A DNA stretch of 64,000 bases, from the NCBI GenBank assembly GCA_030431475.1, contig JAUIJD010000001.1, positions 62,001-126,000 on the forward strand, read 5' to 3'. The notes beneath the pieces were generated by a model. It was not told where the DNA came from. It saw nothing but the letters and a program-made list of their open reading frames with translations, and did no database searches. The stretch comes from Verrucomicrobiia bacterium (GTDB lineage: Bacteria; Verrucomicrobiota; Verrucomicrobiia; Verrucomicrobiales; Akkermansiaceae). This document shows positions 1 to 64,000 of this stretch, one piece after another. How positions within the stretch are numbered: the first letter of the stretch is position 1; each line of letters starts with the position of its first letter. Position numbers and translations under genes: made by a program.

Positions 1-2
1 TC

Positions 3-1106
3 AAGCGCGTTGCCCGCCTCTTCGACATGCGGGCGGACCTTGTCCACGCCCATCCTTACGGCTCCGGGCACATCAACGATACCTACTGCGCTTGGTACGA
101 TCAGGCCGGGCAGCGGATCCGCTACATCCACCAGCGGATCAACCACGACATCTTCAAGGATCCGGTGGCGCTGATGGCCAACGTCGACCGGGTGACCCGG
201 CACGCGCTGAAACGGCTGACCGAGAGCGGCCACCCGGAGGCCCGCCGCCGCACTCTGACGACCATTCCTTCCATCGACGGCAAACCTTATGCCATCGACT
301 CGGAAGGCAACTGCTGGCGGACCTATCCCTTCATCGAGCGCGCCCGCGGCTACGACGAGATCGAGGACAACCGTCAGGCCGAGGAAGCCGCCCGCGCCTT
401 CGGTGAGTTCCAGAAGCTCGCCGCCGATCTGCCCGGAAAGCGCCTCGTCGAGACCATCCCCGACTTCCACCACACGCCCAGGCGCCTCTCCGCTCTCGAG
501 GACGCCCTGCGATCGGGAGACGCCGAGCGGCGGGCCGCCGCCGGCCCCGAAATCGAGTTCGCTCTGGCCCGCGAGGGCGACGCCCACCGCGTGGTCGACG
601 CCATCGAGGCGGGTCGCGTACCCGAGCGCGTCACCCACAACGATACCAAGCTCAACAACGTGCTGCTCGACGACGTCACGATGGAAGGTGTTTGCGTGAT
701 CGACCTCGACACCACCATGCCCGGCTCCGTCCTCTACGACTTCGGCGACATGGTCCGGACGGCCTGCCCGACAACCCGGGAGGACGAGGTGGACCTTTCC
801 AAGATCGACATCCGGCTCGACCGCTTCGAGTCGCTGCTCCGCGGCTATCTCAGCTCCGCCTCCGAGTTCCTCGTCCCGGCCGAGATCGAGTTGCTCGCCT
901 TTTCCGGCAAGCTTCTCACCTACGAATGCGGCATCCGTTTCCTCACCGACTTCCTCCTCGGCGACGTCTACTTCAAGACGAAGCGCCCGGGGCAGAACCT
1001 CGATCGCTGCCGCAGCCAGTTCGCGCTGGTGAAAGCGATCGAAAGCAAGCTCGCCCAGATGGAGGACATGGTGGCGGAATGCGCCGGCAACACCGTCGCC
1101 ATCTGA
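3..1106 (+). CDS. N-acetylhexosamine 1-kinase-like phosphotransferase (5' end outside window)
   Basis: Kinase of the aminoglycoside-phosphotransferase fold, most like NahK enzymes that phosphorylate N-acetylhexosamines at the anomeric position. The family-typical YGSGHINDTY lies near the N terminus, the catalytic loop HNDTKLNN at nt 636-659 (His, Asp, Asn of the phosphotransferase motif) and the metal-binding VIDLDT at nt 696-713. The frame is open to the window edge. The first ATG (27) starts right at the conserved domain, so the real start is probably upstream and the gene is partial. The neighbouring epimerase gene starts 4 bp after the stop, suggesting a sugar-salvage operon. Substrate is inferred from similarity only; other small-molecule kinases of this fold are possible. 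Confidence 0.75.
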   Translation, partial: KRVARLFDMRADLVHAHPYGSGHINDTYCAWYDQAGQRIRYIHQRINHDIFKDPVALMANVDRVTRHALKRLTESGHPEARRRTLTTIPSIDGKPYAIDSEGNCWRTYPFIERARGYDEIEDNRQAEEAARAFGEFQKLAADLPGKRLVETIPDFHHTPRRLSALEDALRSGDAERRAAAGPEIEFALAREGDAHRVVDAIEAGRVPERVTHNDTKLNNVLLDDVTMEGVCVIDLDTTMPGSVLYDFGDMVRTACPTTREDEVDLSKIDIRLDRFESLLRGYLSSASEFLVPAEIELLAFSGKLLTYECGIRFLTDFLLGDVYFKTKRPGQNLDRCRSQFALVKAIESKLAQMEDMVAECAGNTVAI

Positions 1107-1110
1107 CTTC

Positions 1111-2028
1111 ATGAAGATCCTCGTCACGGGAGGAGCCGGATTCATCGGCTCCCACATCGTCGAACACTACCAGGGGAAAGCGGACGAAATCCGCGTGCTC
1201 GACAACCTCCGCACCGGCTACGCCCACAATCTCGAGGGCCTCGACCATACCTTCATCGAAGGCTCGATCACCGACCGCGAGAAGGTCGATCGGGCCGTCG
1301 AGGGAGTGGACCTCATCTTCCACATGGCCGCCCTGGTCAGCGTGCCGGAGTCGATGGAGAAGCCGGGCGAATGTGTCGACATCAACGTGCACGGCCTGCT
1401 CAACGTCCTCGAAGCCGGAGTCGCGGCCGGCGCGCGCAAACTGGTCCTCGCGTCCTCGGCCGCCGTCTACGGCGACAACCCGACCGTCCCGAAGGTCGAG
1501 TCCATGCTTCCCGAGCCGAAGAGCCCTTACGCGATCACCAAGCTCGACGGCGAGTACTACCTCGACCTCTATCGCCGCGAACGCGGGATCGGCACCGCCG
1601 CGATCCGCTTCTTCAACGTCTTCGGTCCCCGCCAGGACCCGAAAGGCGCCTACGCCGCCGCCGTCCCCATCTTCATCGAGAAGGCCCTGGCCGGCGAGGA
1701 CATCACCGTCTTCGGCGACGGCGAGCAGACCCGCGACTTCATCTACGTGAAGGACATCGTCGGCGCCCTCTCGTTCGCCGCCGAAACGGAAGTCGTTCAC
1801 GGCGTCTTCAATGCCGGCTACGGCGGACAGATCACCATCAACGACCTCGCCACCAAGATCCTTGCGGCCGCCGGCTCCGACTCGCAGGTGCTCCACGGCC
1901 CGGAGCGTGCCGGCGACGTGAAGCACTCCCGCGCCAGCGCTGACAAACTACTCGGCTCCGGCTGGCAGCCCCGGCACTCGCTGGAGGAAGGCCTCGGCAC
2001 GACGCTCGATTTTTTCCGCACCCGTTAG
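1111..2028 (+). CDS. NAD-dependent sugar-nucleotide epimerase (UDP-Glc/GlcNAc 4-epimerase type)
   Basis: Extended short-chain dehydrogenase/reductase of 305 residues. The NAD-binding TGGAGFIG is at residues 6-13, the SSAAVYG catalytic serine region at 115-121, and the catalytic Tyr140-x3-Lys144 in SPYAITK. The FGDGxQxRDFIYVxD signature typical of UDP-hexose 4-epimerases follows later. It starts 4 bp after the kinase stop and is probably co-transcribed. A 1-kinase plus a 4-epimerase is the combination used to feed GalNAc/GlcNAc into UDP-sugar metabolism (the galacto-N-biose/lacto-N-biose type pathway). Whether it acts on acetylated or plain hexoses cannot be told from the sequence. Confidence 0.85.
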   Translation: MKILVTGGAGFIGSHIVEHYQGKADEIRVLDNLRTGYAHNLEGLDHTFIEGSITDREKVDRAVEGVDLIFHMAALVSVPESMEKPGECVDINVHGLLNVLEAGVAAGARKLVLASSAAVYGDNPTVPKVESMLPEPKSPYAITKLDGEYYLDLYRRERGIGTAAIRFFNVFGPRQDPKGAYAAAVPIFIEKALAGEDITVFGDGEQTRDFIYVKDIVGALSFAAETEVVHGVFNAGYGGQITINDLATKILAAAGSDSQVLHGPERAGDVKHSRASADKLLGSGWQPRHSLEEGLGTTLDFFRTR

Positions 2029-2111
2029 CTCCCGGCACTCCCTTCATCACCGCCCCGGATGCGGAACTTCGAACTTGGCACTCCGGTCGGGTTCGGCAAG
2101 CTGGCGGCACC

Positions 2112-2594
2112 ATGAGTGATGCGTTCGACCGCCCGGAGATCCCCGCCACCGGCATCATGGCCGGTCTCGACGAAGACGACCGCCGCTTGCTGGGCGATTA
2201 CGGCGAGTTCCTCCCCGTTCACCCGGATCAACTGCTGATCCGCGAAGGCGGCGAGCAGGACTCCCTCTACTTCATCATCTCCGGCGTGCTGCACGTGCAC
2301 ACCGACACCAAGGACAAGCGCACCCTCGTCGCGCGGGTCGGCGCCGGCGAGACGCTCGGCGAGGTCAACCTCTTCGATCCGACGCAGGCCTCGGCCTCGG
2401 TCACCGCCAAGGAGTTCAGCCAGGTGTGGAAGGCGAACCGCACGGACGTCGAGCAGTTCTCCGACGCCTACCCGGCGGCCGCGGCCAAGCTCATGGCCGG
2501 CATGCTGGCCGAGATGAGCAAGCGCCTCCGCCGCATGAACGAGAAGCTCGCGACCCGCGAAGCCGAGGCGGCGTTCCAGAGCTTCTGGTCCTGA
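2112..2594 (+). CDS. Cyclic nucleotide-binding domain protein
   Basis: A 160-residue protein consisting almost entirely of one cNMP-binding domain: beta-roll residues around 30-120 including LYFIISGVLHV and a phosphate-cassette-like GETLGEVNLF. It ends in a short helical, basic tail. There is no helix-turn-helix as in CRP and no enzymatic domain, so it is probably a small sensor or partner protein rather than a transcription factor. A class III cyclase gene lies 400 bp downstream on the opposite strand, which makes cAMP a plausible ligand. The cassette lacks the classic RxA arginine at the expected place (SASVTA), so ligand binding is not certain. Confidence 0.8.
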   Translation: MSDAFDRPEIPATGIMAGLDEDDRRLLGDYGEFLPVHPDQLLIREGGEQDSLYFIISGVLHVHTDTKDKRTLVARVGAGETLGEVNLFDPTQASASVTAKEFSQVWKANRTDVEQFSDAYPAAAAKLMAGMLAEMSKRLRRMNEKLATREAEAAFQSFWS

Positions 2595-2598
2595 AACC

Positions 2599-3018
2599 AT
2601 GCCCCCTCTCCTCGCCGCCCTCGAGCCGCCGTCCGGACCGGCCGGCGCCGCGGTTCTTTTCTTCGCGCTGATCATCGGACACGCGGTCGCCGACTTCGCG
2701 CTCCAAGGAGAGTTCCTCTCGGTCGCCAAGAACCGTCACGCCAAGCTCGACGCCTTCTTCGGAGGAAAGGAAGCGCCGAAGGGGCTCTGGATCCACGCCC
2801 TCGGCGCACACGCCCTCATCCACGCCGGAGCGGTCTGGCTGATCACCGGATCGGTGGTGCTGGGCTTCCTCGAGTTCGTGCTCCACTGGGTGATCGACTT
2901 TGCGAAATGCGAGGGGTGGACCTCGTTCCGGGTCGACCAGGTGCTTCACCTCGCCTGCAAGGTCGCCTGGGTGGCGCTGCTGTGGTGCGACTGCCCATGG
3001 GCCCTCTGGGCGCCCTGA
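2599..3018 (+). CDS. DUF3307 membrane protein
   Basis: A 139-residue hydrophobic protein with about three to four membrane segments. It shows the DUF3307 pattern: GHAVADFALQ near the N terminus, a HALIH motif mid-protein, and HWVIDFAKC followed by FRVDQVLHL. The conserved His/Asp residues within membrane segments are characteristic, but no function is established for the family. It starts 4 bp after the cyclic-nucleotide-binding gene, so the two are probably co-transcribed. It converges with the adenylate cyclase gene, with only 4 bp between the stops. Confidence 0.8.
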   Translation: MPPLLAALEPPSGPAGAAVLFFALIIGHAVADFALQGEFLSVAKNRHAKLDAFFGGKEAPKGLWIHALGAHALIHAGAVWLITGSVVLGFLEFVLHWVIDFAKCEGWTSFRVDQVLHLACKVAWVALLWCDCPWALWAP

Positions 3019-3022
3019 TCCG

Positions 3023-4981
3023 CTACTTCGCATCCATCACGATCACGCCGTCGCCGGACCGCGGCAGGCCGTCGAGCGCCTGTCGGATTTCATCGGGATC
3101 CCCCTCCGCGAACAACTCGACCGCCTCCTCCCGCCCCTTCACGCGAACCTCGCCGAGCGGCACCCCGCATTCATCGCCGGCCGCCGTCCGGACCGCCGCC
3201 GAATAGATCCGGCCCGCCACGAATGCCTTCGTCAGCCCTTCCAGGCGCGAGGCCAGGTTGACCGCGTCCCCGATCACCCCGAACTCGATCCGCTCCGGAG
3301 ATCCGAGCTCGCCGGCGATCACCTCACCGAGGTGCAGACCGACGCCGATCCGGAGCGGCTCGCGGCCCGCCGCCCGCCATGCCCGGTTCAGGCGCTCCAG
3401 CTCCCCGTGCATCTCGCGCGCCGTGGCCAGCGCCGCCCGCGCGTGGTCGTGCTCCGTCCCCTCGCCCATCGCGCCCCAGTGGGCCATCACCGCATCGCCG
3501 ATGAACTTGTCCAGCGTGCCACCGTGGCGGAACACAATCGCCACCATCGCCGTGAGGTATTCGTTGAGCTGCTCCACCAGCTCCCTGGCGTCGGCCCTCT
3601 CCGAGCGCGCGGTGAAGCCCCGGACGTCCGAGAAGAGCACGACGACCCGTCGCGGCTCTCCCCGGGCCAGCCTCTGCCACTCCTCCGGATCCCGCACCAA
3701 CCGATCGGCGACATCCCGCGAGACGAAGCGCCGGAACTGAGCCCTCAAGCGCCGGCGCTCGAGGCGCTCCACCACCAGCCGGTAGCTCTGGGCGCCCAGC
3801 CAGGCCACGACAATCCCGGCCGCCGCCGCCGTCCCCGGAATCAGCAGCGACGCCTTCACCAACCCCAGCACCACGAGCAGCAGCAGCGCCACCAGCAGCA
3901 ACACGACCCAGCCCGCCGCCGCCAGCGGCTGCCGGACGCGGGCGGCGACCAGCGCCGAAAGAAGTCCGGCGACCAGGGCCAGCCCGCCCCCCCAGGCGAC
4001 GGGTGTGACGAAGGCGGAAGCCAGGCCGCACGCCGCCGCCTGCAGGTGAAGCTGGGGACCGGTCAAGGGCCCGACCGGCGTGCCGTGGATGTCCTGAAAC
4101 CGGGGAGCCACGGGCCCGATGACCACGACCTTTCCCTCCAAACGGCGACCTTCGTCGTAGTTCCCCCGCCACATCTCGTCGATGAAGATCCCCTGCACGC
4201 TCGCCGGCTCGTAGACCGAGGTCCCTCCGCGCTCCGCCCGCGATGCCCAACGCAGCATTCGATCACCCCGGGGCACATCGCCTCCGAGGGCCTCGACGAT
4301 GTGCGAGGCCAGCGACCACATCTCCGGCTCCCCCTCGAGCGGCTCGCCGTTCTCACGACCGAGGCTGGTGGTGAAGCGGGCCGTCCGGCACACCCCGTCA
4401 CGGGGGTCGATGGGAAAATTCACGAAACCCACCCTCGCTCCGGTTTCCCTCAGCTCCGGCATCGGCTCGACGTAGGTGAAGCTCTCCCGCCCGCCCTCGG
4501 TCGTCCCGACCGGCGCGAAAAGCGAGGTCAGCACCACCTTGTCGGCGTGGCGCTCGACCGCCGCGACCAGGGCGCGGTCGGCCTCGGGATCACTGGGACT
4601 CGCAAAGACGAGATCGATCACGATCCGCTCCGCTCCCGCCTCCGCCAGACGATCGATGCACTCCGCCCAGACCCGGCGGTCCCAGGGAAAGCGCTCACCC
4701 ATCCAACGAAGGGCCGCGCTCCGGGCCCGCTCCCCGTCGGACACGCTGTGCGGATCCATCGAAACCTCGTCGATCCCCAACAGCACCAGATCGTCCCGCT
4801 CCGGCGGCCCCCCGCTCAGGCGGATCACCTCGTCGAAGAACGCCCGGTCGATGCGACCGGCAATCCCCCCGCCATCCGGAAGCACCCACAGCAGCAGCCA
4901 CACGAGCAATGCCCCGCCCGCACCGAGCCCGAAGGCCCGCGTGAGATGTCTCGAGGACTGGCTTGTCATCCGACTCCGCAT
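3023..4981 (-). CDS. CHASE2-domain adenylate/guanylate cyclase
   Basis: A 652-residue membrane receptor cyclase. It has an N-terminal membrane segment (about 15-35), an extracytoplasmic CHASE2 sensor (about 40-300), three membrane segments (about 305-395), then a class III cyclase domain (about 440-625). Metal-binding aspartates are D452 (FSDVRGF) and D496 (DKFIGDA); K492 is the usual adenine-recognising lysine; N575 and R579 are the transition-state pair. The second purine-recognition position, normally Thr or Asp in bacterial cyclases, is Gly568 (EFGVIGDAVN). Two starts are possible, 4981 or the Met codon at 4969. CHASE2 cyclases often neighbour FecR-domain genes, as here across the divergent promoter region. 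Product is probably cAMP. Confidence 0.9.
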   Translation of the reverse strand: MRSRMTSQSSRHLTRAFGLGAGGALLVWLLLWVLPDGGGIAGRIDRAFFDEVIRLSGGPPERDDLVLLGIDEVSMDPHSVSDGERARSAALRWMGERFPWDRRVWAECIDRLAEAGAERIVIDLVFASPSDPEADRALVAAVERHADKVVLTSLFAPVGTTEGGRESFTYVEPMPELRETGARVGFVNFPIDPRDGVCRTARFTTSLGRENGEPLEGEPEMWSLASHIVEALGGDVPRGDRMLRWASRAERGGTSVYEPASVQGIFIDEMWRGNYDEGRRLEGKVVVIGPVAPRFQDIHGTPVGPLTGPQLHLQAAACGLASAFVTPVAWGGGLALVAGLLSALVAARVRQPLAAAGWVVLLLVALLLLVVLGLVKASLLIPGTAAAAGIVVAWLGAQSYRLVVERLERRRLRAQFRRFVSRDVADRLVRDPEEWQRLARGEPRRVVVLFSDVRGFTARSERADARELVEQLNEYLTAMVAIVFRHGGTLDKFIGDAVMAHWGAMGEGTEHDHARAALATAREMHGELERLNRAWRAAGREPLRIGVGLHLGEVIAGELGSPERIEFGVIGDAVNLASRLEGLTKAFVAGRIYSAAVRTAAGDECGVPLGEVRVKGREEAVELFAEGDPDEIRQALDGLPRSGDGVIVMDAK

Positions 4982-5019
4982 TTCCTACCCTGCCCACGTT
5001 CTAACACAGCCATCCCACG

Positions 5020-5955
5020 ATGAAAGCCCCGGGCCTGATCCTTCTTCTCACTCCGCTCGTGGCGACGGGCGATGTCCTCAGCGAGTCCTCCCCCTTCCTC
5101 GGCTCACCCGGCCCCCGCTACGACGCCGGCGATTTCGAGCCCGACCAAGCCGGTGAGAACCCCGCGTTCGCGCCCTACTCGCCGGCCGACTCCGATTTCG
5201 GCGTCCAGCAGATCCTCGGCACCTACGACGGTCCGCCTCCGGTGAAGCTCTTCGGCTACTTCGACGTCAACTACACCGACAACGCCCCGGCGCCCACCCG
5301 GGCCCTCGAGGATGGGTCCTGGTATTTCTCGGGGCTCGTCGGAGCCGACTGGCGGCCGCGCCTCGCCGGCGGGTGGTTCGCCGATGTCGGCCTCTACCAG
5401 GAAATCTACCGCTTCGACCAGGGCAACGCGATCGACTTCGAGAACTTCCAGACCCACGCCGGCGTCGTGAAGACCCTGGTCGATCTCGACGACGCACTCT
5501 TCTACGCCCGCTACGAATACCAACGCCTCACCACCACCAGCTTCTCCGAGACCGACTACTCCGCCCAGCGCCTCCGTGCCGGACTCCAAAAGGCGCTCTA
5601 CACGGGCGCCCGCCAGCAGCTTTCCGCCGGAATCAGCGCCGCCTTCGATCTCGATGCCAACCCGGAACGGCTCGAGCGCATCGAATACGCCGCCGAACTC
5701 AGCTACACGTGGTGGATCCTCAACAACCTCAGCGCGACGGCCTCATGGCGCGGCGCCTACTGGGATTTTGATACTGCCGGGCGCGTTGATTGGAACCACA
5801 CCGCCGGCCTCGAACTCGGCTGGCGGTTCCACCCCCACGCCACCGCCTACACCCAGGTCTTCTACAGCAGCAACGACTCCAACACGCCCTTCGGTGTGAA
5901 CGACTTCGAGGCCTGGAACGCCGGACTCGGGATCGGCCTCAACCTCAGCTTCTGA
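5020..5955 (+). CDS. Probable outer-membrane beta-barrel protein
   Basis: A 311-residue protein with an N-terminal signal peptide (MKAPGLILLLTPLVATG), an acidic Pro-rich linker, then alternating amphipathic strands rich in Tyr, Trp and Asn. The C terminus, GLGIGLNLSF, ends in Phe as expected for a BAM-inserted barrel. I do not recognise a specific family. It is transcribed divergently from the CHASE2 cyclase and is followed 6 bp later by a FecR-domain protein, so barrel and FecR protein are probably made together. A role as outer-membrane partner in the same sensory or envelope module is inferred from position only. Confidence 0.6.
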   Translation: MKAPGLILLLTPLVATGDVLSESSPFLGSPGPRYDAGDFEPDQAGENPAFAPYSPADSDFGVQQILGTYDGPPPVKLFGYFDVNYTDNAPAPTRALEDGSWYFSGLVGADWRPRLAGGWFADVGLYQEIYRFDQGNAIDFENFQTHAGVVKTLVDLDDALFYARYEYQRLTTTSFSETDYSAQRLRAGLQKALYTGARQQLSAGISAAFDLDANPERLERIEYAAELSYTWWILNNLSATASWRGAYWDFDTAGRVDWNHTAGLELGWRFHPHATAYTQVFYSSNDSNTPFGVNDFEAWNAGLGIGLNLSF

Positions 5956-5961
5956 CCCACC

Positions 5962-6786
5962 ATGAAATTCCCCGCTCTTCTGCTCCTGCTCGCCGCTCCG
6001 GCGATCGCCGCGCCGCTTCAGTCGGCGAAGATCACCCAGGCCGTCAACGAGGTCAGCATCTACACCAAGTCCCGCTCGCCGCGCCCCGCCAACATCGGCG
6101 AAACGATCGGCGGCTCGAACTCGGTGCGGACCGGACGCGAGTCGCGCGCCGAACTGGTCTTCACCGACGAAACAGTGACCCGGCTCGGCCAGAATTCCGT
6201 CTTCCGCTTCCGCAACGGCACCCGTGACGTCGAGCTCGAGCAGGGCTCGGTGCTGCTGCAGGTGCCGAAGTCCGCGGGCGGCGCCACCATCCGCACCGCC
6301 ACCGTCACCGCCGCCATCACCGGCACCACCTCGATGTTCGAGTACAACCCGGGCCACTGGGTCAAGCTGCTCACCCTCGAGGGCACCCAGAAACTCTACC
6401 TCAACGGGCAGAAGAATCCGGTCCTCGTGCCGGCTGGCCAGATGATCGTGATGCGCCCCGATGCCCGGAGCATTCCCCAGCCGGTCACCATCGACATTGC
6501 CAAGCTTGTGGCGACCTCCGCCCTCGCCGGCGACAAGGTTTTCGGCCCCCTCTCCCAGGATTCCAAGAACGAGATCGCCCGCACGGTCGCCAACCAGCGC
6601 CAGGGCAAGCGGGACGGCCGCCTGCTCCCGACCCGGCAGGTCGTGAGCGGCCCCGGCGTGCGCGACGGGCGCAGCCAGACCGACGTCCGGCAGCCCACCG
6701 ACCGCAGCGAGGACAGCTCGATTCGCGAACCCGGATTCCCCTTTGAACCGGGCTTTCCCACCGGCGGTCAGACGACCGGACCCTGA
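5962..6786 (+). CDS. Secreted FecR-domain protein
   Basis: A 274-residue exported protein with signal peptide MKFPALLLLLAAPAIAA. A FecR domain follows at about residues 20-150, including the SNSVRTGRESRAELVF strand pair, LEQGSVLLQVPK, and the ATVTAAITGTT turn typical of the family. The last 80 residues are a charged, Pro/Arg/Asp-rich disordered tail. FecR-like periplasmic domains sense or relay envelope signals and frequently occur next to CHASE2 cyclase genes; here the cyclase is divergent, one gene away. No sigma factor or TonB receptor is adjacent, so the ferric-citrate type cascade is unlikely. Confidence 0.8.
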   Translation: MKFPALLLLLAAPAIAAPLQSAKITQAVNEVSIYTKSRSPRPANIGETIGGSNSVRTGRESRAELVFTDETVTRLGQNSVFRFRNGTRDVELEQGSVLLQVPKSAGGATIRTATVTAAITGTTSMFEYNPGHWVKLLTLEGTQKLYLNGQKNPVLVPAGQMIVMRPDARSIPQPVTIDIAKLVATSALAGDKVFGPLSQDSKNEIARTVANQRQGKRDGRLLPTRQVVSGPGVRDGRSQTDVRQPTDRSEDSSIREPGFPFEPGFPTGGQTTGP

Positions 6787-6843
6787 CGCGCAGAATCCGC
6801 TTCCCCCCCGTCGTTTCCCGGTGTTCCCTCGGAGCACGCACTC

Positions 6844-7122
6844 ATGGAACTCGACCTTATCGACGTCCACTTCGACCTCAAGAGCATGACGCCTCGCGAG
6901 ATCGAGGAGGCGATGGAAGACCCCTTCGCCATCCGGTTTCTGCCCGACAACGACCGCCCCGACTCCGAAACCCGCTTCTACGCGCTCGGACGCACGGTGG
7001 GCGACCGCCATCTGTTCCTTTGTTTCTGGACCGACGGCAAGACGGCACGCGTCGTCGCCGCCCGCGAGGCCAGCGAAGGCGAGCAGAGGTTCTACGAACG
7101 GAAATACGCCGAGTTCAAATAA
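6844..7122 (+). CDS. brnT: BrnT-family toxin
   Basis: A 92-residue protein matching the BrnT layout: EEAMEDPFAIRF, an Arg-Phe-Tyr-Ala-Leu-Gly-Arg strand, a hydrophobic strand, then RVVAAREAS and the C-terminal ERKYAEF helix. BrnT toxins are RelE-fold ribonucleases that stop translation and are neutralised by BrnA. The N terminus is shorter and less typical than the usual WDP-K-NxxKHG start. The antitoxin gene begins 10 bp after the stop, in the toxin-first order normal for this system. Such pairs are usually autoregulated by the antitoxin; no operator could be identified with confidence. Confidence 0.8.
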   Translation: MELDLIDVHFDLKSMTPREIEEAMEDPFAIRFLPDNDRPDSETRFYALGRTVGDRHLFLCFWTDGKTARVVAAREASEGEQRFYERKYAEFK

Positions 7123-7132
7123 GCGACCCGAG

Positions 7133-7405
7133 ATGAAGACGATCACCAGTTGGGACGACATCCCGGAATTCGAGGAGGAAGAGGACGAGGCGAAGTTCTG
7201 GCTCGAGCATGAGCTCGACGGCCGCCTGATGTCCGGCTCGATCCACCAGCCGGACTCCCGCGAGTCGACCACCATTACCCTCCGCTTCGATCCGCGCATG
7301 CTGTCACGGATCAAGCGCATCGCCCGCTCCCGCTTCCTCAACTACCAGTCGATGATGAAGCAATGGCTCGCCGAGCGCCTCGAGGACGAACTGCGCAAGC
7401 AATAG
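7133..7405 (+). CDS. brnA: BrnA-family antitoxin (ribbon-helix-helix)
   Basis: A 90-residue protein with an acidic N-terminal half (IPEFEEEEDEAKFWLEHE), as in BrnA and related CopG-like antitoxins. The C-terminal part, TTITLRFDPRMLSRIKRIARSR followed by YQSMMKQWL, is a ribbon-helix-helix DNA-binding and dimerisation motif. It follows the BrnT gene by 10 bp and is expected to bind the toxin and repress the shared promoter upstream of 6844. Confidence 0.8.
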   Translation: MKTITSWDDIPEFEEEEDEAKFWLEHELDGRLMSGSIHQPDSRESTTITLRFDPRMLSRIKRIARSRFLNYQSMMKQWLAERLEDELRKQ

Positions 7406-7507
7406 GACTCGCGCTTCGCCCGGGGCTTCGGCCGCGGCCCGAGACAATCCCGGACGTCGGGGACGCTTCATCGGCCAACCGGGCGTCCGCCCCGGCACCC
7501 GGCCATC

Positions 7508-7939
7508 ATGATCGTGCGTCATCCCGCTCCCTGGTTCTGTGCCTTCGCGCTGTGGTTCGGGGTGCTGTGGTGGCTCTCGTCCAGCGTCCCGGACTTCCCT
7601 CCACCCCTTCGTTTCACCGCCTCGGACAAGCTGCTCCACTTCGGCTACTTCTTCGGGGGCGCCGGTCTCCTCTCCGCCGCGGTCCACCTCTCGCGTCCCG
7701 GCATGGAGAGCCGACGGCGCATCCTCGTCACCACGGCCGTCGTCGCCCTCGTCGGGGCGCTCGATGAGTATCACCAGTCCTTTGTTCCCCTCCGAAGCGG
7801 CAACGATCCCTTCGATTTTGCCGCGGACGTGCTCGGAGCCGTCGCCGGATCCGTCGCTTTTCAGCCCTTCAGGGGCCTCCTTCGATCTCCTTCAAGCGAC
7901 CAGCGCCCCCCATCACCCCGTGCGGACGAAGTTCGTTGA
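7508..7939 (+). CDS. VanZ-like membrane protein
   Basis: A 143-residue membrane protein with four predicted segments. It has VanZ-family features: LWWLSS after the first segment, SDKLLHFGYFF, and the DEYHQSFVPLRSGNDPFDFAADVLGA block near the last segment. The family is named for teicoplanin resistance, but most members have no known function, so no resistance role is implied. A second VanZ-like gene is at 55326-55736. The C-terminal tail is Pro/Ser-rich and probably cytoplasmic. Confidence 0.8.
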   Translation: MIVRHPAPWFCAFALWFGVLWWLSSSVPDFPPPLRFTASDKLLHFGYFFGGAGLLSAAVHLSRPGMESRRRILVTTAVVALVGALDEYHQSFVPLRSGNDPFDFAADVLGAVAGSVAFQPFRGLLRSPSSDQRPPSPRADEVR

Positions 7940-10510
<2,571 letters not shown>

Positions 10511-10524
10511 TGCCCGCAAGGTGG

Positions 10525-10578
10525 CTGCGGCTACCAGCCGCAGGCCGTCCCGGAGCCATCCTGGCTCCGCACCGGGAC
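10525..10578. terminator. Tandem hairpins between convergent ligA and DUF2721 genes
   Basis: Two GC-rich stem-loops. The first is an 8-bp stem around TGCGGCT-ACC-AGCCGCA (10525-10543). The second is CGGAGCC-ATCCT-GGCTCCG (10551-10569), which can alternatively extend through GTCCCGG (10547) pairing with CCGGGAC (10572-10578). No long T-tract is present on either side, so this may be a rho-assisted bidirectional terminator. Confidence 0.55.
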
Positions 10579-10619
10579 CTCATGTCGCCGCATCCCGGTG
10601 GGCTCTCGCGACGAGGGCT

Positions 10620-11039
10620 TCATTCGCTCATCAGGTCGAGGTTCGCCTCCAGCGCCCGCAGCGAGCCGAAGATGTCGGCGAGGAAGAACCACAGCGACAC
10701 GCCGAGACAGCTCACGCTGAGGATGAACAGGCTCGAGACCAGCAGCCGCACCTCGAAGCCGAGGATGACCGACAGAAACAGCGCCAGCACCAGCAGCGCC
10801 GTGAGGAAGATGGCGATGCCCATGAACAGGATCGCCTGCCGGATTCACTTGGCGCGTTTGGTGATGATCCGGAGTTGAAGGTCCCGGGTCGGTGAATCGT
10901 CGTTGCGCAACAGCCGACCACGGTCGATCGCGCGGCCGAGGCGGTTCGTCAGGCTGAGCAGCAGCAGACCGTAGGCGGAGATCAGGATCACCGGGCTGAC
11001 GGCGAGCTGCAGGGCGTCGTAAACGGTATGGGGCGGCAT
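10620..11039 (-). pseudogene. DUF2721 membrane protein gene interrupted by an in-frame TGA
   Basis: Read from ATG 11039, the frame gives a DUF2721-type protein: membrane segment (LQLAVSPVILISAYGLLLLSL), the cytoplasmic NRLGRAIDRGRLL motif, then RIITKRAK. An in-frame TGA follows at 10845-10847. The same frame continues without a shift as IRQAILFMGIAIFLTALLV and two more membrane segments to a normal stop at 10620. Replacing the stop by Trp (TGG) restores a 139-residue protein of normal family length. It is either a recent nonsense mutation, a sequence error, or (less likely) readthrough. The family has no established function. Confidence 0.75.
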
Positions 11040-11354
11040 GGTGGCATGTTGGATGATGGCCGGGTTTGCGACGGGCTTCGGAACTTTGATAGGCGATGCA
11101 GAAGCCGTGGGCAACCGCACCGGGCATCACGCCGAGTCTTTCGCAATCCGGGCGCTACCCCGGCCTCACGACAGGGACGGCTATGGAGGCGATCAAAGCC
11201 GTCACCGCGCGGGTTCCTCGTTCGCGGATTTGCAGAGACCCCGTCGCTCGGCGGGGGCAGGAAGAGTTCATCCCCAGCCACTTCCTTGCCTCCCTGCGGC
11301 AACGGCGCCATCGACAGGTCCGCACGATCCCGCTTGGCTGAGCCACAGGTCATC
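11040..11354. other. Divergent intergenic region
   Basis: 315 bp between the DUF2721 start and the aminotransferase GTG start. Frames are open on both strands, but none resembles a protein and codon use looks random. An ATG at 11028 in the aminotransferase frame would add 109 residues of unlike composition before the conserved domain, so I treat that part as non-coding. No structured RNA or clear promoter was recognised. Confidence 0.4.
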
Positions 11355-12515
11355 GTGAGCTCTCCCTATCACCAGCACTGGACACTCGACCCCGGGGTCG
11401 CCTTTCTCAACCACGGCTCCTTCGGCGCCACACCTCGCGCCGTCCTTGAGTTCCAGCAGGCGCTGCGAGACGAGATGGAACGGGAGCCCCTGCAATTCCT
11501 ATGGCGTCATCTGCCTCAGCGACTCGCCGAGGCCCGGGACGAATTGGCCCGGTTCCTCAGGGCCCCTTCGGCAGGACTGGCCTTTGTTCCCAACTCGACG
11601 GCGGGGGTAAATTCGGTGCTTCGCTCGGTCAAGCTTGAACCGGGAGACGAGATTCTCACCACCGACCACGCCTACAACGCCTGCCGGTGTGCCCTGGACG
11701 ACGCCGCGACCCGCGCTGGAGCCACGGTTGTCATCGCTCCCGTCCCGTTTCCCATCGACTCGGCGGACGATGCCCTCGCGGCGATTCTCGGAGCCGCCAC
11801 GCGCCGGACCCGACTGGCGATGATCGATCACGTGACCAGCCCGACCGCGCTGGTGCTCCCGATCGAGCGCATCGTCCGCGAACTCGAAGCCCTGGGAATC
11901 GACACCCTCGTCGACGGCGCCCACGCCCCCGGCATGCTGGATCTCGATCTCAGCGAGATCCGGCCCGCCTGGTATACCGGGAACCTGCACAAGTGGGTCT
12001 GCGCACCGAAAGGTGCCGGCTTCCTCTGGACCCGGGAAGATCTGCGCGAGACCACCCGGCCCACCGTGATCAGCCACGGCTGGAACACGCCACGACCGGG
12101 ATCATCCCGCTATCACGAGCTCTTCGACTGGACCGGCACCTTCGACCCGACCGCTTGGTTGGGTGTACCCGAAGCGATCCGGCATCTCGAAGAAATGCAT
12201 CCCGACGGGTGGCCGGGCATCCGGCGGGACAACCGTACGATGATCCTCCAAGCCCGCCGCATGCTGACGGATCGCCTTTCGATCCCGCCACCCTGCCCCG
12301 AAGAGATGCTGGGCTCGATGGCGACCCTCCCCCTGCCGCCCCCCTTGCACGATCACCCCCCGGTCACCATCGACCCGCTTCAGCTCGAATGGTTCGATCG
12401 GCATCGGATCGAGATGCCCATCATGCCCCACGCCGGCCGCCGCTGGTTCCGCATCAGCGCCCACCTCTACAATTCGATCGAGGACTACGAGCGGGTGGTG
12501 GAGGTTCTCCGGTAG
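11355..12515 (+). CDS. Class V PLP-dependent aminotransferase (isopenicillin-N-epimerase-like)
   Basis: A 386-residue fold-type I PLP enzyme. It starts with FLNHGSFGATPRAV, which is typical of the isopenicillin-N-epimerase-like branch of class V aminotransferases. TAGVNSVLRS binds the phosphate, VDGAHAPGMLDLDL contains the PLP-pyridine aspartate, and the Schiff-base lysine is Lys213 in GNLHKWVCAPK. The C-terminal domain ends with RRWFRISAHLYNSIEDYERV. I chose the GTG at 11355 because the conserved domain begins about ten residues later and upstream codons look non-coding. The substrate is unknown; no biosynthetic cluster surrounds it. Confidence 0.85.
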   Translation: MSSPYHQHWTLDPGVAFLNHGSFGATPRAVLEFQQALRDEMEREPLQFLWRHLPQRLAEARDELARFLRAPSAGLAFVPNSTAGVNSVLRSVKLEPGDEILTTDHAYNACRCALDDAATRAGATVVIAPVPFPIDSADDALAAILGAATRRTRLAMIDHVTSPTALVLPIERIVRELEALGIDTLVDGAHAPGMLDLDLSEIRPAWYTGNLHKWVCAPKGAGFLWTREDLRETTRPTVISHGWNTPRPGSSRYHELFDWTGTFDPTAWLGVPEAIRHLEEMHPDGWPGIRRDNRTMILQARRMLTDRLSIPPPCPEEMLGSMATLPLPPPLHDHPPVTIDPLQLEWFDRHRIEMPIMPHAGRRWFRISAHLYNSIEDYERVVEVLR

Positions 12516-12570
12516 GGTCGGACGCCCCGGCCGACCTGATCATCCGGCAAGCGGGCGCACCTGACCCCCA

Positions 12571-12592
12571 GGACGAGCGAGGGCGCTCGTCC
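12571..12592. terminator. Hairpin between convergent aminotransferase and prfC
   Basis: Perfect 9-bp stem GGACGAGCG with a 4-nt loop (AGGG) and its complement CGCTCGTCC, ending at the base before the prfC stop codon. A weaker hairpin precedes it around 12519-12538. No T-tract is visible. Confidence 0.5.
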
Positions 12593-14218
12593 CTACCCTT
12601 CCTCCGTCGGCGGTGGAAACGGCGCGTCACTGACGATCCAGTCGGCGTTCTTCTCGGTGAAGGTTCCCAGAGTCCACTCGCTGGGGATGAGCGCCACGAG
12701 GTGCCCGTGCATGTCCCGCACCAGCTTGACGTCCATCGACAGCTCGGGGAGATCGTCCGGCCCCGTCTCGCCCTCCTTCTTCCGCATCCAGCGGGCAAAG
12801 CCCCAGGAGGCATGCTCGATCCGTGTCTCGGCGTCATACTCCCCCTGCAAGCGGTGCTGCAACACCTCGAACTGGAGCGGACCAACCGCCCCCAGCAGCG
12901 GGACATAGGCTCCCGTCGTGTCGAGAGGCCGGAACTCGGTGACCACGCCTTCCTTGAGCATCTGGGCGAGACCGGCGCGGAAGCGCTTGAACTTCGCCGT
13001 GCTCGCATTGTGGAGGTAGGCGAAACACTCCGGGGCGAAACGCGGGATCTCGTCGAACACCACCTGCTTGTTCGACGACAGCGTGTCACCGATGAGAAAG
13101 TCGTGGTTGCCCACGAGCCCGGCGACATCTCCCGCGTAGGCATCATCGACCGTCTCGCGGTCCTGCGCGAAAAGGCGCATCGAGTTCGAGAGTCGGACCC
13201 GTTCGCCCGTCCGGGTGTGCACCACGTTCATGTCCCGCTCGAACTTGCCGCTGACGATGCGGATGAAGCTGACCCGGTCGCGATGCTTCGGGTTCATGTT
13301 TGCCTGGATCTTGAAGACGAAAGCCGAGAAGTCCTCGCTGGCCGGCTGCACCGCCTCACCGCCGCTCGTCCGCGGCGCCGGCTTCGGCGCGAGGTCGATG
13401 AAGCGGTCGAGCAGGAGCTGCACGCCGAAGTTGTTCGCCGCGCTCCCGAAAAAGACCGGGGTCAGCTCACCAGCGGCGACCGCTTCAAGATCAAAGTCCG
13501 CCCCGGCGCCGTCGAGGAGGTCCAGTTCCTCCACCACCTGATCGTAAACGTCCTCGTCGAGCTTTTCCCGGACCACCGGGTCCGAAATGTCGCTCACCGA
13601 CTCCGGCGCCCGGAAGGCCCCTCCCGGCGTGCGCTCGAAGAGGTGGACCTGTCGCTTCTCCCGGTCGAACACCCCGCGGAACCGCGGACCGTCTCCGAGC
13701 GGCCAGTTGAGCGGAAACGCATCGATCCCGAGCACGCTCTCGAGATCGTCGAGCAGCTCGAGCGGCGGCCTCGACGGCCGGTCGAGCTTGTTCATGAAGG
13801 TGAAGATCGGCACGCCACGGCGCCGGCACACCTCGAACAGCTTGCGCGTCTGGCTCTCGATGCCCTTGCCGGCATCGACCACCATCACCGCGGCATCCAC
13901 CGCCGTCAGCACCCGATAGGTATCCTCCGAGAAGTCCTTGTGCCCGGGCGTGTCGAGGATGTTGATCACCCGGTCCTTGTAGTCGAACTGGAGTACCGTC
14001 GAGCTGACCGAAATTCCCCGTTGCTTTTCCAACTCCATCCAGTCGGAGGTCGTCGCCCGCTGGTTCTTGCGGGCGGTCACGCTGCCGGCGAGCTGCAGGG
14101 CGCCCCCGTAGAGCAGGAACTTCTCGGTCAGCGTCGTTTTCCCGGCGTCGGGGTGGGAAATGATGGCGAAGGAACGGCGGCGGGCCACCTCGCGCTCGAT
14201 TTCAGCGGCGTTGGACAT
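12593..14218 (-). CDS. prfC: Peptide chain release factor 3
   Basis: GTPase of 541 residues that recycles RF1/RF2 from the ribosome after peptide release. The G1 motif SHPDAGKTT is at residues 21-29, switch I RGISVSS, G3 DTPGH, and G4 NKLDR. The RF3-specific domains II-III follow and contain LLGAVGPLQFEVLQHRL, the signature that separates RF3 from EF-G. Length matches the family (about 525-545). The gene is monocistronic, with 65 bp between it and the upstream minus-strand PEP-CTERM gene. Confidence 0.97.
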   Translation of the reverse strand: MSNAAEIEREVARRRSFAIISHPDAGKTTLTEKFLLYGGALQLAGSVTARKNQRATTSDWMELEKQRGISVSSTVLQFDYKDRVINILDTPGHKDFSEDTYRVLTAVDAAVMVVDAGKGIESQTRKLFEVCRRRGVPIFTFMNKLDRPSRPPLELLDDLESVLGIDAFPLNWPLGDGPRFRGVFDREKRQVHLFERTPGGAFRAPESVSDISDPVVREKLDEDVYDQVVEELDLLDGAGADFDLEAVAAGELTPVFFGSAANNFGVQLLLDRFIDLAPKPAPRTSGGEAVQPASEDFSAFVFKIQANMNPKHRDRVSFIRIVSGKFERDMNVVHTRTGERVRLSNSMRLFAQDRETVDDAYAGDVAGLVGNHDFLIGDTLSSNKQVVFDEIPRFAPECFAYLHNASTAKFKRFRAGLAQMLKEGVVTEFRPLDTTGAYVPLLGAVGPLQFEVLQHRLQGEYDAETRIEHASWGFARWMRKKEGETGPDDLPELSMDVKLVRDMHGHLVALIPSEWTLGTFTEKNADWIVSDAPFPPPTEEG

Positions 14219-14283
14219 CGTGCGCCGAGGGCGTAGGGACGCCGGCGCCGCGCATCAAGGGCGATCTCCTGCCACGGAGGGAA

Positions 14284-15186
14284 TTACGCGCTCCGACGGC
14301 GCCGCACCAGGGGCGCCATTCCAAACACCACCAGCATGGCCAGCGCGGGTTCCGGGACCACGGAAAGCTCGGCACCCCACGGATTCAGCGAGATCACCGA
14401 TTGATTCTCGGAGAGGCCCTCGGGATCGAGCCAGAAGACGACATCATCCCCGGGGTCGTAGTCCTCGCCTCCCCAATCCGCGATCTCGGCTTCATTGAAC
14501 CACTGGCTCGTCAGGCTCACGACCTGCGTGGAGCGGCTGTTCAGGGTGCCGTTCGAAGTGTTGTCGCGGACGTAGTAGTTTCCATCCCCGGTGGCTACGC
14601 TCGCCACTTCATCGGTCAGCACCTCCCAGATCGCCGCCTGAAGGGCCGATGCTCCGAGGTCTCCGGACGCCCGCGAGGCCTCGTAGTAGTTCTGCACGAG
14701 GTAGGCAGCCCGTTTCAGACCACCAGCTCGATAGCCATCGACGCCCTCCGCCAGGTAGCGCGCTTCCGCCGCCCCGAGACTGTGGGCCGAGTACTCGACC
14801 ACGGTTCCCGAGCCGGCGCCGACAAAGCCGGTCTCGGAGTCGATGCAGAAGGCGTTGATCCCCAGCCGACCGTCGTAGGTATCTCCCGAGTCCCCCGTGA
14901 AGATCCCCGCACTCTGGGTGTCGATGGGAGGCAGGCTGCCGTCATCCACGAACATCAAACCCAGATCGCCGATGAAGCCCTGATAGTTGCTGGTCCCGTA
15001 GTGATCGGCCACGCTCCAGCCGTTAAGACTGCCGTTCACCGAGCCCACCTGGCCGGATACCGGCTCGACCTGATAGATCGCAGCCGAAAGGGGAGACGCC
15101 GCCATCGCCGCAAGGATGGGCAGTTTGGCGCGTTGGAGAGGAATCAGAGAGCGGGTTCGGGTGGGACCAAACGAGGGATTCTTCAT
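14284..15186 (-). CDS. PEP-CTERM surface protein with a possible Cys-Gln thioester domain
   Basis: A 300-residue exported protein. The N-terminal signal is unusually long and basic (cleavage near SAA, residue 35). The C terminus is a PEP-CTERM sorting tag: VPEP, a hydrophobic helix, and terminal RRRR. PEP-CTERM tags are processed by exosortase (not in this window) in Gram-negative biofilm formers. The body resembles thioester (TED/TQXA-like) adhesin domains: Cys114 in NAFCIDS and Gln183 in LQAAIWEVL occupy the positions of the two residues that form the internal thioester, with AYLVQNYY between them. Its own promoter lies just upstream. The thioester assignment is an inference from these two short motifs. 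Confidence 0.75.
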   Translation of the reverse strand: MKNPSFGPTRTRSLIPLQRAKLPILAAMAASPLSAAIYQVEPVSGQVGSVNGSLNGWSVADHYGTSNYQGFIGDLGLMFVDDGSLPPIDTQSAGIFTGDSGDTYDGRLGINAFCIDSETGFVGAGSGTVVEYSAHSLGAAEARYLAEGVDGYRAGGLKRAAYLVQNYYEASRASGDLGASALQAAIWEVLTDEVASVATGDGNYYVRDNTSNGTLNSRSTQVVSLTSQWFNEAEIADWGGEDYDPGDDVVFWLDPEGLSENQSVISLNPWGAELSVVPEPALAMLVVFGMAPLVRRRRSA

Positions 15187-15242
15187 CGTGTAAGGATGGG
15201 GTGCGGTGGCGAACTGCCCGGATTTCGCCGCGAGATCAACTA

Positions 15243-15273
15243 ATTATATAAGATTTCTTAATAGCACTGACAA
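15243..15273 (-). promoter_or_regulatory. Sigma70-like promoter of the PEP-CTERM gene
   Basis: On the minus strand a TTGTCA box (15268-15273) is followed by a 17-bp spacer and TATATA (15245-15250). A TATAAT (15243-15248) is an alternative -10 at 19-bp spacing. It lies in a conspicuously AT-rich 60-bp island in otherwise GC-rich DNA, about 55 bp upstream of the start codon. Confidence 0.65.
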
Positions 15274-15381
15274 GTTGATCAATTATTTTCAAAAAAGTGA
15301 GGGTTGCTGTTCGCGGCAGACCCTTCCTCCCCCCGTTGAAGCTCGCTTGTGTCCTCGCCCCAGCCGGTCAGAATCCTGCCG

Positions 15382-16941
15382 ATGTCTCATCGATTTCTCA
15401 ACATGGTGACCGGATGCCTGTTGGTCGGCGTTGGCACCGCGAGCGCTCGCGAATGGAGTTTCGCCGGCATGGACCAGCGGCTCGAAGCCGAGTTCGTCAC
15501 ATTCAGCAACGGCTACGTGGTCCTCACCGGCCCGAACGGTCAGAGCTTCGAGGTCTCGCTCGACAAGTTCCGTCCGGCGGACCGCCGCTTCATTGAACTT
15601 CTCGCCAAGGCCCCGGAAGAGCCGAAGCCCCTCCCGGCGCCGAAGAAGACCTACGAGAGTCCGCGCGACTACCGGGTGCGTGAGGCCGACGTCCTGCGCG
15701 GGGAGTTTCTGGAGCCCGCGTCAGGCGAAGTGTTGTGGGTCGAGGGTGCGGACGACCCGCTGGGAGGCTCGTGGCTTCACTTCACCGCGACGGATTCCGC
15801 GCTGATCCTTCCCTCGGTGCCTCCCGGGCGATTCCAGGAGAAATATCTCGACCGGATTCTCGTCGGCGACGCTCCGGCCCGACCCAGCACCAACCTGCGG
15901 CTCGAGGCCCATGCCGACGGCACCATCGTGCTGCCCCACCCCCCCGACTTTCCCGGACTGGTCGGCTACGCCGCCGCCTCCCGGTCCGGCACCACGCAGG
16001 ACTTCGTCAGTTGGCAAAGCTATGGCGACGAGGAAATCGAGTCGTGCGGATCCTTCGTCCTCCGCCGGGGCTACATGGCGACGCTGGCGGAGAATCCCGA
16101 CGGGACCGGCGGCAGCCGCAACTACGTCGCTCAGGATCACGACGTGGTGATCTCCAAGCTGCCCAAAGAGCTGGGCAACGGCGTGCGTTTCATCCGGGTG
16201 TTCCCGTGGCGCTGGACCGGCAAGAAAGGCATCGCCGGGGGCATCCACCAGCCCATCGACGCCAAGTGGTTCTACAACTGGAACATCAGCGATCGCTCGA
16301 CCCCGACCACCGAGTACGTCGCCATCCGCCAGAACCAGCACTGGCCCGGCCTCGGGCAGGACTGGCGACAGCGGGGCGTCAACCACCTCCTCGGTCTCAA
16401 CGAGCCGGACAAGAAGGATCAGGCGAACATGAGTGTCGATGCCGCCATCCAGCTCTGGCCCCACCTCCAGAAGACGGGACTGCGGCTCGGCTCTCCCTCG
16501 ACCTCCGACGGCGGCCTGAACTGGCTCTACCAGTTCATGGAACGGGCGGACCGCGAAGGCCTGCGCGTCGATTTTGTCGCCGTCCACTACTACCGCGCGG
16601 TCCCGAATCCCGGCGACGAACGCTCGGCGGCCGAGCAGATGCGGCGCTTCCTCGAGGACATCCACAAGCGCACGGGCCGGCCGCTCTGGGTGACCGAGTG
16701 GAACAACGGCGCCAACTGGACCGGGCACCCGGATCCGAATCCCGAGCAGCAGGCGGCCGCGATCAAGGCGATGATCGAGATGATGGACGAAGCGCCCTTC
16801 GTCGAACGCTACGCTCCCTTCAACTGGGTCGAAGCCTGCCGCGAACTGGTGCGCAAGGACAACTCGCTCACGCCCGCCGGGGAGGCCTACCGCGACCACC
16901 GCTCCCCCCTCGCCTTCACCCAGCCCCGATCCCAGCGGTAG
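15382..16941 (+). CDS. Secreted SHD1-domain glycoside hydrolase (GH128-like)
   Basis: A 519-residue exported enzyme. The signal peptide runs to about residue 22 (GVGTASA). An SHD1 (SLA1-homology) domain follows at about 23-75 (REWSFAGMDQRLEAEF, then a conserved leucine/arginine strand), a linker, and a C-terminal (beta/alpha)8 catalytic domain of the Asl1/GH128 type. The proposed acid/base is Glu341 in LGLNEPD and the nucleophile Glu439 in LWVTEWNNG, with FVAVHYY between them. GH128 members act mostly on beta-1,3-glucans. I chose ATG 15382 rather than 15349 because it gives a compact signal peptide. An intrinsic terminator follows. Confidence 0.85.
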   Translation: MSHRFLNMVTGCLLVGVGTASAREWSFAGMDQRLEAEFVTFSNGYVVLTGPNGQSFEVSLDKFRPADRRFIELLAKAPEEPKPLPAPKKTYESPRDYRVREADVLRGEFLEPASGEVLWVEGADDPLGGSWLHFTATDSALILPSVPPGRFQEKYLDRILVGDAPARPSTNLRLEAHADGTIVLPHPPDFPGLVGYAAASRSGTTQDFVSWQSYGDEEIESCGSFVLRRGYMATLAENPDGTGGSRNYVAQDHDVVISKLPKELGNGVRFIRVFPWRWTGKKGIAGGIHQPIDAKWFYNWNISDRSTPTTEYVAIRQNQHWPGLGQDWRQRGVNHLLGLNEPDKKDQANMSVDAAIQLWPHLQKTGLRLGSPSTSDGGLNWLYQFMERADREGLRVDFVAVHYYRAVPNPGDERSAAEQMRRFLEDIHKRTGRPLWVTEWNNGANWTGHPDPNPEQQAAAIKAMIEMMDEAPFVERYAPFNWVEACRELVRKDNSLTPAGEAYRDHRSPLAFTQPRSQR

Positions 16942-16957
16942 CCGTTCCGCGCGCTCC

Positions 16958-16976
16958 AAAGGCGGGCCGCCTTTTT
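16958..16976 (+). terminator. Intrinsic terminator after the GH128 gene
   Basis: 7-bp stem AAAGGCG, 3-nt loop, CGCCTTT, running into a five-T tract (16972-16976). It separates the glycosidase from the MoxR operon. Confidence 0.75.
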
Positions 16977-17034
16977 CATCGCTTCTTCACGAACTCTTCC
17001 GTTAGTCCCTTACCCGCACTCCAGCATCCGAATC

Positions 17035-18045
17035 ATGGAATTCGCCTCCGAAACCGAAGTCGCCGAAGCCGGCAAACACGTCCGCTCCCTCACCGCCGCC
17101 CTCAACCAGGTGCTCTTCGGACAGGAGGAATTGATCGGGCTGGTCCTCACCGGAGTCCTCGCCCGCGGCCACATCCTCCTCGAGGGTCTCCCCGGTCTCG
17201 GAAAAACGGAGCTGGTCAAGGGGCTGTCGAAGACGCTGAAGCTCGACAACAAGCGCATCCAGTTCACCCCCGACCTGCTGCCCGGCGACATCACCGGCAA
17301 CCCGGTGCTTCAGGAGGTCGACGGACGCCGCTCCTTCGTCTTCCAGCCCGGCCCGCTCTTCACCAACATCGTGCTCGCGGACGAGATCAACCGGGCCTCG
17401 CCGAAGACCCAGTCTGCCCTGCTCGAGGCGATGCAGGAGCGCCGCGTCACGGTGATCGGCGAAACCCACGAGCTGCCCCGGCCCTTCTTCGTCCTCGCCA
17501 CCCAGAACCCCATCGAACTCGAGGGCACCTACCCGCTTCCCGAAGCACAGCTCGACCGCTTCCTCTTCAAGCTCGAGGTCACCCGCAACGACGTCGGCAC
17601 CCTGGAGCGGATCGTCAACCATCGCGAGCTCGGCACCGAACCGCAGATCGAGGCGATCATGGACGCCTCCACGCTCAACGACACGCTCGCCCTGGTGCGG
17701 AGGATTTTCCTCCCCGACGTGGTGGCGAATTACATTGCCCGGCTGGTCGACGCCACCCATCCCGGCCAGTCGTCGGCGGCCCGCGGCATCCGCTACGGCG
17801 CCAGCCCGCGCGCGGCCCTTTCGCTCGCGTCCGCCGCCAAGGCGCGCGCCCTGATGAACGAGCGCACCAACGCCTCCTTCGAGGACGTCCGCTTCGTCGC
17901 CCCGGCGGTGCTCCGTCACCGGGTGGTGCTCGAGTACAACGCCCGCGTCGAAGGCCTCACCCAGAACGATGTCGTGCGGTCCGTCCTTGAGGAGGTCCCG
18001 GCCCAGTCGGGCGCCACTCCCAAGACCCTCAACCAGACCGCCTGA
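17035..18045 (+). CDS. MoxR-family AAA+ ATPase
   Basis: A 336-residue AAA+ ATPase. Walker A GLPGLGKT is at residues 51-58, the Walker B region IVLADEINR at about 110-118, sensor 1 FFVLATQNP, and the arginine-finger/PEAQLDRF motif follows. MoxR ATPases act as chaperones that assemble or activate metal- and VWA-containing complexes. The gene opens a co-directional operon with DUF58 and two VWA membrane proteins, the classic partner set. The C terminus carries a short Gly/Thr extension without obvious function. Confidence 0.93.
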   Translation: MEFASETEVAEAGKHVRSLTAALNQVLFGQEELIGLVLTGVLARGHILLEGLPGLGKTELVKGLSKTLKLDNKRIQFTPDLLPGDITGNPVLQEVDGRRSFVFQPGPLFTNIVLADEINRASPKTQSALLEAMQERRVTVIGETHELPRPFFVLATQNPIELEGTYPLPEAQLDRFLFKLEVTRNDVGTLERIVNHRELGTEPQIEAIMDASTLNDTLALVRRIFLPDVVANYIARLVDATHPGQSSAARGIRYGASPRAALSLASAAKARALMNERTNASFEDVRFVAPAVLRHRVVLEYNARVEGLTQNDVVRSVLEEVPAQSGATPKTLNQTA

Positions 18046-18052
18046 TCCGACC

Positions 18053-19828
18053 ATGATGCGCCGAATCCTCTGCGCCGGGTTGCTGCTCGCGCCACTCCTG
18101 CCTGCGCAGGAGCCCCTTTTCGCCCAAAGTCCCCGGGCCACCCACCCGAAGGACAAGACCCGCATCGAGGTCGAGGCGCTGTTCAGCATGCCCCCTCCCA
18201 CTGGCTACCTTCCGGTGCGGGTCACCGCGGTCAACCAGCGGGAAACCGACGGCCGTTTGCGCTTCAGCACCTTCTCGCAGAGCGGGGTCGAGCCTGAAGA
18301 CAGCGCGATGGAGTCCGAGTTCTCACTCGACAGTCCCGCCGGAGGTACCGTCACCCGCGACCTGCTGGTTCCGCTGACGACCCGCTTCGAGACCTCGGGC
18401 TACGGCGGGACATCCGTCCGGGTCAACATGTCTGGCAGCTTCGGCAGCAACAGCGGCAGCCTCAACTGCGGCTTCCATCCCGACGGGCCGGCCATCCTGA
18501 TGAGCGAGCCGCTCTTCACACCCAACTCGTCCAGCCTCGACGCCGAACTCAACCGCTCCCGTCGGGGCGGCTACGGGAGCTTCACCTTCGCGTCCAAGTT
18601 CACCGCCTCGATGATGCCCGAGGACTGGCGCGCCTACTCGGGCTACGACGTCATGGTGCTGACCGACAACGACTGGAACCTTCTCCCGCCCGGCGCCCGC
18701 GCCGCGGTGCTGCAGTGGGTCCGCCTCGGCGGCGTCGTCAGCATCTACCGCCAGACTTCCACAAACTTCGCCTCGCTCGGAATCGAGGCCGAAGGGAGCG
18801 GCGATCAGACCGGCTACGGCCTCGGCCGCATCGAACTCCTCAAGCTGTCAGGTACCGCGCTGGACGCACCTCGCACCGTGAGCCGCTACCACAGCCGCCC
18901 GGGCGTCGCCATCGAGGGGCTCAACGAGAGCATCACCGAGGACTACCACTCAAGCTGGCCGCTCCAGGACGAGTTCGGAAAGCAGAAGTTCGACTACGCC
19001 ATCTTCATCATCGTCCTGATCGCCTTCGGCGTGCTCGTCGGCCCCATCAACCTCTTCGTCTTCGCCAAGTCCGGCAAGCGCCACAAGCTGTTCATCACCA
19101 CGCCCATCATTTCCGTCGCCACCAGCGCCCTGCTGATCGGCATGATCCTGCTGCGCGACGGCACCGGGGGACGCGGCGCCCGCATCGCCCTGATCGAGGT
19201 GCGGCCGGAGAACGGCGAGAACCGCGCCTACGTCATCCAGGAGCAGGTGACCCGCACCGGCGTCCTGCTCGGCGCCTCCTTTGAAATCGGGGAAGACGTG
19301 GCGATCACGCCGGTCCCGATCGCCGACAGCGCCTGGGCCCGCCTCACGCCCGGCGTCGGCGGAGCGGGCATGCGCTTCACCTCGAGCTTCAGCGACGAGG
19401 GCATGAAGGCCGGGGGCGACTGGTTCCAGAGCCGCTCCGAACAGGGTCAGTTGATCCGCGCGGTCGTCCCGACGCGGGGGCGGATCGAACTCAAGGGCGG
19501 CGGCGGCGCGCCGACCTTCGTCTCGACCTACGACTTCCCGATCGAACGGCTTTACTACGCCGACCGTAGCAATGGCTACTGGCTGGTGAAGGACCTGGAG
19601 GCCGGCAAGGCGGCCGCCGGCACCACCATCAGCGAGTCCGACTACCGGGCCGCGGTCGCCGACGAGGCCCGGCGACTCGCCCGACGCCAGCGGGAGCAGC
19701 TCAACCGCGTCTCCAAGCGCGCCGACCACTACGTGGCCATCACCAGCGAGCCGCCCGCCATCGAGACCTTCGGCGCCATCCGCTGGGTCGACGAACGAGC
19801 CATCCTCACCGGACCCGTGCTGCGCTGA
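18053..19828 (+). CDS. Exported membrane-anchored protein of the MoxR operon, unknown function
   Basis: A 591-residue protein with a signal peptide (to about residue 19), a large extracytoplasmic domain of roughly 290 residues, two membrane segments (about 315-338 and 346-367), then a second domain of about 220 residues. The start at 18053 gives a clean signal peptide and lies 7 bp after the MoxR stop. The YDVMVLTDNDWNLLPPGARAAVLQWVRLGG stretch resembles the glutamine-amidotransferase-like fold seen in other MoxR-operon membrane proteins. I do not recognise a named family. It is presumably a structural partner of the VWA proteins encoded downstream. Confidence 0.7.
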   Translation: MMRRILCAGLLLAPLLPAQEPLFAQSPRATHPKDKTRIEVEALFSMPPPTGYLPVRVTAVNQRETDGRLRFSTFSQSGVEPEDSAMESEFSLDSPAGGTVTRDLLVPLTTRFETSGYGGTSVRVNMSGSFGSNSGSLNCGFHPDGPAILMSEPLFTPNSSSLDAELNRSRRGGYGSFTFASKFTASMMPEDWRAYSGYDVMVLTDNDWNLLPPGARAAVLQWVRLGGVVSIYRQTSTNFASLGIEAEGSGDQTGYGLGRIELLKLSGTALDAPRTVSRYHSRPGVAIEGLNESITEDYHSSWPLQDEFGKQKFDYAIFIIVLIAFGVLVGPINLFVFAKSGKRHKLFITTPIISVATSALLIGMILLRDGTGGRGARIALIEVRPENGENRAYVIQEQVTRTGVLLGASFEIGEDVAITPVPIADSAWARLTPGVGGAGMRFTSSFSDEGMKAGGDWFQSRSEQGQLIRAVVPTRGRIELKGGGGAPTFVSTYDFPIERLYYADRSNGYWLVKDLEAGKAAAGTTISESDYRAAVADEARRLARRQREQLNRVSKRADHYVAITSEPPAIETFGAIRWVDERAILTGPVLR

Positions 19829-19859
19829 AACTTCAAAAGTGAAACTCGAAATCTCAATG
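19827..19859. repeat. Left 33-bp imperfect inverted repeat of the four-helix-bundle insert
   Basis: Begins GAAACTT and overlaps the TGA stop of the preceding gene. It matches the reverse complement of 20246-20278 at 24 of 33 positions, including runs GAAACTT, AAACT, GAAA and CTCAA. It ends at the ATG of the enclosed gene. Confidence 0.7.
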
Positions 19860-20243
19860 ACGATGAAGTCCGGCGATCAGCGTGACATCAAACCCTACGA
19901 TCTCGAGGAGCGGACCTATGAGTTTGCTCTGCGTACACGCTTGTTTCTGAAAGGACGGAAATGGGACCCGGTGTCCTGGCCGGATGTCCGGCAGTTGCTG
20001 CGATCATCGGGCTCGGTGGCGGCCAACTACATCGAGTTCATCGAAGGAGTCAGCGATGACGACAAAACCTACCGACTCCGTATTTCAAAGAAAGAGGCAC
20101 GCGAATCGGGTCTCTGGATGCGATTGATTTCCGACTGCAACGAGATTCCTGACGAAACGGGCGAGTTGCTCGATTCTCTCATGCAGGAGGCGGACGAACT
20201 TGTGCGAATCCTGGCCTCCATCATCCGCAAGCGCGTGTCCTGA
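19857..20243 (+). CDS. Four-helix-bundle protein (23S rRNA intervening-sequence / Avd-like family)
   Basis: A protein of 128 residues from ATG 19857. GTG 19839 and ATG 19863 are alternative starts. It matches the small family first found in 23S rRNA intervening sequences, with DLEERTYEFALRTRLFL, the hallmark RSSGSVAANYIEF, and KKEARESGLWMRLI. The family folds as a pentameric four-helix bundle related to Avd of diversity-generating retroelements; its cellular role is unknown. Base composition is visibly less GC-rich than its neighbours. It is embedded, same strand, between the MoxR-operon membrane protein and the ABC ATPase and is bounded by inverted repeats, so it looks inserted. Confidence 0.85.
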   Translation: MTMKSGDQRDIKPYDLEERTYEFALRTRLFLKGRKWDPVSWPDVRQLLRSSGSVAANYIEFIEGVSDDDKTYRLRISKKEARESGLWMRLISDCNEIPDETGELLDSLMQEADELVRILASIIRKRVS

Positions 20244-20245
20244 CC

Positions 20246-20278
20246 CGTTGAGGTTTCAAGTTTAGACGTTCAAGTTTC
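20246..20278. repeat. Right 33-bp imperfect inverted repeat of the four-helix-bundle insert
   Basis: Partner of 19827-19859; it ends GTTTC, one base before the ATG of the ABC ATPase gene (20280). It also contains two similar direct copies of GTT(T)CAAGTTT. Confidence 0.7.
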
Positions 20279-20279
20279 C

Positions 20280-21320
20280 ATGTCCGCCCACGCCATCCGC
20301 GTCCACAACCTCTACCGCTACTTCGGCCAGCTGAAGGCCGTCAACGGCGTGTCCTTCGAGATCCCCCACGGCTCCGTGTGCGGCTTTGTCGGCGCCAACG
20401 GTGCCGGCAAGACCACCACCATGCGGATCCTCGCGTCGCTCGACTACCCGACCATGGGACTCGCCGAGATCTGCGGGATCAACGTCGTCCACCACCCCGA
20501 GCAGGTCCGGCGACTGATCGGATGGATGCCGGACCACTTCGGGAACTACGACCACATGACGGTGCTCGAGTATCTCGACTTCTACGCCCGGGCCTTCGGC
20601 TACTCCGGAAAGGAGCGCCGGACCCGGGTGCAGGAGGTCATGGAGTTCACCGACCTGATCCCGCTGGCGGAGCGCTTCTCCAACAAGCTCTCCAAGGGCA
20701 TGACCCAGCGCCTCTGCCTCGGCCGGGCCCTTCTCCACGACCCGCAGGTCCTGATCATGGACGAGCCCGCCGCCGGCCTCGATCCGAAGGCGCGCGTCGA
20801 GCTCAAGCACCTCATCCGCGTGCTCGCCGACGAGGGAAAGACCATCTTCATCTCCTCGCACATCCTCTCCGAGCTGGGGGAGATGTGCGACTCCCTGCTC
20901 TTCATCAACGCCGGCCGCATCGTCCACCATGGCGATGCCGAGTCGCTCAAGCTCGGCACCGACGGCACCGGCGGCATGCTCTTCGACGTGCAGGTGGTCG
21001 GCGACCCCGAGGCGCTCTCGGAGTGGTGCCTGGTGAATCCCTACGCCGAGTTCCTGGAAAGCCGTAAACGGGGCGGGCGGATCCGCATCGAGGGCGACGC
21101 CCCGGAGAAGGCCGCCGATGTCCTCGCTCGGATGGTCCGCGACGGCCTCAAGGTGGTCGAGTTCCACAAGGAGCAGCGCAACCTGGAGGATGCCTTCATC
21201 GACATGCTCGGTCGCATCGACCGGGGCGAGGAGGCCCAACCTCCCGTGATGCCCTCGCAGCCGGAGCCCTCGTTCACTCCCACCGCCGAGGCCCCGGACA
21301 CCCCCACTCCCCAAGCCTGA
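20280..21320 (+). CDS. ABC transporter ATP-binding protein
   Basis: A 346-residue ABC ATPase of the multidrug/gliding (ABC-2) class. Walker A GANGAGKTT is at residues 38-46, the signature LSKGMTQR at about 138-145, and Walker B LIMDEPAAGLDP at about 157-168, followed by the H-loop SSHIL. The C-terminal 100 residues form the accessory domain seen in ABC-2 exporters and end in a Pro/Thr-rich tail. The permease gene starts 4 bp later. Being in an operon with MoxR/VWA genes, the exporter may act in envelope assembly; its substrate is unknown. Confidence 0.93.
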   Translation: MSAHAIRVHNLYRYFGQLKAVNGVSFEIPHGSVCGFVGANGAGKTTTMRILASLDYPTMGLAEICGINVVHHPEQVRRLIGWMPDHFGNYDHMTVLEYLDFYARAFGYSGKERRTRVQEVMEFTDLIPLAERFSNKLSKGMTQRLCLGRALLHDPQVLIMDEPAAGLDPKARVELKHLIRVLADEGKTIFISSHILSELGEMCDSLLFINAGRIVHHGDAESLKLGTDGTGGMLFDVQVVGDPEALSEWCLVNPYAEFLESRKRGGRIRIEGDAPEKAADVLARMVRDGLKVVEFHKEQRNLEDAFIDMLGRIDRGEEAQPPVMPSQPEPSFTPTAEAPDTPTPQA

Positions 21321-21324
21321 GCCC

Positions 21325-22800
21325 GTGTCCGACACCGCCGCCACCGCCGAGTCCCCTCCTCCCCAGCCGCTGGTCGCCGACCGGCTGGCGGATTTCAGCG
21401 ACAAGCTGTCGCCGATGCTGGTCAAGGAGCTTCGCCAGGGACTGCGGGCGAAGACTTTCGTGATCGTCTTCCTGACGCTCCAGGGTCTGCTCCTGCTCGT
21501 GCTGCTCTCCGCGGTGGCCGCGTCGGCGCAACCCCAGCGCGCCGGCGGTGCGATCTCGGGAATCATCTTCATGTTCTATGCGCTGGCGCTGCTGGTCATC
21601 CAGCCGATCCGCGGCATCGGCACGCTCCACCGGGAGGTTCAGGGGAAGACGATCGAGCTCATGGTGCTGACGCGCCTCAGCGCCTGGAAGATCGTCCTCG
21701 GCAAGTGGATCTCCATCGTCAGCCAGTCGGCGCTCATCCTCGCCGCGATCGTTCCCTACCTCATCCTCCGCTACTGGTTCGGCGACATGAACCTCTTCGG
21801 CGAACTCTCGCTGATGCTGCTGGTCTTTGTCGCGTCGGCGGTGCTGACCGCCGTCGTGGTCGGCATCTCCTGCGTCCCGTCGGTCCTGCTGCGCGGGCTC
21901 GTTCCGCTGCTCGCGGGCGGTTTCGGACTCTTCATCATTCCCCGCCTCTGTTTCGGTCGCCCGTTTGAGGACATGGTCTCGGTGGCGGCCCTGCAGACCT
22001 CGGAGCACTTCTGGGGCGTCACCATCAGCATGCTTTGCGCCCTCTACGTCGGCTGGACCTCGTTGGGAATCGGCGCCGGCATGATCGCGCCGGCCGCCGA
22101 GAACCACGCCACGCTGAAGCGCTCCATCACACTCGGCCTCCTCATCCTGCTCATTCCCATCGGAGCTTTCGCGCCGGTCCACCCCGAGGCACTCGCGGTG
22201 CTCGTCGCCGTGATTCTGGTTCCCTCCATCGCCCTCGCCCTCACCGAGAACTTCAATCTCATGCCGCCGATCTGCGGTCCCTTCGTGCGACGCGGCCCCG
22301 CCGGCCGGATCGCCGGGCGACTGCTCTACCCGGGTTGGCCCTCCGGGGTGCTCTTCTCGGGGGGGGCGGTCGCGCTCGGCGTGGGCAGCGTCTGGCTCGC
22401 CATCGACGGGCCGATGGACCGCGAGTTCACGATTGTGCTGATCTCGCTGCTTGGATCGCTCCTGATGCCCGCCGTGATCACCGTGATCTTCGATCGCAAG
22501 ATCAAGAGTCGCTTCACCACTTACCTTCTCCTGTTCGCCGCCGGCGCGATCGTCACCTTCGTTCTCGGCTTCATCGCGGCCTCGCTGGATGGCGGCTCCC
22601 GGGGCTTTCTCTGGTTCTTCGCCTGGCTCCCCCAGACCTTCATCGCGATGACCGCCTTCCCGCGCGATTTTGATCGCGACACCCTGACCCTGGTGTCCGC
22701 CACCGTCAGCGGTGCCTACCTGCTGATCCTCGTCCCGCTGGCCCTGATGCACTTCCGCAGGATCTCCGAGGTTGAATCCGAAATCGAGGAGGTCGCATGA
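21325..22800 (+). CDS. ABC-2 type transporter permease
   Basis: A 491-residue integral membrane protein (GTG start) with about 12 hydrophobic segments. After the first segment pair it has the ABC-2 permease hallmark REVQGKTIELMVLTRLSAWKIVLGKW, the coupling-helix region that contacts the ATPase. It partners the ATPase encoded immediately upstream. The stop overlaps the DUF58 start by ATGA, so translation of the operon is coupled here. Confidence 0.88.
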   Translation: MSDTAATAESPPPQPLVADRLADFSDKLSPMLVKELRQGLRAKTFVIVFLTLQGLLLLVLLSAVAASAQPQRAGGAISGIIFMFYALALLVIQPIRGIGTLHREVQGKTIELMVLTRLSAWKIVLGKWISIVSQSALILAAIVPYLILRYWFGDMNLFGELSLMLLVFVASAVLTAVVVGISCVPSVLLRGLVPLLAGGFGLFIIPRLCFGRPFEDMVSVAALQTSEHFWGVTISMLCALYVGWTSLGIGAGMIAPAAENHATLKRSITLGLLILLIPIGAFAPVHPEALAVLVAVILVPSIALALTENFNLMPPICGPFVRRGPAGRIAGRLLYPGWPSGVLFSGGAVALGVGSVWLAIDGPMDREFTIVLISLLGSLLMPAVITVIFDRKIKSRFTTYLLLFAAGAIVTFVLGFIAASLDGGSRGFLWFFAWLPQTFIAMTAFPRDFDRDTLTLVSATVSGAYLLILVPLALMHFRRISEVESEIEEVA

Positions 22801-23678
22801 CGGAGGAGGAGCTGAGTCGATCCCACGCGCGGGCGCTCGCCGCCGCCGGCCGACTGCGCCTGCCGCTCCGGTCGAAGGTGTGGAAGGGACAGGCGGGTGA
22901 GTTTCTCGGCGCCGGTGTCGGTTCATCCCTCGATTTCCAGGACCACCGCAACTACGTCCCCGGTGACGACCCACGCCATATCAACTGGCAGGCCTACGCC
23001 CGGACCGGTCACTACACGATGAAGCTCTATCGCGAAGAGGTTCGTCCGGTGGTGGATGTGGTCCTCGACGCGTCGGACTCGATGTTCTTCGAACCCGGGA
23101 AATCCAACCGCACGGCCGAACTCTTCTACTTCGCCGTCGAGTCCGCCCGGCGTTCCGGTGCGGCCACCTCGGTCCACCTGGTGCGTGGCGACACCGTGCG
23201 CCCGCTGCTACCCGAGGGCCTGTCGACCCACCGGTGGATCGACGACATCCGCTCGATGAAGTCCGAGGATCCCGCGGCCCTCCCCGATCTCTCGCGCATC
23301 CCCTTCCGTCAGAACGCCATCCGCGTCTTTGTTTCCGACCTGCTTTTCGCCGGCGATCCCGACCCCTGCATGCGGTTGCTGGCGGCGCGTCACGGCTCGC
23401 CGATTCTGCTCGTTCCCTTCACCCGGTCCGAGGCCGATCCCGAGTGGAGCGGCAACTACGAATTCATCGACGCCGAGCGGCGCAGCCGTCACCCCCATCG
23501 GGTCGAGCCATCGGTCCTGCGTCGCTACAAGGAGACCTACGCCAACCACTTCACCCTCTGGAAGAACGCCTGCCAGCGTCACCAGAGCGCCCTCGCACGA
23601 ATCCCGAGCGAGACCGACCTGCAGACCTCGCTCTTCGCGGAAGCCGTGCCGTCGGGCGCCCTGGAGATCATCAACTGA
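22797..23678 (+). CDS. DUF58 protein (MoxR-operon VWA-like)
   Basis: A 293-residue cytoplasmic protein with the DUF58 signature DFQDHRNYVPGDDPRHINW at about residues 46-64, followed by a degenerate VWA metal-site sequence D91-A-S93-D-S95. DUF58 proteins almost always accompany MoxR ATPases and VWA membrane proteins. The start overlaps the permease stop by 4 bp, and the next gene starts 3 bp after its own stop, which fixes it firmly in the operon. Confidence 0.92.
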   Translation: MTEEELSRSHARALAAAGRLRLPLRSKVWKGQAGEFLGAGVGSSLDFQDHRNYVPGDDPRHINWQAYARTGHYTMKLYREEVRPVVDVVLDASDSMFFEPGKSNRTAELFYFAVESARRSGAATSVHLVRGDTVRPLLPEGLSTHRWIDDIRSMKSEDPAALPDLSRIPFRQNAIRVFVSDLLFAGDPDPCMRLLAARHGSPILLVPFTRSEADPEWSGNYEFIDAERRSRHPHRVEPSVLRRYKETYANHFTLWKNACQRHQSALARIPSETDLQTSLFAEAVPSGALEIIN

Positions 23679-23681
23679 ACC

Positions 23682-25523
23682 ATGCTCACCCTCGCCAATC
23701 CCGCCGGACTCTGGGCGCTGCTCGGCATTCCCGCCGTGCTCGCGATCCACTTCCTGCAGCGTCGTGCGAAGGACCTGCCCATCTCGACCCTGTTTTTGCT
23801 CGAGAAGACGCAGCGGGAATCGATCAGCGGTCGCCGTTTCGACCGGCTCATGAACTCCGTCCCCCTGTGGATGCAGCTTCTGGCCGTCCTGCTCCTCACC
23901 TGGATCCTCGCCGAGCCGCGGTATCAGAAGGCCCGCAGCACCCAGCGGGTCGCGGTCGTCCTGGACGCCTCCGCTTCCATGAGCGTGTTCAAGGACGCGC
24001 TGAAGGAGGCGTTGACCCGGGAGCTGCCCGACCTGCAGGGACCCGCAGCCGCGCTGGAGCTGACCCTGCTCGAATCCACCGGTGATCTGGCCAAGCTCTA
24101 CACGGGCGACTCGACCGATGAAGCGCTCGCCCGTCTCGATGAATGGAATCCGACCTCGGGCCTCGTCGATCCAACCGCCGCCCTGCGGCTGGGTCGATCC
24201 CTGGTCGGCCGCGAGGGCACCGTCGTCTATGCCACCGACACCCCGCACGAGGCGCTGCCCTTCGATGCGCGCCTGCTCGCCGTCGGCGAACCGGTCGACA
24301 ACGTCGGCATCACCGGCGTGCGCTTCGAGCGGAAGGAGGGCGCCATCGTGTGGACGGCGGTGGTCCGGAATTACTCGGACGCCCCCGCGACCCGCTCGTG
24401 GTCGCTGACCCTCCCCGATGGCAAGCGCACCGAACCGAAGTCGTTCGAGCTCGACGGGGGTTCACTGGCTTCCCTGCAGGCGGCGTTCCCCACGGAGGCG
24501 GAACGGGTCGTGCTCGAACTGTCGCCCGACCGCTTCACGCTCGATGACCGCATGCCCATGGTCGCGCCGTCACCGAAGGTCATCGGACTCTTCTCCTCGA
24601 CCTCTCCGGAGTTCGCGAAGCTCGCGGAACGCATGGTGCGATCGCTCGACGCGGTCGAGCCCACGAATGACGCATCCCTCGCCGACCTCGCCCTCGTTTC
24701 CTACGATCCGCTCGCCCCGGTCCTGCCCGACGGAAACGCCGCGGTCTTCGTCAACGACGACACCCGGGCCGGCTCGTATCTCAAGGGAGGCATCGTCGCC
24801 GAGGCCCACCCGCTCGTCGCCGGGCTCAACTGGCAGTCCCTGCTCGTCCGTGAATCGATCCAGCTCGAGCGGCGACCCACCGACGACGTGCTGCTCTGGC
24901 AGGACACCCGTCCGCTGATCTTCCTCCGCGACCTCCAACCCACCGAGGACTCGGCGGGCGGACGACAACTCTGCTTCAACTTCGACCTCCGAAAGTCGAA
25001 TGCCGCCCAGCAACCGGCCTTCATCATCTGCCTCCACCGCTTCGTCGAGAGCATCCGGGACCGCAAGGTCGCGCAGGTACGGATGTCCCTCGAAACCTCG
25101 CAGCCGGTGCAGCTGGCCGCCCGCGCGGAAACGCCGGTCACCCTGAGCCAACTCGATCTCGATGGCCGGGCCTCCGGCTCCCGCACGCTGCCTCCGGCCC
25201 AACTCCTCAGGTTCCGCGCCCCGGAGGTCCCCGGTTTCGTCAAGGTCCGGCAGGGTGACACCAAGCTCCTCGATGCCGCCGTCTACTTCGCCGACACCCG
25301 CGAAGCCGACTTCCGCGGGTGCGACACCGACAGCTCCCTCGGAGGCTCCGGCGCCGCCGCCATCGAGCGACACACCGAACAGGACCACTGGTGGCGACTC
25401 TGGCTCCTGCTGCTTCTCGCCGCCCTCCTGGTCTCATGGTATTTCTCGAAGGACGGCCCCCGCGAGAAGGCCGAGCCATCCGATCCCGCCCCGGAGAGTT
25501 CAACCCCGAAGGTCACCGCCTGA
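23682..25523 (+). CDS. BatA-like membrane protein with VWA domain
   Basis: A 613-residue protein. The N-terminal BatA-type region has two membrane segments (about 8-26 and 62-78) with the AIHFLQRRAKDLPISTLFLL motif, then a VWA domain with metal-site DxSxS at D95-S97-S99. A long extracytoplasmic beta-rich part follows, and a C-terminal membrane segment (about residues 570-590) precedes a charged tail. Bat-type proteins with MoxR and DUF58 form an inner-membrane complex of uncertain role (aerotolerance or envelope functions in other phyla). Confidence 0.88.
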   Translation: MLTLANPAGLWALLGIPAVLAIHFLQRRAKDLPISTLFLLEKTQRESISGRRFDRLMNSVPLWMQLLAVLLLTWILAEPRYQKARSTQRVAVVLDASASMSVFKDALKEALTRELPDLQGPAAALELTLLESTGDLAKLYTGDSTDEALARLDEWNPTSGLVDPTAALRLGRSLVGREGTVVYATDTPHEALPFDARLLAVGEPVDNVGITGVRFERKEGAIVWTAVVRNYSDAPATRSWSLTLPDGKRTEPKSFELDGGSLASLQAAFPTEAERVVLELSPDRFTLDDRMPMVAPSPKVIGLFSSTSPEFAKLAERMVRSLDAVEPTNDASLADLALVSYDPLAPVLPDGNAAVFVNDDTRAGSYLKGGIVAEAHPLVAGLNWQSLLVRESIQLERRPTDDVLLWQDTRPLIFLRDLQPTEDSAGGRQLCFNFDLRKSNAAQQPAFIICLHRFVESIRDRKVAQVRMSLETSQPVQLAARAETPVTLSQLDLDGRASGSRTLPPAQLLRFRAPEVPGFVKVRQGDTKLLDAAVYFADTREADFRGCDTDSSLGGSGAAAIERHTEQDHWWRLWLLLLLAALLVSWYFSKDGPREKAEPSDPAPESSTPKVTA

Positions 25524-25559
25524 TCCATTCCCGAGCCCTGCCACGCCCAACCGACTTCC

Positions 25560-28238
25560 ATGCATTTCACCTCTCCAGAGTGGTTTCTCCTCATTCCCGC
25601 CGTGCTGTTCATCGGCTGGTTCTGGAAACGCCTCCGCCTCTTCTCCCCACTCCGGCTCATCCTGGTCGTGCTGGCGGCCTTCACGCTCGCCGATCCCCGG
25701 ATGACCCTCCGGGACGACTCGCTCGACCTCTGGGTCCTGCTCGACCGCTCCGAGTCCACCGAGGACCTCGTGGATCTCGGACTTCCCGAATGGGAGCGCC
25801 TGCTGGAGAAGTCGAAGCCGTCGAGGCGCGACCGCATGATCCTGCTCGACTACGCCGCCGAGATCGTCGAGCACGGCAAGGATGGCGCCACCTTCACCGG
25901 CTCGCGGAAGCTCACCCGCACCGAACTTGCGCTGTCCCACGTCACCGCCCTGGCCGACGACGACAAACCCTCGAGGGTCCTGCTCTTCACCGATGGCTTT
26001 TCGACCGAACCCCTCGAGAAGGCGGCCGACCGGCTCGAAGCGCAGGGCATCCCCCTCGATTTCCGCCTGATCCGCGACGAGACCCTCGACGATTTCCGCA
26101 TCTCCCGCATCGACCTTCCCGAACGGGTCCAGACCGGGGAACCCTACCTGCTCGCCGTCACGGTCCGCGGCTCGATCGATGGCAAGGTGCCGGTCGTCGT
26201 CAGGCGTGCCGGTCAGGTGCTGGTCGAGACCGAGGTCGAGCTCGTCAACGGGGTCGGGCGGGCGGAGTTCACCGACCGCATCCCCGTCGGGGGATCCTTC
26301 GAGTACGAGGCCGAAGTCGTTCCGGAAACCGATGCGCACCCGGGCAACAACCGGGCCTCCCGTTGGATTGAGATCACCGGCGGCCCACGGGTCCTGGTGG
26401 TGACCAACTACGCCGACGATCCGCTCGTCGAGGTGCTGAAAACGCAGGAGTTCACCGTCGACGTCGAGACCGACTCCCTCCAGTTGCAGCCGGGACGGCT
26501 TTCCGGGGCCCGCGCGGTCATCTTCAACAACATCCCGGCCCACGAGGTCCCGCAGGACTTCCTCGATGCCGTGGATTTCTTCGTGCGTGAGCAGGCCGGC
26601 GGATTCCTGATGGTCGGTGGCAAGCAGTCCTTCGGTTCGGGCGGCTACTTCCAGTCGTCCATCGATCCCCTCCTGCCGGTCTCGATGGAGCTGAAAACCG
26701 AGCACCGCAAACTCTCCGTGGCCCTCGCGATCGTCCTCGACCGTTCCGGATCGATGTCGGTGGGCGTCGCCGGTGGAAAGACCAAGATGGACCTCGCCAA
26801 CAACGGCGCGGCCAACGCCATCGACCTCCTCGGACCGATGGACCGGGTGACGGTGTTCGCGGTGGACAGCGCGCCGCACACCATCATCCCGCTGACCCAG
26901 ATCCGGAACGACAAGAACCAGCTGATGGCCCGGGCCCGCAAGGTGCAGTCCCAGGGTGGCGGCATCTTCGTCTACGAGGGGCTCAAGGCGGCGTGGGACG
27001 AGCTCAAGAAGGCGAACGTCGGCACCCGGCACGTGATCCTCTTCTCCGATGCCGCCGACTCCGAGGAGCCCGGAGACTACAAACGCCTGCTGAAGGAGAT
27101 GAAGACCGAGGGGGCCAGCGTCTCGGTGATCGCCCTCGGCACCAAGGCCGATCCCGATGCGAAGCTGCTCGAGGACATCGCGAAGCGGGGCGACGGCCGG
27201 ATCTTCTTCTCCGACCGCGCCGTCGACATCCCGAAGATCTTCGCCCAGGAAACGGTGACGATCGCCCGCTCGGCGTTCGTCGACGAACCGGTCGGTGCCC
27301 AGGCGACCGGTCGGTGGGCCGAGGTATCACCGAAGCTCCTCGACTGGCTGCCCCAGGCAGGCGGCTACAACCTTTCCTACGCCCGCGAGGATGCCACCAC
27401 CTCGCTGGTCACCACCGACGAGTACCTCGCGCCCCTCGTCGCCCATGCCCGTCGAGGTCTCGGTCGCACGGCGGCGGTGAGCTTCCCCCTCGGTGGCGAG
27501 CACTCGGAGCCCGCCCGTGCCTGGGAGGGATACGGCGACTTCGTGCAGACCCTGACCCGGTGGCTGATGGGGCTGGAGCTCCCGCCGGGCATCGGATTGC
27601 GCCACCGCCTCGACGGCACCCGCCTGACCCTCGACCTCCTCTACGATCCCGAAATGTGGAGCGACAAGCTGGCGGCCACTCCACCCGGCATCCGACTTCT
27701 CGAGAGCGGCGCCGGCAACACCGCCTACGAAATCCCGTGGCGGCGCATCGAGCCCGGGCACTTCTCGGTCAGCCGCGATCTCGATGAAGGTGCCATCGTC
27801 CGCGGTGCGGTTCGGGTCGGTCCTCATGCGATTCCGTTCGGGCCGCTCACGGTGGGCAGCTCCGTCGAGTGGGCCTTCGAGCCGGAGCGGCTCGAGGAGC
27901 TGCGGACGGTGTCGGCTCAAACCGGTGGACGCGAACTGCTCGATCTCGCCGAGGCATGGCTGCGGCCGCCGCACGACCACGAGATCAGTCTCCGCCTCTG
28001 GCTCGCGCTCGGTCTTTTGGTGCTGATCATTGCCGAGGCCCTCCTGACGCGCACGGGCTGGCGCCTGCCACTTCCCGGCCTTCCCCGCTTCGAACGCACT
28101 CCGAAGGTGAGCAAGGAGAAGGTCATCCGCGAGACACCCCGGCGACCGGAGCCCGAACCCGAGACCTCAGCGCCCGAGACCGACACCCCGCCAAGCGAAC
28201 GCCGCTCCCGCTACCAACGAGCAAAGGATCGGCGCTAG
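25560..28238 (+). CDS. Large membrane protein with two VWA-type domains
   Basis: An 892-residue last gene of the operon. Two N-terminal membrane segments (about 8-45) are followed by a first VWA-like domain (D62-x-S64-x-S66), a beta-sandwich linker, and a glutamine-amidotransferase-like segment (ARAVIFNNIPAHEVPQ...GGKQSFGSGGY). A second canonical VWA domain has MIDAS D394-R-S396-G-S398, with T and D residues further on. A C-terminal membrane segment near residue 825 precedes a Pro/Glu-rich cytoplasmic tail. It is the likely extracytoplasmic, metal-dependent effector or scaffold of the MoxR system. Confidence 0.88.
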   Translation: MHFTSPEWFLLIPAVLFIGWFWKRLRLFSPLRLILVVLAAFTLADPRMTLRDDSLDLWVLLDRSESTEDLVDLGLPEWERLLEKSKPSRRDRMILLDYAAEIVEHGKDGATFTGSRKLTRTELALSHVTALADDDKPSRVLLFTDGFSTEPLEKAADRLEAQGIPLDFRLIRDETLDDFRISRIDLPERVQTGEPYLLAVTVRGSIDGKVPVVVRRAGQVLVETEVELVNGVGRAEFTDRIPVGGSFEYEAEVVPETDAHPGNNRASRWIEITGGPRVLVVTNYADDPLVEVLKTQEFTVDVETDSLQLQPGRLSGARAVIFNNIPAHEVPQDFLDAVDFFVREQAGGFLMVGGKQSFGSGGYFQSSIDPLLPVSMELKTEHRKLSVALAIVLDRSGSMSVGVAGGKTKMDLANNGAANAIDLLGPMDRVTVFAVDSAPHTIIPLTQIRNDKNQLMARARKVQSQGGGIFVYEGLKAAWDELKKANVGTRHVILFSDAADSEEPGDYKRLLKEMKTEGASVSVIALGTKADPDAKLLEDIAKRGDGRIFFSDRAVDIPKIFAQETVTIARSAFVDEPVGAQATGRWAEVSPKLLDWLPQAGGYNLSYAREDATTSLVTTDEYLAPLVAHARRGLGRTAAVSFPLGGEHSEPARAWEGYGDFVQTLTRWLMGLELPPGIGLRHRLDGTRLTLDLLYDPEMWSDKLAATPPGIRLLESGAGNTAYEIPWRRIEPGHFSVSRDLDEGAIVRGAVRVGPHAIPFGPLTVGSSVEWAFEPERLEELRTVSAQTGGRELLDLAEAWLRPPHDHEISLRLWLALGLLVLIIAEALLTRTGWRLPLPGLPRFERTPKVSKEKVIRETPRRPEPEPETSAPETDTPPSERRSRYQRAKDRR

Positions 28239-28246
28239 GCCGCGCT

Positions 28247-30673
28247 TCAGGGACTGGTGGTGCTCAACGTGTAGCCGCCGACTTCCCCCTCATACGCGGT
28301 CGAAACGCGAATGAGGTAATCGGTGGAGCCCGAGACGACGAAGGTGACCTCCGAATTGACGTCGAATGCTCGATCGTCGTTCTCCGCCACGATTGCCCCG
28401 GTCGCCGCATTGATCACGTAGAGCCATGGATCCAGCACCGCCGTATTGTCGGAGATCAACGTCACGGTGACGGTTTGTCCGGCGGTCACGCCGGTCAGCT
28501 CGTAGTCATCCGCGTAGTAGCCCGAGTAATTCGGATCGAAGGGATCCGAGGTGGCCAGCGCACCGGACAGCGAATCGGGAACGCCGATCGTCGGGGCGGC
28601 CACCGGCACGCTGAGATCGAGGGTGTAGGCGCCCGTTTCATCGGCGAACGCGCTCGTCACTCTCACCACATAGGCCATGCCCTCGACCGGATACAGGGTC
28701 AGCTGCGAATTCAGTCCACCTCCCCCGTCATCGTTGGAGGCAATCAGAAGATCGGTTTCGGCACTCACCACCTCGAGAAACGCATCAAAGGCACTGGATT
28801 GGAGGGAGATGGTGACCGGCGAGGTCAGGCCCTCGAGCCGGAAGTCGTCGGCATAGATGTTCAGAGGCTCCCAAAGCGGATCGAGACCGTCGGTGATGGC
28901 GAGCGCACCCGCGGTCGAAGACGGCACACTGAGCGAAGGAAGCGTCATGTAGTCGGCGAGGGGAAGTGCGCCGAGAAGGAAGCTCCCGGTTTCGCCATCA
29001 CTGAAGCTCGTGACCCGCAGCCGATACTCGCTCACCGCACCCGAAGCCGTGAACTCCAGCACCTCATCCGTGCCGGTGGCACCGACACCCCCATCGTTGT
29101 CCGCGACGACGAGCGGCGTCCCCGGGACCGAGGCATCGAACAACTCAAGCCGCACATCGAACGCGGAGGAACGCCCGGTCAGCCGGTAGCTGGTTCCCCC
29201 GACCACATCGACGAGACGATACTCCTTCGTTCGGCGCGAAGGATAATCGGGATGAGGAAGATCGTCGTCGGTCAGCGATCCGTGGGCGCGACCTTCGACC
29301 GACAAGCTCCGGACACCCGGGACCAGCGCACCGGACGGTACGGCACTCGCCCTGAGAAAGCCGCGCGGATCACCCGCCCATTGGAGAGAGCTGGCCACCA
29401 CTTCGCGGGCCAGCGGATCCCCCGGCACGGGGTCGTCGATGACAATCCGATCCACCAGAGCAGCTTCCGTCCACCCCGTGAGATCCCCGCTCCATCCGAG
29501 CTGATAGTCGACCTCGGACGTATCCCCGAGGATCCGCAGACGGAGCGCCTGCTCGATGAGCTCGCCGGCATCGTAGGCTTCGTAGCGAGGAGCAAAACCA
29601 CCTCCGCCGGGCGGAAGCCGGAAGGCATAGTGGCCGAAGTGATCCATCCCGTCCCCCTCCGGGTCGCGCATCTCTCCGACCACTCCGGTCGTCGCTTCCC
29701 AGGCGCTGTAGCCAGGGTAAAGGTGATCCATGACGAAGCGCCGGAACAGGCTCACCCGGGTGTAGATCCCGTAGGCATCAGGGTCGGCACAACCGATCCC
29801 GAAGCTCGTGATACCGGCCAGAGCCCAGCCCCCGAGGTCGGGCGCCGGGACCGCCAACGGGCCGCCGCTGTCCCCGCTGCACGAGTCCACCCCTCCTGCG
29901 GCGAGTCCCGCCGGAAGCATGGTCCCCAGAAGGGATCCCGAATAGGCGGCCGTTGCATTCGCCGTGGCGAGACTGACGATGGGGACATCCGCGTCCTGAA
30001 GGATCTGCGCGTAGCTGCCCTCCCCGCTCGTATCACCCCATCCGATGATTCTTGAGACGACTCCGGGAACATCCAACGTGGGATCATCGATCAACGGCAG
30101 CGGTGTGTAGGACGGATCCGCCGGCACCGAAAGACGCAGCAGCGCGATGTCCGAGTCGGTGTTCGTATCCTTGTAGTCGGGATGCACGATGATCTCCTCG
30201 ACCGCAATTCGCTGGTAAGTGGTATCGGTCGAAAGATTGCCCCCACCGAGCAGCACATCCACCTCATCCGGCTCCGAACCCAGCACGCAGTGGGCGGCTG
30301 TCACCACCCACCGGGGATGCACCAGCGTTCCTCCGCAGAACTGGGCCTGGTAGAGATCGGACTCGCCGCTGCTGAGGAGTGCCACCATCCAGGGATAGGT
30401 CCCCTCGACCACATCGTTTCCGCCGATGATCTTCTGCCCGCGGGGAAGCTCGACCCACTTGCCGTCCTCCACCTCCTCGACCTGCTTCTTGCCGACCCGC
30501 TTCTTGTCGTGCGGCACTCCCGGCTTCCCGGGCCTCGTCACATGCCTTGAGAAATGCTGGTCCCTCGCCCCTTCCTTCGCATGAAGAAACCCGGGGGATC
30601 CACTCCAGAAAAGGAGGCACAGCACAAAAGAGACCGAGGCAGTCGACGCATACCGTTTCATCACGCTTGTCAA
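28247..30673 (-). CDS. Secreted trypsin-like serine protease with C-terminal PPC-like repeats
   Basis: An 808-residue exported protease. A signal peptide (to about residue 32) and a basic propeptide are followed by an activation-type IIGG at 82-85. The chymotrypsin-fold triad is His128 (TAAHC), Asp175 (SDIALL) and Ser269 (GDSGGP). Asp263, six residues before the nucleophile, predicts Arg/Lys specificity. Three beta-sandwich repeats of PPC type fill the C terminus (each opening with a SLSV/SLSVP/TIGVP strand, with AFD(V/A)xLE cores in the first two), probably for substrate or surface attachment. Start 30673 or the Met codon at 30661. Confidence 0.9.
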   Translation of the reverse strand: MTSVMKRYASTASVSFVLCLLFWSGSPGFLHAKEGARDQHFSRHVTRPGKPGVPHDKKRVGKKQVEEVEDGKWVELPRGQKIIGGNDVVEGTYPWMVALLSSGESDLYQAQFCGGTLVHPRWVVTAAHCVLGSEPDEVDVLLGGGNLSTDTTYQRIAVEEIIVHPDYKDTNTDSDIALLRLSVPADPSYTPLPLIDDPTLDVPGVVSRIIGWGDTSGEGSYAQILQDADVPIVSLATANATAAYSGSLLGTMLPAGLAAGGVDSCSGDSGGPLAVPAPDLGGWALAGITSFGIGCADPDAYGIYTRVSLFRRFVMDHLYPGYSAWEATTGVVGEMRDPEGDGMDHFGHYAFRLPPGGGGFAPRYEAYDAGELIEQALRLRILGDTSEVDYQLGWSGDLTGWTEAALVDRIVIDDPVPGDPLAREVVASSLQWAGDPRGFLRASAVPSGALVPGVRSLSVEGRAHGSLTDDDLPHPDYPSRRTKEYRLVDVVGGTSYRLTGRSSAFDVRLELFDASVPGTPLVVADNDGGVGATGTDEVLEFTASGAVSEYRLRVTSFSDGETGSFLLGALPLADYMTLPSLSVPSSTAGALAITDGLDPLWEPLNIYADDFRLEGLTSPVTISLQSSAFDAFLEVVSAETDLLIASNDDGGGGLNSQLTLYPVEGMAYVVRVTSAFADETGAYTLDLSVPVAAPTIGVPDSLSGALATSDPFDPNYSGYYADDYELTGVTAGQTVTVTLISDNTAVLDPWLYVINAATGAIVAENDDRAFDVNSEVTFVVSGSTDYLIRVSTAYEGEVGGYTLSTTSP

Positions 30674-30748
30674 AAGTTCGGATCACGCTAGGCGACCGAT
30701 CGACTCGAGGTCGAGACGTTTTCCGCCGGAGACCGTGCCGGATTCGAC

Positions 30749-32434
30749 TCACGAGAGCTTCCGGATCGCCTGACACACGGCGGGAAACAACTGCTTCTTC
30801 CGGCTCACGACCCCGGGCGCATCGTAGCACCCCGGGCTCACCTGCTCGAAGGGAAGGCTCCGTAGAAGCCGCTCGTCGCCGGCGGCGAGGACCACGCTGT
30901 GGTGGCGCGCGATATCCGTCACGGCGAGCACGGCGAGGTCGAACCCCTCCTCGGCCGCGAGCGTGCCGAGTGCCTGCATGAGCTCCTCTTTCCGGTGCTC
31001 GAACGCCTGAAGGCCGAGTTCCTCGATCTGGGCGATCGTGACCTTCACCCCGTCGTCGTCGAAGGCCTTGCGATCGGCGTTGAGCACTTCATCCGCGTCG
31101 CCCTTGGCGAGCAGCGAACCGACCGCGAAAAACTCCTTCTTGAAACTCTCGGGGTCGATCTTCGCGAGACCGCTGAGCCAGTTGAGCATGGTGCGGTCGA
31201 GCTCGGTCGTGGTCGGCGACGTCAGGCAAAGGGTGTCGGAAATGATGCCGGCACAGAGACACATCGCGGCCCCGGGTGAGGGCTCGAGGTCCCGGTGCTC
31301 GAACTTCCGAGCCACCAGCGTCGATGTCGACCCCACCGGTTCGTTGAGGAAGCGGATCGGTTCACGCGACACGAGATCCCCGGCCAGGCGGTGGTGGTCG
31401 ACCACCTCCACGACCCGCGCCTCGTCCACTCCCTGGACCGCCTGCGCGAACTCGTTGTGATCCACCAGCGCGACCCGCATGCGGGGGGGATCCACCAGGT
31501 CCGACTTGGAAAGCACCCCAACCATGACCTCGGTGACCGGATCGATGACCGGAAAGAGATCCTGATCGAACATCGCCACCGATTTCCTCAGCCGGGATAC
31601 CGGCTCACCCGATCGCACGGATTGAAAGTCGGAAACCATCACCAGATCCACCGTCCTCGAACAGCGGATCAGGGTGGTCGAGCTCGCGGTGTCCTGACGG
31701 CACCGGAGGACCACCACCCCCTTCTCGCGGGCGAGCTTCCGCAAGGGTTCGTCGATGTCGTTCCCGCCGGTGACCAGCAGCGCGCGCACGCCCCGGTCGA
31801 TCGCGTAGTGCTGGACGACCGGACGATCGCCACAGACGACGAGGTAGCGATCGACGTTGCCTTCTCGCGTCGCGGACTTGAGCCGACGGTCGACCGTCGA
31901 CTGGGACGAGGCGCCGACCAGCATCACGAGGTCCTCCTGCTCCCGTCCCTCGGGAAGCGGCGCGCCCACCGACTCCGCTCCGAGGGTCTCGGTGATCTTG
32001 CTCAGCGACACGTGGACGGTCCGCGTTTTCATCTCCGAGACATCCCCGGGCAGCAACAGCTCGAGCAGATCACGATAGCGGAGCACCCCGATCGGCCGCC
32101 CTTCGTCGTCCTTCACCGGAACGCATCGAACGTCGTGGTCGAGCATTGACCGGTAGGCCTGAAAGAACGTGTCCGACGGCTCGGCACAGATCACGTCCTG
32201 CTGGCAGATCATTCCCGCGGTTGCCCGCACATCGGTGACGAGGGGCGGCTCCTCGACTCCTGCCTTCTCCAGTACCCAGGCGGTGCGTGCGGGAACCGAT
32301 CCGCAGCGGGCGGCGACCGCGTCGGGCTCCCCCGTGCGCCGGAGCAACTCGGCATGACCGATCGCCGAGCAGATCGCATCGGTGTCCGGGTTCCGGTGGC
32401 CGATGACGTAGTAGGGAAGGCGCGGCGATTCCAT
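30749..32434 (-). CDS. Family II (manganese-dependent) inorganic pyrophosphatase with CBS/DRTGG regulatory insert
   Basis: A 561-residue enzyme that hydrolyses pyrophosphate. The N-terminal DHH domain has GHRNPDTDAICSA (His13, Asp17, Asp19). A long regulatory insert follows with a CBS half, a DRTGG-like domain, and a second CBS half (DLFPVIDPVTEVMVGVLSKSDL). The fold then resumes at RVALVDHNEF and VEVVDHH and closes with the DHHA2 SRKKQ motif. CBS-containing versions are regulated by adenine nucleotides. I chose ATG 32434 because the conserved domain starts there and further upstream sequence belongs to argS. It starts 8 bp after argS, probably in an operon. Confidence 0.92.
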   Translation of the reverse strand: MESPRLPYYVIGHRNPDTDAICSAIGHAELLRRTGEPDAVAARCGSVPARTAWVLEKAGVEEPPLVTDVRATAGMICQQDVICAEPSDTFFQAYRSMLDHDVRCVPVKDDEGRPIGVLRYRDLLELLLPGDVSEMKTRTVHVSLSKITETLGAESVGAPLPEGREQEDLVMLVGASSQSTVDRRLKSATREGNVDRYLVVCGDRPVVQHYAIDRGVRALLVTGGNDIDEPLRKLAREKGVVVLRCRQDTASSTTLIRCSRTVDLVMVSDFQSVRSGEPVSRLRKSVAMFDQDLFPVIDPVTEVMVGVLSKSDLVDPPRMRVALVDHNEFAQAVQGVDEARVVEVVDHHRLAGDLVSREPIRFLNEPVGSTSTLVARKFEHRDLEPSPGAAMCLCAGIISDTLCLTSPTTTELDRTMLNWLSGLAKIDPESFKKEFFAVGSLLAKGDADEVLNADRKAFDDDGVKVTIAQIEELGLQAFEHRKEELMQALGTLAAEEGFDLAVLAVTDIARHHSVVLAAGDERLLRSLPFEQVSPGCYDAPGVVSRKKQLFPAVCQAIRKLS

Positions 32435-32442
32435 GGTCCGGG

Positions 32443-34191
32443 TCACATGCGTTCCGGGCAGCGGACTCCGAGCAACCCGAGACCATGGCTGAGCACACGG
32501 GATGCCAGCTCGCAAAGGGCAAGCCGACTGTCGCGGATGTCGGACCGGTCGGCGCGCAGCACCGGACAAGCCTCGAAGAACGAGTGGAACGCCCGCGCGA
32601 GCTCCAGGAGATAGGTCGCGAGGAGGTTCGGACGATGGTCCTCCAGCACCGTGGGCAGAATCTCGCCGTAGCGAAGAGCAAGCCGGGCGAGATGCACTTC
32701 TTCCGGGGCCTCGAGTACCAGCTCCACGGATTCGGCGTCGAACGCCGCATCGAGCTTCCGGAAAATCGAACGGATCCGGACGTAGCTGTACTGAAGATAG
32801 GGGGCCGTATCCCCCTGGAGCGCCAGCATCCGGTCCCATGAGAAGACATAGTCGGTCATCCGGTGCTGGGAGAGCTCGGCGAACTTCACGGCACCGATGC
32901 CGACGATCTCCGACACCTCGCGGGCCTCTTCCTCTCCGAGCTCGGGGTTCTTTTCCGCGATCGCCTTCGCCGCCCGCTCGATCGCCTCGTCGAGGACATC
33001 CACCAGCTGGACGTTGTCCCCGGAGCGCGTCTTCATCAGCTTCCGGTCCTCCCCGAGGATCGAGCCGAACATGATGTGGTGGAACCCGGCCTCCTTGCCC
33101 CAGCGCCGGGCGGCATCGAAGATCTGCCGGAAGTGAAGCTGCTGCGGAGCCCCCACGACATACCAGATCTCGTCGGCCTGCCACTCCTCGATCCGGTAGT
33201 CGATCGTCGCGAGGTCCGTGGTCGCGTAGAGGAACCCCCCGTCCGCCTTGCGGATGATCGCGGGATTGTCGGTCCAGCCGTCCTCCTTGTGAATGCGGAA
33301 CGGGTCCTGATCATCGGGCAGATTGCCGCCGGAGAAGATGCAGACGGCGCCATCGTCCTCACGGGCCAGTCCGCGGCCGAGGAAGTCCTCCACCAGTCCG
33401 GGGAGACGATCGTTGTAGAAACTCTCCCCCAGCCAATGGTCGAAGGAGACATCGAGCCGATCGTAGATCTTCTGCAGACCCTCCTTCGATAGCTCGACGC
33501 AGCGCTTCCAGATCTCGAGGTTGGCGGCATCGCCGGACTGGAGCTCGACCAGCTCGTCCTTGCACTCTGCCAGCACGGTGGCGTCCTCCTTCGCCTTCGC
33601 GTTGACCTCCCGATACACGCGGAGCAACTCGGCAACCGGATCGCTCTCCAACGCCGCCGGATCAAGGATGGTCTTCCACCCGTGCAGGATCATCCCGAAC
33701 TGCGTTCCCCAGTCGCCGATGTGGTTGTCCCGGATCACCTCGTAGCCGAGAAAACCGGCGATTCTCGACAAGGAGTCGCCGAGGATCGTCGAGCGGATGT
33801 GCCCGACATGCATCGGCTTGGCCACATTCGGCGCGGAGAAGTCGACCACCACACGGCGTCCGTCACCGACGGCCGGCACGCCGAGCCGCTCGTCGGCGAG
33901 TTGTTCCGCCGCCTTCTTTGCAAATGCGGCGGGAGCGACCCGGAAATTGATGAATCCGGGGCCGGCGATCTCGGTCTCGGCGAGGCCTCCGAGCTCGATG
34001 ACATCGATCACCGACTGGGCAAGCGCCCGGGGATTCGTGCGCTGCGTCTTCGCCAGCGCCATGGCGGCATTGCTCTGATAGTCGCCGAAGCGAAGATCCG
34101 CGGACGGCACCACCGGCGCCGTGACCCGTTCACCGACCACCTTTTCGAAAGCGTCCCCGAGGGCCGACTCGATTTCCTGCAGCAGCGTCAT
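32443..34191 (-). CDS. argS: Arginine-tRNA ligase
   Basis: A class I aminoacyl-tRNA synthetase of 582 residues charging tRNA-Arg. The Add-1 N-terminal domain (FGDYQSNAAMALAK) and the HIGH-type signature NVAKPMHVGHIRSTILGDSLSR are clear. The C-terminal anticodon-binding DALR domain contains LQYSYVRIRSIFRK and ends LLGVRCPERM, the usual ArgRS terminus. It lies 8 bp upstream of the pyrophosphatase, which would remove the pyrophosphate made by aminoacylation, and 8 bp downstream of the PTS EIIA-like gene. Confidence 0.97.
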   Translation of the reverse strand: MTLLQEIESALGDAFEKVVGERVTAPVVPSADLRFGDYQSNAAMALAKTQRTNPRALAQSVIDVIELGGLAETEIAGPGFINFRVAPAAFAKKAAEQLADERLGVPAVGDGRRVVVDFSAPNVAKPMHVGHIRSTILGDSLSRIAGFLGYEVIRDNHIGDWGTQFGMILHGWKTILDPAALESDPVAELLRVYREVNAKAKEDATVLAECKDELVELQSGDAANLEIWKRCVELSKEGLQKIYDRLDVSFDHWLGESFYNDRLPGLVEDFLGRGLAREDDGAVCIFSGGNLPDDQDPFRIHKEDGWTDNPAIIRKADGGFLYATTDLATIDYRIEEWQADEIWYVVGAPQQLHFRQIFDAARRWGKEAGFHHIMFGSILGEDRKLMKTRSGDNVQLVDVLDEAIERAAKAIAEKNPELGEEEAREVSEIVGIGAVKFAELSQHRMTDYVFSWDRMLALQGDTAPYLQYSYVRIRSIFRKLDAAFDAESVELVLEAPEEVHLARLALRYGEILPTVLEDHRPNLLATYLLELARAFHSFFEACPVLRADRSDIRDSRLALCELASRVLSHGLGLLGVRCPERM

Positions 34192-34199
34192 GCGCGAAG

Positions 34200-34673
34200 T
34201 CAGGCGACGTTCTTCGGCGCCTTACCAGCCAAAACATTGAGAATCTCGGTCCGGCACTCGGCCTGCGCCAGGCGTTGGCGGATCTCGCAGTTGGTGAACA
34301 TCTTGGCGATGGCGGCAAGCGTCTGCAGATGCAGGTGGTAGTCCCGCTTCGGAACGACGAACAGAATCACGAAATGGACCGGGCTGTTGTCGAGCGCCTC
34401 GAAGTCGATGCCCTCCTTGGACCGACCGAACACCGTGACAACCTCCTCCAGATTCTCCGAGAAGGCATGGGGAATCGCCACCCCGTAGCCGATGCCCGTG
34501 CTCACCTGCTCCTCCCGCTCGCGAAGTGACTCCACCACCTCCTCCCGGAGTTCGGTGGCCAGCTTTCCGGTTTCCACGAGGTGATCGACCAACTCGACAA
34601 TCGCCGGGATGTGCTCCTCGGCATGCATGTCGAGGAGCACCTGGTCGGGGCTGAGCAACGAGGCCAGTTTCAT
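34200..34673 (-). CDS. PTS EIIA (nitrogen/fructose type) domain protein
   Basis: A 157-residue single-domain protein of the PtsN/fructose EIIA family, with the phosphorylatable His69 in YGVAIPHAF and downstream VHFVILFVVPKRDYHLHLQTLA. There is no membrane EIIC partner nearby, so a regulatory role is more likely than sugar transport. I selected ATG 34673 because it gives the standard N terminus MKLASLLSPDQVLLDM. Codons further upstream look non-coding. It opens the minus-strand cluster with argS and the pyrophosphatase. Confidence 0.88.
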   Translation of the reverse strand: MKLASLLSPDQVLLDMHAEEHIPAIVELVDHLVETGKLATELREEVVESLREREEQVSTGIGYGVAIPHAFSENLEEVVTVFGRSKEGIDFEALDNSPVHFVILFVVPKRDYHLHLQTLAAIAKMFTNCEIRQRLAQAECRTEILNVLAGKAPKNVA

Positions 34674-34815
34674 GGAGAAGGCTCCGGCGCGGGGAACCGG
34701 CCGGGCGGCGTGCTTATCGCCGCCCCTCCCCTGATGCAAGACGCTTTTCAGCCCCGGTCCGGCGGGCATTGACGCTTGTCGTCGCCGGGGACGCTCCCCT
34801 AGCCTCGGCCACCCC

Positions 34816-35310
34816 ATGAAAGCTTTCCTGACTCACCTCGCGGCCGTCGCCGCCTGTCTGGTTCTCTGCCAGTGCGCGGGCTCTTTCGGATCCGGAAACA
34901 TGGGTGGCCCGACCCTCGAGGAGCGCAAGGCGGCGATCGCCTCCGAAGCTCGTGGCGACCACTACATCGGCCGACGCTACTACGTGAAGAAAACCCGCTT
35001 CTGGGGCTACGTCCGGGAGCCGCGGCAGGGCTGGAACCGGGCGAAGCTGGTCGTGGTCCGCGAAGACAAGAAGCGGCAGCCGGACCGCCTCCCCGAGTCC
35101 GGGGGCGGACGCAACTACGGCTACGACCAGAACTACGAGTACAAGCTGCGGGGCTACTTCACGGGGCAGAAGGTCTACGATCCAAACAGCAACCAGATTC
35201 TCCCCGAGTTCATGCTCACCGGATACGACGTTTTGAACCGCGATCCCGGATGGCTGTTCCGGCCCGATGACCGGTACGACCCCTACCGCATCACCCTCGT
35301 CCCCCGCTGA
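34816..35310 (+). CDS. Predicted lipoprotein, unknown function
   Basis: A 164-residue protein with a lipoprotein signal (hydrophobic run AAVAACLVLCQC; Cys20 in LCQC is the best lipobox). The mature part is basic and Tyr-rich with a repeated R(R)YYVKKTRFWGYVREP / YEYKLRGYFTG pattern, suggesting beta strands. No family is recognised. The next gene starts 6 bp downstream, so the two are probably co-transcribed. Confidence 0.65.
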   Translation: MKAFLTHLAAVAACLVLCQCAGSFGSGNMGGPTLEERKAAIASEARGDHYIGRRYYVKKTRFWGYVREPRQGWNRAKLVVVREDKKRQPDRLPESGGGRNYGYDQNYEYKLRGYFTGQKVYDPNSNQILPEFMLTGYDVLNRDPGWLFRPDDRYDPYRITLVPR

Positions 35311-35316
35311 CGCCGC

Positions 35317-36369
35317 ATGGCGAAGATCCCACCAAAGCCGAACCGGGGTCCGGGAAGCGTCCAGACCCGCATCGCCGGCAAGGAGCGGGAGTCGTTGGGC
35401 GGCTTCGACCGCATCACCAACGACGCACGCGACACGGAGAAGGGCCGCGGTGCCGGTCGCAGGAAGCGCAGCCGTCGGCGGCCGGGCCAGGGCCGGAATC
35501 AGGCCTCGATCCTCCGCCGTTGGCTGATGCTGGCGCTGGCGCTGGCCGGGATGGCGATCTGCACGATGCTGATCTGGACTCTTCTCCAGCAAGGGCGGAC
35601 CGCTCGCCCGACGGATGATCCCGGCGCGATGGCGGGGGCCCGTCCCGCGGGTCCGGGGGCATCGGAATCCATCGCTCTGGTTTCGGAGATGCTCGATGCC
35701 TCGTCTCCCGCCGATCTTGCCCCCCTCCTCCGGGACGGCGGGTCAGGCGTCGAGCGCGCGTGGCGCGACCTCCAAGCCTCAAAAGCCCAGCTCGAGGATG
35801 CTGGCGAGCCCCGCTGGCTCGGGAGTTTCGACCACGTGACCGTTCCCCTGAGTTTCGTCCTGATCCGCAACCCGATCGGCGATCCGCTGGTGACCGTGCT
35901 GGCCCCGAATGACGAAGGAAAGTGGCGCATCGACGCCGCTGCCACTTTCGGACACTGCGAGCCCCCCTTCCCCGAATGGACGGGTGACGGAGTGAGGGGA
36001 GGCCTGGTCCGGGCCCGGGTGAAGTTCGACAACTACTACAACGGACCCTTTCGGAACGACGCCGAGTGGGCCTGCCTGCGCCTCAGCAACCCCGCCAGCG
36101 ACGAGGCGGTCTATGCCTACTGCCGTCGGAGTTCAAAGCAGTTCGACGCCATCGAAACGACGCGTCGCCGCAACGAGCGGGCCGCCAGCACCGGCAAACA
36201 GCCCGTGGCCGGCGAACCCAGCAGGAACACGATGCGGCTGACGCTCCGCCTGCAGCGCGTCGAGGGGGCCTACGACGGGCAATATGAGATCACCGAAGTC
36301 GTTGCCGACGACTGGGCCGTCGGCGAGGCGAGTCTCGAGGACCTCCTCCGCCTCGGCCCCGAGGGCTGA
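35317..36369 (+). CDS. Single-pass membrane protein, unknown function
   Basis: A 350-residue protein with a strongly basic cytoplasmic N terminus (RRKRSRRRPGQGR around residues 48-60), one membrane segment (about 68-92), and an extracytoplasmic domain of about 250 residues. The domain contains a small beta-rich module (LGSFDHVTVPLSFVLI, DDEGKWRIDAAATFGH-like strands) that loosely resembles lumazine/NTF2-type folds. I do not recognise a family. It follows the lipoprotein gene by 6 bp and converges with the TPR gene at 36382. Confidence 0.6.
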   Translation: MAKIPPKPNRGPGSVQTRIAGKERESLGGFDRITNDARDTEKGRGAGRRKRSRRRPGQGRNQASILRRWLMLALALAGMAICTMLIWTLLQQGRTARPTDDPGAMAGARPAGPGASESIALVSEMLDASSPADLAPLLRDGGSGVERAWRDLQASKAQLEDAGEPRWLGSFDHVTVPLSFVLIRNPIGDPLVTVLAPNDEGKWRIDAAATFGHCEPPFPEWTGDGVRGGLVRARVKFDNYYNGPFRNDAEWACLRLSNPASDEAVYAYCRRSSKQFDAIETTRRRNERAASTGKQPVAGEPSRNTMRLTLRLQRVEGAYDGQYEITEVVADDWAVGEASLEDLLRLGPEG

Positions 36370-36381
36370 GCCACCGGCGAA

Positions 36382-37776
36382 TCAACCGCCGTAGGACGAT
36401 TCAACCCGCTCGGCGACGTCCCGATAGCCGTAGTCGACCTCGTAGATCTCCTTGAAGCACTCGATGGCCGCTTCCTTGTTGTCCATCTCGTCGTGCAGAA
36501 GGCCCTTCTCGTAAAGCACCTCCTTCTTGGTCGTATCCATCCCGACGAGGTCTTCAAGGGCCGTTTCAAGCTGCTTGATGCCCATGTCGAGCATGCCCTT
36601 GGCCTTGAACGTGCGCCCCAGCAGGAGGAGCACTTTCGACTGGATGTGAGGGTTCCGCTTGGCCTGCTGCAGCTGGGGGATGGCTCCGCTGTAGTCTCCG
36701 GAATTGTAGAGCGCCTGTCCGAGTTCGAATCGCAGCACCGGATCCGTCGGGTTCTGGTCGACCCGGCGCTTGGCCTCCTCGACCGCCTCCGCGGTCCGCT
36801 CCTGCCGGCGTTGATCCAGCATGGCCTTGACCTCGGGGTCGTCGGGATTCTCCGCGGCGCGGGCCTCGAGATCACGCATCTCCTGCTCCTTGAGCCGGTC
36901 ACCCATCGCTCCCGCCTTGGTCCGCAGGGCGGTGTCGCCGTTGCTGAGCGAGAAGGCCCAGTCGTAGTAGGCGCGGGCCTGTTCCCAGTCTTCGAGCCGC
37001 TCGAAGACCGAGGCGAGTTCCTTGACCGTTTTCAGGTCGTTCTGGTCCTCGGCGTACTTGGCCGCCAGTTGATCGCGACGCTCCTCGAGCTGCTCCTTCG
37101 TGAGACCCGTGCGGGACTGCTTCTCGATCTCCTCGAATTCCTCCTTGTTGCGCATCAGGTCGCGCATGTTCGCGTCCTCACCCCACTTCTGCTTCTCCAT
37201 CGAAGCACGGGCGGTAGCGTCCTTCTCGCCCTTGATGGCCGCCGAATCCGTCGGGTTGTGCTTGATGATGTCACGATAGACATCCGCTGCCTTCATGCTC
37301 TGCGAGTTCGCGAGATAGAAGTCGGCCAGCTTGTGCAGATACTTCGATTGCTCCGGATGACCGGTGCGGATCGTCTCCAACGCGAAGGCGGCACTCTCCT
37401 GCCACCCCAGCGACTGAAATGCCTCGAACAGCACATCGTTCAGCTCCGGGCTGTAGGGATCCTTTTCCAGTTCGGCCTCGATCGCCACGAGCGCCGCCTG
37501 CGGGTCCTTCTTCACCTGACCGGTGAGCTTCATCGCGCCGAGCCCCCCCCCGGCCTTCATGCCGAAGAGTCCGGAGCGCTTCTTCGGTCCGCCGGTTTCA
37601 TTGCCGGCGCATTTCCGAAGAAGACGGCGGGCATCGAGAAAGCCGGGGGCATCCTTCAGAACGGTCTGCAGCAACTTGATGGCGTAACCGTAATTCTTGG
37701 TCTGTACGGCCGTCATGGCCTTGAGCCAGACGGGTTTGACCTTGGGATCGAGATCGGCTTCGGAAATTTCGGACAT
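36382..37776 (-). CDS. TPR-repeat protein downstream of the secretion cluster
   Basis: A 464-residue soluble protein built of tetratricopeptide-like helical repeats, for example AIKLLQTVLKDAPGFLDARRLL, ADVYRDIIKHNPTDSAA, ELGQALYNSGDYSGAIPQLQQA and KEAAIECFKEIYEVDYGYRDVAERV. A charged, coiled central stretch (about 190-260) interrupts them. No signal peptide was seen. I chose ATG 37776; sequence before it lacks coding character. It lies 258 bp after gspD on the same strand. Such TPR proteins often act as scaffolds; a link to secretion is only positional. Confidence 0.75.
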   Translation of the reverse strand: MSEISEADLDPKVKPVWLKAMTAVQTKNYGYAIKLLQTVLKDAPGFLDARRLLRKCAGNETGGPKKRSGLFGMKAGGGLGAMKLTGQVKKDPQAALVAIEAELEKDPYSPELNDVLFEAFQSLGWQESAAFALETIRTGHPEQSKYLHKLADFYLANSQSMKAADVYRDIIKHNPTDSAAIKGEKDATARASMEKQKWGEDANMRDLMRNKEEFEEIEKQSRTGLTKEQLEERRDQLAAKYAEDQNDLKTVKELASVFERLEDWEQARAYYDWAFSLSNGDTALRTKAGAMGDRLKEQEMRDLEARAAENPDDPEVKAMLDQRRQERTAEAVEEAKRRVDQNPTDPVLRFELGQALYNSGDYSGAIPQLQQAKRNPHIQSKVLLLLGRTFKAKGMLDMGIKQLETALEDLVGMDTTKKEVLYEKGLLHDEMDNKEAAIECFKEIYEVDYGYRDVAERVESSYGG

Positions 37777-37972
37777 GGTCGGGTCTTTTCGTTCGGGTCG
37801 GCAGGCGGCGTCCGCTCGATTGGGAACCGCCGCGCACGCCGAAATTGCTCGCTGGGTGGACGCTTTGCAAGCCCGCGCTGGGACTTCCATCCCGCAACCC
37901 CGCCCCGTGGCAACGGACCGCTCCAAAGGCCCGCAGAAGCCCCCGCTCTCCCCGTGAAACCAGTCTCGATAT

Positions 37973-37991
37973 CGGGGGCCAGGCGCCCCCG
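37973..37991 (-). terminator. Hairpin between gspD and the TPR gene
   Basis: 7-bp stem CGGGGGC / GCCCCCG with a 5-nt loop in the 258-bp gap downstream of gspD. No T-tract follows, so it may be an attenuator or rho-dependent site rather than a strong terminator. Confidence 0.35.
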
Positions 37992-38034
37992 CGTCCGCGA
38001 CGCCGGATCCGTCCGGCCGTTCCGGGTCCTTCGA

Positions 38035-40479
38035 TCAGCGGCGACGCCACGGAGAACCGGGACGCCCGAGCAGGCGCCGGGCCGAGCTCTCCTCGGTCTC
38101 TTCGACGGGAACCGCCACGGGGTACTCCCGCGGAGCCGACGTACCGCCACCTCCGGCATCGCCGTCGCGTTGAGGCAGAACGCCGGGACCGTTGGAGAAG
38201 CTCCTTGTGTCCTGGGCAACGTCGTAGCGACTATCCATGTCAGCCTGGGCGTCGTAGAGCGACGCGGCCCCCGTGACGATGCGGGGCTGGATGAAGATCA
38301 TCAGCTCCTGGCGATCCTGCTCGGTGGTCGTCCGCGAGAACAGACGGCCGAGGCCGGGAATGTCGCTCAGCAGCGGAACGCCGGTGACCGATTCCCGCTT
38401 GCTCGAATTGATCAATCCGCCGAGGACAATCGTTGCGCCGTCGGGGACGGTCACGCTGGTGAGCACCTCCCGGCGCCCGATCGTCGGTACGGAGCCGACG
38501 CCCTCGATGAACTGTTCACCCACGACCTCGTCATTGAGCAACGCGATGTCCAGGGTGACCTCATCCTCCGAGTTCACCAGCGGAATCACCTCGAGGCTCA
38601 AGAGCACGTCCTGATACTCGATGTTCGTGGAGATCCCGTTGCTGACCCCACCCTGGAAGCTGTTGGTCGGCACCGCGATCCGTTGACCCGCGGAGATCAC
38701 GCCCTTGCGGTTGTTGGCGGTGTAGATCGTCGGCCGGGAAAGCACCTCGAAGCGGCTGTCGGACTGCAGGGCGTTCAGATAGACGTTCCAATGGTCGCCG
38801 ATGAGGCCGTAGAGGCTGAGTCCCCCGGTGTTGGGGAACACATCCGGACTCAGCAGCGTGAGCGGGTCGACCAGATCGACCAGCTGACCGGAGCTGTTGC
38901 GCACCTGCCCGCCGATCACCCCATTGCCTCGGGCGGCCGAAGCCGCGTCCACTGTGCGAAGGAAATCGAGGCCGAAATCAAAGTCGTCGCCGAGCGCCAG
39001 CTGGCCGAAGACCGCCGAGATCATGACCTGCTCGGCCTTGACGTCGATCTGGTCGATCAGGTTGCTGACAATTTCCACCGCCGATGGCGGCCCCTGGACG
39101 ACCAGGGAGTTGGTGATGTTGTCGGCCACCAGCAGGGTGCGTCCCACGAGCCGCGCTTCCGGGGCACTGTTGATGGTCGGATCTCCCAGGCTGCTTCCGG
39201 CCCCGGAGAGACCGCCGCCGCCACCGCCGATGCTGCTTCCGCCGAAGTTGTTGTTGCGGGAGTTCGACGTGCTGCTGCGGTTGTTGGTCGTCGACCGGTT
39301 GTTGCTGCCGAAGTTGGCACCCGTGCTGCGGCCGCCGCTCCCGCCGCCTCCGCCCGCACTGGTCGAGTCGGTCGCGCCGAAGGTCCGCTGCAGGGCGGGC
39401 TCGGCGATCTCGAGGAAGTCCGCGACGGCGACGAAGCGGAGCTTGCGACGCAGGAAGTTGCGGTCGTCGGTCTTGGTGTCGAACTCGCGCACGAGTCCCT
39501 CGATGAAGACGATGTCCACCGGACGCCCCATCGCAAAGATGCGGTTGGTCCGGCTGTCCGGCACGATCTGGATCGGGATCTCCTCCGCCGCACCGCTGCC
39601 TCCGGCGGCACCTCCAGCCGCGTTGGCCGCCGCATTCGGAATGCCCGGGACACCCGGGGTGGAGGTCGGCGTATTGTTCTGCACCCGCTGCGCGCGGGCG
39701 GTATTCTGGCTTTGTTGCTGGGTGTTGAGGATCTCGTTGAGGGTGTCGGAAAGCTCCTGAACATCCGCATACTGGACCTTGATGAAACGGGTCGCGACCT
39801 GCCCCCCGATGTCGATCTCCTCCGCCAGTTCGATCAGGCGGCGGATCAGCGAGGTTTTCTCCGTGATGACCACGGCTCCGGCATTCGGGATCGGAGTGAT
39901 CGAACCGTAGGCCCCGAATTGACCGACGATGGTGGTGAAGGTGCGCACGATCTCCTCGGGCTTGATGTGCTTGAGATTCATCACGTAGCTCACCACACGG
40001 TCGTCCTGCGGGAGATCGGCGGGGTCGATGATCACCTCGAGTCCCTCGCCCTTCGGGTTGGCACCGCCCGAGGCGATGACCAGCACATCGTGTCCCGCCA
40101 TGTTCGCATCGGGCACGAAAACGAAGCCCTCGAGCAACGCCGCCCGCTTGATCAACTGCGCGGCTTCCCCGTAGGTCAGCGGCGGGGGCTGGACAAAGCG
40201 GAACTCGGCGCTGGCCGCCGCCACGCTGACGGTCACCCGGCGTCCGGTGAACTTGCGGTAGAGATCCGCCAACTGGTCACCGTTGAGATTCGGAAACAGC
40301 ATCGGTTCCTGCACCGGCGCATCGGGATTCGGAGCCCCGGCCATCTCGGCTGCGGGTGCCGCCGGTTCGGCCGCTCCCGGATTGGCGGCACCCGGCACCC
40401 CCGGGATCGCCGGCGTGGGCGGTTCTTGGGCGAAGGCGACGCCGACGACGGCGCAGGGAATCAGAAGCAGACGGTGCAT
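38035..40479 (-). CDS. gspD: Type II secretion system secretin
   Basis: Outer-membrane channel of the type II secretion system, 814 residues from ATG 40479. An in-frame ATG at 40515 would add 12 residues; 40479 gives the compact signal peptide MHRLLLIPCAVVGVAFA. An Ala/Pro-rich linker precedes the N0 domain and N1-N3 ring domains (AVVITEKTSLIRRLIELAEEIDI, VQYADVQELSDTLNEIL). The C-terminal secretin domain contains VTVPDGATIVLGGLI and GVPLLSDIPGLGRLF. Residues about 371-433, in or near N3, are a Gly/Ser/Asn-rich low-complexity insertion. It is the last Gsp gene of the minus-strand cluster. Confidence 0.93.
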   Translation of the reverse strand: MHRLLLIPCAVVGVAFAQEPPTPAIPGVPGAANPGAAEPAAPAAEMAGAPNPDAPVQEPMLFPNLNGDQLADLYRKFTGRRVTVSVAAASAEFRFVQPPPLTYGEAAQLIKRAALLEGFVFVPDANMAGHDVLVIASGGANPKGEGLEVIIDPADLPQDDRVVSYVMNLKHIKPEEIVRTFTTIVGQFGAYGSITPIPNAGAVVITEKTSLIRRLIELAEEIDIGGQVATRFIKVQYADVQELSDTLNEILNTQQQSQNTARAQRVQNNTPTSTPGVPGIPNAAANAAGGAAGGSGAAEEIPIQIVPDSRTNRIFAMGRPVDIVFIEGLVREFDTKTDDRNFLRRKLRFVAVADFLEIAEPALQRTFGATDSTSAGGGGGSGGRSTGANFGSNNRSTTNNRSSTSNSRNNNFGGSSIGGGGGGLSGAGSSLGDPTINSAPEARLVGRTLLVADNITNSLVVQGPPSAVEIVSNLIDQIDVKAEQVMISAVFGQLALGDDFDFGLDFLRTVDAASAARGNGVIGGQVRNSSGQLVDLVDPLTLLSPDVFPNTGGLSLYGLIGDHWNVYLNALQSDSRFEVLSRPTIYTANNRKGVISAGQRIAVPTNSFQGGVSNGISTNIEYQDVLLSLEVIPLVNSEDEVTLDIALLNDEVVGEQFIEGVGSVPTIGRREVLTSVTVPDGATIVLGGLINSSKRESVTGVPLLSDIPGLGRLFSRTTTEQDRQELMIFIQPRIVTGAASLYDAQADMDSRYDVAQDTRSFSNGPGVLPQRDGDAGGGGTSAPREYPVAVPVEETEESSARRLLGRPGSPWRRR

Positions 40480-40552
40480 GAAAGGGATGGGGCGGAAGAT
40501 CCGGGGCGTGAGCATCAGTTCTCAGAAGGACGTATCAAGGCGAAAGGAAGGG

Positions 40553-41128
40553 TCAGCGACCGCGACCACGGCCGCGATTGTCGTTGCTGTTGTTGTTCGT
40601 CGAAGGCGTGGGCGGGCGGACCACTCGGGGTCGGGGCGTGCGGGCACCGGGAGGACGCTGCGGGTTGTTCTGATTCGCCCCGGGGATGTTGGGACGGCCG
40701 GGCTGCGCCTGCTGGGGTTTCTGGGGCGCGGCCGTCTTCGGCGTCATCAGCTTGTCGTCGAAACCGACCGATCCGCGGTGGCTGCCCGATTGGACAGTGG
40801 CGACCGTCTCCTTCCAGTTGCTCTCGTCCCACTTGACGTCGACGATCGTGAAACCGGAGTCGCCTCCCGGCTTGATCACCTCCCGGTCGCTGGGGTCCTT
40901 CTTGTTGATCAGGATCGCGTAGTAGCCGTCCTTGAGCCTGGAAATGCCCCCCAGCGCGTAGTCTTCGAGCGGATTCTCCTCGGGGCGCGCCGGTCCGGTT
41001 TCGGGGACCGGCTTGCTGGTGAACAGCGAGTCGTTCCACAAGTTGCGATAGCGGGTGAGCGTCGGCTTCTTCGGAACGTCGGCCAGGACGACGATCGGAA
41101 GCATCAGCAGGATGAGGGCACGGATCAT
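40553..41128 (-). CDS. Unknown exported protein in the GspC/PilP position
   Basis: A 191-residue protein with a signal peptide (MIRALILLMLPIVVLA). A folded segment (about 50-115) with NPLEDYALGGISRLKDGYYAILINKKDP resembles in outline the HR/PilP-type domain of secretion periplasmic proteins. A Pro/Gln/Asn/Arg-rich tail ends RGRGRGR. It sits between the GspM-like gene and gspD, where GspC or PilP would be expected, and may connect the inner-membrane platform to the secretin. The homology is too weak to assign a gene name. Confidence 0.6.
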   Translation of the reverse strand: MIRALILLMLPIVVLADVPKKPTLTRYRNLWNDSLFTSKPVPETGPARPEENPLEDYALGGISRLKDGYYAILINKKDPSDREVIKPGGDSGFTIVDVKWDESNWKETVATVQSGSHRGSVGFDDKLMTPKTAAPQKPQQAQPGRPNIPGANQNNPQRPPGARTPRPRVVRPPTPSTNNNSNDNRGRGRGR

Positions 41129-41143
41129 GGGACGTGAGAGATT

Positions 41144-41707
41144 CTAGGATTCCTTGGGGACATACCATTGCCGGACCTGGACGACCGCATCGATGAGCGT
41201 GTCGTCCTCGCGGTTCGGAGAAAGCCGGAGCGAGGTCACCGAGCGAAACGCGTTCGGGTCCTGAAGCATGGTCAGCCAGCGGTAGAGTCCGGTCTCGCGG
41301 CCGGTCGCCTTGATCTCAAAGATGGCCTGGTGGTAGTAGCGCCCCTCCTCGTCGTTCGGGAGGATCTTGGGGCGGTCCACCGTCAACCCGGCCACCCGGG
41401 CCTGATTGGTCACGAAGCTCTCGAGCTTCGACTGCGCCGCCCCCCCGTCCTCGGGTTCCGGGGTCTTCTCGGCGAGCCACGCCATCTCACGCTCCTTGCT
41501 GTCGCGCTCGGCGAGATTGTCGGTCGCCTCCTCGATCTCGCCGATCAGACCCGTCGCCGGCTTGCCGAGGATCTCGTTCCCCTCGCTGCCGATCTGTTGA
41601 TCGAAGGCCTGCATCTTCTGCTTGTACACGCTGTAGCCGTAGAAGTTCAGTACGGCGAAAATCACCACACCGAAGACAATCAGAAGTCGTTTCTCGCGCG
41701 TATTCAT
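41144..41707 (-). CDS. GspM/PilO-like inner-membrane platform protein
   Basis: A 187-residue bitopic protein: short cytoplasmic MNTREKR, one membrane segment (about 8-25), a coiled region, then a ferredoxin-like domain with QAIFEIKATGRETGLYRWLTMLQDP, the typical PilO/GspM strand-helix pattern. It ends with a QWYVP strand. Gene order (after the GspL-like gene) supports the platform role. Sequence identity to named GspM is low, as is usual for this component. Confidence 0.75.
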   Translation of the reverse strand: MNTREKRLLIVFGVVIFAVLNFYGYSVYKQKMQAFDQQIGSEGNEILGKPATGLIGEIEEATDNLAERDSKEREMAWLAEKTPEPEDGGAAQSKLESFVTNQARVAGLTVDRPKILPNDEEGRYYHQAIFEIKATGRETGLYRWLTMLQDPNAFRSVTSLRLSPNREDDTLIDAVVQVRQWYVPKES

Positions 41708-41764
41708 GCTCGGGCTACGTCGAAGAAATGCCGGTGGATGGTGGATTTGTCGGTGCGCATCGGG

Positions 41765-43024
41765 TCAGCGGGGCTGTTGGCTGCCTTCGGTGAAACCCCG
41801 GACCCGGAAATCCCAGCCCTTGGCCGACTTCTGGGGCGGATCCTCCTCCCAATCCAACCAGGCGAGGTCGTTGCTGTTGCGGAGTCCGCTGTAGAACTGG
41901 GTCGCCGGCGCCGACTGCGGCGCGGTGCCGATCAACTGGAGTTCGCCGCTGGCGACATTGAGATCCGCGGTGGTCAGGCGGAGCCCGCTGTCCTTCGGCA
42001 CGGCGCCGCTCACCGCCAGCAGCACCTCCATCGGGCTGCGACGCGTGTCCACGACCGGTCCAAGCTCTTCCCAGCGCTCGTTATGTTCCCGGAGCATCTC
42101 CCCGGCGCCGCCCTGGAGCTGCTCGAGTTCGGCGGCGAGCTTCTTCTTCTCGCCCTGCTTCTCCCAAAGCTGGTAGCCGAACCAGCCGACGAGCCCGAGA
42201 TAGGCCAGCACCAGCAACGAGACGAGGGCGACCTGCTGGTTGCGACGCTTGCGGGCCACGCGGGCGGCGCGGACGTCCTCGGGCAGCAGACTGCTGAAGG
42301 GATCCGGCATCACCGGATCAGGCCGGGCCTCCACCCGCGGGCGGGTGGCGAAGGCGTCCGACAGGGCACCGGCCTCGCCGAGTTCTCCTTCGGGTGGCCA
42401 GATCCGGACCAACGACGGCTTGGACGGCAGCCCCTGCATCGCGAGCTGACTCAGCGCGAGACGGATCTCCCGCAAAACGGAGTCGTCCGGCGCCTCACTG
42501 CTTGAGGAAGTCGCCTGCGAGTAGAGCAACTTGCCGCCGACATAGAATCCGAAGACCCAGCGCCCGAGTTCCTTCCACACGCACAAGGTGTCGCCCTCGA
42601 CCGGGAAGGCCCGGGGCGAAAGATCGAACTCCTTGGGGGTGCGCAGGGGCAGTTCCCCTTCCCCCGGCTTCTTGAGCACGGCGTGCAGGAGAACCGTCGA
42701 TTGGTCGTCGGCGACGACCTCGAAGTGATCGCTCAGCTGCCCCGCCATCGGATCCGCCCGGATCCCGAGGCGCTCGGCATGCATGGTGGCGAGATCGTCG
42801 AAGAGCGACTCGTCCTTGCTCTCGGCCCGGAAAGGCAGCGCGTGGAAACCACGCACGGGAAAGAACAGGGCCAGATCGCCGCCCGGCAGACCGGAAAGCT
42901 CGGACACCATCGTCGGCTCGTCCTCACCTTCGCGGCGCTCGTATGCTCCGTCCGCCTGACGTTTCCAGACTTCCCAACCCAGCGGCCCGGGGACCAGCAG
43001 CGACCATTCCGTTTGTTTGCTCAA
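41765..43024 (-). CDS. GspL-like (PilM/PilN-type) platform protein
   Basis: A 419-residue protein. The N-terminal cytoplasmic part (about 1-270) has an actin-like outline as in GspL/PilM; a membrane segment lies at about 272-292 (VALVSLLVLAYLGLVGWFGYQL). A coiled coil and a PilN/GspL periplasmic ferredoxin-like domain follow (LRLTTADLNVASGELQLIGTA). GspL links the GspE ATPase to the inner-membrane platform. The start overlaps the gspK stop by 4 bp. Confidence 0.78.
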   Translation of the reverse strand: MSKQTEWSLLVPGPLGWEVWKRQADGAYERREGEDEPTMVSELSGLPGGDLALFFPVRGFHALPFRAESKDESLFDDLATMHAERLGIRADPMAGQLSDHFEVVADDQSTVLLHAVLKKPGEGELPLRTPKEFDLSPRAFPVEGDTLCVWKELGRWVFGFYVGGKLLYSQATSSSSEAPDDSVLREIRLALSQLAMQGLPSKPSLVRIWPPEGELGEAGALSDAFATRPRVEARPDPVMPDPFSSLLPEDVRAARVARKRRNQQVALVSLLVLAYLGLVGWFGYQLWEKQGEKKKLAAELEQLQGGAGEMLREHNERWEELGPVVDTRRSPMEVLLAVSGAVPKDSGLRLTTADLNVASGELQLIGTAPQSAPATQFYSGLRNSNDLAWLDWEEDPPQKSAKGWDFRVRGFTEGSQQPR

Positions 43025-43968
43025 GGGACCACCTCCTCCGTTCGTTCCAAAATCGCCGGTTGCCCGGTCCGGTTGCGCACGATCAACGTGATCTTCCGCT
43101 TGGCTCCGGGAGTGATGCCGGTGCTCTCAATGCGGGTCGTCGTTTCGTTCGCGCTGAATCGGTTCAAAATGTCGGGGCGCAGACTGCCGTCCACACCGAT
43201 TAAGGCAAGTGCTTCCTGTGGCGACTGGAACGGCGTGTCATCATCCGTATCCCGCTCACCGTCGGGCCCGCGCACGGTCTCCGGAATGATCGCCGCCTCC
43301 TCGTAGCTCACCTCGGCGGCCACCGCGATAAAGTCGGCCGACGCTTCATTGACGTCCAGCGCCCCGCTGCTCCAGATCGTGAACCACTGGCGCCAGTTCG
43401 GCTGCAACGCCTCGACGAGGTCCATGCCGCGGACCAGCCGCATTTCCTCCAGATCGTAGAAGGGACGGTTGAAAGGCTGGTTCACGCGGCCCAGGTCCTC
43501 GTAAAAGCTGATCTCCGCGCCGTTCAGGGCCTCCTCGTCGTCCGCATCGACCCAGTCGCCCAGACCGTCGGCGACGGCCGCCGCCTCGTCGATGTCCATG
43601 CCCCAGTCGATGAACATGCTCTTCAGGAGGTTCTTGTCGTCCTGCAGCAGGATGGCGTTGATGTTGAACTTCCCTCCCTCGGAAACAATCGTGACCTCGA
43701 AGCCCTCGCCGTCCTCCTCGGACCACTGGTTGAGGATGGGGTCGGCCCGCTCGACCGCCGGATTCGCGCCCACCGCGATGCCCATCTCGGCGAGTTGCTT
43801 GGCCCGGAAGCCATGAATGTTGGCCGCGGCGACATCGAGATCGAAACCCACCACGCGGATGGTCGCGACCGTGATCAGCGAAAGCATCATCACCAGCCAG
43901 AGCACCGCGATCAAGGCGGAGCCTGATCGCCCGGCGCGTGCGGCGGAACTGTGGAAAACGGCTTTCAT
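43021..43968 (-). CDS. gspK: Type II secretion minor pseudopilin GspK
   Basis: A 315-residue pseudopilin that caps the pseudopilus tip. The prepilin peptidase site is G-SALIAVLWLVMMLSLITVAT; as in other GspK proteins there is no Glu at mature position 5. The large alpha-helical domain includes DKNLLKSMFIDWGMDIDEAAAVADGLGDWVDADD and a Glu/Asp-rich YEDLGRVNQPFNRPFYDLEEMRLVRGMD stretch typical of the family. Its start overlaps the gspJ stop by one base (TAATG). Confidence 0.9.
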   Translation of the reverse strand: MKAVFHSSAARAGRSGSALIAVLWLVMMLSLITVATIRVVGFDLDVAAANIHGFRAKQLAEMGIAVGANPAVERADPILNQWSEEDGEGFEVTIVSEGGKFNINAILLQDDKNLLKSMFIDWGMDIDEAAAVADGLGDWVDADDEEALNGAEISFYEDLGRVNQPFNRPFYDLEEMRLVRGMDLVEALQPNWRQWFTIWSSGALDVNEASADFIAVAAEVSYEEAAIIPETVRGPDGERDTDDDTPFQSPQEALALIGVDGSLRPDILNRFSANETTTRIESTGITPGAKRKITLIVRNRTGQPAILERTEEVVP

Positions 43969-44858
43969 TATCCTCCTCCTCGCCCTCCCGGCGCTCTTCC
44001 TCCGGATGCCCCCCCACCGCCGGGGATGTTGATACCCGGCGGACGCCCCCCTCCACCACCGCCCGGCCGACCTCCCTGGCCTCCACCGCCGCCGTCACCA
44101 TCGGCGTCATCATCGTCACCATCGCCGCCCCCGGCGCCGGCGCCCTGCCCCCCCTGCTGCTGGAGCTGGCGCATCATCACCTCCGGATTCTGCTTCGGCG
44201 TGATCCAGAAGACGTGCCGGATCGGCGTTTCGGCTTCGACCATGTCCTTGGCGAAGAGCAGTTCCATCTGCAGCGGCAGGCGACCGACCAGATCCCAGTC
44301 GTAGCTCCACTCCATGGTCCGCCCGTCGAGCACCCGCCATTCGAAAATGTAGACGTCCTCCATCAACACCACCTCGGCGAAGGGCTCGACATTGCCGAAG
44401 CGGTTCGCCACCTCGTCCCCGACTTCCGAAGTCTCCTCCAGCACCTCCTCCTCATAGTAACGCAGCACGATGTCGAGGAACCCGTCGCGGCGACGCACGG
44501 TCGAGAGCTGGACCGCCTTCGCCACCCGCTCCATGCCACCCCAGTTGAAGGTCATCGGCACGTTCTGGATCGTGAGGTCCGAAAGGTACTGGGCCCCGGA
44601 ATCCTCCGCCACCAGCTCAAGCCGGGCATTTCCGGGAAGCGACGCGAACTGATCTCCCAGCAGGTCGAGGAAGGCGGTCTGCTCGCTCACCGACGACTGC
44701 TTCTCGACCACGGCGTGGCCGAGTCCGATGGTGTTCTTGGCCATCAGGAAGACCCCGCCGATCAGCAGCGAGAGCAGGCCGACCGAGATCACCAGCTCGA
44801 GCATGGTGAACCCCGCCCGGCCGCGGATGCCCGCCGTCATGGTCGCCGCACTCCTCAT
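43968..44858 (-). CDS. gspJ: Type II secretion minor pseudopilin GspJ with Gly/Asp-rich tail
   Basis: A 296-residue pseudopilin. The prepilin motif G-FTMLELVISVGLLSLLIGG has the conserved Glu5. The start at 44858 overlaps the gspI stop by ATGA. Residues 233-296 form an unusual tail made almost only of Gly with Asp, Gln, Pro and Arg (a DDDDADGD core), not a standard GspJ feature. The preceding domain contains the family-like WRVLDGRTMEWSYDWD strand. It forms the pseudopilus tip with GspI and GspK. Confidence 0.85.
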   Translation of the reverse strand: MRSAATMTAGIRGRAGFTMLELVISVGLLSLLIGGVFLMAKNTIGLGHAVVEKQSSVSEQTAFLDLLGDQFASLPGNARLELVAEDSGAQYLSDLTIQNVPMTFNWGGMERVAKAVQLSTVRRRDGFLDIVLRYYEEEVLEETSEVGDEVANRFGNVEPFAEVVLMEDVYIFEWRVLDGRTMEWSYDWDLVGRLPLQMELLFAKDMVEAETPIRHVFWITPKQNPEVMMRQLQQQGGQGAGAGGGDGDDDDADGDGGGGGQGGRPGGGGGGRPPGINIPGGGGASGGRAPGGRGGG

Positions 44859-45280
44859 GGCTGGTACAACCTCCCGTAGCGCCAGGTTTCGGCCATCTCC
44901 TCCTGCCACTCACCGCTTTCGAACCAATGGGCGGTGACCTCGATCCGATACATCTGCTGCAGGAGCTGGCCGTCCATGTTCTCCATCTCGTCGAGGATCT
45001 CGATCTTGGTGTCGATCTCGACCGCCTCGTCGCCGATGGTCTCCTGGAGCGACACCGTTTCGACCCCCTCCTCCAGCACCGGCAGCGAAAGCGCCTCATC
45101 GAGCGCGCTTTCCAGGATCCGGTCGATCTGCATCCGGCGCTGCGAGAGCTGGGCGGCGTCGGAGGTTCGGGCGATCGCCACCGCGAATCCGGTCGCGGCG
45201 ATCGCAAAAATCCCAAGCGCCAGCACGACTTCCATCATCAGGAAGCCGCGCGGATGATTCGCCTGGGTGGTTGCTCTCAT
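44855..45280 (-). CDS. gspI: Type II secretion minor pseudopilin GspI
   Basis: A 141-residue pseudopilin with prepilin site G-FLMMEVVLALGIFAIAATGFAVAIAR (Glu5 present; Leu/Met at +2/+3 instead of Thr/Leu). The small beta domain ends in IEVTAHWFESGEWQEEMAETWRYGRLY. ATG 45280 was chosen because it overlaps the gspH stop by ATGA and places the cleavage site after a short basic leader. Confidence 0.85.
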   Translation of the reverse strand: MRATTQANHPRGFLMMEVVLALGIFAIAATGFAVAIARTSDAAQLSQRRMQIDRILESALDEALSLPVLEEGVETVSLQETIGDEAVEIDTKIEILDEMENMDGQLLQQMYRIEVTAHWFESGEWQEEMAETWRYGRLYQP

Positions 45281-45861
45281 AGAATCTCGGACTCCGTTTC
45301 GGTGATCCCGGCGGTCAGGGGGTGGAAGAGGACGGCGATCCAGCTTCCGTTCTCCAGTTCGATCCGGACCCCGCATGGCTCGCAGATGCCGCCGGGATCA
45401 AAGCGCCAGACCTGGCGGTCGCCGCGCTTCATCTCCTCCCAGCGTCCGGTGGCCCAGCGGCGGACCAGGAGCAGCATGTCGTCCTCGACGACCCATGCGT
45501 CACGGCGGCTCGGCTGCACGTTCTCGATGCCCTCGGCCATCGCGAACTCCTCCTCGGCGATCAATTGATCCCGGTCCTTGGGATTGAGCATCGCCTCGCC
45601 ATACGGCATCAGGGCGACGCCTTGGCGCGTGAACTCGAGGGCGTAAGGCCGCTGTTGCAGCGTCGCCAGGGTTCGCGCCCGCTTGGCGAGGACTTCGACC
45701 TCGCCGACCGCATTGTTGAGCCGCCCTTCGTCGCGGTTGAAATACAACGCCGCGACGGCGCCCCCGATCACCAGGATGAAGATCGACAGGACCATCACCA
45801 TCTCGAGGACGGTGAAGCCCTGCCGACTTCGATCACTCGTCCGACTGACTGCTGATGTCAT
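45277..45861 (-). CDS. gspH: Type II secretion minor pseudopilin GspH
   Basis: A 194-residue pseudopilin. Leader MTSAVSRTSDRSRQG, cleavage before FTVLEMVMVLSIFILVIGGAV with Glu5. A GspH-type domain follows with LAKRARTLATLQQRPYALEF. Its 5' end overlaps gspG by 29 bp in another frame, a tight packing that couples expression. The start at 45861 was preferred because it gives a normal-length leader. Confidence 0.85.
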   Translation of the reverse strand: MTSAVSRTSDRSRQGFTVLEMVMVLSIFILVIGGAVAALYFNRDEGRLNNAVGEVEVLAKRARTLATLQQRPYALEFTRQGVALMPYGEAMLNPKDRDQLIAEEEFAMAEGIENVQPSRRDAWVVEDDMLLLVRRWATGRWEEMKRGDRQVWRFDPGGICEPCGVRIELENGSWIAVLFHPLTAGITETESEIL

Positions 45862-46282
45862 CCTCGGTGCCTTCCATCCCGTCCGCGCCCTTGCTGATGA
45901 TCTCGAACATCGTCGGATCCTCGCTGCCCGGGAACTTGTAGCCATACTCGTTCTGCCACGGATCAAGCGGCACTTCATCCAGCAGCTTCACCCAGCGTTT
46001 CGGCCGCGGGTCGCTGCTCGGCTTCTCGACCAGCGCCTGAATCCCCTGCTGTGTCGTGGGAAAACGGCCGTTGTTGGTCTGATACATGCGAAGCGCGGCG
46101 CCGATCGAGTTGAAGTCGCCGCTCACGCGGGTGCGCTTCGCCCCGTCTCCCACCCGGCCCATCACGGTGATGGCTCCGCCGATGATCACGGCGATGATTC
46201 CGAGAACGATGACCATTTCCAGCAGGGAGAAGCCGGAACGGAGGTGAACGGGACGGCGTTTCTGATTTTTCATGGATTTCAT
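45833..46282 (-). CDS. gspG: Type II secretion major pseudopilin GspG
   Basis: A 149-residue major pseudopilin, first gene of the cluster. The cleavage site G-FSLLEMVIVLGIIAVIIGGAI has Glu5. GspG-specific features include FPTTQQGIQALVEKP, DPWQNEYGYKFPG and the C-terminal calcium-site-like SKGADGMEGTEDDIS. ATG 46282 or 46273 give leaders of plausible length. The shared divergent region up to 46430 should hold its promoter. Confidence 0.93.
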   Translation of the reverse strand: MKSMKNQKRRPVHLRSGFSLLEMVIVLGIIAVIIGGAITVMGRVGDGAKRTRVSGDFNSIGAALRMYQTNNGRFPTTQQGIQALVEKPSSDPRPKRWVKLLDEVPLDPWQNEYGYKFPGSEDPTMFEIISKGADGMEGTEDDISSQSDE

Positions 46283-46397
46283 ACGCTTGTTGGCTTGCAG
46301 AACCCTTACGTGGGAAAGAACCCCACGCGACCTTAAAGTTGTCGGAAAAATGACGCCATGACGCCGGAAATCTCCCGTCCGGCCGCCAATCCTTGGC

Positions 46398-46428
46398 ATT
46401 CCGGGCCCGAGGCGCTAATTCCGGGCCC
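46398..46428. repeat. Two direct copies of ATTCCGGGCCC upstream of the carboxynorspermidine synthase gene
   Basis: Exact 11-bp copies at 46398-46408 and 46418-46428, spaced 20 bp (about two helical turns). The second ends 2 bp before the ATG. Could be an operator; no matching regulator was identified. Confidence 0.4.
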
Positions 46429-46430
46429 AC

Positions 46431-47654
46431 ATGAGCAAAGTCCTGATCATCGGCGCCGGAGGCGTCGGAAATGTCGTCGCCCAGAAGTGCGCCATGCTGC
46501 CCGAGGTTTTCGGGGACATCACGCTGGCCTCCCGCACCGTGTCGAAGTGCGAGGCGATCGCCGCCGACGTCAAGCAGCGCACCGGTCGCGAGATCGCCAC
46601 GGCGGCCGTCGATGCCGACAAGGTCTCGGAAACCGCGGAGCTCATCCGCGCCACCGGCGCCGAGCTGGTGATCAATGTCGCGCTCCCCTACCAGGACCTC
46701 TCGATCATGGACGCCTGCCTCGAGGCCGGCGCCGACTACCTCGACACCGCCAACTACGAACCCAAGGACGTCGCCAAGTTCGAGTACTCCTGGCAATGGG
46801 CCTATCAGGAGCGCTTCCGCGAGGCGGGTCGCTCGGCGCTGCTCGGCTCGGGCTTTGATCCGGGGGTCACCAACGTTTTCACCGCCTGGGCGCTCAAGCA
46901 CCACTTCGACGAGATCCACACGCTCGACATCATCGACGTCAACGGCGGCGACCACGGCCATGCCTTCGCCACCAACTTCAACCCGGAGATCAACATCCGG
47001 GAAGTGACGGCCGAGTGCCGGCACTGGGAGGACGGCGGATTCGTCGAAACCGCCCCGATGTCCGAGCACCGCTCCTTCACCTGCCCCGAGGAGGTCGGCA
47101 CCTACGAGATCTACCGGATGTATCACGAGGAACTCGAATCGCTCACCAAGCACCTCCCGACCATCCGGCGCGCGCAGTTCTGGATGAGCTTCTCGCCGAA
47201 CTACCTCAAGCATCTCGAGGTGCTGCAGAATGTCGGCATGACCCGCATCGACGAGGTCGAATACCAGGGCCAGAAGATCATCCCGCTCCAGTTCCTGAAG
47301 GCGGTGCTTCCGAATCCCGGCGACCTCGGGGAACGCACCAAGGGCCGGACCTGCATCGGCAACGTGATCACCGGCGTGAAGGACGGAAAACCGAAGGCGG
47401 TCTACGTTTACAACATCTGCGACCACGAGAAGTGCTTCGAGGAGGTCGGCAGCCAGGCGATCTCCTACACTACCGGCGTGCCGGCGATGATCGGCGCCAA
47501 GCAGATGCTCGAGGGGGCCTGGCGCAAGGACGGCGTCTGGAACATGGAGCAGCACGACCCCGATCCCTTCATGGCCGACCTCAACGAGCACGGCCTGCCG
47601 TGGTCCTGCATCGAGCTCACCCCCGAGCAGGCCGCCGCCTTCCAGGTGGCCTGA
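46431..47654 (+). CDS. Carboxynorspermidine/carboxyspermidine synthase (saccharopine dehydrogenase family)
   Basis: A 407-residue NADPH-dependent enzyme with Rossmann motif GAGGVG at residues 8-13. Family-specific blocks include VINVALPYQDLSIMDACLEAGADYLDTANYEP and LLGSGFDPGVTNVFTAWALKHHF. It reductively condenses aspartate semialdehyde with putrescine or diaminopropane to carboxy(nor)spermidine. The decarboxylase (53615-54844) and arginine decarboxylase (55799-57739) for the same pathway lie 6-9 kb away. Members of the family can also be saccharopine dehydrogenases, but the neighbourhood favours polyamines. Confidence 0.88.
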   Translation: MSKVLIIGAGGVGNVVAQKCAMLPEVFGDITLASRTVSKCEAIAADVKQRTGREIATAAVDADKVSETAELIRATGAELVINVALPYQDLSIMDACLEAGADYLDTANYEPKDVAKFEYSWQWAYQERFREAGRSALLGSGFDPGVTNVFTAWALKHHFDEIHTLDIIDVNGGDHGHAFATNFNPEINIREVTAECRHWEDGGFVETAPMSEHRSFTCPEEVGTYEIYRMYHEELESLTKHLPTIRRAQFWMSFSPNYLKHLEVLQNVGMTRIDEVEYQGQKIIPLQFLKAVLPNPGDLGERTKGRTCIGNVITGVKDGKPKAVYVYNICDHEKCFEEVGSQAISYTTGVPAMIGAKQMLEGAWRKDGVWNMEQHDPDPFMADLNEHGLPWSCIELTPEQAAAFQVA

Positions 47655-47678
47655 TTCCCGGAGGACCGACATGCCTGT

Positions 47679-47718
47679 CGATCACCCGATTCCCCTTTTC
47701 GCGTTCGACCGGTGATCG
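47679..47718. terminator. Stem-loop between convergent genes
   Basis: 8-bp stem CGATCACC (47679-47686) / GGTGATCG (47711-47718) with a 24-nt loop containing CCCCTTTTC, located between the stops of the carboxynorspermidine synthase and dehydrogenase genes. A plausible but unproven terminator. Confidence 0.35.
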
Positions 47719-47734
47719 CTTCTCCGGAAGCGGG

Positions 47735-48640
47735 TCACCCCACCGCGTCGATCACGTCCCGCACGACTTCCGCCGCCTTCCGGAACGCCGCCTGCTCGTG
47801 TTCGTTGAGGTCTGGATGAATCACCCGGGCGATGCCTCCTTTCCCCACCACCACCGGCAGGCTCAGGCACACGTCCGAGACCCCGAGGTAGTCGTCGATC
47901 CTCACGCTCAGCGGCATCGTCCGGCGTTCATCCTGGATCATCGACTCCAGCAGGTAGGTCGTGGCGAGGCCGATCGCGTAGGAGGTATTGCCCTTCTTCC
48001 GGAACACCTCGATCCCGAAACCCTTCGCCCGCTCGCAGAGCTCCCGGCGCTCGGCCGTGTCGTCGATTCTCTCCCCGCCCGCCTGCGCCACGCTCATCGC
48101 CGGAAACTGGGCGTCGCCATGCTCCCCGAGAATGTAGGCACGGAGGTCGTCCGGATGAATCGCCAGCATCTCGGAAAGCAACTCCCGGAAACGGATCGAA
48201 TCGACCAGCGTCCCGGTGCCCATGACGCGCTCGGGAGGAAAGCCGGTGAGCTCCAGCGCCAGCCAGGTCAATGGATCCACGGGATTGGTCACCATCACCA
48301 GTTTGCAGTCGGGCGCCCGACGCGCGATCTCCGGCAGTAGCACCCGCATCAGCTCGGCGTTGCCCCGGGCCATCTCGTTGCGATCGACGATCCCTTCCGG
48401 CACCGGCACCGAGGCGCACACCACGACCACTTCACTGCCCTCGACCGCCGCCAGATCACCCGCGCGCACCGTCACCGGCACCTGCAGAAAGGCCTGGGCA
48501 TGCATCAGGTCCAGCGCCTCGCCCTCCGCCTTGGTCCGGTTGCGACCGACCAGCACGATCTCCCGCGCCACACGCCGGAGCATGAGGGTGTAGGCGAGCG
48601 TCATCCCGACCGTGCCGGGACCGACGATGGAGACTTTCAT
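47735..48640 (-). CDS. Lactate/malate dehydrogenase-family enzyme of uncertain specificity
   Basis: A 301-residue NAD-dependent 2-hydroxyacid dehydrogenase. The nucleotide motif is GPGTVG (7-12). Catalytic residues are Asp147 and Arg150 (LVDSIRF) and His174 (GEHGD), with Asn119 in VTNPVD. The mobile substrate loop is abnormal: ASVPVPEGIVDRNEMARGN has Val80 where lactate dehydrogenases carry Gln and malate dehydrogenases Arg, and the loop appears one residue longer. The TGTLVDS block looks LDH-like. The substrate is therefore unclear. The next gene on the strand (48645-48872) ends 4 bp upstream of its start. Confidence 0.85.
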   Translation of the reverse strand: MKVSIVGPGTVGMTLAYTLMLRRVAREIVLVGRNRTKAEGEALDLMHAQAFLQVPVTVRAGDLAAVEGSEVVVVCASVPVPEGIVDRNEMARGNAELMRVLLPEIARRAPDCKLVMVTNPVDPLTWLALELTGFPPERVMGTGTLVDSIRFRELLSEMLAIHPDDLRAYILGEHGDAQFPAMSVAQAGGERIDDTAERRELCERAKGFGIEVFRKKGNTSYAIGLATTYLLESMIQDERRTMPLSVRIDDYLGVSDVCLSLPVVVGKGGIARVIHPDLNEHEQAAFRKAAEVVRDVIDAVG

Positions 48641-48644
48641 GAGC

Positions 48645-48872
48645 TCAGCGCTGCGGCTCCGTTTCGCGCGGCAGGAACAGGTAGACCAGGCTTCCGATCA
48701 AGCCCAGCAGGACGATGAGCAGGATGCCGATCAGGCGGTTGCTGTCGTTCAGGTAGCGGTTCTTGACGCAGTGGATGAGCGACCAGATCCAGAGTCCGAG
48801 CAACGCCAGTCCGACCAACCCTGCAAAAAGAGCGAACAAGATGGGCACCGCCGAGTCATAGCTGCTTTCCAT
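48645..48872 (-). CDS. Small PLDc_N-type membrane protein
   Basis: A 75-residue protein with two membrane segments (about 9-30 and 47-66). Between them lies the phospholipase-D N-terminal (PLDc_N) signature LWIWSLIHCVKNRYLNDSNRLIGILLI, and the protein ends SLVYLFLPRE. This is the membrane module found at the N terminus of cardiolipin synthases, here alone and without a catalytic HKD domain. Its function is unknown. It lies 4 bp upstream of the dehydrogenase gene. Confidence 0.8.
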   Translation of the reverse strand: MESSYDSAVPILFALFAGLVGLALLGLWIWSLIHCVKNRYLNDSNRLIGILLIVLLGLIGSLVYLFLPRETEPQR

Positions 48873-48911
48873 ATCCCGATCCCATCCCGTCGGAGCGGGT
48901 GCGTCGAGTTC

Positions 48912-48953
48912 AAAGAAAAGGGCCCTCCCCCCGCAGCGCGGAAGGAGGGCCCC
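48912..48953 (-). terminator. Intrinsic terminator of the giant nucleotidase-like gene
   Basis: Perfect 9-bp stem GGGCCCTCC (48920-48928) / GGAGGGCCC (48944-48952). On the minus strand it is followed by TTTTCTTTG. It lies 40 bp after the stop at 48992. Confidence 0.85.
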
Positions 48954-48991
48954 GTCCGAACAACGGACTTCAGCCATGCTTGGGAGGAGAA

Positions 48992-51900
48992 TCAGGGCTG
49001 CTCGGCATTCAGGCGGTAGAAGTATTTGTCCGCCGGAGCCTGCACGGTGACCTGCTCGGTCGCTTCCAGGGTCCACGGCGCGCCGAGGTTCGGGCTGCTG
49101 TAGACGTCGATGTCGAGCACCGCGGTGCCGCCGACCCCCGGGTTGGTCACGGCGCCCATGACCCCGTTCATGCTCAGGTCGAGGATGGAGGTCTCGGTGT
49201 AGAGGTTGAACGCGAGCGGATCCCCCGTCACGTTGTCCTCGCCGGTCTGGACATCGGCTGCCTGCTTGGCCGCGATGGCCGCGAGCTGGGTGGCCGGATC
49301 CTGTTCGTTCACGTCCGGGTCGGTGCCGAGCGCTTCCTCGATCTGGTCGAGCAGACCGTCTGAGTCGCGGTCGGAGATCGTCAGGATGCGACCGTCCTTG
49401 ATCGACTCGTTGTAGGCGTCGTTGCCGTCGATCGCCGGTCCGGTGCCGTCCACCGTTCCGTCGAGGCCGATCACGTAGTCGGCGAGCGCCTGCTGATCGG
49501 TGACGCCCAGCGCGGTGTAGGGATACTGAACGCTGGTGTAGTAGGCCGTGCCGTTGCTGGCATAGCGGAACCACTGGTCACCCCCGGCGGCGGTGAAGGC
49601 GGGCATCGCGATGTCCACGGTGAGGTTGGGGACGGGCTGTCCGTCGACGATCAGGTCGGTGCCGTTGTCGAGCCTGGCCGACACGATCCGCGTCCCCGGG
49701 GTGGTGACCGACTCGATGTTGCCGTCGAGCACCAGTGCGGGCTTGGAGATGTCGTAGACGACGTCCATGCCGGCAATTTGGGCGAAGCGCCCGGTGCCAT
49801 CGCCGCTGCGTTGCGGATCGACGCCGTTCGTCGGGTCGTCGTCGACCGTCTTCGAGTAGCAGTTCTCGAGAAGGATCTTCAGGTCCGCGGTGGTCACATC
49901 CTCGACGACCGCCACGAAGTTGCCGAAGGGCGAGACGTTGAAGGTGGTCTGCAGGGTGATGTCACCGGCGGGAACGGCCGCACGGATGCCACCGCCGTTG
50001 GCCATGGCCACCTGCGGGACATCGACGCCGAAGCCCGCGGCAAGCTCCTGTCCCTTGGCGAGGTAGGCATCGGCCACGAGATTGCCGACCGCACGCTCGT
50101 CGGAGCGGATCAGGTTCGAGCTCTGCGGCAGCGTGGTGTCGGTGTTGCCGATCACGGTGGCGGCGAGCGCATCCAGGAAGGTCTGGACCGGGGCGATGTC
50201 GGCGGTGACGTCGGCATCGGCAGCGAAACCGTTGGTGGCGTCGGCGGTGTCCGAGACGATCAGCGCCGGGTTGGAGGTCGAGTCGATGGTCACGCCGCTG
50301 CCGCTGAAGTTCAGCGTCAGGCGGTTGAGGTAGCCGTAGCTGCCGGCACCGGTGACGATGGGAAGTTGATTCCCCCCGAGGTCGGTAGCGGTGCTGAGGG
50401 TCGGATAGCTGCCTTCGATGGCGTCGTCCGCGTCCCCGTCGGTGCCGCCGACAACGCCGTCATCGCCGAGGAAGACGCTGGTGTCGATGACGCTGGCAGG
50501 AGCGGCGGTACCATAGACGCTGCGTGGCGAGGCTGCGGCCTCGTCGACGAGCAGTTCATCGCCGCCCCCGGCGACGATCACGTCGATCCCGGATGCAAGC
50601 GCCGGGACCAGGTCCTGGTCGGTCGCGATGCCCTGCAGGTGGCTGACCAGCACGATGGCATCGACATTCTGACCCTGCAGGCTGGCGACCTGCGCGTTCA
50701 CCGAAGCGGCAACGGCGCTGATGATCGTGTCGCGCGGCGAGCTGATGAAAGGCAGGTTGTCGGTGGTGGCACCGATGATGCCCACCTTCTTCATGCCGCC
50801 CGCGGTGGCCACCTCGACAACGGCGCTGCTCGCGACGTTGCCCGACGTCACCTGGGCAAGCATGTCGGCTTCATTGGCGAAGTCGAGGTTGGCGCTCAGG
50901 TAGAGGGACGGGTGCGTCGTCTGGGCATCGCCGATGAACTCAGCGAGCACGTCCGGACCGAAATCCATCTCGTGGTTGCCGATGGCGAAGGCATCGTAGC
51001 CGATGCGGCTCAGGGCCAGGGCATCGTAGAAGGTCCGGCTGCCCGGGGCTCCACTTTCGAGACTGGCGGCAAACTCGGGTCCCGCGAGAAAGCTGTCACC
51101 CGCGAAAACCTCGACCACGCCGTGACCGATGTTGGCGAAGAAGTCGTGGTGGGCGTCCATGGCGGTCTTGAAGCGGGCGATGCCGCCGTGATCGGCGCTG
51201 CCCTTGTAGCTGAAGAGGTCCGACTCGCCATCGTTGTTGTGGAGGATGGTGAGGTTGAAGCTCTCGCTGTTCTCCAGGTTGTAGATGCCGATGCCGCCGG
51301 AGATGCCGCTGTCCCCCTCGTAGCCGAAGATCGCGAGTTCGGCGCCGGTCGGACTGTCGGCGGCGGAGATCGTCTGGACGGTCTCCGGGGCGTTCAAACC
51401 GTTGTCCCGGTTGTTGAGATAGCTGATCGGGGCCGGATTGGCCGGATCGGTGATGTCGACCATGACCACGCCGTTCTGGCGCTCGTTGCCGACCATCGCG
51501 ACCATCTTGCTGCCGAGCTGGATGACGCTGACGGCCTCGGGCTCGGAACCCTTGTTGTCCGAGCGCTTGTCGAACTCGCCCGGATCCCCGCCGTCGTTGG
51601 CGTTGTGGATCGAGGGATCCTCCTGGGAAAGGTAGCTCTCGAGCGAGAGGTGCGACACGCGGGTCAGGCTGCTGGTGTTGCCGTCGTACTCGAAGACCGA
51701 GATGCCCCGGGTGCCGAGGCAGACCATGTCGGTGAGGTCACCGTTGATGTCCGTGGCCTGGTCGATGAGAATGTCGATGCGTCCGAGGGCATCCTCATCC
51801 TGAAGCAGGGCGTCGAACTGGGCCTGGGTCAGGGGACCGCTGCCGGCGTCGTAGAGGGGAGTGGCGGCGACCTTGTCGTCCCCGGTGCTGGCGAAGTCTC

Positions 51901-53449
51901 CGGCGCGCGTGATGTCGGAGTCGTCGGGGCGGGCGTCGCCTTCGTCGGCTGTCACGACGTAGGTCTTTCCTCCGGCTTCATAGACGGCGATGGCGTCGGG
52001 CATGTGCAACCCGGTGATCACATCGCTGATGTCGATACCGTCCTTGTCCGAGGCATCGGCGGTGTAGGTCACCCCGCCGAGGTCGTAGATCTCCCAGGCG
52101 GGACTGCTGGTGGAGGCGAAGATGCCGGCGAGGTCCTTGAGCACCCCCACGGCGTTGTTCTCCTGGCAGCCGACGAAGATGGCATCACCGGTCGCATCGA
52201 AGGCGACATACTCCGGCTCCATCTCATCGGCGGTGCCGTAGCGGACGCCCGTCAGGGGAGCGGTGGTGAAGTCGACGTGGATCCCCGAGACCGAAGCGGC
52301 CGGGGCGAGATCGCCGGAGCTCACGCCGCTGAGGTCGTAGAGCGACACCGAGCCGTTCTGATTGTTGGCCGGCAGCGCGGTTTCGCTGTCCTCGTCCCAG
52401 GCATACTCGGCCTCGTTCGCCACGACGCAGTAGCCGTTCGGCCCGAAGGCCACCATGTCCGGGTGATATCCGGTCGGAGCCTGACCGATGACGGTGCCGG
52501 TGGTCGCGTCGAAGAAAACGATGGCCCCGATCTGCGGGATGCTCAGGTCGCCGGTGGTGTTGATCGCCGGATCGTCCACCTGAACGACCGCGGCGCCGAG
52601 ACCGGTACCGCGCGGATCGAGGGCGACGGAACTCACCCCCTTGGCGTTGGCGACCGCGCCCAGGACGTCGATCGAAAACTGGATCTGATACTTCTGGTTG
52701 CCGTCGATCCAGTTGAGGATGGTCACCCCTCCGTTCGGATTGTCGGTGACGGCGAGCACGAAGTCCGTGCCGATCCTGGCATGGGAAACCACCTCACCGG
52801 AACCTTCACCGGTGAGGATGGCCTGATAGAGGCTGACCTCTTCCGGGGCGGCCGGAGGAACCGGACCCGCCGGGGTGTAGGTGCCGATCGGGAAGGGCGT
52901 GGCGGCCGATCCGTTGGTGGTCTCGCCGTTCAGGGCTCCAACGCCACTGAAGCTCCAGTTCGCGATGGCGAAGGTGGTCGCGTCGGGGCCGGTCTCATCG
53001 ACCCGATAGGCCCAGCCGTCGGCGTATTCCCATGCCTCGCCGGTGCCATCGACACTGATGTCGCCGAAGACGTCGATCACCGATCCGCTCTGAAAGAGCT
53101 CGATGGCGTCGTCGCCATTGATCCCGGCGGCCGCATCGGTGAAGTCGGGGGCAAAGCCGAAGAAGTTCTGGAACTCGACCCCCTCCGAGGCCACGTAGAG
53201 GAACTGCCCTTCGGTGGCGCTGCCGGAGAGGGTGAACTCCTCGCCGTCGGTGCCGCCGCCGTTGTTGGCGGAGCCGATCCCGTAGAGGCTCAGATCGGCG
53301 ATGTCGTCGGTGGCGTAGAGCTCGACGGCCTTGGGAACGCCGCCGGTGAGCGGGCCGTCAATGACGCCCGTGATGATGAGATCGGCACTCGCTGCTCCGA
53401 TGAGGGGAGTCGCCGCTGCGAGCCGCAGGATGGTCTTGGTATGATTCAT
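48992..53449 (-). CDS. Giant secreted protein: lamin-tail, choice-of-anchor I propeller and 5'-nucleotidase-like domains
   Basis: A 1485-residue exported protein. Signal peptide to about residue 22; a lamin-tail-like beta domain (about 24-190, AVELYATDDIADLSLYGIG); and a beta-propeller choice-of-anchor I region (about 200-720, with VTADEGDARPDDSD and YEGDSGISGGIGIYNLE). A metallophosphatase/5'-nucleotidase module follows (about 733-1370) with Asp740 in HNNDGESD and GNHEMDFG (Asn825, His826, Glu827). Near the C terminus, DRDSDGLLDQIEEALG resembles an EF-hand-type calcium loop. The usual final GHxH metal motif reads AGGGDELL, so the second metal site differs from classical 5'-nucleotidases. It is probably a phosphate-scavenging or surface enzyme. 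Intrinsic terminator downstream. Confidence 0.85.
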   Translation of the reverse strand: MNHTKTILRLAAATPLIGAASADLIITGVIDGPLTGGVPKAVELYATDDIADLSLYGIGSANNGGGTDGEEFTLSGSATEGQFLYVASEGVEFQNFFGFAPDFTDAAAGINGDDAIELFQSGSVIDVFGDISVDGTGEAWEYADGWAYRVDETGPDATTFAIANWSFSGVGALNGETTNGSAATPFPIGTYTPAGPVPPAAPEEVSLYQAILTGEGSGEVVSHARIGTDFVLAVTDNPNGGVTILNWIDGNQKYQIQFSIDVLGAVANAKGVSSVALDPRGTGLGAAVVQVDDPAINTTGDLSIPQIGAIVFFDATTGTVIGQAPTGYHPDMVAFGPNGYCVVANEAEYAWDEDSETALPANNQNGSVSLYDLSGVSSGDLAPAASVSGIHVDFTTAPLTGVRYGTADEMEPEYVAFDATGDAIFVGCQENNAVGVLKDLAGIFASTSSPAWEIYDLGGVTYTADASDKDGIDISDVITGLHMPDAIAVYEAGGKTYVVTADEGDARPDDSDITRAGDFASTGDDKVAATPLYDAGSGPLTQAQFDALLQDEDALGRIDILIDQATDINGDLTDMVCLGTRGISVFEYDGNTSSLTRVSHLSLESYLSQEDPSIHNANDGGDPGEFDKRSDNKGSEPEAVSVIQLGSKMVAMVGNERQNGVVMVDITDPANPAPISYLNNRDNGLNAPETVQTISAADSPTGAELAIFGYEGDSGISGGIGIYNLENSESFNLTILHNNDGESDLFSYKGSADHGGIARFKTAMDAHHDFFANIGHGVVEVFAGDSFLAGPEFAASLESGAPGSRTFYDALALSRIGYDAFAIGNHEMDFGPDVLAEFIGDAQTTHPSLYLSANLDFANEADMLAQVTSGNVASSAVVEVATAGGMKKVGIIGATTDNLPFISSPRDTIISAVAASVNAQVASLQGQNVDAIVLVSHLQGIATDQDLVPALASGIDVIVAGGGDELLVDEAAASPRSVYGTAAPASVIDTSVFLGDDGVVGGTDGDADDAIEGSYPTLSTATDLGGNQLPIVTGAGSYGYLNRLTLNFSGSGVTIDSTSNPALIVSDTADATNGFAADADVTADIAPVQTFLDALAATVIGNTDTTLPQSSNLIRSDERAVGNLVADAYLAKGQELAAGFGVDVPQVAMANGGGIRAAVPAGDITLQTTFNVSPFGNFVAVVEDVTTADLKILLENCYSKTVDDDPTNGVDPQRSGDGTGRFAQIAGMDVVYDISKPALVLDGNIESVTTPGTRIVSARLDNGTDLIVDGQPVPNLTVDIAMPAFTAAGGDQWFRYASNGTAYYTSVQYPYTALGVTDQQALADYVIGLDGTVDGTGPAIDGNDAYNESIKDGRILTISDRDSDGLLDQIEEALGTDPDVNEQDPATQLAAIAAKQAADVQTGEDNVTGDPLAFNLYTETSILDLSMNGVMGAVTNPGVGGTAVLDIDVYSSPNLGAPWTLEATEQVTVQAPADKYFYRLNAEQP

Positions 53450-53614
53450 GGTTGGGATGGATTCACGTCCTGCCTGATGGCGGGATGGCCGAAAATTGTC
53501 CGTCCCCTCGTCCCCAGCAACCGCGCGACGGCAAACAACTCGTCACATGACCTTTTCGTCACTCCTCCTCGCTTCGGAGCTGGCGTTTCAAGCCATCGAA
53601 CGCATTCTTCGCGG

Positions 53615-54844
53615 GTGGCCAGCTACGTCATCTCCATCGCCGCCTTGAAGCGCAACACGGGCATCCTCCGCGAAGTCAGGGACGCCGCCGGCTGCCAGCT
53701 GGTTCTCGCGCTCAAGGGCTTCTCCTGTTGGAAAGCCTTTCCCTTACTCCGCGACGACCTCGACGGCTGTTGTGCCTCGGGGCTGTGGGAAGCACGCCTC
53801 GCCCGGGAGCACTTCGGAAAGGACGTCGTCACCTACTCACCCGCCTACGCCGAGGAGGAGATCACGGAGCTTCTCGAGTTCACCACCCACCTCGACTTCA
53901 ACTCCTTGCCGCAATGGTTCCGTTTCCGCGACCGCGTCACCGCCCATCCGCGCTTCAAGGCCGGCGAGCTCCACTGCGGCCTGCGAGTCAACCCCGAGCA
54001 CTCGACCGGTGCCACCCCGCTCTACGACCCCTGCGTTCCGGGATCACGCCTCGGCATCCCCGCCGATGCCCTTGAGGGTGCGGATCTCACCGGCCTCAGC
54101 GGCCTCCATTTCCACACCCTCTGCGAACAGGATTCCGACGACCTCGAGACCACGCTCCACGCCATCGATGACAAGTTCGGCGAACTACTACGTTCACCGC
54201 AGTTCACCTACCTCAACATGGGGGGCGGTCACTGGATCACCCAGCCCGACTACGACCGCGAGCGCCTCGTCCGCCTCGTGCGGGAGGTCCGCGAGAGATA
54301 TGGCGTCGAGGTCTGGCTCGAGCCCGGCGAAGCGATCGCGATCCACACCGGCGTGCTGCGGGCGGAGGTGATCGACGTCTTCGAGAGCATGGGCCACCGC
54401 CACGCCATCCTCGACGTCTCCGCCACCGCCCACATGCCCGACGTCCTCGAGATGCCCTACCGGCCGGACGTCTTTCTAGCGCAGAGCGCGGAGCGAGGAG
54501 CGCGGAGCGACGATCGACCTCAACCCGCCGTCACCTTCGCGGGCGAGACCTACCTTCTGGCAACCGACCCGTCACGTTCCGCAATCCGCGATCCGCAATC
54601 CGCCATCCATCGCCTCGGTGGCCCGACCTGCCTCGCCGGTGACGTGATCGGCGACTATGCGTTTCCGCGGGTGCTGGTCCCCGGCGACACACTCGTCTTC
54701 GACGACATGGCCCACTACACCATGGTCAAGACGACCACCTTCAACGGCGTCCCCCACCCCGCCATCACGCTGCAACACGAGGACGGCTCGCTCGAAGTCC
54801 TTCGCGAGTTCGCCTACGAGGACTTCCGGGACCGCCTCTGCTGA
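53615..54844 (+). CDS. nspC: Carboxynorspermidine decarboxylase
   Basis: A fold-type III PLP enzyme of 409 residues that removes CO2 from carboxy(nor)spermidine, the last step to (nor)spermidine. The PLP lysine is Lys34 in LVLALKGFSCW; conserved blocks are LHFHTLCEQ, LNMGGGHWIT, WLEPGEA and RLGGPTCLAGDVIGDY. GTG 53615 is the only start near the conserved N terminus (ASYVISIAALKRN). Between YRPDVF and RLGG it carries about 25 extra residues encoded by two kinds of short repeats (54484-54510 and 54582-54609). This segment is normally short in NspC. Confidence 0.93.
   Translation: MASYVISIAALKRNTGILREVRDAAGCQLVLALKGFSCWKAFPLLRDDLDGCCASGLWEARLAREHFGKDVVTYSPAYAEEEITELLEFTTHLDFNSLPQWFRFRDRVTAHPRFKAGELHCGLRVNPEHSTGATPLYDPCVPGSRLGIPADALEGADLTGLSGLHFHTLCEQDSDDLETTLHAIDDKFGELLRSPQFTYLNMGGGHWITQPDYDRERLVRLVREVRERYGVEVWLEPGEAIAIHTGVLRAEVIDVFESMGHRHAILDVSATAHMPDVLEMPYRPDVFLAQSAERGARSDDRPQPAVTFAGETYLLATDPSRSAIRDPQSAIHRLGGPTCLAGDVIGDYAFPRVLVPGDTLVFDDMAHYTMVKTTTFNGVPHPAITLQHEDGSLEVLREFAYEDFRDRLC
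54484..54609. repeat. Two short tandem-repeat blocks inside nspC
   Basis: Block one is two copies of the 13-mer GAGCGCGGAGCGA (54484-54496 and 54498-54510). Block two is four heptamers of the form C(A/G/C)ATCC(G/A) at 54582-54609, translated RSAIRDPQSAIH-like. The same heptamer recurs at 59238-59258. Confidence 0.75.
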
Positions 54845-54847
54845 ACC

Positions 54848-55264
54848 ATGGGCCCACCCTTCATCTTGAACCTGTTCTGGCTCTTCTTCGGAGTCGCCAC
54901 CAGCATCCTCATGCTATGGTCGGCCCTCCTTTTCCGGCATCTGGGAACCGCCGGCGCGCGCTGCATGCTGATCGGAGCTGCACTCGAACTCCCCTGCTCC
55001 CTGATCGAGAACGTCTACTGGAACGTCTGGCCCTTCGGCATCCTGCAGGACGCGGGATGGATGAACCACGACTCCTCCTCTCTCCACGCCGCCCTTGAGA
55101 CCGGCTCATCCTCGATCGGCTACGCAGGCTATCTCTTCTTCCTTCTGTGGATGGTCGGCCTCCTCTTCGTCGGCCTTCACTCCAGGGCACGGTACAAGCA
55201 GCAACAGATCCACCGGACCCTCGAAGTTGATCCGGATCCACGGCTCCCCCCGGGGGCTGGATGA
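54848..55264 (+). CDS. Small integral membrane protein, unknown function
   Basis: A 138-residue protein with three hydrophobic segments (about 5-28, 38-58 and 93-113) and a charged C-terminal tail (RARYKQQQIHRTL). No family is recognised. It starts 3 bp after the nspC stop, so it is probably co-transcribed with it, although a link to polyamines is only positional. Confidence 0.6.
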   Translation: MGPPFILNLFWLFFGVATSILMLWSALLFRHLGTAGARCMLIGAALELPCSLIENVYWNVWPFGILQDAGWMNHDSSSLHAALETGSSSIGYAGYLFFLLWMVGLLFVGLHSRARYKQQQIHRTLEVDPDPRLPPGAG

Positions 55265-55325
55265 ATTCCGCGTGAAGGAGCGGGCCCGATTTGACGCTTC
55301 GGGCGATCCCTGCACCGAATCTCCC

Positions 55326-55736
55326 ATGCGCCACCGGCTGCCGCTCATCGCACTCGTTGCCTTCTCGTCGTTTCTCATCGGCATCGTCTGGCTCGCCAAC
55401 CATGGACGGGGATTCTGGGGATTCCTCCACCGAATCCCCTACGGCGACAAGCTCGGCCATGTCGGGCTGGTCGGACTGTTCGCCTACCTCTTCAACCTCA
55501 CCCTCGGCAACCGCCGATGCCCGGCCCCGCTCCAGCATGTCCTCATGGGAAGTGGCCTCGTCGTGGCGATCATGACGCTTGAGGAGCTCTCCCAGAAGTT
55601 TCTTCCCCATCGCAGCCCCGACTTCATCGATTGGGTGGCGAATCTCACGGGTGCCGCGCTTGCCCAGATCGCCGCCATCCTCACGTTCCGCAGGGCGACT
55701 CCCACCGGCCGGAGACCCCGGCGGAGAGACGCCTGA
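55326..55736 (+). CDS. VanZ-like membrane protein
   Basis: A 136-residue membrane protein with four segments and the VanZ-like blocks YGDKLGHVGLVGLFAYLF and LEELSQKFLPHRSPDFIDWVANLTGA. It differs clearly from the other copy at 7508-7939. ATG 55326 was chosen because upstream residues in the frame are Ser/Arg-rich and non-membrane. It lies 62 bp before speA on the same strand. Function unknown. Confidence 0.75.
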   Translation: MRHRLPLIALVAFSSFLIGIVWLANHGRGFWGFLHRIPYGDKLGHVGLVGLFAYLFNLTLGNRRCPAPLQHVLMGSGLVVAIMTLEELSQKFLPHRSPDFIDWVANLTGAALAQIAAILTFRRATPTGRRPRRRDA

Positions 55737-55798
55737 AATCCACGCCTGAAGCGCCCATTTCCCTTTCAATTCGCGGAGATTCCCCTTTGTTCCCGACC

Positions 55799-57739
55799 AT
55801 GAATCCGAAGCCCGATCCGCAACAACCCCCGAGCACCGGCGGCAAACCCTGGAGCCCCGGCGACTCGGCCGCCCTCTATGGCGTGGACGACTGGGGCCAC
55901 GGCTTCTTCGGGGTCGATGCGAAGGGCCACGTCACGGTCCGCCTCGCGGACGAGAACGGCGGCAGCGACGTCTCGCTGCACGACCTCGTCGAAGGTCTCC
56001 AGGACCGCGGCACCGACCTGCCGGTACTCCTCCGCTTCCGCGACCTTCTCCACTCCCGGATCGCCGAGCTCAACGAGTCCTTCAACCGCGCGATCGAGAA
56101 GACGGGTTATCAGGGCGTCTACCGCGGCGTCTACCCGATCAAGGTCAACCAGCAACGTCAGGTCATCGAAGAGATCTGCGAGTTCGGAAAGAAGTACCAC
56201 TACGGACTCGAAGCCGGATCCAAGCCGGAGCTCATCGCGGCCCTGGCCCACATGCACGACACCGAGGCCTACCTCGTGTGCAACGGTTACAAGGACGAGG
56301 AGTTCATCGATCTCGCCCTGCACGCGCAGAAGATGGGCCTCAAGGTGATGCTGGTGCTCGAGATGCCCACCGAACTGGACCTCGTCCTCGAGCGGTCGCG
56401 CAAGCTCGGGGTGCTCCCGAACCTCGGGGTGCGGGTGCGTCTGTCGACCGGCGGAGCGGGCCACTGGGAGGAATCGGCCGGCGACAAGTCCGTCTTCGGC
56501 CTCTCCGCCGCCCAGGTGATCGACGTCGTCGACCGCCTCCGGGACGCCGGCTACCTCGCCTGCCTGAAGATGCTCCACTATCACCAGGGAAGTCAGATCC
56601 CCCACATTTCCAAGATCCGTGAAGGGGCGACGGAGGTCGCACGGATGTACTGCGATCTCGTGAAGGAAGGCGCGCCGATGGGCGTGCTCGACATGGGTGG
56701 CGGCCTCGCGGTCGACTACGACGGCTCGAAGACCAACTTCCAGGCGTCCTGCAACTACTCCATTCTCGAGTACTGCACCGACGTCATCGAGACCGTCATG
56801 CAGGTCTGCGACAAGGCGGGCGTTCCCCACCCGAACCTGATCTCCGAGTCCGGCCGGGCCGTGGTCGCCTACTACTCGGTGCTCATCTTCAACATTCTCG
56901 ACGTCTCCACCGTCCAGACCACCGAGCGGGCGCCCGCGATCCCCGAGAACGCGCCCCAGCACCTGGTGAACATCATCCAGGTCAACGAGGACCTCACGAC
57001 CCGCAACCTCCAGGAGTGCTTCAACGACGCCGCGTACTACCGCGACCAGGTACGCGCCCAGTTTTTCTACGGGAACGCGACGCTGCGCGAGCGGGGCCTC
57101 GCCGAGGCCTGGTTCTGGCACATCATGACGCGGATCTCGCAGCTCCTCGCCGATCTCGACACCATCCCCGAGGACCTCCGCGAGCTCTCCGACAGCCTCG
57201 TGGATTTCTACTACGGAAACTTCAGCTTGTTCCAGTCGCTGCCCGACTCGTGGGCCATCAAGCAGCTCTTTCCGGTGATGCCCATCCACCGCCTCGACGA
57301 GCGCCCGCGCCACCGGGCGGTGCTCGCCGACATCACCTGCGACTGCGACGGCAAGATCGACCGCTTCATCGACCGCGAGGACGTCGCCAAGGTCCTCCCG
57401 CTCCATGGTCTCCGGACGGATGAAACGTATTGCGTCGGCGTCTTTCTCGTCGGCGCGTACCAGGAAACGCTCGGGGATCTCCACAACCTGCTCGGCGACA
57501 CCAACGTCGTCGGGATCCACCTCGAGGAAGGCAAGCCGGTGTACACCCACGAGGTCGAGGGCGACACCGTTGCGGACGTCCTCTCCTACGTCGAATACGA
57601 CCCCAAGGAGCTGGTGGCGCGCTTCCGCAGCTTCGCCGAACGGGCCGTCACTCACGGCCGCATCAGCCCCAAGGAACGACGCGGCGTGATGGACCTCTTC
57701 CGCACCAACCTCAGCGGCTACACCTATTTCGAGAGCTGA
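55799..57739 (+). CDS. speA: Biosynthetic arginine decarboxylase
   Basis: A 646-residue PLP enzyme converting arginine to agmatine, the entry to putrescine. The PLP lysine is Lys115 in VYPIKVNQQ. The GVLDMGGGLAVDYDG glycine loop, the LISESGRAVVAYYSVLI segment, and CDCDGKID near the C terminus (with the substrate Cys-Asp) match SpeA. ATG 55799 gives a standard-length protein; earlier codons belong to the VanZ gene region. Together with the synthase at 46431 and nspC it supplies most of a carboxyspermidine-type polyamine pathway; agmatine-to-putrescine enzymes are not in the window. Confidence 0.95.
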   Translation: MNPKPDPQQPPSTGGKPWSPGDSAALYGVDDWGHGFFGVDAKGHVTVRLADENGGSDVSLHDLVEGLQDRGTDLPVLLRFRDLLHSRIAELNESFNRAIEKTGYQGVYRGVYPIKVNQQRQVIEEICEFGKKYHYGLEAGSKPELIAALAHMHDTEAYLVCNGYKDEEFIDLALHAQKMGLKVMLVLEMPTELDLVLERSRKLGVLPNLGVRVRLSTGGAGHWEESAGDKSVFGLSAAQVIDVVDRLRDAGYLACLKMLHYHQGSQIPHISKIREGATEVARMYCDLVKEGAPMGVLDMGGGLAVDYDGSKTNFQASCNYSILEYCTDVIETVMQVCDKAGVPHPNLISESGRAVVAYYSVLIFNILDVSTVQTTERAPAIPENAPQHLVNIIQVNEDLTTRNLQECFNDAAYYRDQVRAQFFYGNATLRERGLAEAWFWHIMTRISQLLADLDTIPEDLRELSDSLVDFYYGNFSLFQSLPDSWAIKQLFPVMPIHRLDERPRHRAVLADITCDCDGKIDRFIDREDVAKVLPLHGLRTDETYCVGVFLVGAYQETLGDLHNLLGDTNVVGIHLEEGKPVYTHEVEGDTVADVLSYVEYDPKELVARFRSFAERAVTHGRISPKERRGVMDLFRTNLSGYTYFES

Positions 57740-57791
57740 ATCACCTGCTTTTCATTTGCGGAGTCCGTCGAAGTCCGGAAGGGTGGGAGGG

Positions 57792-58073
57792 ATGATCAGA
57801 ACCATCCTTCCCGCATTCACCGCCGCCCTTCTCCTCAACGCCTGCATTTCCTCGCCTCCCGGCGTGCCCGGCGGCCCGACGCCCCCGATTCCCGGCGTTG
57901 CCAGCAAGGAGGACGAGGACAAGGCCTTCCGGCAGGGCTACGGCTTCGGCAAACGCGACGCCGAGCTCGGCAAGCAGTCGAACTTCATGCTCTACAACAA
58001 CTACTACGATTCCTCGACCAAGAACACCTTCTCTCGCGGCTACATGTCGGGGTACCGGCACGGCCAGCGGTAA
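57792..58073 (+). CDS. Small predicted lipoprotein
   Basis: A 93-residue protein with a lipoprotein signal peptide ending in the lipobox LLNAC (Cys18). The purine-rich GGGTGGGAGGG just upstream is a strong ribosome site that fixes the start at 57792. The mature part begins Pro/Gly-rich and then has two glycine-aromatic repeats (FRQGYGFGKRDA and FSRGYMSGYRHG), a pattern seen in small envelope-associated proteins. No known family. Confidence 0.7.
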   Translation: MIRTILPAFTAALLLNACISSPPGVPGGPTPPIPGVASKEDEDKAFRQGYGFGKRDAELGKQSNFMLYNNYYDSSTKNTFSRGYMSGYRHGQR

Positions 58074-58085
58074 ATCGAAGGATCC

Positions 58086-58475
58086 TCAGACCGGCGCGGT
58101 GAGGGCCACCGCGTTGGCGGCCGCATGGTCGCGGGCGTGCGTCAGGCTGATCAACACCTCGACGATCCCGTTCGCCTCGGCGAATCGCCGGCCCGCGCCG
58201 GAAAGAACCAACTGCGGTGCCCCGCTGTCCCGGCGCCGGATTTCCATGTCCCGCCACTCGAGCTGCGCCCCGATCCCGGTGCCGAAGGCCTTGGCCACCG
58301 CCTCCTTCGCGGAGAACCTCGCGGCGTAGTGGAGCGCCGGGCGGCTCGCCTTGCCGCAGTACTCGCGCTCGCAGGGAGTGAAGACCTTTTCGAGAAAACG
58401 GTCACCGTAGTTCTCGAGCATGCGCTCGATCCGATCGACCTCCACCACGTCGATGCCGATTCCGAACACACTCAT
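58086..58475 (-). CDS. acpS: Holo-[acyl-carrier-protein] synthase
   Basis: A 129-residue phosphopantetheinyl transferase that loads acyl carrier protein. Magnesium ligands are Asp9 in GIGIDVVEVDR and Glu58 in RFSAKEAVAKAFGTG; the C terminus has VLISLTHARDHAAANAV. The start at 58475 overlaps the pdxJ stop by ATGA, an association found in many bacteria. Confidence 0.95.
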   Translation of the reverse strand: MSVFGIGIDVVEVDRIERMLENYGDRFLEKVFTPCEREYCGKASRPALHYAARFSAKEAVAKAFGTGIGAQLEWRDMEIRRRDSGAPQLVLSGAGRRFAEANGIVEVLISLTHARDHAAANAVALTAPV

Positions 58476-59212
58476 CCCGGATAGCCTTCCATGGCCGCTT
58501 TCATTTCCCGCACCGCCTCGACCATGCCGACACGCATCGCCCGCGAAACGATGGTGTGCCCGATGTTGAGCTCCGCCAGGTGGGGCACCTCGAAAAGGCT
58601 CGCGACGTTGTCGTAGTTGATCCCGTGCCCGGCATTCACCTGCAGGTCCATCCCGACGCCGCAACGTGAGGCCTCGACGAGGCGCTCGACCTCCATCGCG
58701 CGCTCGTCGGCCACCGCATTGGCGAAGCATCCGGTGTGGAGCTCGATCATCTCGGCGCCCGCCTCCCCGGAGGCCTCGACCTGCGCCACATCCGGATCGA
58801 TGAAGAGCGACACGCGGATCCCCGCCTCGCGCAGCACCGCGACGCATGCCTTCACCTCGTCGAAACGCCCGAGCACATCCAGTCCGCCTTCAGTGGTGAC
58901 CTCCTCGCGCGTCTCCGGCACCAGGCAGGCGAAGTCCGGCTTCAGCTCGAGGGCAAGCGCCTGCATCTCCCGGGTCACCCCCATCTCGAAATTGAGCGGC
59001 AGCGGACACTTCTCCCGGATCTCGAAGGCATCGCGGTCCTGCATGTGGCGCCGGTCCCCCCGCACGTGGATGGTGATCGAATCGGCGCCCCCGTCCCGCG
59101 CATCGAGCGCCGCCTGCAAGGGAGACGGCTCGGCGTTCGGTGAGTCCGGCAGCAGCGCATAGCGCGCCTGCCGCAGCGTCGCCACGTGGTCGATGTTGAC
59201 TCCGAGAAGCAT
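58472..59212 (-). CDS. pdxJ: Pyridoxine 5'-phosphate synthase
   Basis: A 246-residue (beta/alpha)8 enzyme joining 1-deoxyxylulose 5-phosphate and 3-amino-2-oxopropyl phosphate to pyridoxine phosphate. Conserved blocks: [14 protein letters not shown] at the start, [48 protein letters not shown] 59212 gives the family-standard N terminus; residues further upstream in the frame come from the repeat-containing gap. It overlaps acpS. Confidence 0.96.
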
Positions 59213-59237
59213 GCCGACAGCCTCTCTCCGCGAGGCT

Positions 59238-59258
59238 CGATCCGCAATCCGCAATCCG
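59238..59258. repeat. Three tandem heptamers (C[AG]ATCCG) between pdxJ and purH
   Basis: CGATCCG-CAATCCG-CAATCCG, ending just before the purH stop at 59260. Same unit as the block embedded in nspC at 54582-54609. Confidence 0.7.
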
Positions 59259-59259
59259 C

Positions 59260-60801
59260 TCAGTGGCGGAAGTGCCGGTGGCCGGTGAAGACCATCGCCA
59301 TGCCCGCCTCGTCGGCGGCGGCGATGACCTCTTCGTCACGAATCGAGCCCCCCGGCTGAATGCAGGCCGTCGCGCCGGCCGCGATGGCCGTCTTGAGGCC
59401 GTCGGCAAACGGGAACATCGCATCGGAGGCAACCACCGATCCGTCGAGCGAGAGACCGGCTTCCTCGGCTTTCCAGACGGCGATCCGCGAGCTGTCGACC
59501 CGGCTCATCTGTCCGGCCCCGATGCCCAGCGTCCGATCCGCCTTGGCGTAGACGATGGCGTTCGACTTCACGTGCTTGACCACGCGCCAGGAGAAACGCA
59601 TCGCGCGCATCTCCTCCTCGGTCGGCGGACGCTTGGTCACCACCTTGCTCTCGAGATCGTCGAGTCCGAGGGCGGCGTGATCGCGCTCCATCACCATGAA
59701 GCCGCCCGGGCAGGAGCGGATCAGCGGTTGCTTCTTCGCCGAGAGATAGGCTTCGTTGAGCTTCATCAACCGCAGGTTCTTCTTCTTTTGAAGCACCGCA
59801 CGCGCTTCCGGCTCGTAGTCGGGCGCGATGATCACGTCGGTGAAGATCTCGGAAATAATGCGCGCCACGCCCTCAGTCAGGGGGCGGTTGCACACGATCA
59901 CTCCGCCGAAGGGCGCCTGCCGGTCGGTTTCGAAGGCCTTCTTCCACGCCTCGCGCAGATCGTCGTCGTCCTGACCGACGCCGCACGGGTTGGTGTGCTT
60001 GAGGATGCCGATCGTCGGGCGCACGAAGTCGAGGATCAGGTCGGCGGCCGCCTCGATGTCGAGGATGTTGGTGTAGCTGAGCGCCTTGCCCTGGAGCTGG
60101 CTGAAGCAGCTGCCGAAGTCGCCGTAGAGAGCGGACGCCTGGTGCGGATTGTCACCATAGCGCAGCTCCTGGTCGAGCGGCAGGCTGAGCGAGTAGCTGC
60201 GACGCGTCCCGTCCTCGCACTTGCCGAGGAAGTTGGAGATCGCGCCGTCGTACTCCGAAGTGCGGTGGAACACCTTCACCGCCAGCTCCTCGCGGAGCCC
60301 GAGCGTCGTGTCGCCGTCGTGCTCCCTCATCTCGTCGAGCACCCGCGGGTAGTCCGCCGGGTCGGTCACCACCGTCACGCTGTTGTAGTTCTTGGCCGCG
60401 CTGCGGAGCATCGAAGGCCCGCCGATGTCGATGTTCTCGATCGCCTCGGCGAGGGTGACCCCCTCCCGGGCGATGGTTTCCTCGAAGGGATAGAGGTTCA
60501 CCACCACGAGATCGATCGGGGGGATGTCGTGTTCCTTGGCCTGCTTCAGATGGTCGTCGTCATCGCGCTTGTGGAGCAGACCGCCGTGCACCTTCGGGTG
60601 AAGGGTCTTCACCCGCCCCTCGAACAGCTCCGGCGCCCCGGTGAACTCGGAGACGTCGATCACCGGCAGGTCCGCGTCGCGCAGCGCCTTGGCGGTGCCG
60701 CCGGTCGAGAGCAGTTCGACCCCCATTTCATGGAGGCCCCGGGCGAAGTCGGCGAGGTCGGACTTGTCGGATACGGAAAGAAGGGCGCGCTGAATGGACA
60801 T
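59260..60801 (-). CDS. purH: Bifunctional AICAR formyltransferase / IMP cyclohydrolase
   Basis: A 513-residue enzyme for the last two steps of IMP synthesis. The N-terminal IMP cyclohydrolase (MGS-like) domain has [14 protein letters not shown] and the [12 protein letters not shown] loop. The C-terminal transformylase domain has the catalytic Lys-His in [10 protein letters not shown] and ends with [11 protein letters not shown] and [15 protein letters not shown]. Start 60801 was chosen because it gives the usual [13 protein letters not shown] terminus. Length is normal. Confidence 0.97.
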
Positions 60802-60877
60802 GAGGCGTGGGCGGGTGTGGAAACTCGGCCCCCGCGTACTCCTGCCCCGCGCCAGCGGCAAGCACCGAGTGCCGGGG

Positions 60878-61729
60878 TCAGCCCTCGACCACCCGCTGCC
60901 GCATTTCCCCGAGCCCCTCGATCCCGCAGCGCACCGAGTCGCCCGGCGTCAGGAAGCGCGGAGGATCCATGCCCATCCCGACACCCGAGGGGGTGCCGGT
61001 CGCGATCACGTCGCCGGGCAGCAGACTCATGAAGCGGCTGATGTAGCTCACCAGATGCGCCACCCCGAACAGCATGTCGCCGGTCCAGCCGTTCTGCCGC
61101 ATCACGCCGTTCACCTCGCACCACAGGCGCAGCCCCTGGGGATCGGCCACATGTCCGGCGGGCGTCAGTGCCGGCCCGAGCGGCGCGAAGCCGTCGCAGC
61201 TCTTGCCCTTCACCCACTGACCTCCCATCTCCTTCTGAAAGGCGCGCTCGGAATAGTCGCAGAACACCGAATAGCCCGCGACGTGATCCAACGCCGCATC
61301 CCTCGGGACCCGCGATGCCGTGCGTCCGATGACCACCGCCAGCTCGACCTCGTAGTCGAGCTTCTTGGAGCCCGGTGGACGCGGCACGTCGTCGAAGGGC
61401 CCGCTCCACGCCGACGTCGCCTTCATGAAGAGCACCGGCTCCGCCGGCACGTCCTCGCCGAACTCCTTGGCGTGGTCGGCGTAGTTCTTGCCCACGCACA
61501 CGATTTTCGAAGGACGGTCGACCGGCGGCCCGATCCGGACGCCGGGCGGGATCTCATCTCCCTCCGGACACCCCTCGGCCACCCACGCGTCGAGCGCCTC
61601 CATGCCCCCGAAGGCGAAGAACCCCTCGTCGTAGTCGTGGAACTGCCCGCTGGCATCGATCCGCCGGCCATCATCCAGCAGCACCCCCGGCTCCTCACGA
61701 CCGGGCTCCCCGAATCGAATCAATTTCAC
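60878..61729 (-). CDS. Fumarylacetoacetate-hydrolase family protein
   Basis: A 283-residue protein of the FAH superfamily. The fold-specific core starts at KIVCVGKNYADHAKEFG and includes LDYEVELAVVIG with the metal-binding glutamates, a DYSERAFQ segment and ATGTPSGVGMGMDPPRFLTPGDSV. Best matched to the 2,4-diketo-3-deoxy-sugar-acid hydrolase/ureidoglycolate-type branch, but exact substrates in this superfamily cannot be read from sequence. Monocistronic and divergent from tgt. Confidence 0.85.
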   Translation of the reverse strand: MKLIRFGEPGREEPGVLLDDGRRIDASGQFHDYDEGFFAFGGMEALDAWVAEGCPEGDEIPPGVRIGPPVDRPSKIVCVGKNYADHAKEFGEDVPAEPVLFMKATSAWSGPFDDVPRPPGSKKLDYEVELAVVIGRTASRVPRDAALDHVAGYSVFCDYSERAFQKEMGGQWVKGKSCDGFAPLGPALTPAGHVADPQGLRLWCEVNGVMRQNGWTGDMLFGVAHLVSYISRFMSLLPGDVIATGTPSGVGMGMDPPRFLTPGDSVRCGIEGLGEMRQRVVEG

Positions 61730-61848
61730 GACGGCTTCCTAACACGACTGCCGCTCCGAGGCGAGCCTCTCGAAGCCCCCAGCCCCCCGGACCCGTGAAA
61801 TTATCCGATTTCCCAATCCCGTCGCTTCCGCTATCCACCGCGCCCGCC

Positions 61849-62970
61849 ATGTTCGAAGTTCTCCACCGCGACCCCGCCAGCCAGGCCCGCACCGGGCGGA
61901 TGCGGCTCGCCCACGGTACGGTGGAAACGCCGATCTTCATGCCGGTCGGCACCCAGGGATCGGTCAAGACGCTCCACCCGGCGGAGCTCGACCTCCTCGG
62001 CGCGCAGATCATCCTCGGCAACACCTACCACCTCTGGCTGCGCCCCGGCCACGAGCTGATCCACGACCTCGGCGGCCTGCACCGCTTCGCGGCGTGGGAC
62101 AAGCCCATCCTGACCGACTCCGGCGGCTTCCAGGTCTGGTCGCTGGCGAAACTCCGCAAGATCACCGAGCAGGGCGTCCGCTTCAACAACCACCTCGACG
62201 GCGCCAAGATGCTTCTCACGCCCGAGCTGAGCATGGAAATCCAGGCCTCCCTTGGGTCGGACATCGCGATGCTCTTCGACGAGTGCCCGCCCTACCCCTG
62301 CGAGAAGAAGTATGCCGCGGACTCGCTGGCCCTCACCACCCGCTGGGCGCGGCGCTGCAAGGATTGGGTCGCCGACCACGAGCCGCGCTCCGGCGAGGGC
62401 CGCCAGTGCCACTTCGGGATCGTGCAGGGCTCGACCTGGGCGGAGCTCCGCGAGCAGTCGGCGCGCGAACTCGTCGAGCTCGACTTCGACGGCTACGCGA
62501 TCGGCGGCGTCTCGGTCGGCGAACCCGAGGAAGAGATGTTCCGTGCCATCGAGCACAGCGTCCCCTTCCTCCCGGAGGACAAACCCCGCTACGCCATGGG
62601 CCTCGGCACCCCGCCGCAGATCCTCGAGATGATCGGCCGCGGGGTCGACATGTTCGACTGCGTCATGCCGACGCGCGTCGCCCGCCACGGCCAAGCCTTC
62701 ACCCTCGACGGGCCGATCCACATCAAGAACGCGGCCTTCGAGCGCGATGAGCGCCCGCTCTGCGAAACGGCCCATCCACACGTCTCGGGCTTCTCCCGCG
62801 CCTACATCCGCCACCTTTTCCGGGCCGGGGAAATCCTCGCTTTGCGGTTGCTTTCCTTCCACAATCTGCATTTCCTCCTCGCCCTCGCCGCCGGAGCGCG
62901 GCAGGCCGTCCACGACGGGAACTTCCTCGAATTCAAGGACTCATTCATCCGCCGATACACCCAGGCATGA
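61849..62970 (+). CDS. tgt: tRNA-guanine(34) transglycosylase
   Basis: A 373-residue enzyme exchanging guanine 34 for preQ1 in queuosine synthesis. Conserved blocks: ILGNTYHLWLRPG, the catalytic LTDSGGFQVWSL aspartate, DECPPYPC, GIVQGSTW, YAIGGVSVGEP, and MPTRVARHG. The usual Cys-x-Cys-x2-Cys zinc site is absent: the region reads C305-ETA-H309-P-H311 before SRAYIRHLF, while the fourth ligand His338 (FHNLHF) is kept. ATG 61849 starts the conserved MFEVL domain. The stop overlaps yajC by ATGA. Confidence 0.93.
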   Translation: MFEVLHRDPASQARTGRMRLAHGTVETPIFMPVGTQGSVKTLHPAELDLLGAQIILGNTYHLWLRPGHELIHDLGGLHRFAAWDKPILTDSGGFQVWSLAKLRKITEQGVRFNNHLDGAKMLLTPELSMEIQASLGSDIAMLFDECPPYPCEKKYAADSLALTTRWARRCKDWVADHEPRSGEGRQCHFGIVQGSTWAELREQSARELVELDFDGYAIGGVSVGEPEEEMFRAIEHSVPFLPEDKPRYAMGLGTPPQILEMIGRGVDMFDCVMPTRVARHGQAFTLDGPIHIKNAAFERDERPLCETAHPHVSGFSRAYIRHLFRAGEILALRLLSFHNLHFLLALAAGARQAVHDGNFLEFKDSFIRRYTQA

Positions 62971-63353
62971 CCACCAACCTCATCGACACTCTTTTCATCC
63001 TCGCTCAGGGCGAGGGCGGCACAGGATCCGGCTCCGGAGGCGGAGGCGGTGGCGGACTGCTCGGCAATCCGCTGGTCATGATGGGCCTCATGATCGTGAT
63101 GTTCTATTTCCTGCTCATCCGGCCTCAGCAGAAGCAGCGCAAGGAACTTCAGGCCCGCATCAACGCCCTCCAGACCGGCGACCGCGTGGTCACCACCGCC
63201 GGCATCCACGCCATCGTCCACAACATCAAGGAAAAGACCGTCGTCCTCAAGCTCGCCGAGGGCACCATGGTGGAGTTCGACAAGCCCGCCATTGCCACGG
63301 TTCAGAAGAAGAAGAGCGCCGAGCCCGGCGCCCCGGCCGAAAAGGCCAAGTAA
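62967..63353 (+). CDS. yajC: Preprotein translocase subunit YajC
   Basis: A 128-residue small Sec accessory protein. After a Gly-rich extracytoplasmic lead comes one membrane segment (about 36-54) ending in the signature FYFLLIRPQQKQRKE. The conserved LQTGDRVVTTAGIHAIV beta domain follows, with a charged tail. It works with SecDF, whose gene starts 30 bp downstream, and overlaps tgt by 4 bp; tgt-yajC-secD is a widespread arrangement. Confidence 0.95.
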   Translation: MTTNLIDTLFILAQGEGGTGSGSGGGGGGGLLGNPLVMMGLMIVMFYFLLIRPQQKQRKELQARINALQTGDRVVTTAGIHAIVHNIKEKTVVLKLAEGTMVEFDKPAIATVQKKKSAEPGAPAEKAK

Positions 63354-63383
63354 TCCCGGCCTCCTCCATTCCTTCCCCGACCC

Positions 63384-64000
63384 ATGTTCCCCGCCATTCT
63401 CGCGCTCAAGGTCGTCAGCGATCCGCTGGTCCTCTTCCTCTCGGGTCTCGCGCTGCTGATTCTCTTCATCTGGTACTTCGCGACCGAGTCGGACCGCCGC
63501 AAGCGCAACGTCGGCACCCTGCTCGTGCTCGGCCTTTGCACGCTCTGCGTGCTCGCCATCATCCCGCCCTCGAAAACGCTCAAGGGCGGCATCGACATCG
63601 TCGGCGGCTCGGCCTTCACGCTGCGGGTCCAGCCCAACATCGATCCCGACACCAACGAGGCCATCCCGCTCACGCCGCGCGACCTCGACAACGCGATCGA
63701 GACCATCCAGAAACGCCTCAACGCGATGGGCACGGCCGACATGCTCATCGCCAAGAGCGGCGACGACACCATCATCGTGCAGATGCCCGGCATGGAGCCG
63801 GAAACCGCCGAGGAGGTCCGCGCCACCCTGCAGAAGGTCGCCAAGCTCGACCTCCGCGAAGTGAGCCCCCAGAGCTCCGCGCTCGCCAAGCGCGTCTACG
63901 ACGGCGACGAGGTCGTGCCCGGCTTCAAGGCCTACAAGCACGAGGGAGAGAACCGTGAAGGCGACCCGTTCACCGAATACCTCCTGCTCAACAAGCGCAC
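63384..64000 (+). CDS. secD: Protein translocase subunit SecD (or SecDF), 3' end outside window
   Basis: Open from ATG 63384 through the window end (205 codons visible). Two membrane segments (about 12-33 and 45-61) are followed by the first periplasmic domain with GGIDIVGGSAFTLRV, the SecD-type GxDLxGG region, and a P1 head segment (AIETIQKRLNAMGTADMLIAKSGDDTIIVQMPG). The second leading membrane segment is extra relative to E. coli SecD. It could be a SecDF fusion, as in many related bacteria; this cannot be seen here. Uses the proton motive force to assist export. Confidence 0.9.
   Translation, partial: MFPAILALKVVSDPLVLFLSGLALLILFIWYFATESDRRKRNVGTLLVLGLCTLCVLAIIPPSKTLKGGIDIVGGSAFTLRVQPNIDPDTNEAIPLTPRDLDNAIETIQKRLNAMGTADMLIAKSGDDTIIVQMPGMEPETAEEVRATLQKVAKLDLREVSPQSSALAKRVYDGDEVVPGFKAYKHEGENREGDPFTEYLLLNKR

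Follow-up and report, generated by a model that had tools for sequence, protein, structure and literature searches.

The window analysed here, a stretch of 64,000 nucleotides of DNA from a Verrucomicrobiia bacterium of the family Akkermansiaceae, contains a gene for a protein, P0002, that combines a signal-peptide-like start, a cysteine in a motif known from thioester domains and a PEP-CTERM-like tail. The locus raises the question of whether a Gram-negative bacterium could carry an internal thioester on an exosortase-sorted protein, and if so, which glutamine would close the bond and what the bond would be used for.

The P0002 gene and its surroundings

The open reading frame at 14284..15186, which the initial annotation had given with no strand, is real and lies on the minus strand, as do all features named below; it starts with ATG and translates into a thioester-domain protein of 300 aa. 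By eye, residues 1 to about 35 resemble a signal peptide (15082..15186). The thioester domain (TED) occupies about residues 36-270 (14377..15081), as judged from the VIA-align ranges and a Pfam TED match at residues 112-233. Cys114 (14845..14847), found as annotated within FCI (FCID), is the sole cysteine of the whole protein and the presumed thioester cysteine. Gln183, also confirmed, stands 69 residues away in QAAIW (LQAAIW) and opens the helix motif Q183-A-A-I-W187 (14626..14640), a motif that does not supply the thioester partner in solved TEDs. Gln262, the partner that we propose, lies in NQSVI (14401..14403). The sorting-signal-like tail begins with VPEP (14347..14358) and continues with a hydrophobic stretch and an RRRR cluster (14293..14346).

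The gene for release factor 3 (prfC) lies 65 bases downstream on the same strand, and a divergent gene for a glycosyl-hydrolase-core protein lies upstream. A conserved neighbourhood was not found when 15 proteins of the window were compared by tblastn with 11 homologue loci; the two that recurred were P0002 itself and prfC, the latter about 8 kb away in L085. Immediately upstream of the P0002 gene there is an AT-rich patch (15220-15310) amid GC-rich DNA, and a scan for sigma-70 promoters and terminators gave no match either for the gene or at this patch. An initial search of the genome contigs with P0002 confirmed nothing.

Assignment to the thioester domain family

P0002 carries a TED domain, an assignment of which profile, fold and motifs make us very confident and which bears out the class proposed in the initial annotation. 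The profile search that had been suggested there returned TED (PF08341) as the single Pfam family listed for P0002 at E <= 10, yet the hmmscan score of 19.3 bits (E 0.0015) falls below the cut-off of 22; the match runs from profile position 2 to 100 of 102. In a six-frame search of the own genome, the same domain scored 21.4 bits, or 22.1 bits with its neighbours. Among 26 assembled relatives, P0002 included, 17 hit TED at E <= 0.1 and 14 hit the PEP-CTERM model PF07589 at that threshold. This set was picked by hand after viewing the Cys and helix motifs, so that counts for those two columns are biased in it, and the strand Gln played no part in the picking. One relative, L018, clears both curated cut-offs (TED 31.3 bits, PF07589 34.6 bits), and the betaproteobacterial L050 (Extensimonas) clears that for TED with 25.2 bits. 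Searches of PDB sequences gave no TED among the matches. The three motifs of the family can be read in P0002: [YFL]C-Phi-zeta as FCID, the helix motif TQxxPhiW as LQAAIW, with a different residue at the Thr position, and the strand motif PhiQzetaPhiPhi as NQSVI, where the residue preceding Gln262 is Asn, not hydrophobic, and is often Tyr or Phe in homologues.

We obtained two AlphaFold2 models from an input of nine sequences, one of the full-length protein (model 1; mean pLDDT 51.2, low confidence) and one of residues 36-274 (model 2; mean pLDDT 64.8, pTM 0.74, moderate confidence), with the lowest confidence in the strand region ahead of Cys114. Foldseek placed the TED entry 5a0l at rank 9 for model 1 (E 1.7, not significant) and TEDs at ranks 1 and 2 for model 2 (E 0.044 and 0.28, probabilities 0.97 and 0.69), and no E-value in either model was below 0.044. 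VIA-align 2, which ranks the Foldseek candidates only, gave TED entries as the six best for model 1 (Z 6.8-8.7, 147-176 residues aligned, rmsd 3.5-6.5; next chain unrelated, Z 2.1) and as the ten best for model 2 (Z 9.0-11.0, 147-176 aligned, rmsd 3.0-4.3; next chain unrelated, Z 2.3). The fold of a beta-barrel with a helical bundle is thus recovered by VIA-align 2 on a model of mean pLDDT 64.8. In model 2, strands are followed by helices and these by two strands (214-218 and 229-232), an order that fits the account of TEDs given in excerpts of PMC4450167.

Conservation of the cysteine and of both glutamines

We replaced the Cys, helix-Gln and strand-Gln columns with X in 20 sequences and searched with the resulting masked profile at E <= 0.001. 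Of 195 genomes in the own family, 27 gave a match, as did 10 among 387 from the own phylum, 9 among 294 from the phylum of L048 (titled Phycisphaerales) and 38 among 299 from the family of L050 (Extensimonas, Burkholderiales). After sequences with identical last 100 aa had been reduced to one each and two fragments truncated at locus ends removed, these loci represented 104 distinct proteins, of which 41 belong to the own phylum (Verrucomicrobiota), 14 to that of L048 (Planctomycetota) and 49 to the L050 group (Burkholderiales). At this threshold the masked profile misses the TED-like proteins L081, L036, L043, L026 and L056/L027, all of which show the Cys, helix and strand motifs and stand outside the 104.

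The core of the 104 proteins has a median pairwise identity of 25%; conservation is highest in the columns of the P of PEP, Gln262, Glu188, Trp187, Gln183 and Cys114. At the strand position, 103 proteins have Gln and one has Gly; at the helix position, 103 have Gln and one has Tyr; and the Cys column holds Cys in 100 and Asp in two, with the N-terminus missing in the other two (100 of 102 scorable). Homologues that lack one or the other residue of the originally proposed Cys114-Gln183 pair therefore do exist, the Cys being absent in 2 of 102 scorable proteins and the helix Gln in 1 of 104. In the 84 proteins that took no part in building the profile, the strand Gln is present in all 84, the Cys in 81 of 82 scorable proteins and all three residues in 80. 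Of the 100 Cys-bearing proteins, 98 have no second Cys from 45 residues N-terminal of the conserved one as far as the strand motif, so that a disulphide is ruled out for those 98.

We compared these frequencies with 59 non-TED PEP-CTERM open reading frames from the same loci, among which [FYWLI]C.[DE] occurs in one and Q..[IVLA]W in two. Because the Cys and helix motifs are so rare there and belong to the most conserved positions at 25% identity, their occurrence exceeds chance. For the strand Gln, the motif Q[DNSR]-hydrophobic-hydrophobic within the 30 residues that precede PEP is found in 68 of 74 proteins of the TED set vs 3 of 59 other PEP-CTERM frames, a control in which five TED-like proteins that had escaped the masked profile were set apart. 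A looser expression for the strand Gln discriminated poorly (68 of 74 vs 25 of 64) and was dropped in favour of this stricter motif.

The predicted glutamine partner of Cys114

The initial annotation had joined Cys114 to Gln183 in a thioester, and in this it had the cysteine right and the glutamine wrong. In excerpts of PMC4450167 and PMC6194298, a C-terminal PhiQzetaPhiPhi motif, which PMC6194298 calls weak, supplies the Gln that is joined to the Cys of [YFL]C-Phi-zeta in the thioester of TEDs, as in the solved pairs Cys138-Gln267 of CpTIE, Cys109-Gln261 of SfbI and Cys94-Gln247 of PnTIE. According to the same excerpts, neither the Gln nor the Trp of TQxxPhiW, the helix motif, is essential to this bond, and the helix Gln of crystallised TEDs merely hydrogen-bonds the backbone of the Cys. 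Because crystallised TEDs use the strand Gln and not that of TQxxPhiW, Gln183 is not the expected partner; the Gln of the last strand is Gln262 here, 148 residues from Cys114. In the seven VIA-align alignments (from both models) for which the number of the thioester Gln is known from the literature, Gln262 coincides with it in four and lies at most two residues off in all seven, an overlay that assumes a gap-free last strand and is derived from the range ends rather than from printed residue pairs. We therefore predict, by analogy with the solved domains, that P0002 very probably contains a Cys114-Gln262 thioester.

Homologues in which residues have been lost bear on the same choice. The paralogue L030 has Asp for the Cys and Gly for the strand Gln and keeps the helix Gln, Trp and Glu; it shares a contig with L006, the sister of P0002, about 40 kb apart. 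In L112, the helix Gln and Trp are lost and the Cys and strand Gln are kept. These two cases point to the Cys and the strand Gln as the unit. The loss is not always paired, since the planctomycete L136 has Asp for the Cys and retains the strand Gln. The only loss of the strand Gln thus falls in one of the two proteins that lost the Cys, and with one Gln loss and two Cys losses the apparent pairing is suggestive and not significant. The contig with L030/L045 and L006/L044 thus carries one paralogue with a full Cys/Gln set and one with both thioester residues replaced, the latter a natural inactive control.

A bond between Cys114 and Gln183 would be in keeping with the near invariance of both residues and with the resemblance of QAAIW to TQxxPhiW. 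We nevertheless consider it very improbable and rejected it, because the helix Gln of crystallised TEDs is dispensable for a bond whose partner is the strand Gln, because L112 has Tyr at the helix-Gln position and still possesses the Cys and the strand Gln, and because both homologues without the Cys retain the helix Gln.

The tail and the absence of a stalk

The C-terminal tail of P0002 reads VPEPALAMLVVFGMAPLVRRRRSA, in which the annotated layout of VPEP, hydrophobic stretch and RRRR can be followed by eye; neither PF07589 nor TIGR02595 lists it at E <= 10, and among the NCBIfam models it gives a weak match to two PEP-CTERM families (14.8 and 14.4 bits). The sister L006 clears TIGR02595 with 17.9 bits against a cut-off of 16. 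The own genome encodes an exosortase (TIGR02602, 128.7 bits, cut-off 105.55), together with a weaker second match, and 35 PEP-CTERM tails at E <= 0.1, among which that of P0002 is not included. The earlier description of a Gram-negative secreted-type protein with a PEP-CTERM-type tail was sound. An excerpt of PMC1569441 proposes that exosortase cleaves such tails, with a link to exopolysaccharide.

Across the homologues, the strand Gln is followed by 26-159 residues to the C-terminus (median 36; more than 60 in 1 of 104), and in P0002 it stands 14 residues before VPEP. With so short a distance there is no stalk, and the architecture is that of a bare TED on a sorting signal; an isopeptide or ester stalk with an LPXTG anchor is not found in P0002. 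P0002 would work like a TED yet is not a TIE protein. The tails are mostly of the PEP type, with about 20 of 105 rows PLP/PTP-like and some PFE-CTERM (the table has 105 rows because P0002 is listed twice). L188 (G916) has a TED, then about 120 residues and, where PEP would be expected, a PSLNQW tail, and another sorting class may carry TEDs too.

Proposed function and alternatives

The best explanation of these data is that the exosortase system sorts P0002, a secreted thioester-domain protein with no stalk; we regard this as probable on a computed basis made up of the TED fold and motifs, the conservation of the Cys and strand Gln, the PEP-CTERM-like tail and the exosortase of the own genome. 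After export by Sec, the domain would fold, and, to judge from TED biochemistry, the thiol of Cys114 would attack the side-chain amide of Gln262, releasing ammonia and leaving a buried thioester, and the role of the central-helix residues Gln183 and Trp187 would be confined to bracing the backbone of the Cys. By the PEP-CTERM literature, exosortase would take off the C-terminal helix and possibly join the new C-terminus to a component of the envelope or exopolysaccharide. An amine of the matrix or of a neighbouring surface, from a protein Lys or an amino sugar, would then attack the thioester, leaving Gln262 in an isopeptide-type bond and Cys114 free, and the cross-link would be irreversible. 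P0002 would in this way tie envelope and matrix together covalently over a short distance, rather than reach far out as an adhesin. We propose this covalent linking of matrix or envelope as a function whose chances we hold to be about even.

The initial annotation had inferred an adhesin, and a genuine TED thioester could indeed be used in the classical manner, to attach to a host or particle surface. Excerpts of the literature are consistent with this, since the TED of SfbI binds a Lys of fibrinogen covalently (PMC4450167) and PEP-CTERM systems have been linked to surface-rich niches (PMC1569441). However, the Gram-positive TEDs are stalked, whereas these proteins have no stalk (median of 36 residues from strand Gln to C-terminus), and their members apparently come from environmental MAGs and an isolate, so that we consider the adhesin rather unlikely. 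A short-range cross-linker fits P0002 at least as well, and the lack of a stalk is what favours it over a long-reach adhesin.

If the Cys/Gln pair had a structural or vestigial role in a TED-fold protein and did not react with partners, the persistence of L030 without the Cys and strand Gln, and of L136 without the Cys, would be understandable, as the fold evidently tolerates the loss; it is exactly these residues, however, that are near-invariant at a median identity of 25%, and the excerpt of PMC6194298 assigns thioesters a negligible role in TED stability, which makes this reading improbable. That Cys114 is instead a free or redox-active thiol, engaged in metal, heme or peroxide chemistry in a protein that resembles TEDs in fold only, would suit a single unpaired Cys in an exported protein. 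It would leave unexplained the equal conservation of the strand Gln and the Cys and the loss of both in one paralogue, and no redox motif was seen; we give it hardly any credence.

Distribution and implications

Returning to the short covalent link, its extension to the whole group is more tentative: we think it possible, at somewhat less than even chances, that stalkless thioester proteins sorted by exosortase form a large class in Gram-negative bacteria and act as double-ended covalent staples. One end would be fixed by exosortase to the envelope or exopolysaccharide, and the Cys-Gln thioester would fix the other to amines of the matrix, of neighbour cells or of particles. If so, such proteins would provide an irreversible protein cross-link for flocs and biofilms.

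Several genomes carry more than one TED gene. Of the 9 matching planctomycete genomes, 5 have tandem pairs about 1 kb apart (L131/L139 in G716, L134/L140 in G639, L135/L142 in G578, L137/L141 in G546 and L138/L143 in G775), and there are three TED genes in a row in G1033 and two each in G1018 and G088. The members of a pair might have separate binding partners or bind one another. The genome of P0002 contains a second TED-like PEP-CTERM protein, L081 (G000:C100, about 1474-2358), with LCTQ, QLAAWE and EQDRMW. A Gram-positive-looking class II TED with repeats, L034 (G107:C55), is found in a bin of the own family, and reflects either contamination or gene transfer.

In an excerpt of PMC4450167, TED hits are reported as exclusively Gram-positive. 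We found no paper on thioester domains with PEP-CTERM in the literature searched, and for thioester domains together with exosortase, the latter term appears there solely in a reference. TEDs and PEP-CTERM proteins are each known, and it is their combination in Gram-negatives that was not met in the literature searched. Since some members clear the Pfam cut-off, databases probably already carry automatic TED labels on L018, L050 and similar members. An exosortase-sorted branch of TEDs would extend thioester chemistry to Gram-negative bacteria and dispense with the stalk, and covalent attachment would give a concrete job to one class within the PEP-CTERM proteins, most of which have no known function.

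Comparison with known systems

P0002 shares the layout of a Sec-type signal and a PEP-CTERM-like tail with PEP-CTERM/exosortase surface proteins such as the floc-forming PepA (NF033554), a type associated with exopolysaccharide and flocs. Unlike TEDs, the three above-cut-off PepA matches that we examined (L193-L195) lack a Q..PhiW motif; Cys is absent from two of them, and the single Cys of the third sits at the start of its open frame. With no TED motif at these three loci, PepA was rejected as a TED, and a link to it through L018 was also rejected, as the NF033554 score there comes from the last 83 residues, which consist largely of tail.

With Class II TEDs (BaTIE, SaTIE, EfmTIE86), the P0002 group has in common the upper-lobe fold and the Cys and strand Gln, but it has no space for their beta-sandwich insertion of roughly 75 residues, the helix Gln and strand Gln of homologues being 55-102 residues apart (median 67). 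With Class I TEDs (SfbI, Cpa, CpTIE, PnTIE; PF08341), the group shares the fold, the [YFL]C-Phi-zeta and QxxPhiW helix motifs, the C-terminal strand Gln and the short linker preceding the last two strands. In the excerpts of PMC4450167, Gram-positive TEDs are nearly always N-terminal, on stalk-repeat proteins with LPXTG. The P0002 group differs from Class I in that its sequences mostly score below the Pfam cut-off and its strand motif is mostly PhiQD-Phi-Phi, and in that its members belong to Gram-negative hosts and carry, without an isopeptide or ester stalk, a PEP-CTERM-type tail in place of LPXTG.

What the first reader, a model, noticed from the sequence alone, without database searches (positions are those of the whole stretch)
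19827..20278. Four-helix-bundle gene bounded by 33-bp inverted repeats, inserted in a MoxR/ABC operon
Seen directly: 19827-19859 matches the reverse complement of 20246-20278 at 24 of 33 bases. The left copy overlaps the upstream stop codon and the right copy ends one base before the next ATG. The enclosed gene belongs to the family known from 23S rRNA intervening sequences, which also lie between paired arms, and is less GC-rich than its neighbours. Inference: this is a 452-bp mobile or transcript-folding unit, an IVS-like element living in mRNA instead of rRNA, that may be cut out or processed by RNase III or control downstream ABC expression.
Basis: partly seen in the sequence, partly recalled or inferred. 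Interest (0 to 1): 0.75.

Follow-up and report, generated by a model that had tools for sequence, protein, structure and literature searches.

The report
Mobile-looking gene between mirrored seven-letter repeats
A small helix-bundle gene wedged inside an operon is bounded by mirror-image runs of seven-letter DNA repeats; the same layout turns up around this gene family in many bacterial phyla, with a different but self-matching repeat at each place, so it looks like a widespread and, as far as I could find, undescribed kind of small mobile DNA unit.

Summary
In detail: 19827-19859 matches the reverse complement of 20246-20278 at 24/33 bases, rare at that spacing. It is one of 13 such loci in this genome, 72 in 18 congeners and 106 from a cross-phylum search. 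About 79% of four-helix-bundle (4HB; PF05635/TIGR02436) genes lie between well-matched inverted arms, versus 6% of control genes. Arms are tandem arrays of 7-nt (sometimes 8-nt) repeats, differing between loci yet complementary within each. At one orthologous site the arm sequence has turned over completely while staying self-complementary. Relocated copies with unrelated flanks share homology exactly from arm edge to arm edge; relatives have clean empty sites; gene-less inverted arrays with the same repeats are dispersed elsewhere. The genes are under purifying selection and mostly point with host transcription. The mobile-unit inference is supported. The RNA/RNase III reading is not: mismatches show no G.U excess (150 G.U-compatible versus 168 A.C), so complementarity seems kept at DNA level. 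I found no description of this class. Transposition was not observed, no mobilising enzyme was identified, and action of the 4HB protein on the arms is inferred.

The parts
19827..19859 (+). left arm: degenerate 7-nt repeats GAAACTT CAAAAGT GAAACTC GAAATCT, overlaps the upstream stop codon
   Evidence: 24/33 complementary to the right arm; heptad arms at the same junction in two congeners
19857..20243 (+). four-helix-bundle (S23/IVP family) gene; ATG at 19857 or 19863
   Evidence: PF05635 and TIGR02436 matches; purifying selection in orthologous units
20246..20278 (+). right arm: inverted degenerate 7-nt repeats, ends one base before the ABC start codon
17969..19828 (+). upstream operon gene (619-aa ORF, no Pfam match; a start at 18054 is also possible)
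20280..21320 (+). downstream ABC-transporter ATPase gene, used to find the junction in relatives
   Evidence: PF00005 match; 83-92% identical orthologues in most congeners

Best explanation
The 452-bp segment is one copy of a widespread class of small, mobile-looking DNA units. Each consists of a single 4HB (S23/Avd-fold) gene between inverted arrays of 7- or 8-nt repeats. Shown here: the arms are the ends of the unit; they are self-complementary but locus-specific; they change in concert; complementarity shows no RNA-wobble signature; the gene is under purifying selection and usually lies in sense in the host operon; gene-less inverted arrays with the same repeats exist. Inferred: as single-stranded or supercoiled DNA the arms fold into a hairpin or cruciform recognised mainly by structure; the 4HB oligomer binds it; host replication or repair enzymes, or an unidentified enzyme in trans, copy the unit into other intercistronic gaps; templated copying between arms keeps them matched while repeat slippage changes their sequence. 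Units that land in sense in an operon are expressed and retained.
For: Own-arm scores far above cross-locus and control-gene scores. In-register identity 0.85 against 0.53-0.55 when shifted one repeat. Arm turnover with retained complementarity at an orthologous site. Homology of relocated copies ends at the arm edges. Clean empty junctions. dN/dS mostly 0.05-0.2. No G.U excess. Gene-less inverted arrays sharing the repeats. Sense orientation. Structure-not-sequence DNA hairpins are required in DGR homing, whose accessory protein Avd I place in the same fold family from general knowledge (PMC3240598).
Against: No transposition observed, no target-site duplication, no catalytic gene in the unit, no engine identified: reverse transcriptase is absent from the own genome and uncorrelated with 4HB number, and Y1 transposase genes carry different palindromes. 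Many units are vertically inherited at fixed sites, which also fits a domesticated function. 4HB binding to the arms is untested.
Confidence: 0.55

Rival explanations
1. IVS-like RNA element: the arms pair in the operon mRNA and RNase III cuts the 4HB segment out or processes the transcript, as for 23S rRNA intervening sequences.
For: Sense orientation in operons; same protein family and inverted ends as the rRNA IVS (PMC4990558); the predicted RNA fold pairs the arms.
Against: No excess of G.U-compatible mismatches (150 versus 168); fold no better than shuffles (z -0.68); many arms are only partly matched.
Confidence: 0.15
2. Autoregulatory cassette: the 4HB oligomer binds the repeat cores as an operator (DNA) or as repeated RNA sites and tunes its own operon; the inverted layout serves looping or dual binding and the unit is no longer mobile.
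For: Purifying selection at fixed sites; repeats resemble arrays of a constant core plus variable bases.
Against: In-register matching extends to the variable bases, which an array of binding sites does not need; some units relocated; gene-less arrays exist.
Confidence: 0.18
3. Passive repeats: heptamer arrays arise by polymerase slippage between genes and 4HB genes happen to lie beside them.
For: Solo heptad arrays exist without 4HB genes; heptamers are over-represented among bacterial simple repeats (PMC4692102).
Against: Well-matched inverted arms at 79% of 4HB loci versus 6% of control genes; homology of relocated copies stops at the arms; Y1 transposase genes of the same genus have palindromes of another kind.
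Confidence: 0.08

Closest known systems
23S rRNA intervening sequences (IVS) with an S23p ORF, e.g. Coxiella burnetii
   Same: Same protein family; ORF between inverted ends (28-bp stem in Coxiella, PMC4990558)
   Different: Here in protein-coding operons, not rRNA; arms are heptad arrays that differ per locus; no sign of selection for RNA pairing
REP palindromes with RAYT (Y1) transposases
   Same: Gene flanked by inverted palindromes, with gene-less copies dispersed in the genome
   Different: No transposase here; RAYT loci of this genus carry distinct, conserved REP palindromes without the heptad period
Heptameric repeat arrays: GGGAATC in Xanthomonas (PMC4692102), TAACTGA in Beggiatoaceae (PMC4679880), STRR of cyanobacteria
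   Same: Intergenic 7-nt arrays, many in inverted pairs in Xanthomonas; 4HB arms in the xanthomonad family use the same units
   Different: A link to 4HB genes was not found in the papers searched; the window copy carries a gene between its arms
Diversity-generating retroelements (Avd plus DNA hairpin at the target)
   Same: Avd is a four-helix-bundle relative (general knowledge); DNA hairpin whose structure rather than sequence matters (PMC3240598)
   Different: No reverse transcriptase, template or variable repeat here; the DGR stem is about 8 bp with a 4-nt loop
MITEs
   Same: Short units with terminal inverted repeats; gene-less versions
   Different: No parent transposase, no target-site duplication, no fixed end sequence

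Membership tests
23S rRNA IVS | lies within a 23S rRNA gene | tested here: not met
   Neighbours are protein genes; no Rfam match anywhere in the window
23S rRNA IVS | S23/4HB ORF between inverted ends | tested here: met
23S rRNA IVS | excised by RNase III | not testable with these tools
   No RNA data; indirect G.U test negative
REP/RAYT | Y1 transposase gene with conserved REP palindromes | tested here: not met
   The unit encodes a 4HB protein; RAYT loci of the genus carry other palindromes
MITE or insertion sequence | terminal inverted repeats marking a relocating unit | tested here: met
   Homology of relocated relatives ends at the arms; not shown for the window copy itself
MITE or insertion sequence | target-site duplication | tested here: not met
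   Longest direct repeats at the ends near null: 3.42 vs 3.40 (genus), 3.76 vs 3.32 (cross-phylum)
MITE or insertion sequence | end sequence shared by copies and a transposase in cis or trans | tested here: not met
   Arms are locus-specific; no transposase in the unit; a trans-acting one was not excluded
Diversity-generating retroelement | reverse transcriptase with template and variable repeats | tested here: not met
   No RVT_1 match in the genome
Short tandemly repeated heptamer arrays | 7-nt tandem repeats in intergenic DNA | tested here: met
   Period 7 in most arms; xanthomonad 4HB arms use the published unit

The most novel reading that the evidence does not exclude
A cross-phylum class of self-propagating DNA units whose only gene encodes a non-catalytic four-helix-bundle protein and whose ends have no fixed sequence: the ends are recognised and rebuilt as self-complementary heptad arrays, and they seed many of the unexplained heptamer repeats dispersed in bacterial genomes.
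Probability: 0.4. Interest if true: 0.92.

Novelty: new variant of a known kind. Interest (0 to 1): 0.8.

Why it matters
Many bacterial genomes carry genes annotated only as 'four helix bundle protein', and heptamer repeats such as GGGAATC in Xanthomonas have lacked an origin. These results tie the two together and give a testable reason for both. Ends that keep their complementarity while changing sequence are not how known insertion sequences, MITEs or REPs work, and the class offers a candidate source for the 23S rRNA intervening sequences, whose origin is still unclear.

Tried and rejected
The repeat finder at default settings missed the arms. Target-site duplication: none; a suspected ATGA duplication at the window junction of one congener did not generalise. 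Reverse transcriptase as engine: no correlation (rho 0.05) and none in the own genome. RAYT as engine: its genes carry other palindromes; the 4HB~Y1 count correlation (rho 0.62) may only reflect general repeat load. Heptad-array density in 200-kb samples: 1 and 0 in two congeners without a detected 4HB gene versus 7 and 3 in two 4HB-rich ones, suggestive but small. RNA folding of the unit: not unusual. The within- versus between-species arm comparison (0.72 versus 0.48) is biased because arms were chosen by their own match; only sites with wholesale arm turnover are persuasive. Protein similarity against arm similarity did not separate co-adaptation from common descent. Literature: eight searches found no paper describing heptad-bounded 4HB units; most subscription papers and preprints are not covered.

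Full report
What is there. Bases 19827-19859 match the reverse complement of 20246-20278 at 24 of 33 positions. Among 4000 random pairs of segments at the same spacing in the window, 0.7% reach the same alignment score and none reaches 24/33 ungapped. The enclosed ORF is a PF05635/TIGR02436 four-helix-bundle protein, and the unit is poorer in GC (53%) than its neighbours (66-68%). It sits between codirectional genes of a MoxR/ABC operon: the left arm overlaps the upstream TGA and the right arm ends one base before the ABC start. Both arms have a 7-nt period.

It is not alone. The genome (G000, 4.73 Mb) gives 14 PF05635 matches at 13 loci. Aligning each left arm with every reversed right arm gives 12-39 for own pairs and mostly 7-17 for foreign pairs. 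The largest foreign value (33) joins L003 and L013, two units with related proteins and GTGTTTCGG arms at unrelated places. In 18 congeners, 72 distinct 4HB loci have a median own-arm score of 23.5, against 12 for arms paired across loci; 79% score at least 18, against 6% of 65 control genes. For ungapped arms, in-register identity is 0.85, falls to 0.53-0.55 when shifted by one repeat, and to about 0.25 at most other shifts. So the arms are heptad arrays, and the match also covers the positions that vary between repeats.

It is cross-phylum. A scan of one genome per species, plus viral contigs, gave 106 further loci (Bacteroidota, Planctomycetota, Acidobacteriota, Nitrospirota, Pseudomonadota, Elusimicrobiota, Patescibacteria and others) with the same layout: median own-arm score 21, cross-pair median 10. 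Of 84 well-matched arm pairs, 68 have period 7 and 16 period 8. The scan kept the best 80 genome hits only, so these frequencies are for canonical family members, not an unbiased census.

The arms change in concert. At one orthologous site (upstream of a ribonucleotide-reductase-like gene; flanks align over about 1 kb on each side) nine species carry orthologous 4HB genes, but the arms are built of GTGATCG, AGTTTTC, GTAGAAA or GGAAAAA; in each species left and right still match. The window site shows the same in three species, with arms of GAAACTT, GAAACTC and AAGTTCC type. The genes are under purifying selection (dN/dS mostly 0.05-0.2).

The unit moves, or has moved. L010 and L092 (66% protein identity) and L090/L093/L096 (82-86%) have unrelated neighbours; their homology runs from the outer edge of the left arm to the outer edge of the right arm and stops, most sharply for L010/L092. 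At metK|ahcY and pheS|pheT some congeners carry the unit, others have a clean short junction, and others carry gene-less repeat elements of other families in the same gap. No target-site duplication was found. Movement between species by horizontal transfer is not separated from movement within a genome.

Gene-less relatives. ACTTNNN arrays without a 4HB gene are dispersed through the genus, some in inverted pairs. In an Elusimicrobiota genome AGGCACANAGGCACANAG occurs 38 times, repeatedly as inward-facing pairs about 40-150 bp apart. In the xanthomonad family many 4HB arms are GGGAATC, GGGATTC or GGGACCG heptads. GGGAATC is the repeat reported in Xanthomonas campestris as 186 arrays, with 70 convergent inverted pairs (PMC4692102); that paper contains no mention of four-helix or intervening-sequence proteins.

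RNA or DNA. If the stems were selected as RNA, mismatches that leave a G.U pair on the transcript should outnumber those that leave A.C. Over 171 arm pairs the counts are 150 and 168 (G.U fraction 0.47, 95% CI 0.42-0.53). The 462-nt RNA does not fold better than its shuffles. I therefore place the complementarity at DNA level. A strand bias in mutation could shift this ratio, but would have to cancel a real excess. Sense orientation (upstream gene codirectional in 67 of 70 callable genus loci, both neighbours in 51; cross-phylum 58 of 85 with both) is then best read as retention of units transcribed from the host operon. Gene orientation was called by a simple ORF heuristic, and orthologous loci are not independent.

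Mechanism. Shown: unit, ends, concerted arm change, selection on the gene, past relocation of relatives. Inferred: a hairpin or cruciform made by the arms is the recognised substrate, the 4HB oligomer binds it, and host or trans-acting enzymes copy the unit. Precedent for structure-over-sequence recognition of a DNA hairpin comes from DGR targets (PMC3240598). Solved family members exist (2gsc from Xanthomonas campestris, 2rld). No reverse transcriptase was found in the genome, and Y1 transposases of the genus have their own REP palindromes.

Filing. As an IVS the unit fails a defining feature (it is not in rRNA); as a MITE or IS it lacks a shared end sequence, a transposase and a target-site duplication; as REP/RAYT or DGR it lacks the enzyme. 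It works most like a repeat-bounded mobile unit carrying an IVS-type gene, hence 'new variant of a known kind', with the categorically new reading left open.

Limits. All evidence is comparative; many genomes are draft or metagenome assemblies; transposition, binding and processing were not observed; the literature library excludes most subscription papers.

Noticed in passing
window 54478-54518 and 54578-54608: Two heptad arrays (AGCGCGG-type and TCCGCAA-type) lie in frame inside a decarboxylase-like ORF (49778-54844, + strand), encoding SAERGARS and SAIRDPQSAI stretches.
   Followed up: partly
window 59231-59259: Solo ATTGCGG-type heptad array just upstream of a pdxJ-like gene and just after the stop of a purH-like gene, both on the - strand; sister species carry 4HB units with the same repeat in their arms (L086, L083).
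   Followed up: partly
G007:C2 about 279986-280021 (L258/L259): Solo GATCACT/GATCACC heptad array exactly between two codirectional nuo-like genes in a congener with no detected 4HB gene.
   Followed up: no
L290-L323 (pheS|pheT and metK|ahcY junctions): The same junctions repeatedly host unrelated short palindromic repeats (e.g. CGCCAAGA- and ACACGGAA-type) in species without the 4HB unit.
   Followed up: partly
L090, L093, L096: The arm repeat (ATTTCAGATCT-type) also occurs once inside the 4HB coding sequence, in frame.
   Followed up: no
L357-L375 (Y1 transposase loci of the genus): RAYT-type genes with well-conserved flanking REP palindromes (e.g. GTCCCAACGGGAC ... GCCCGGCACGAAGTGCCGGG); 2-28 Y1 matches per genome.
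   Followed up: partly
G000:C42:10489-10807 (L009/L013/L106): 4HB gene split over two reading frames, a possible frameshifted pseudogene that still keeps its GTGTTTCGG arms.
   Followed up: no
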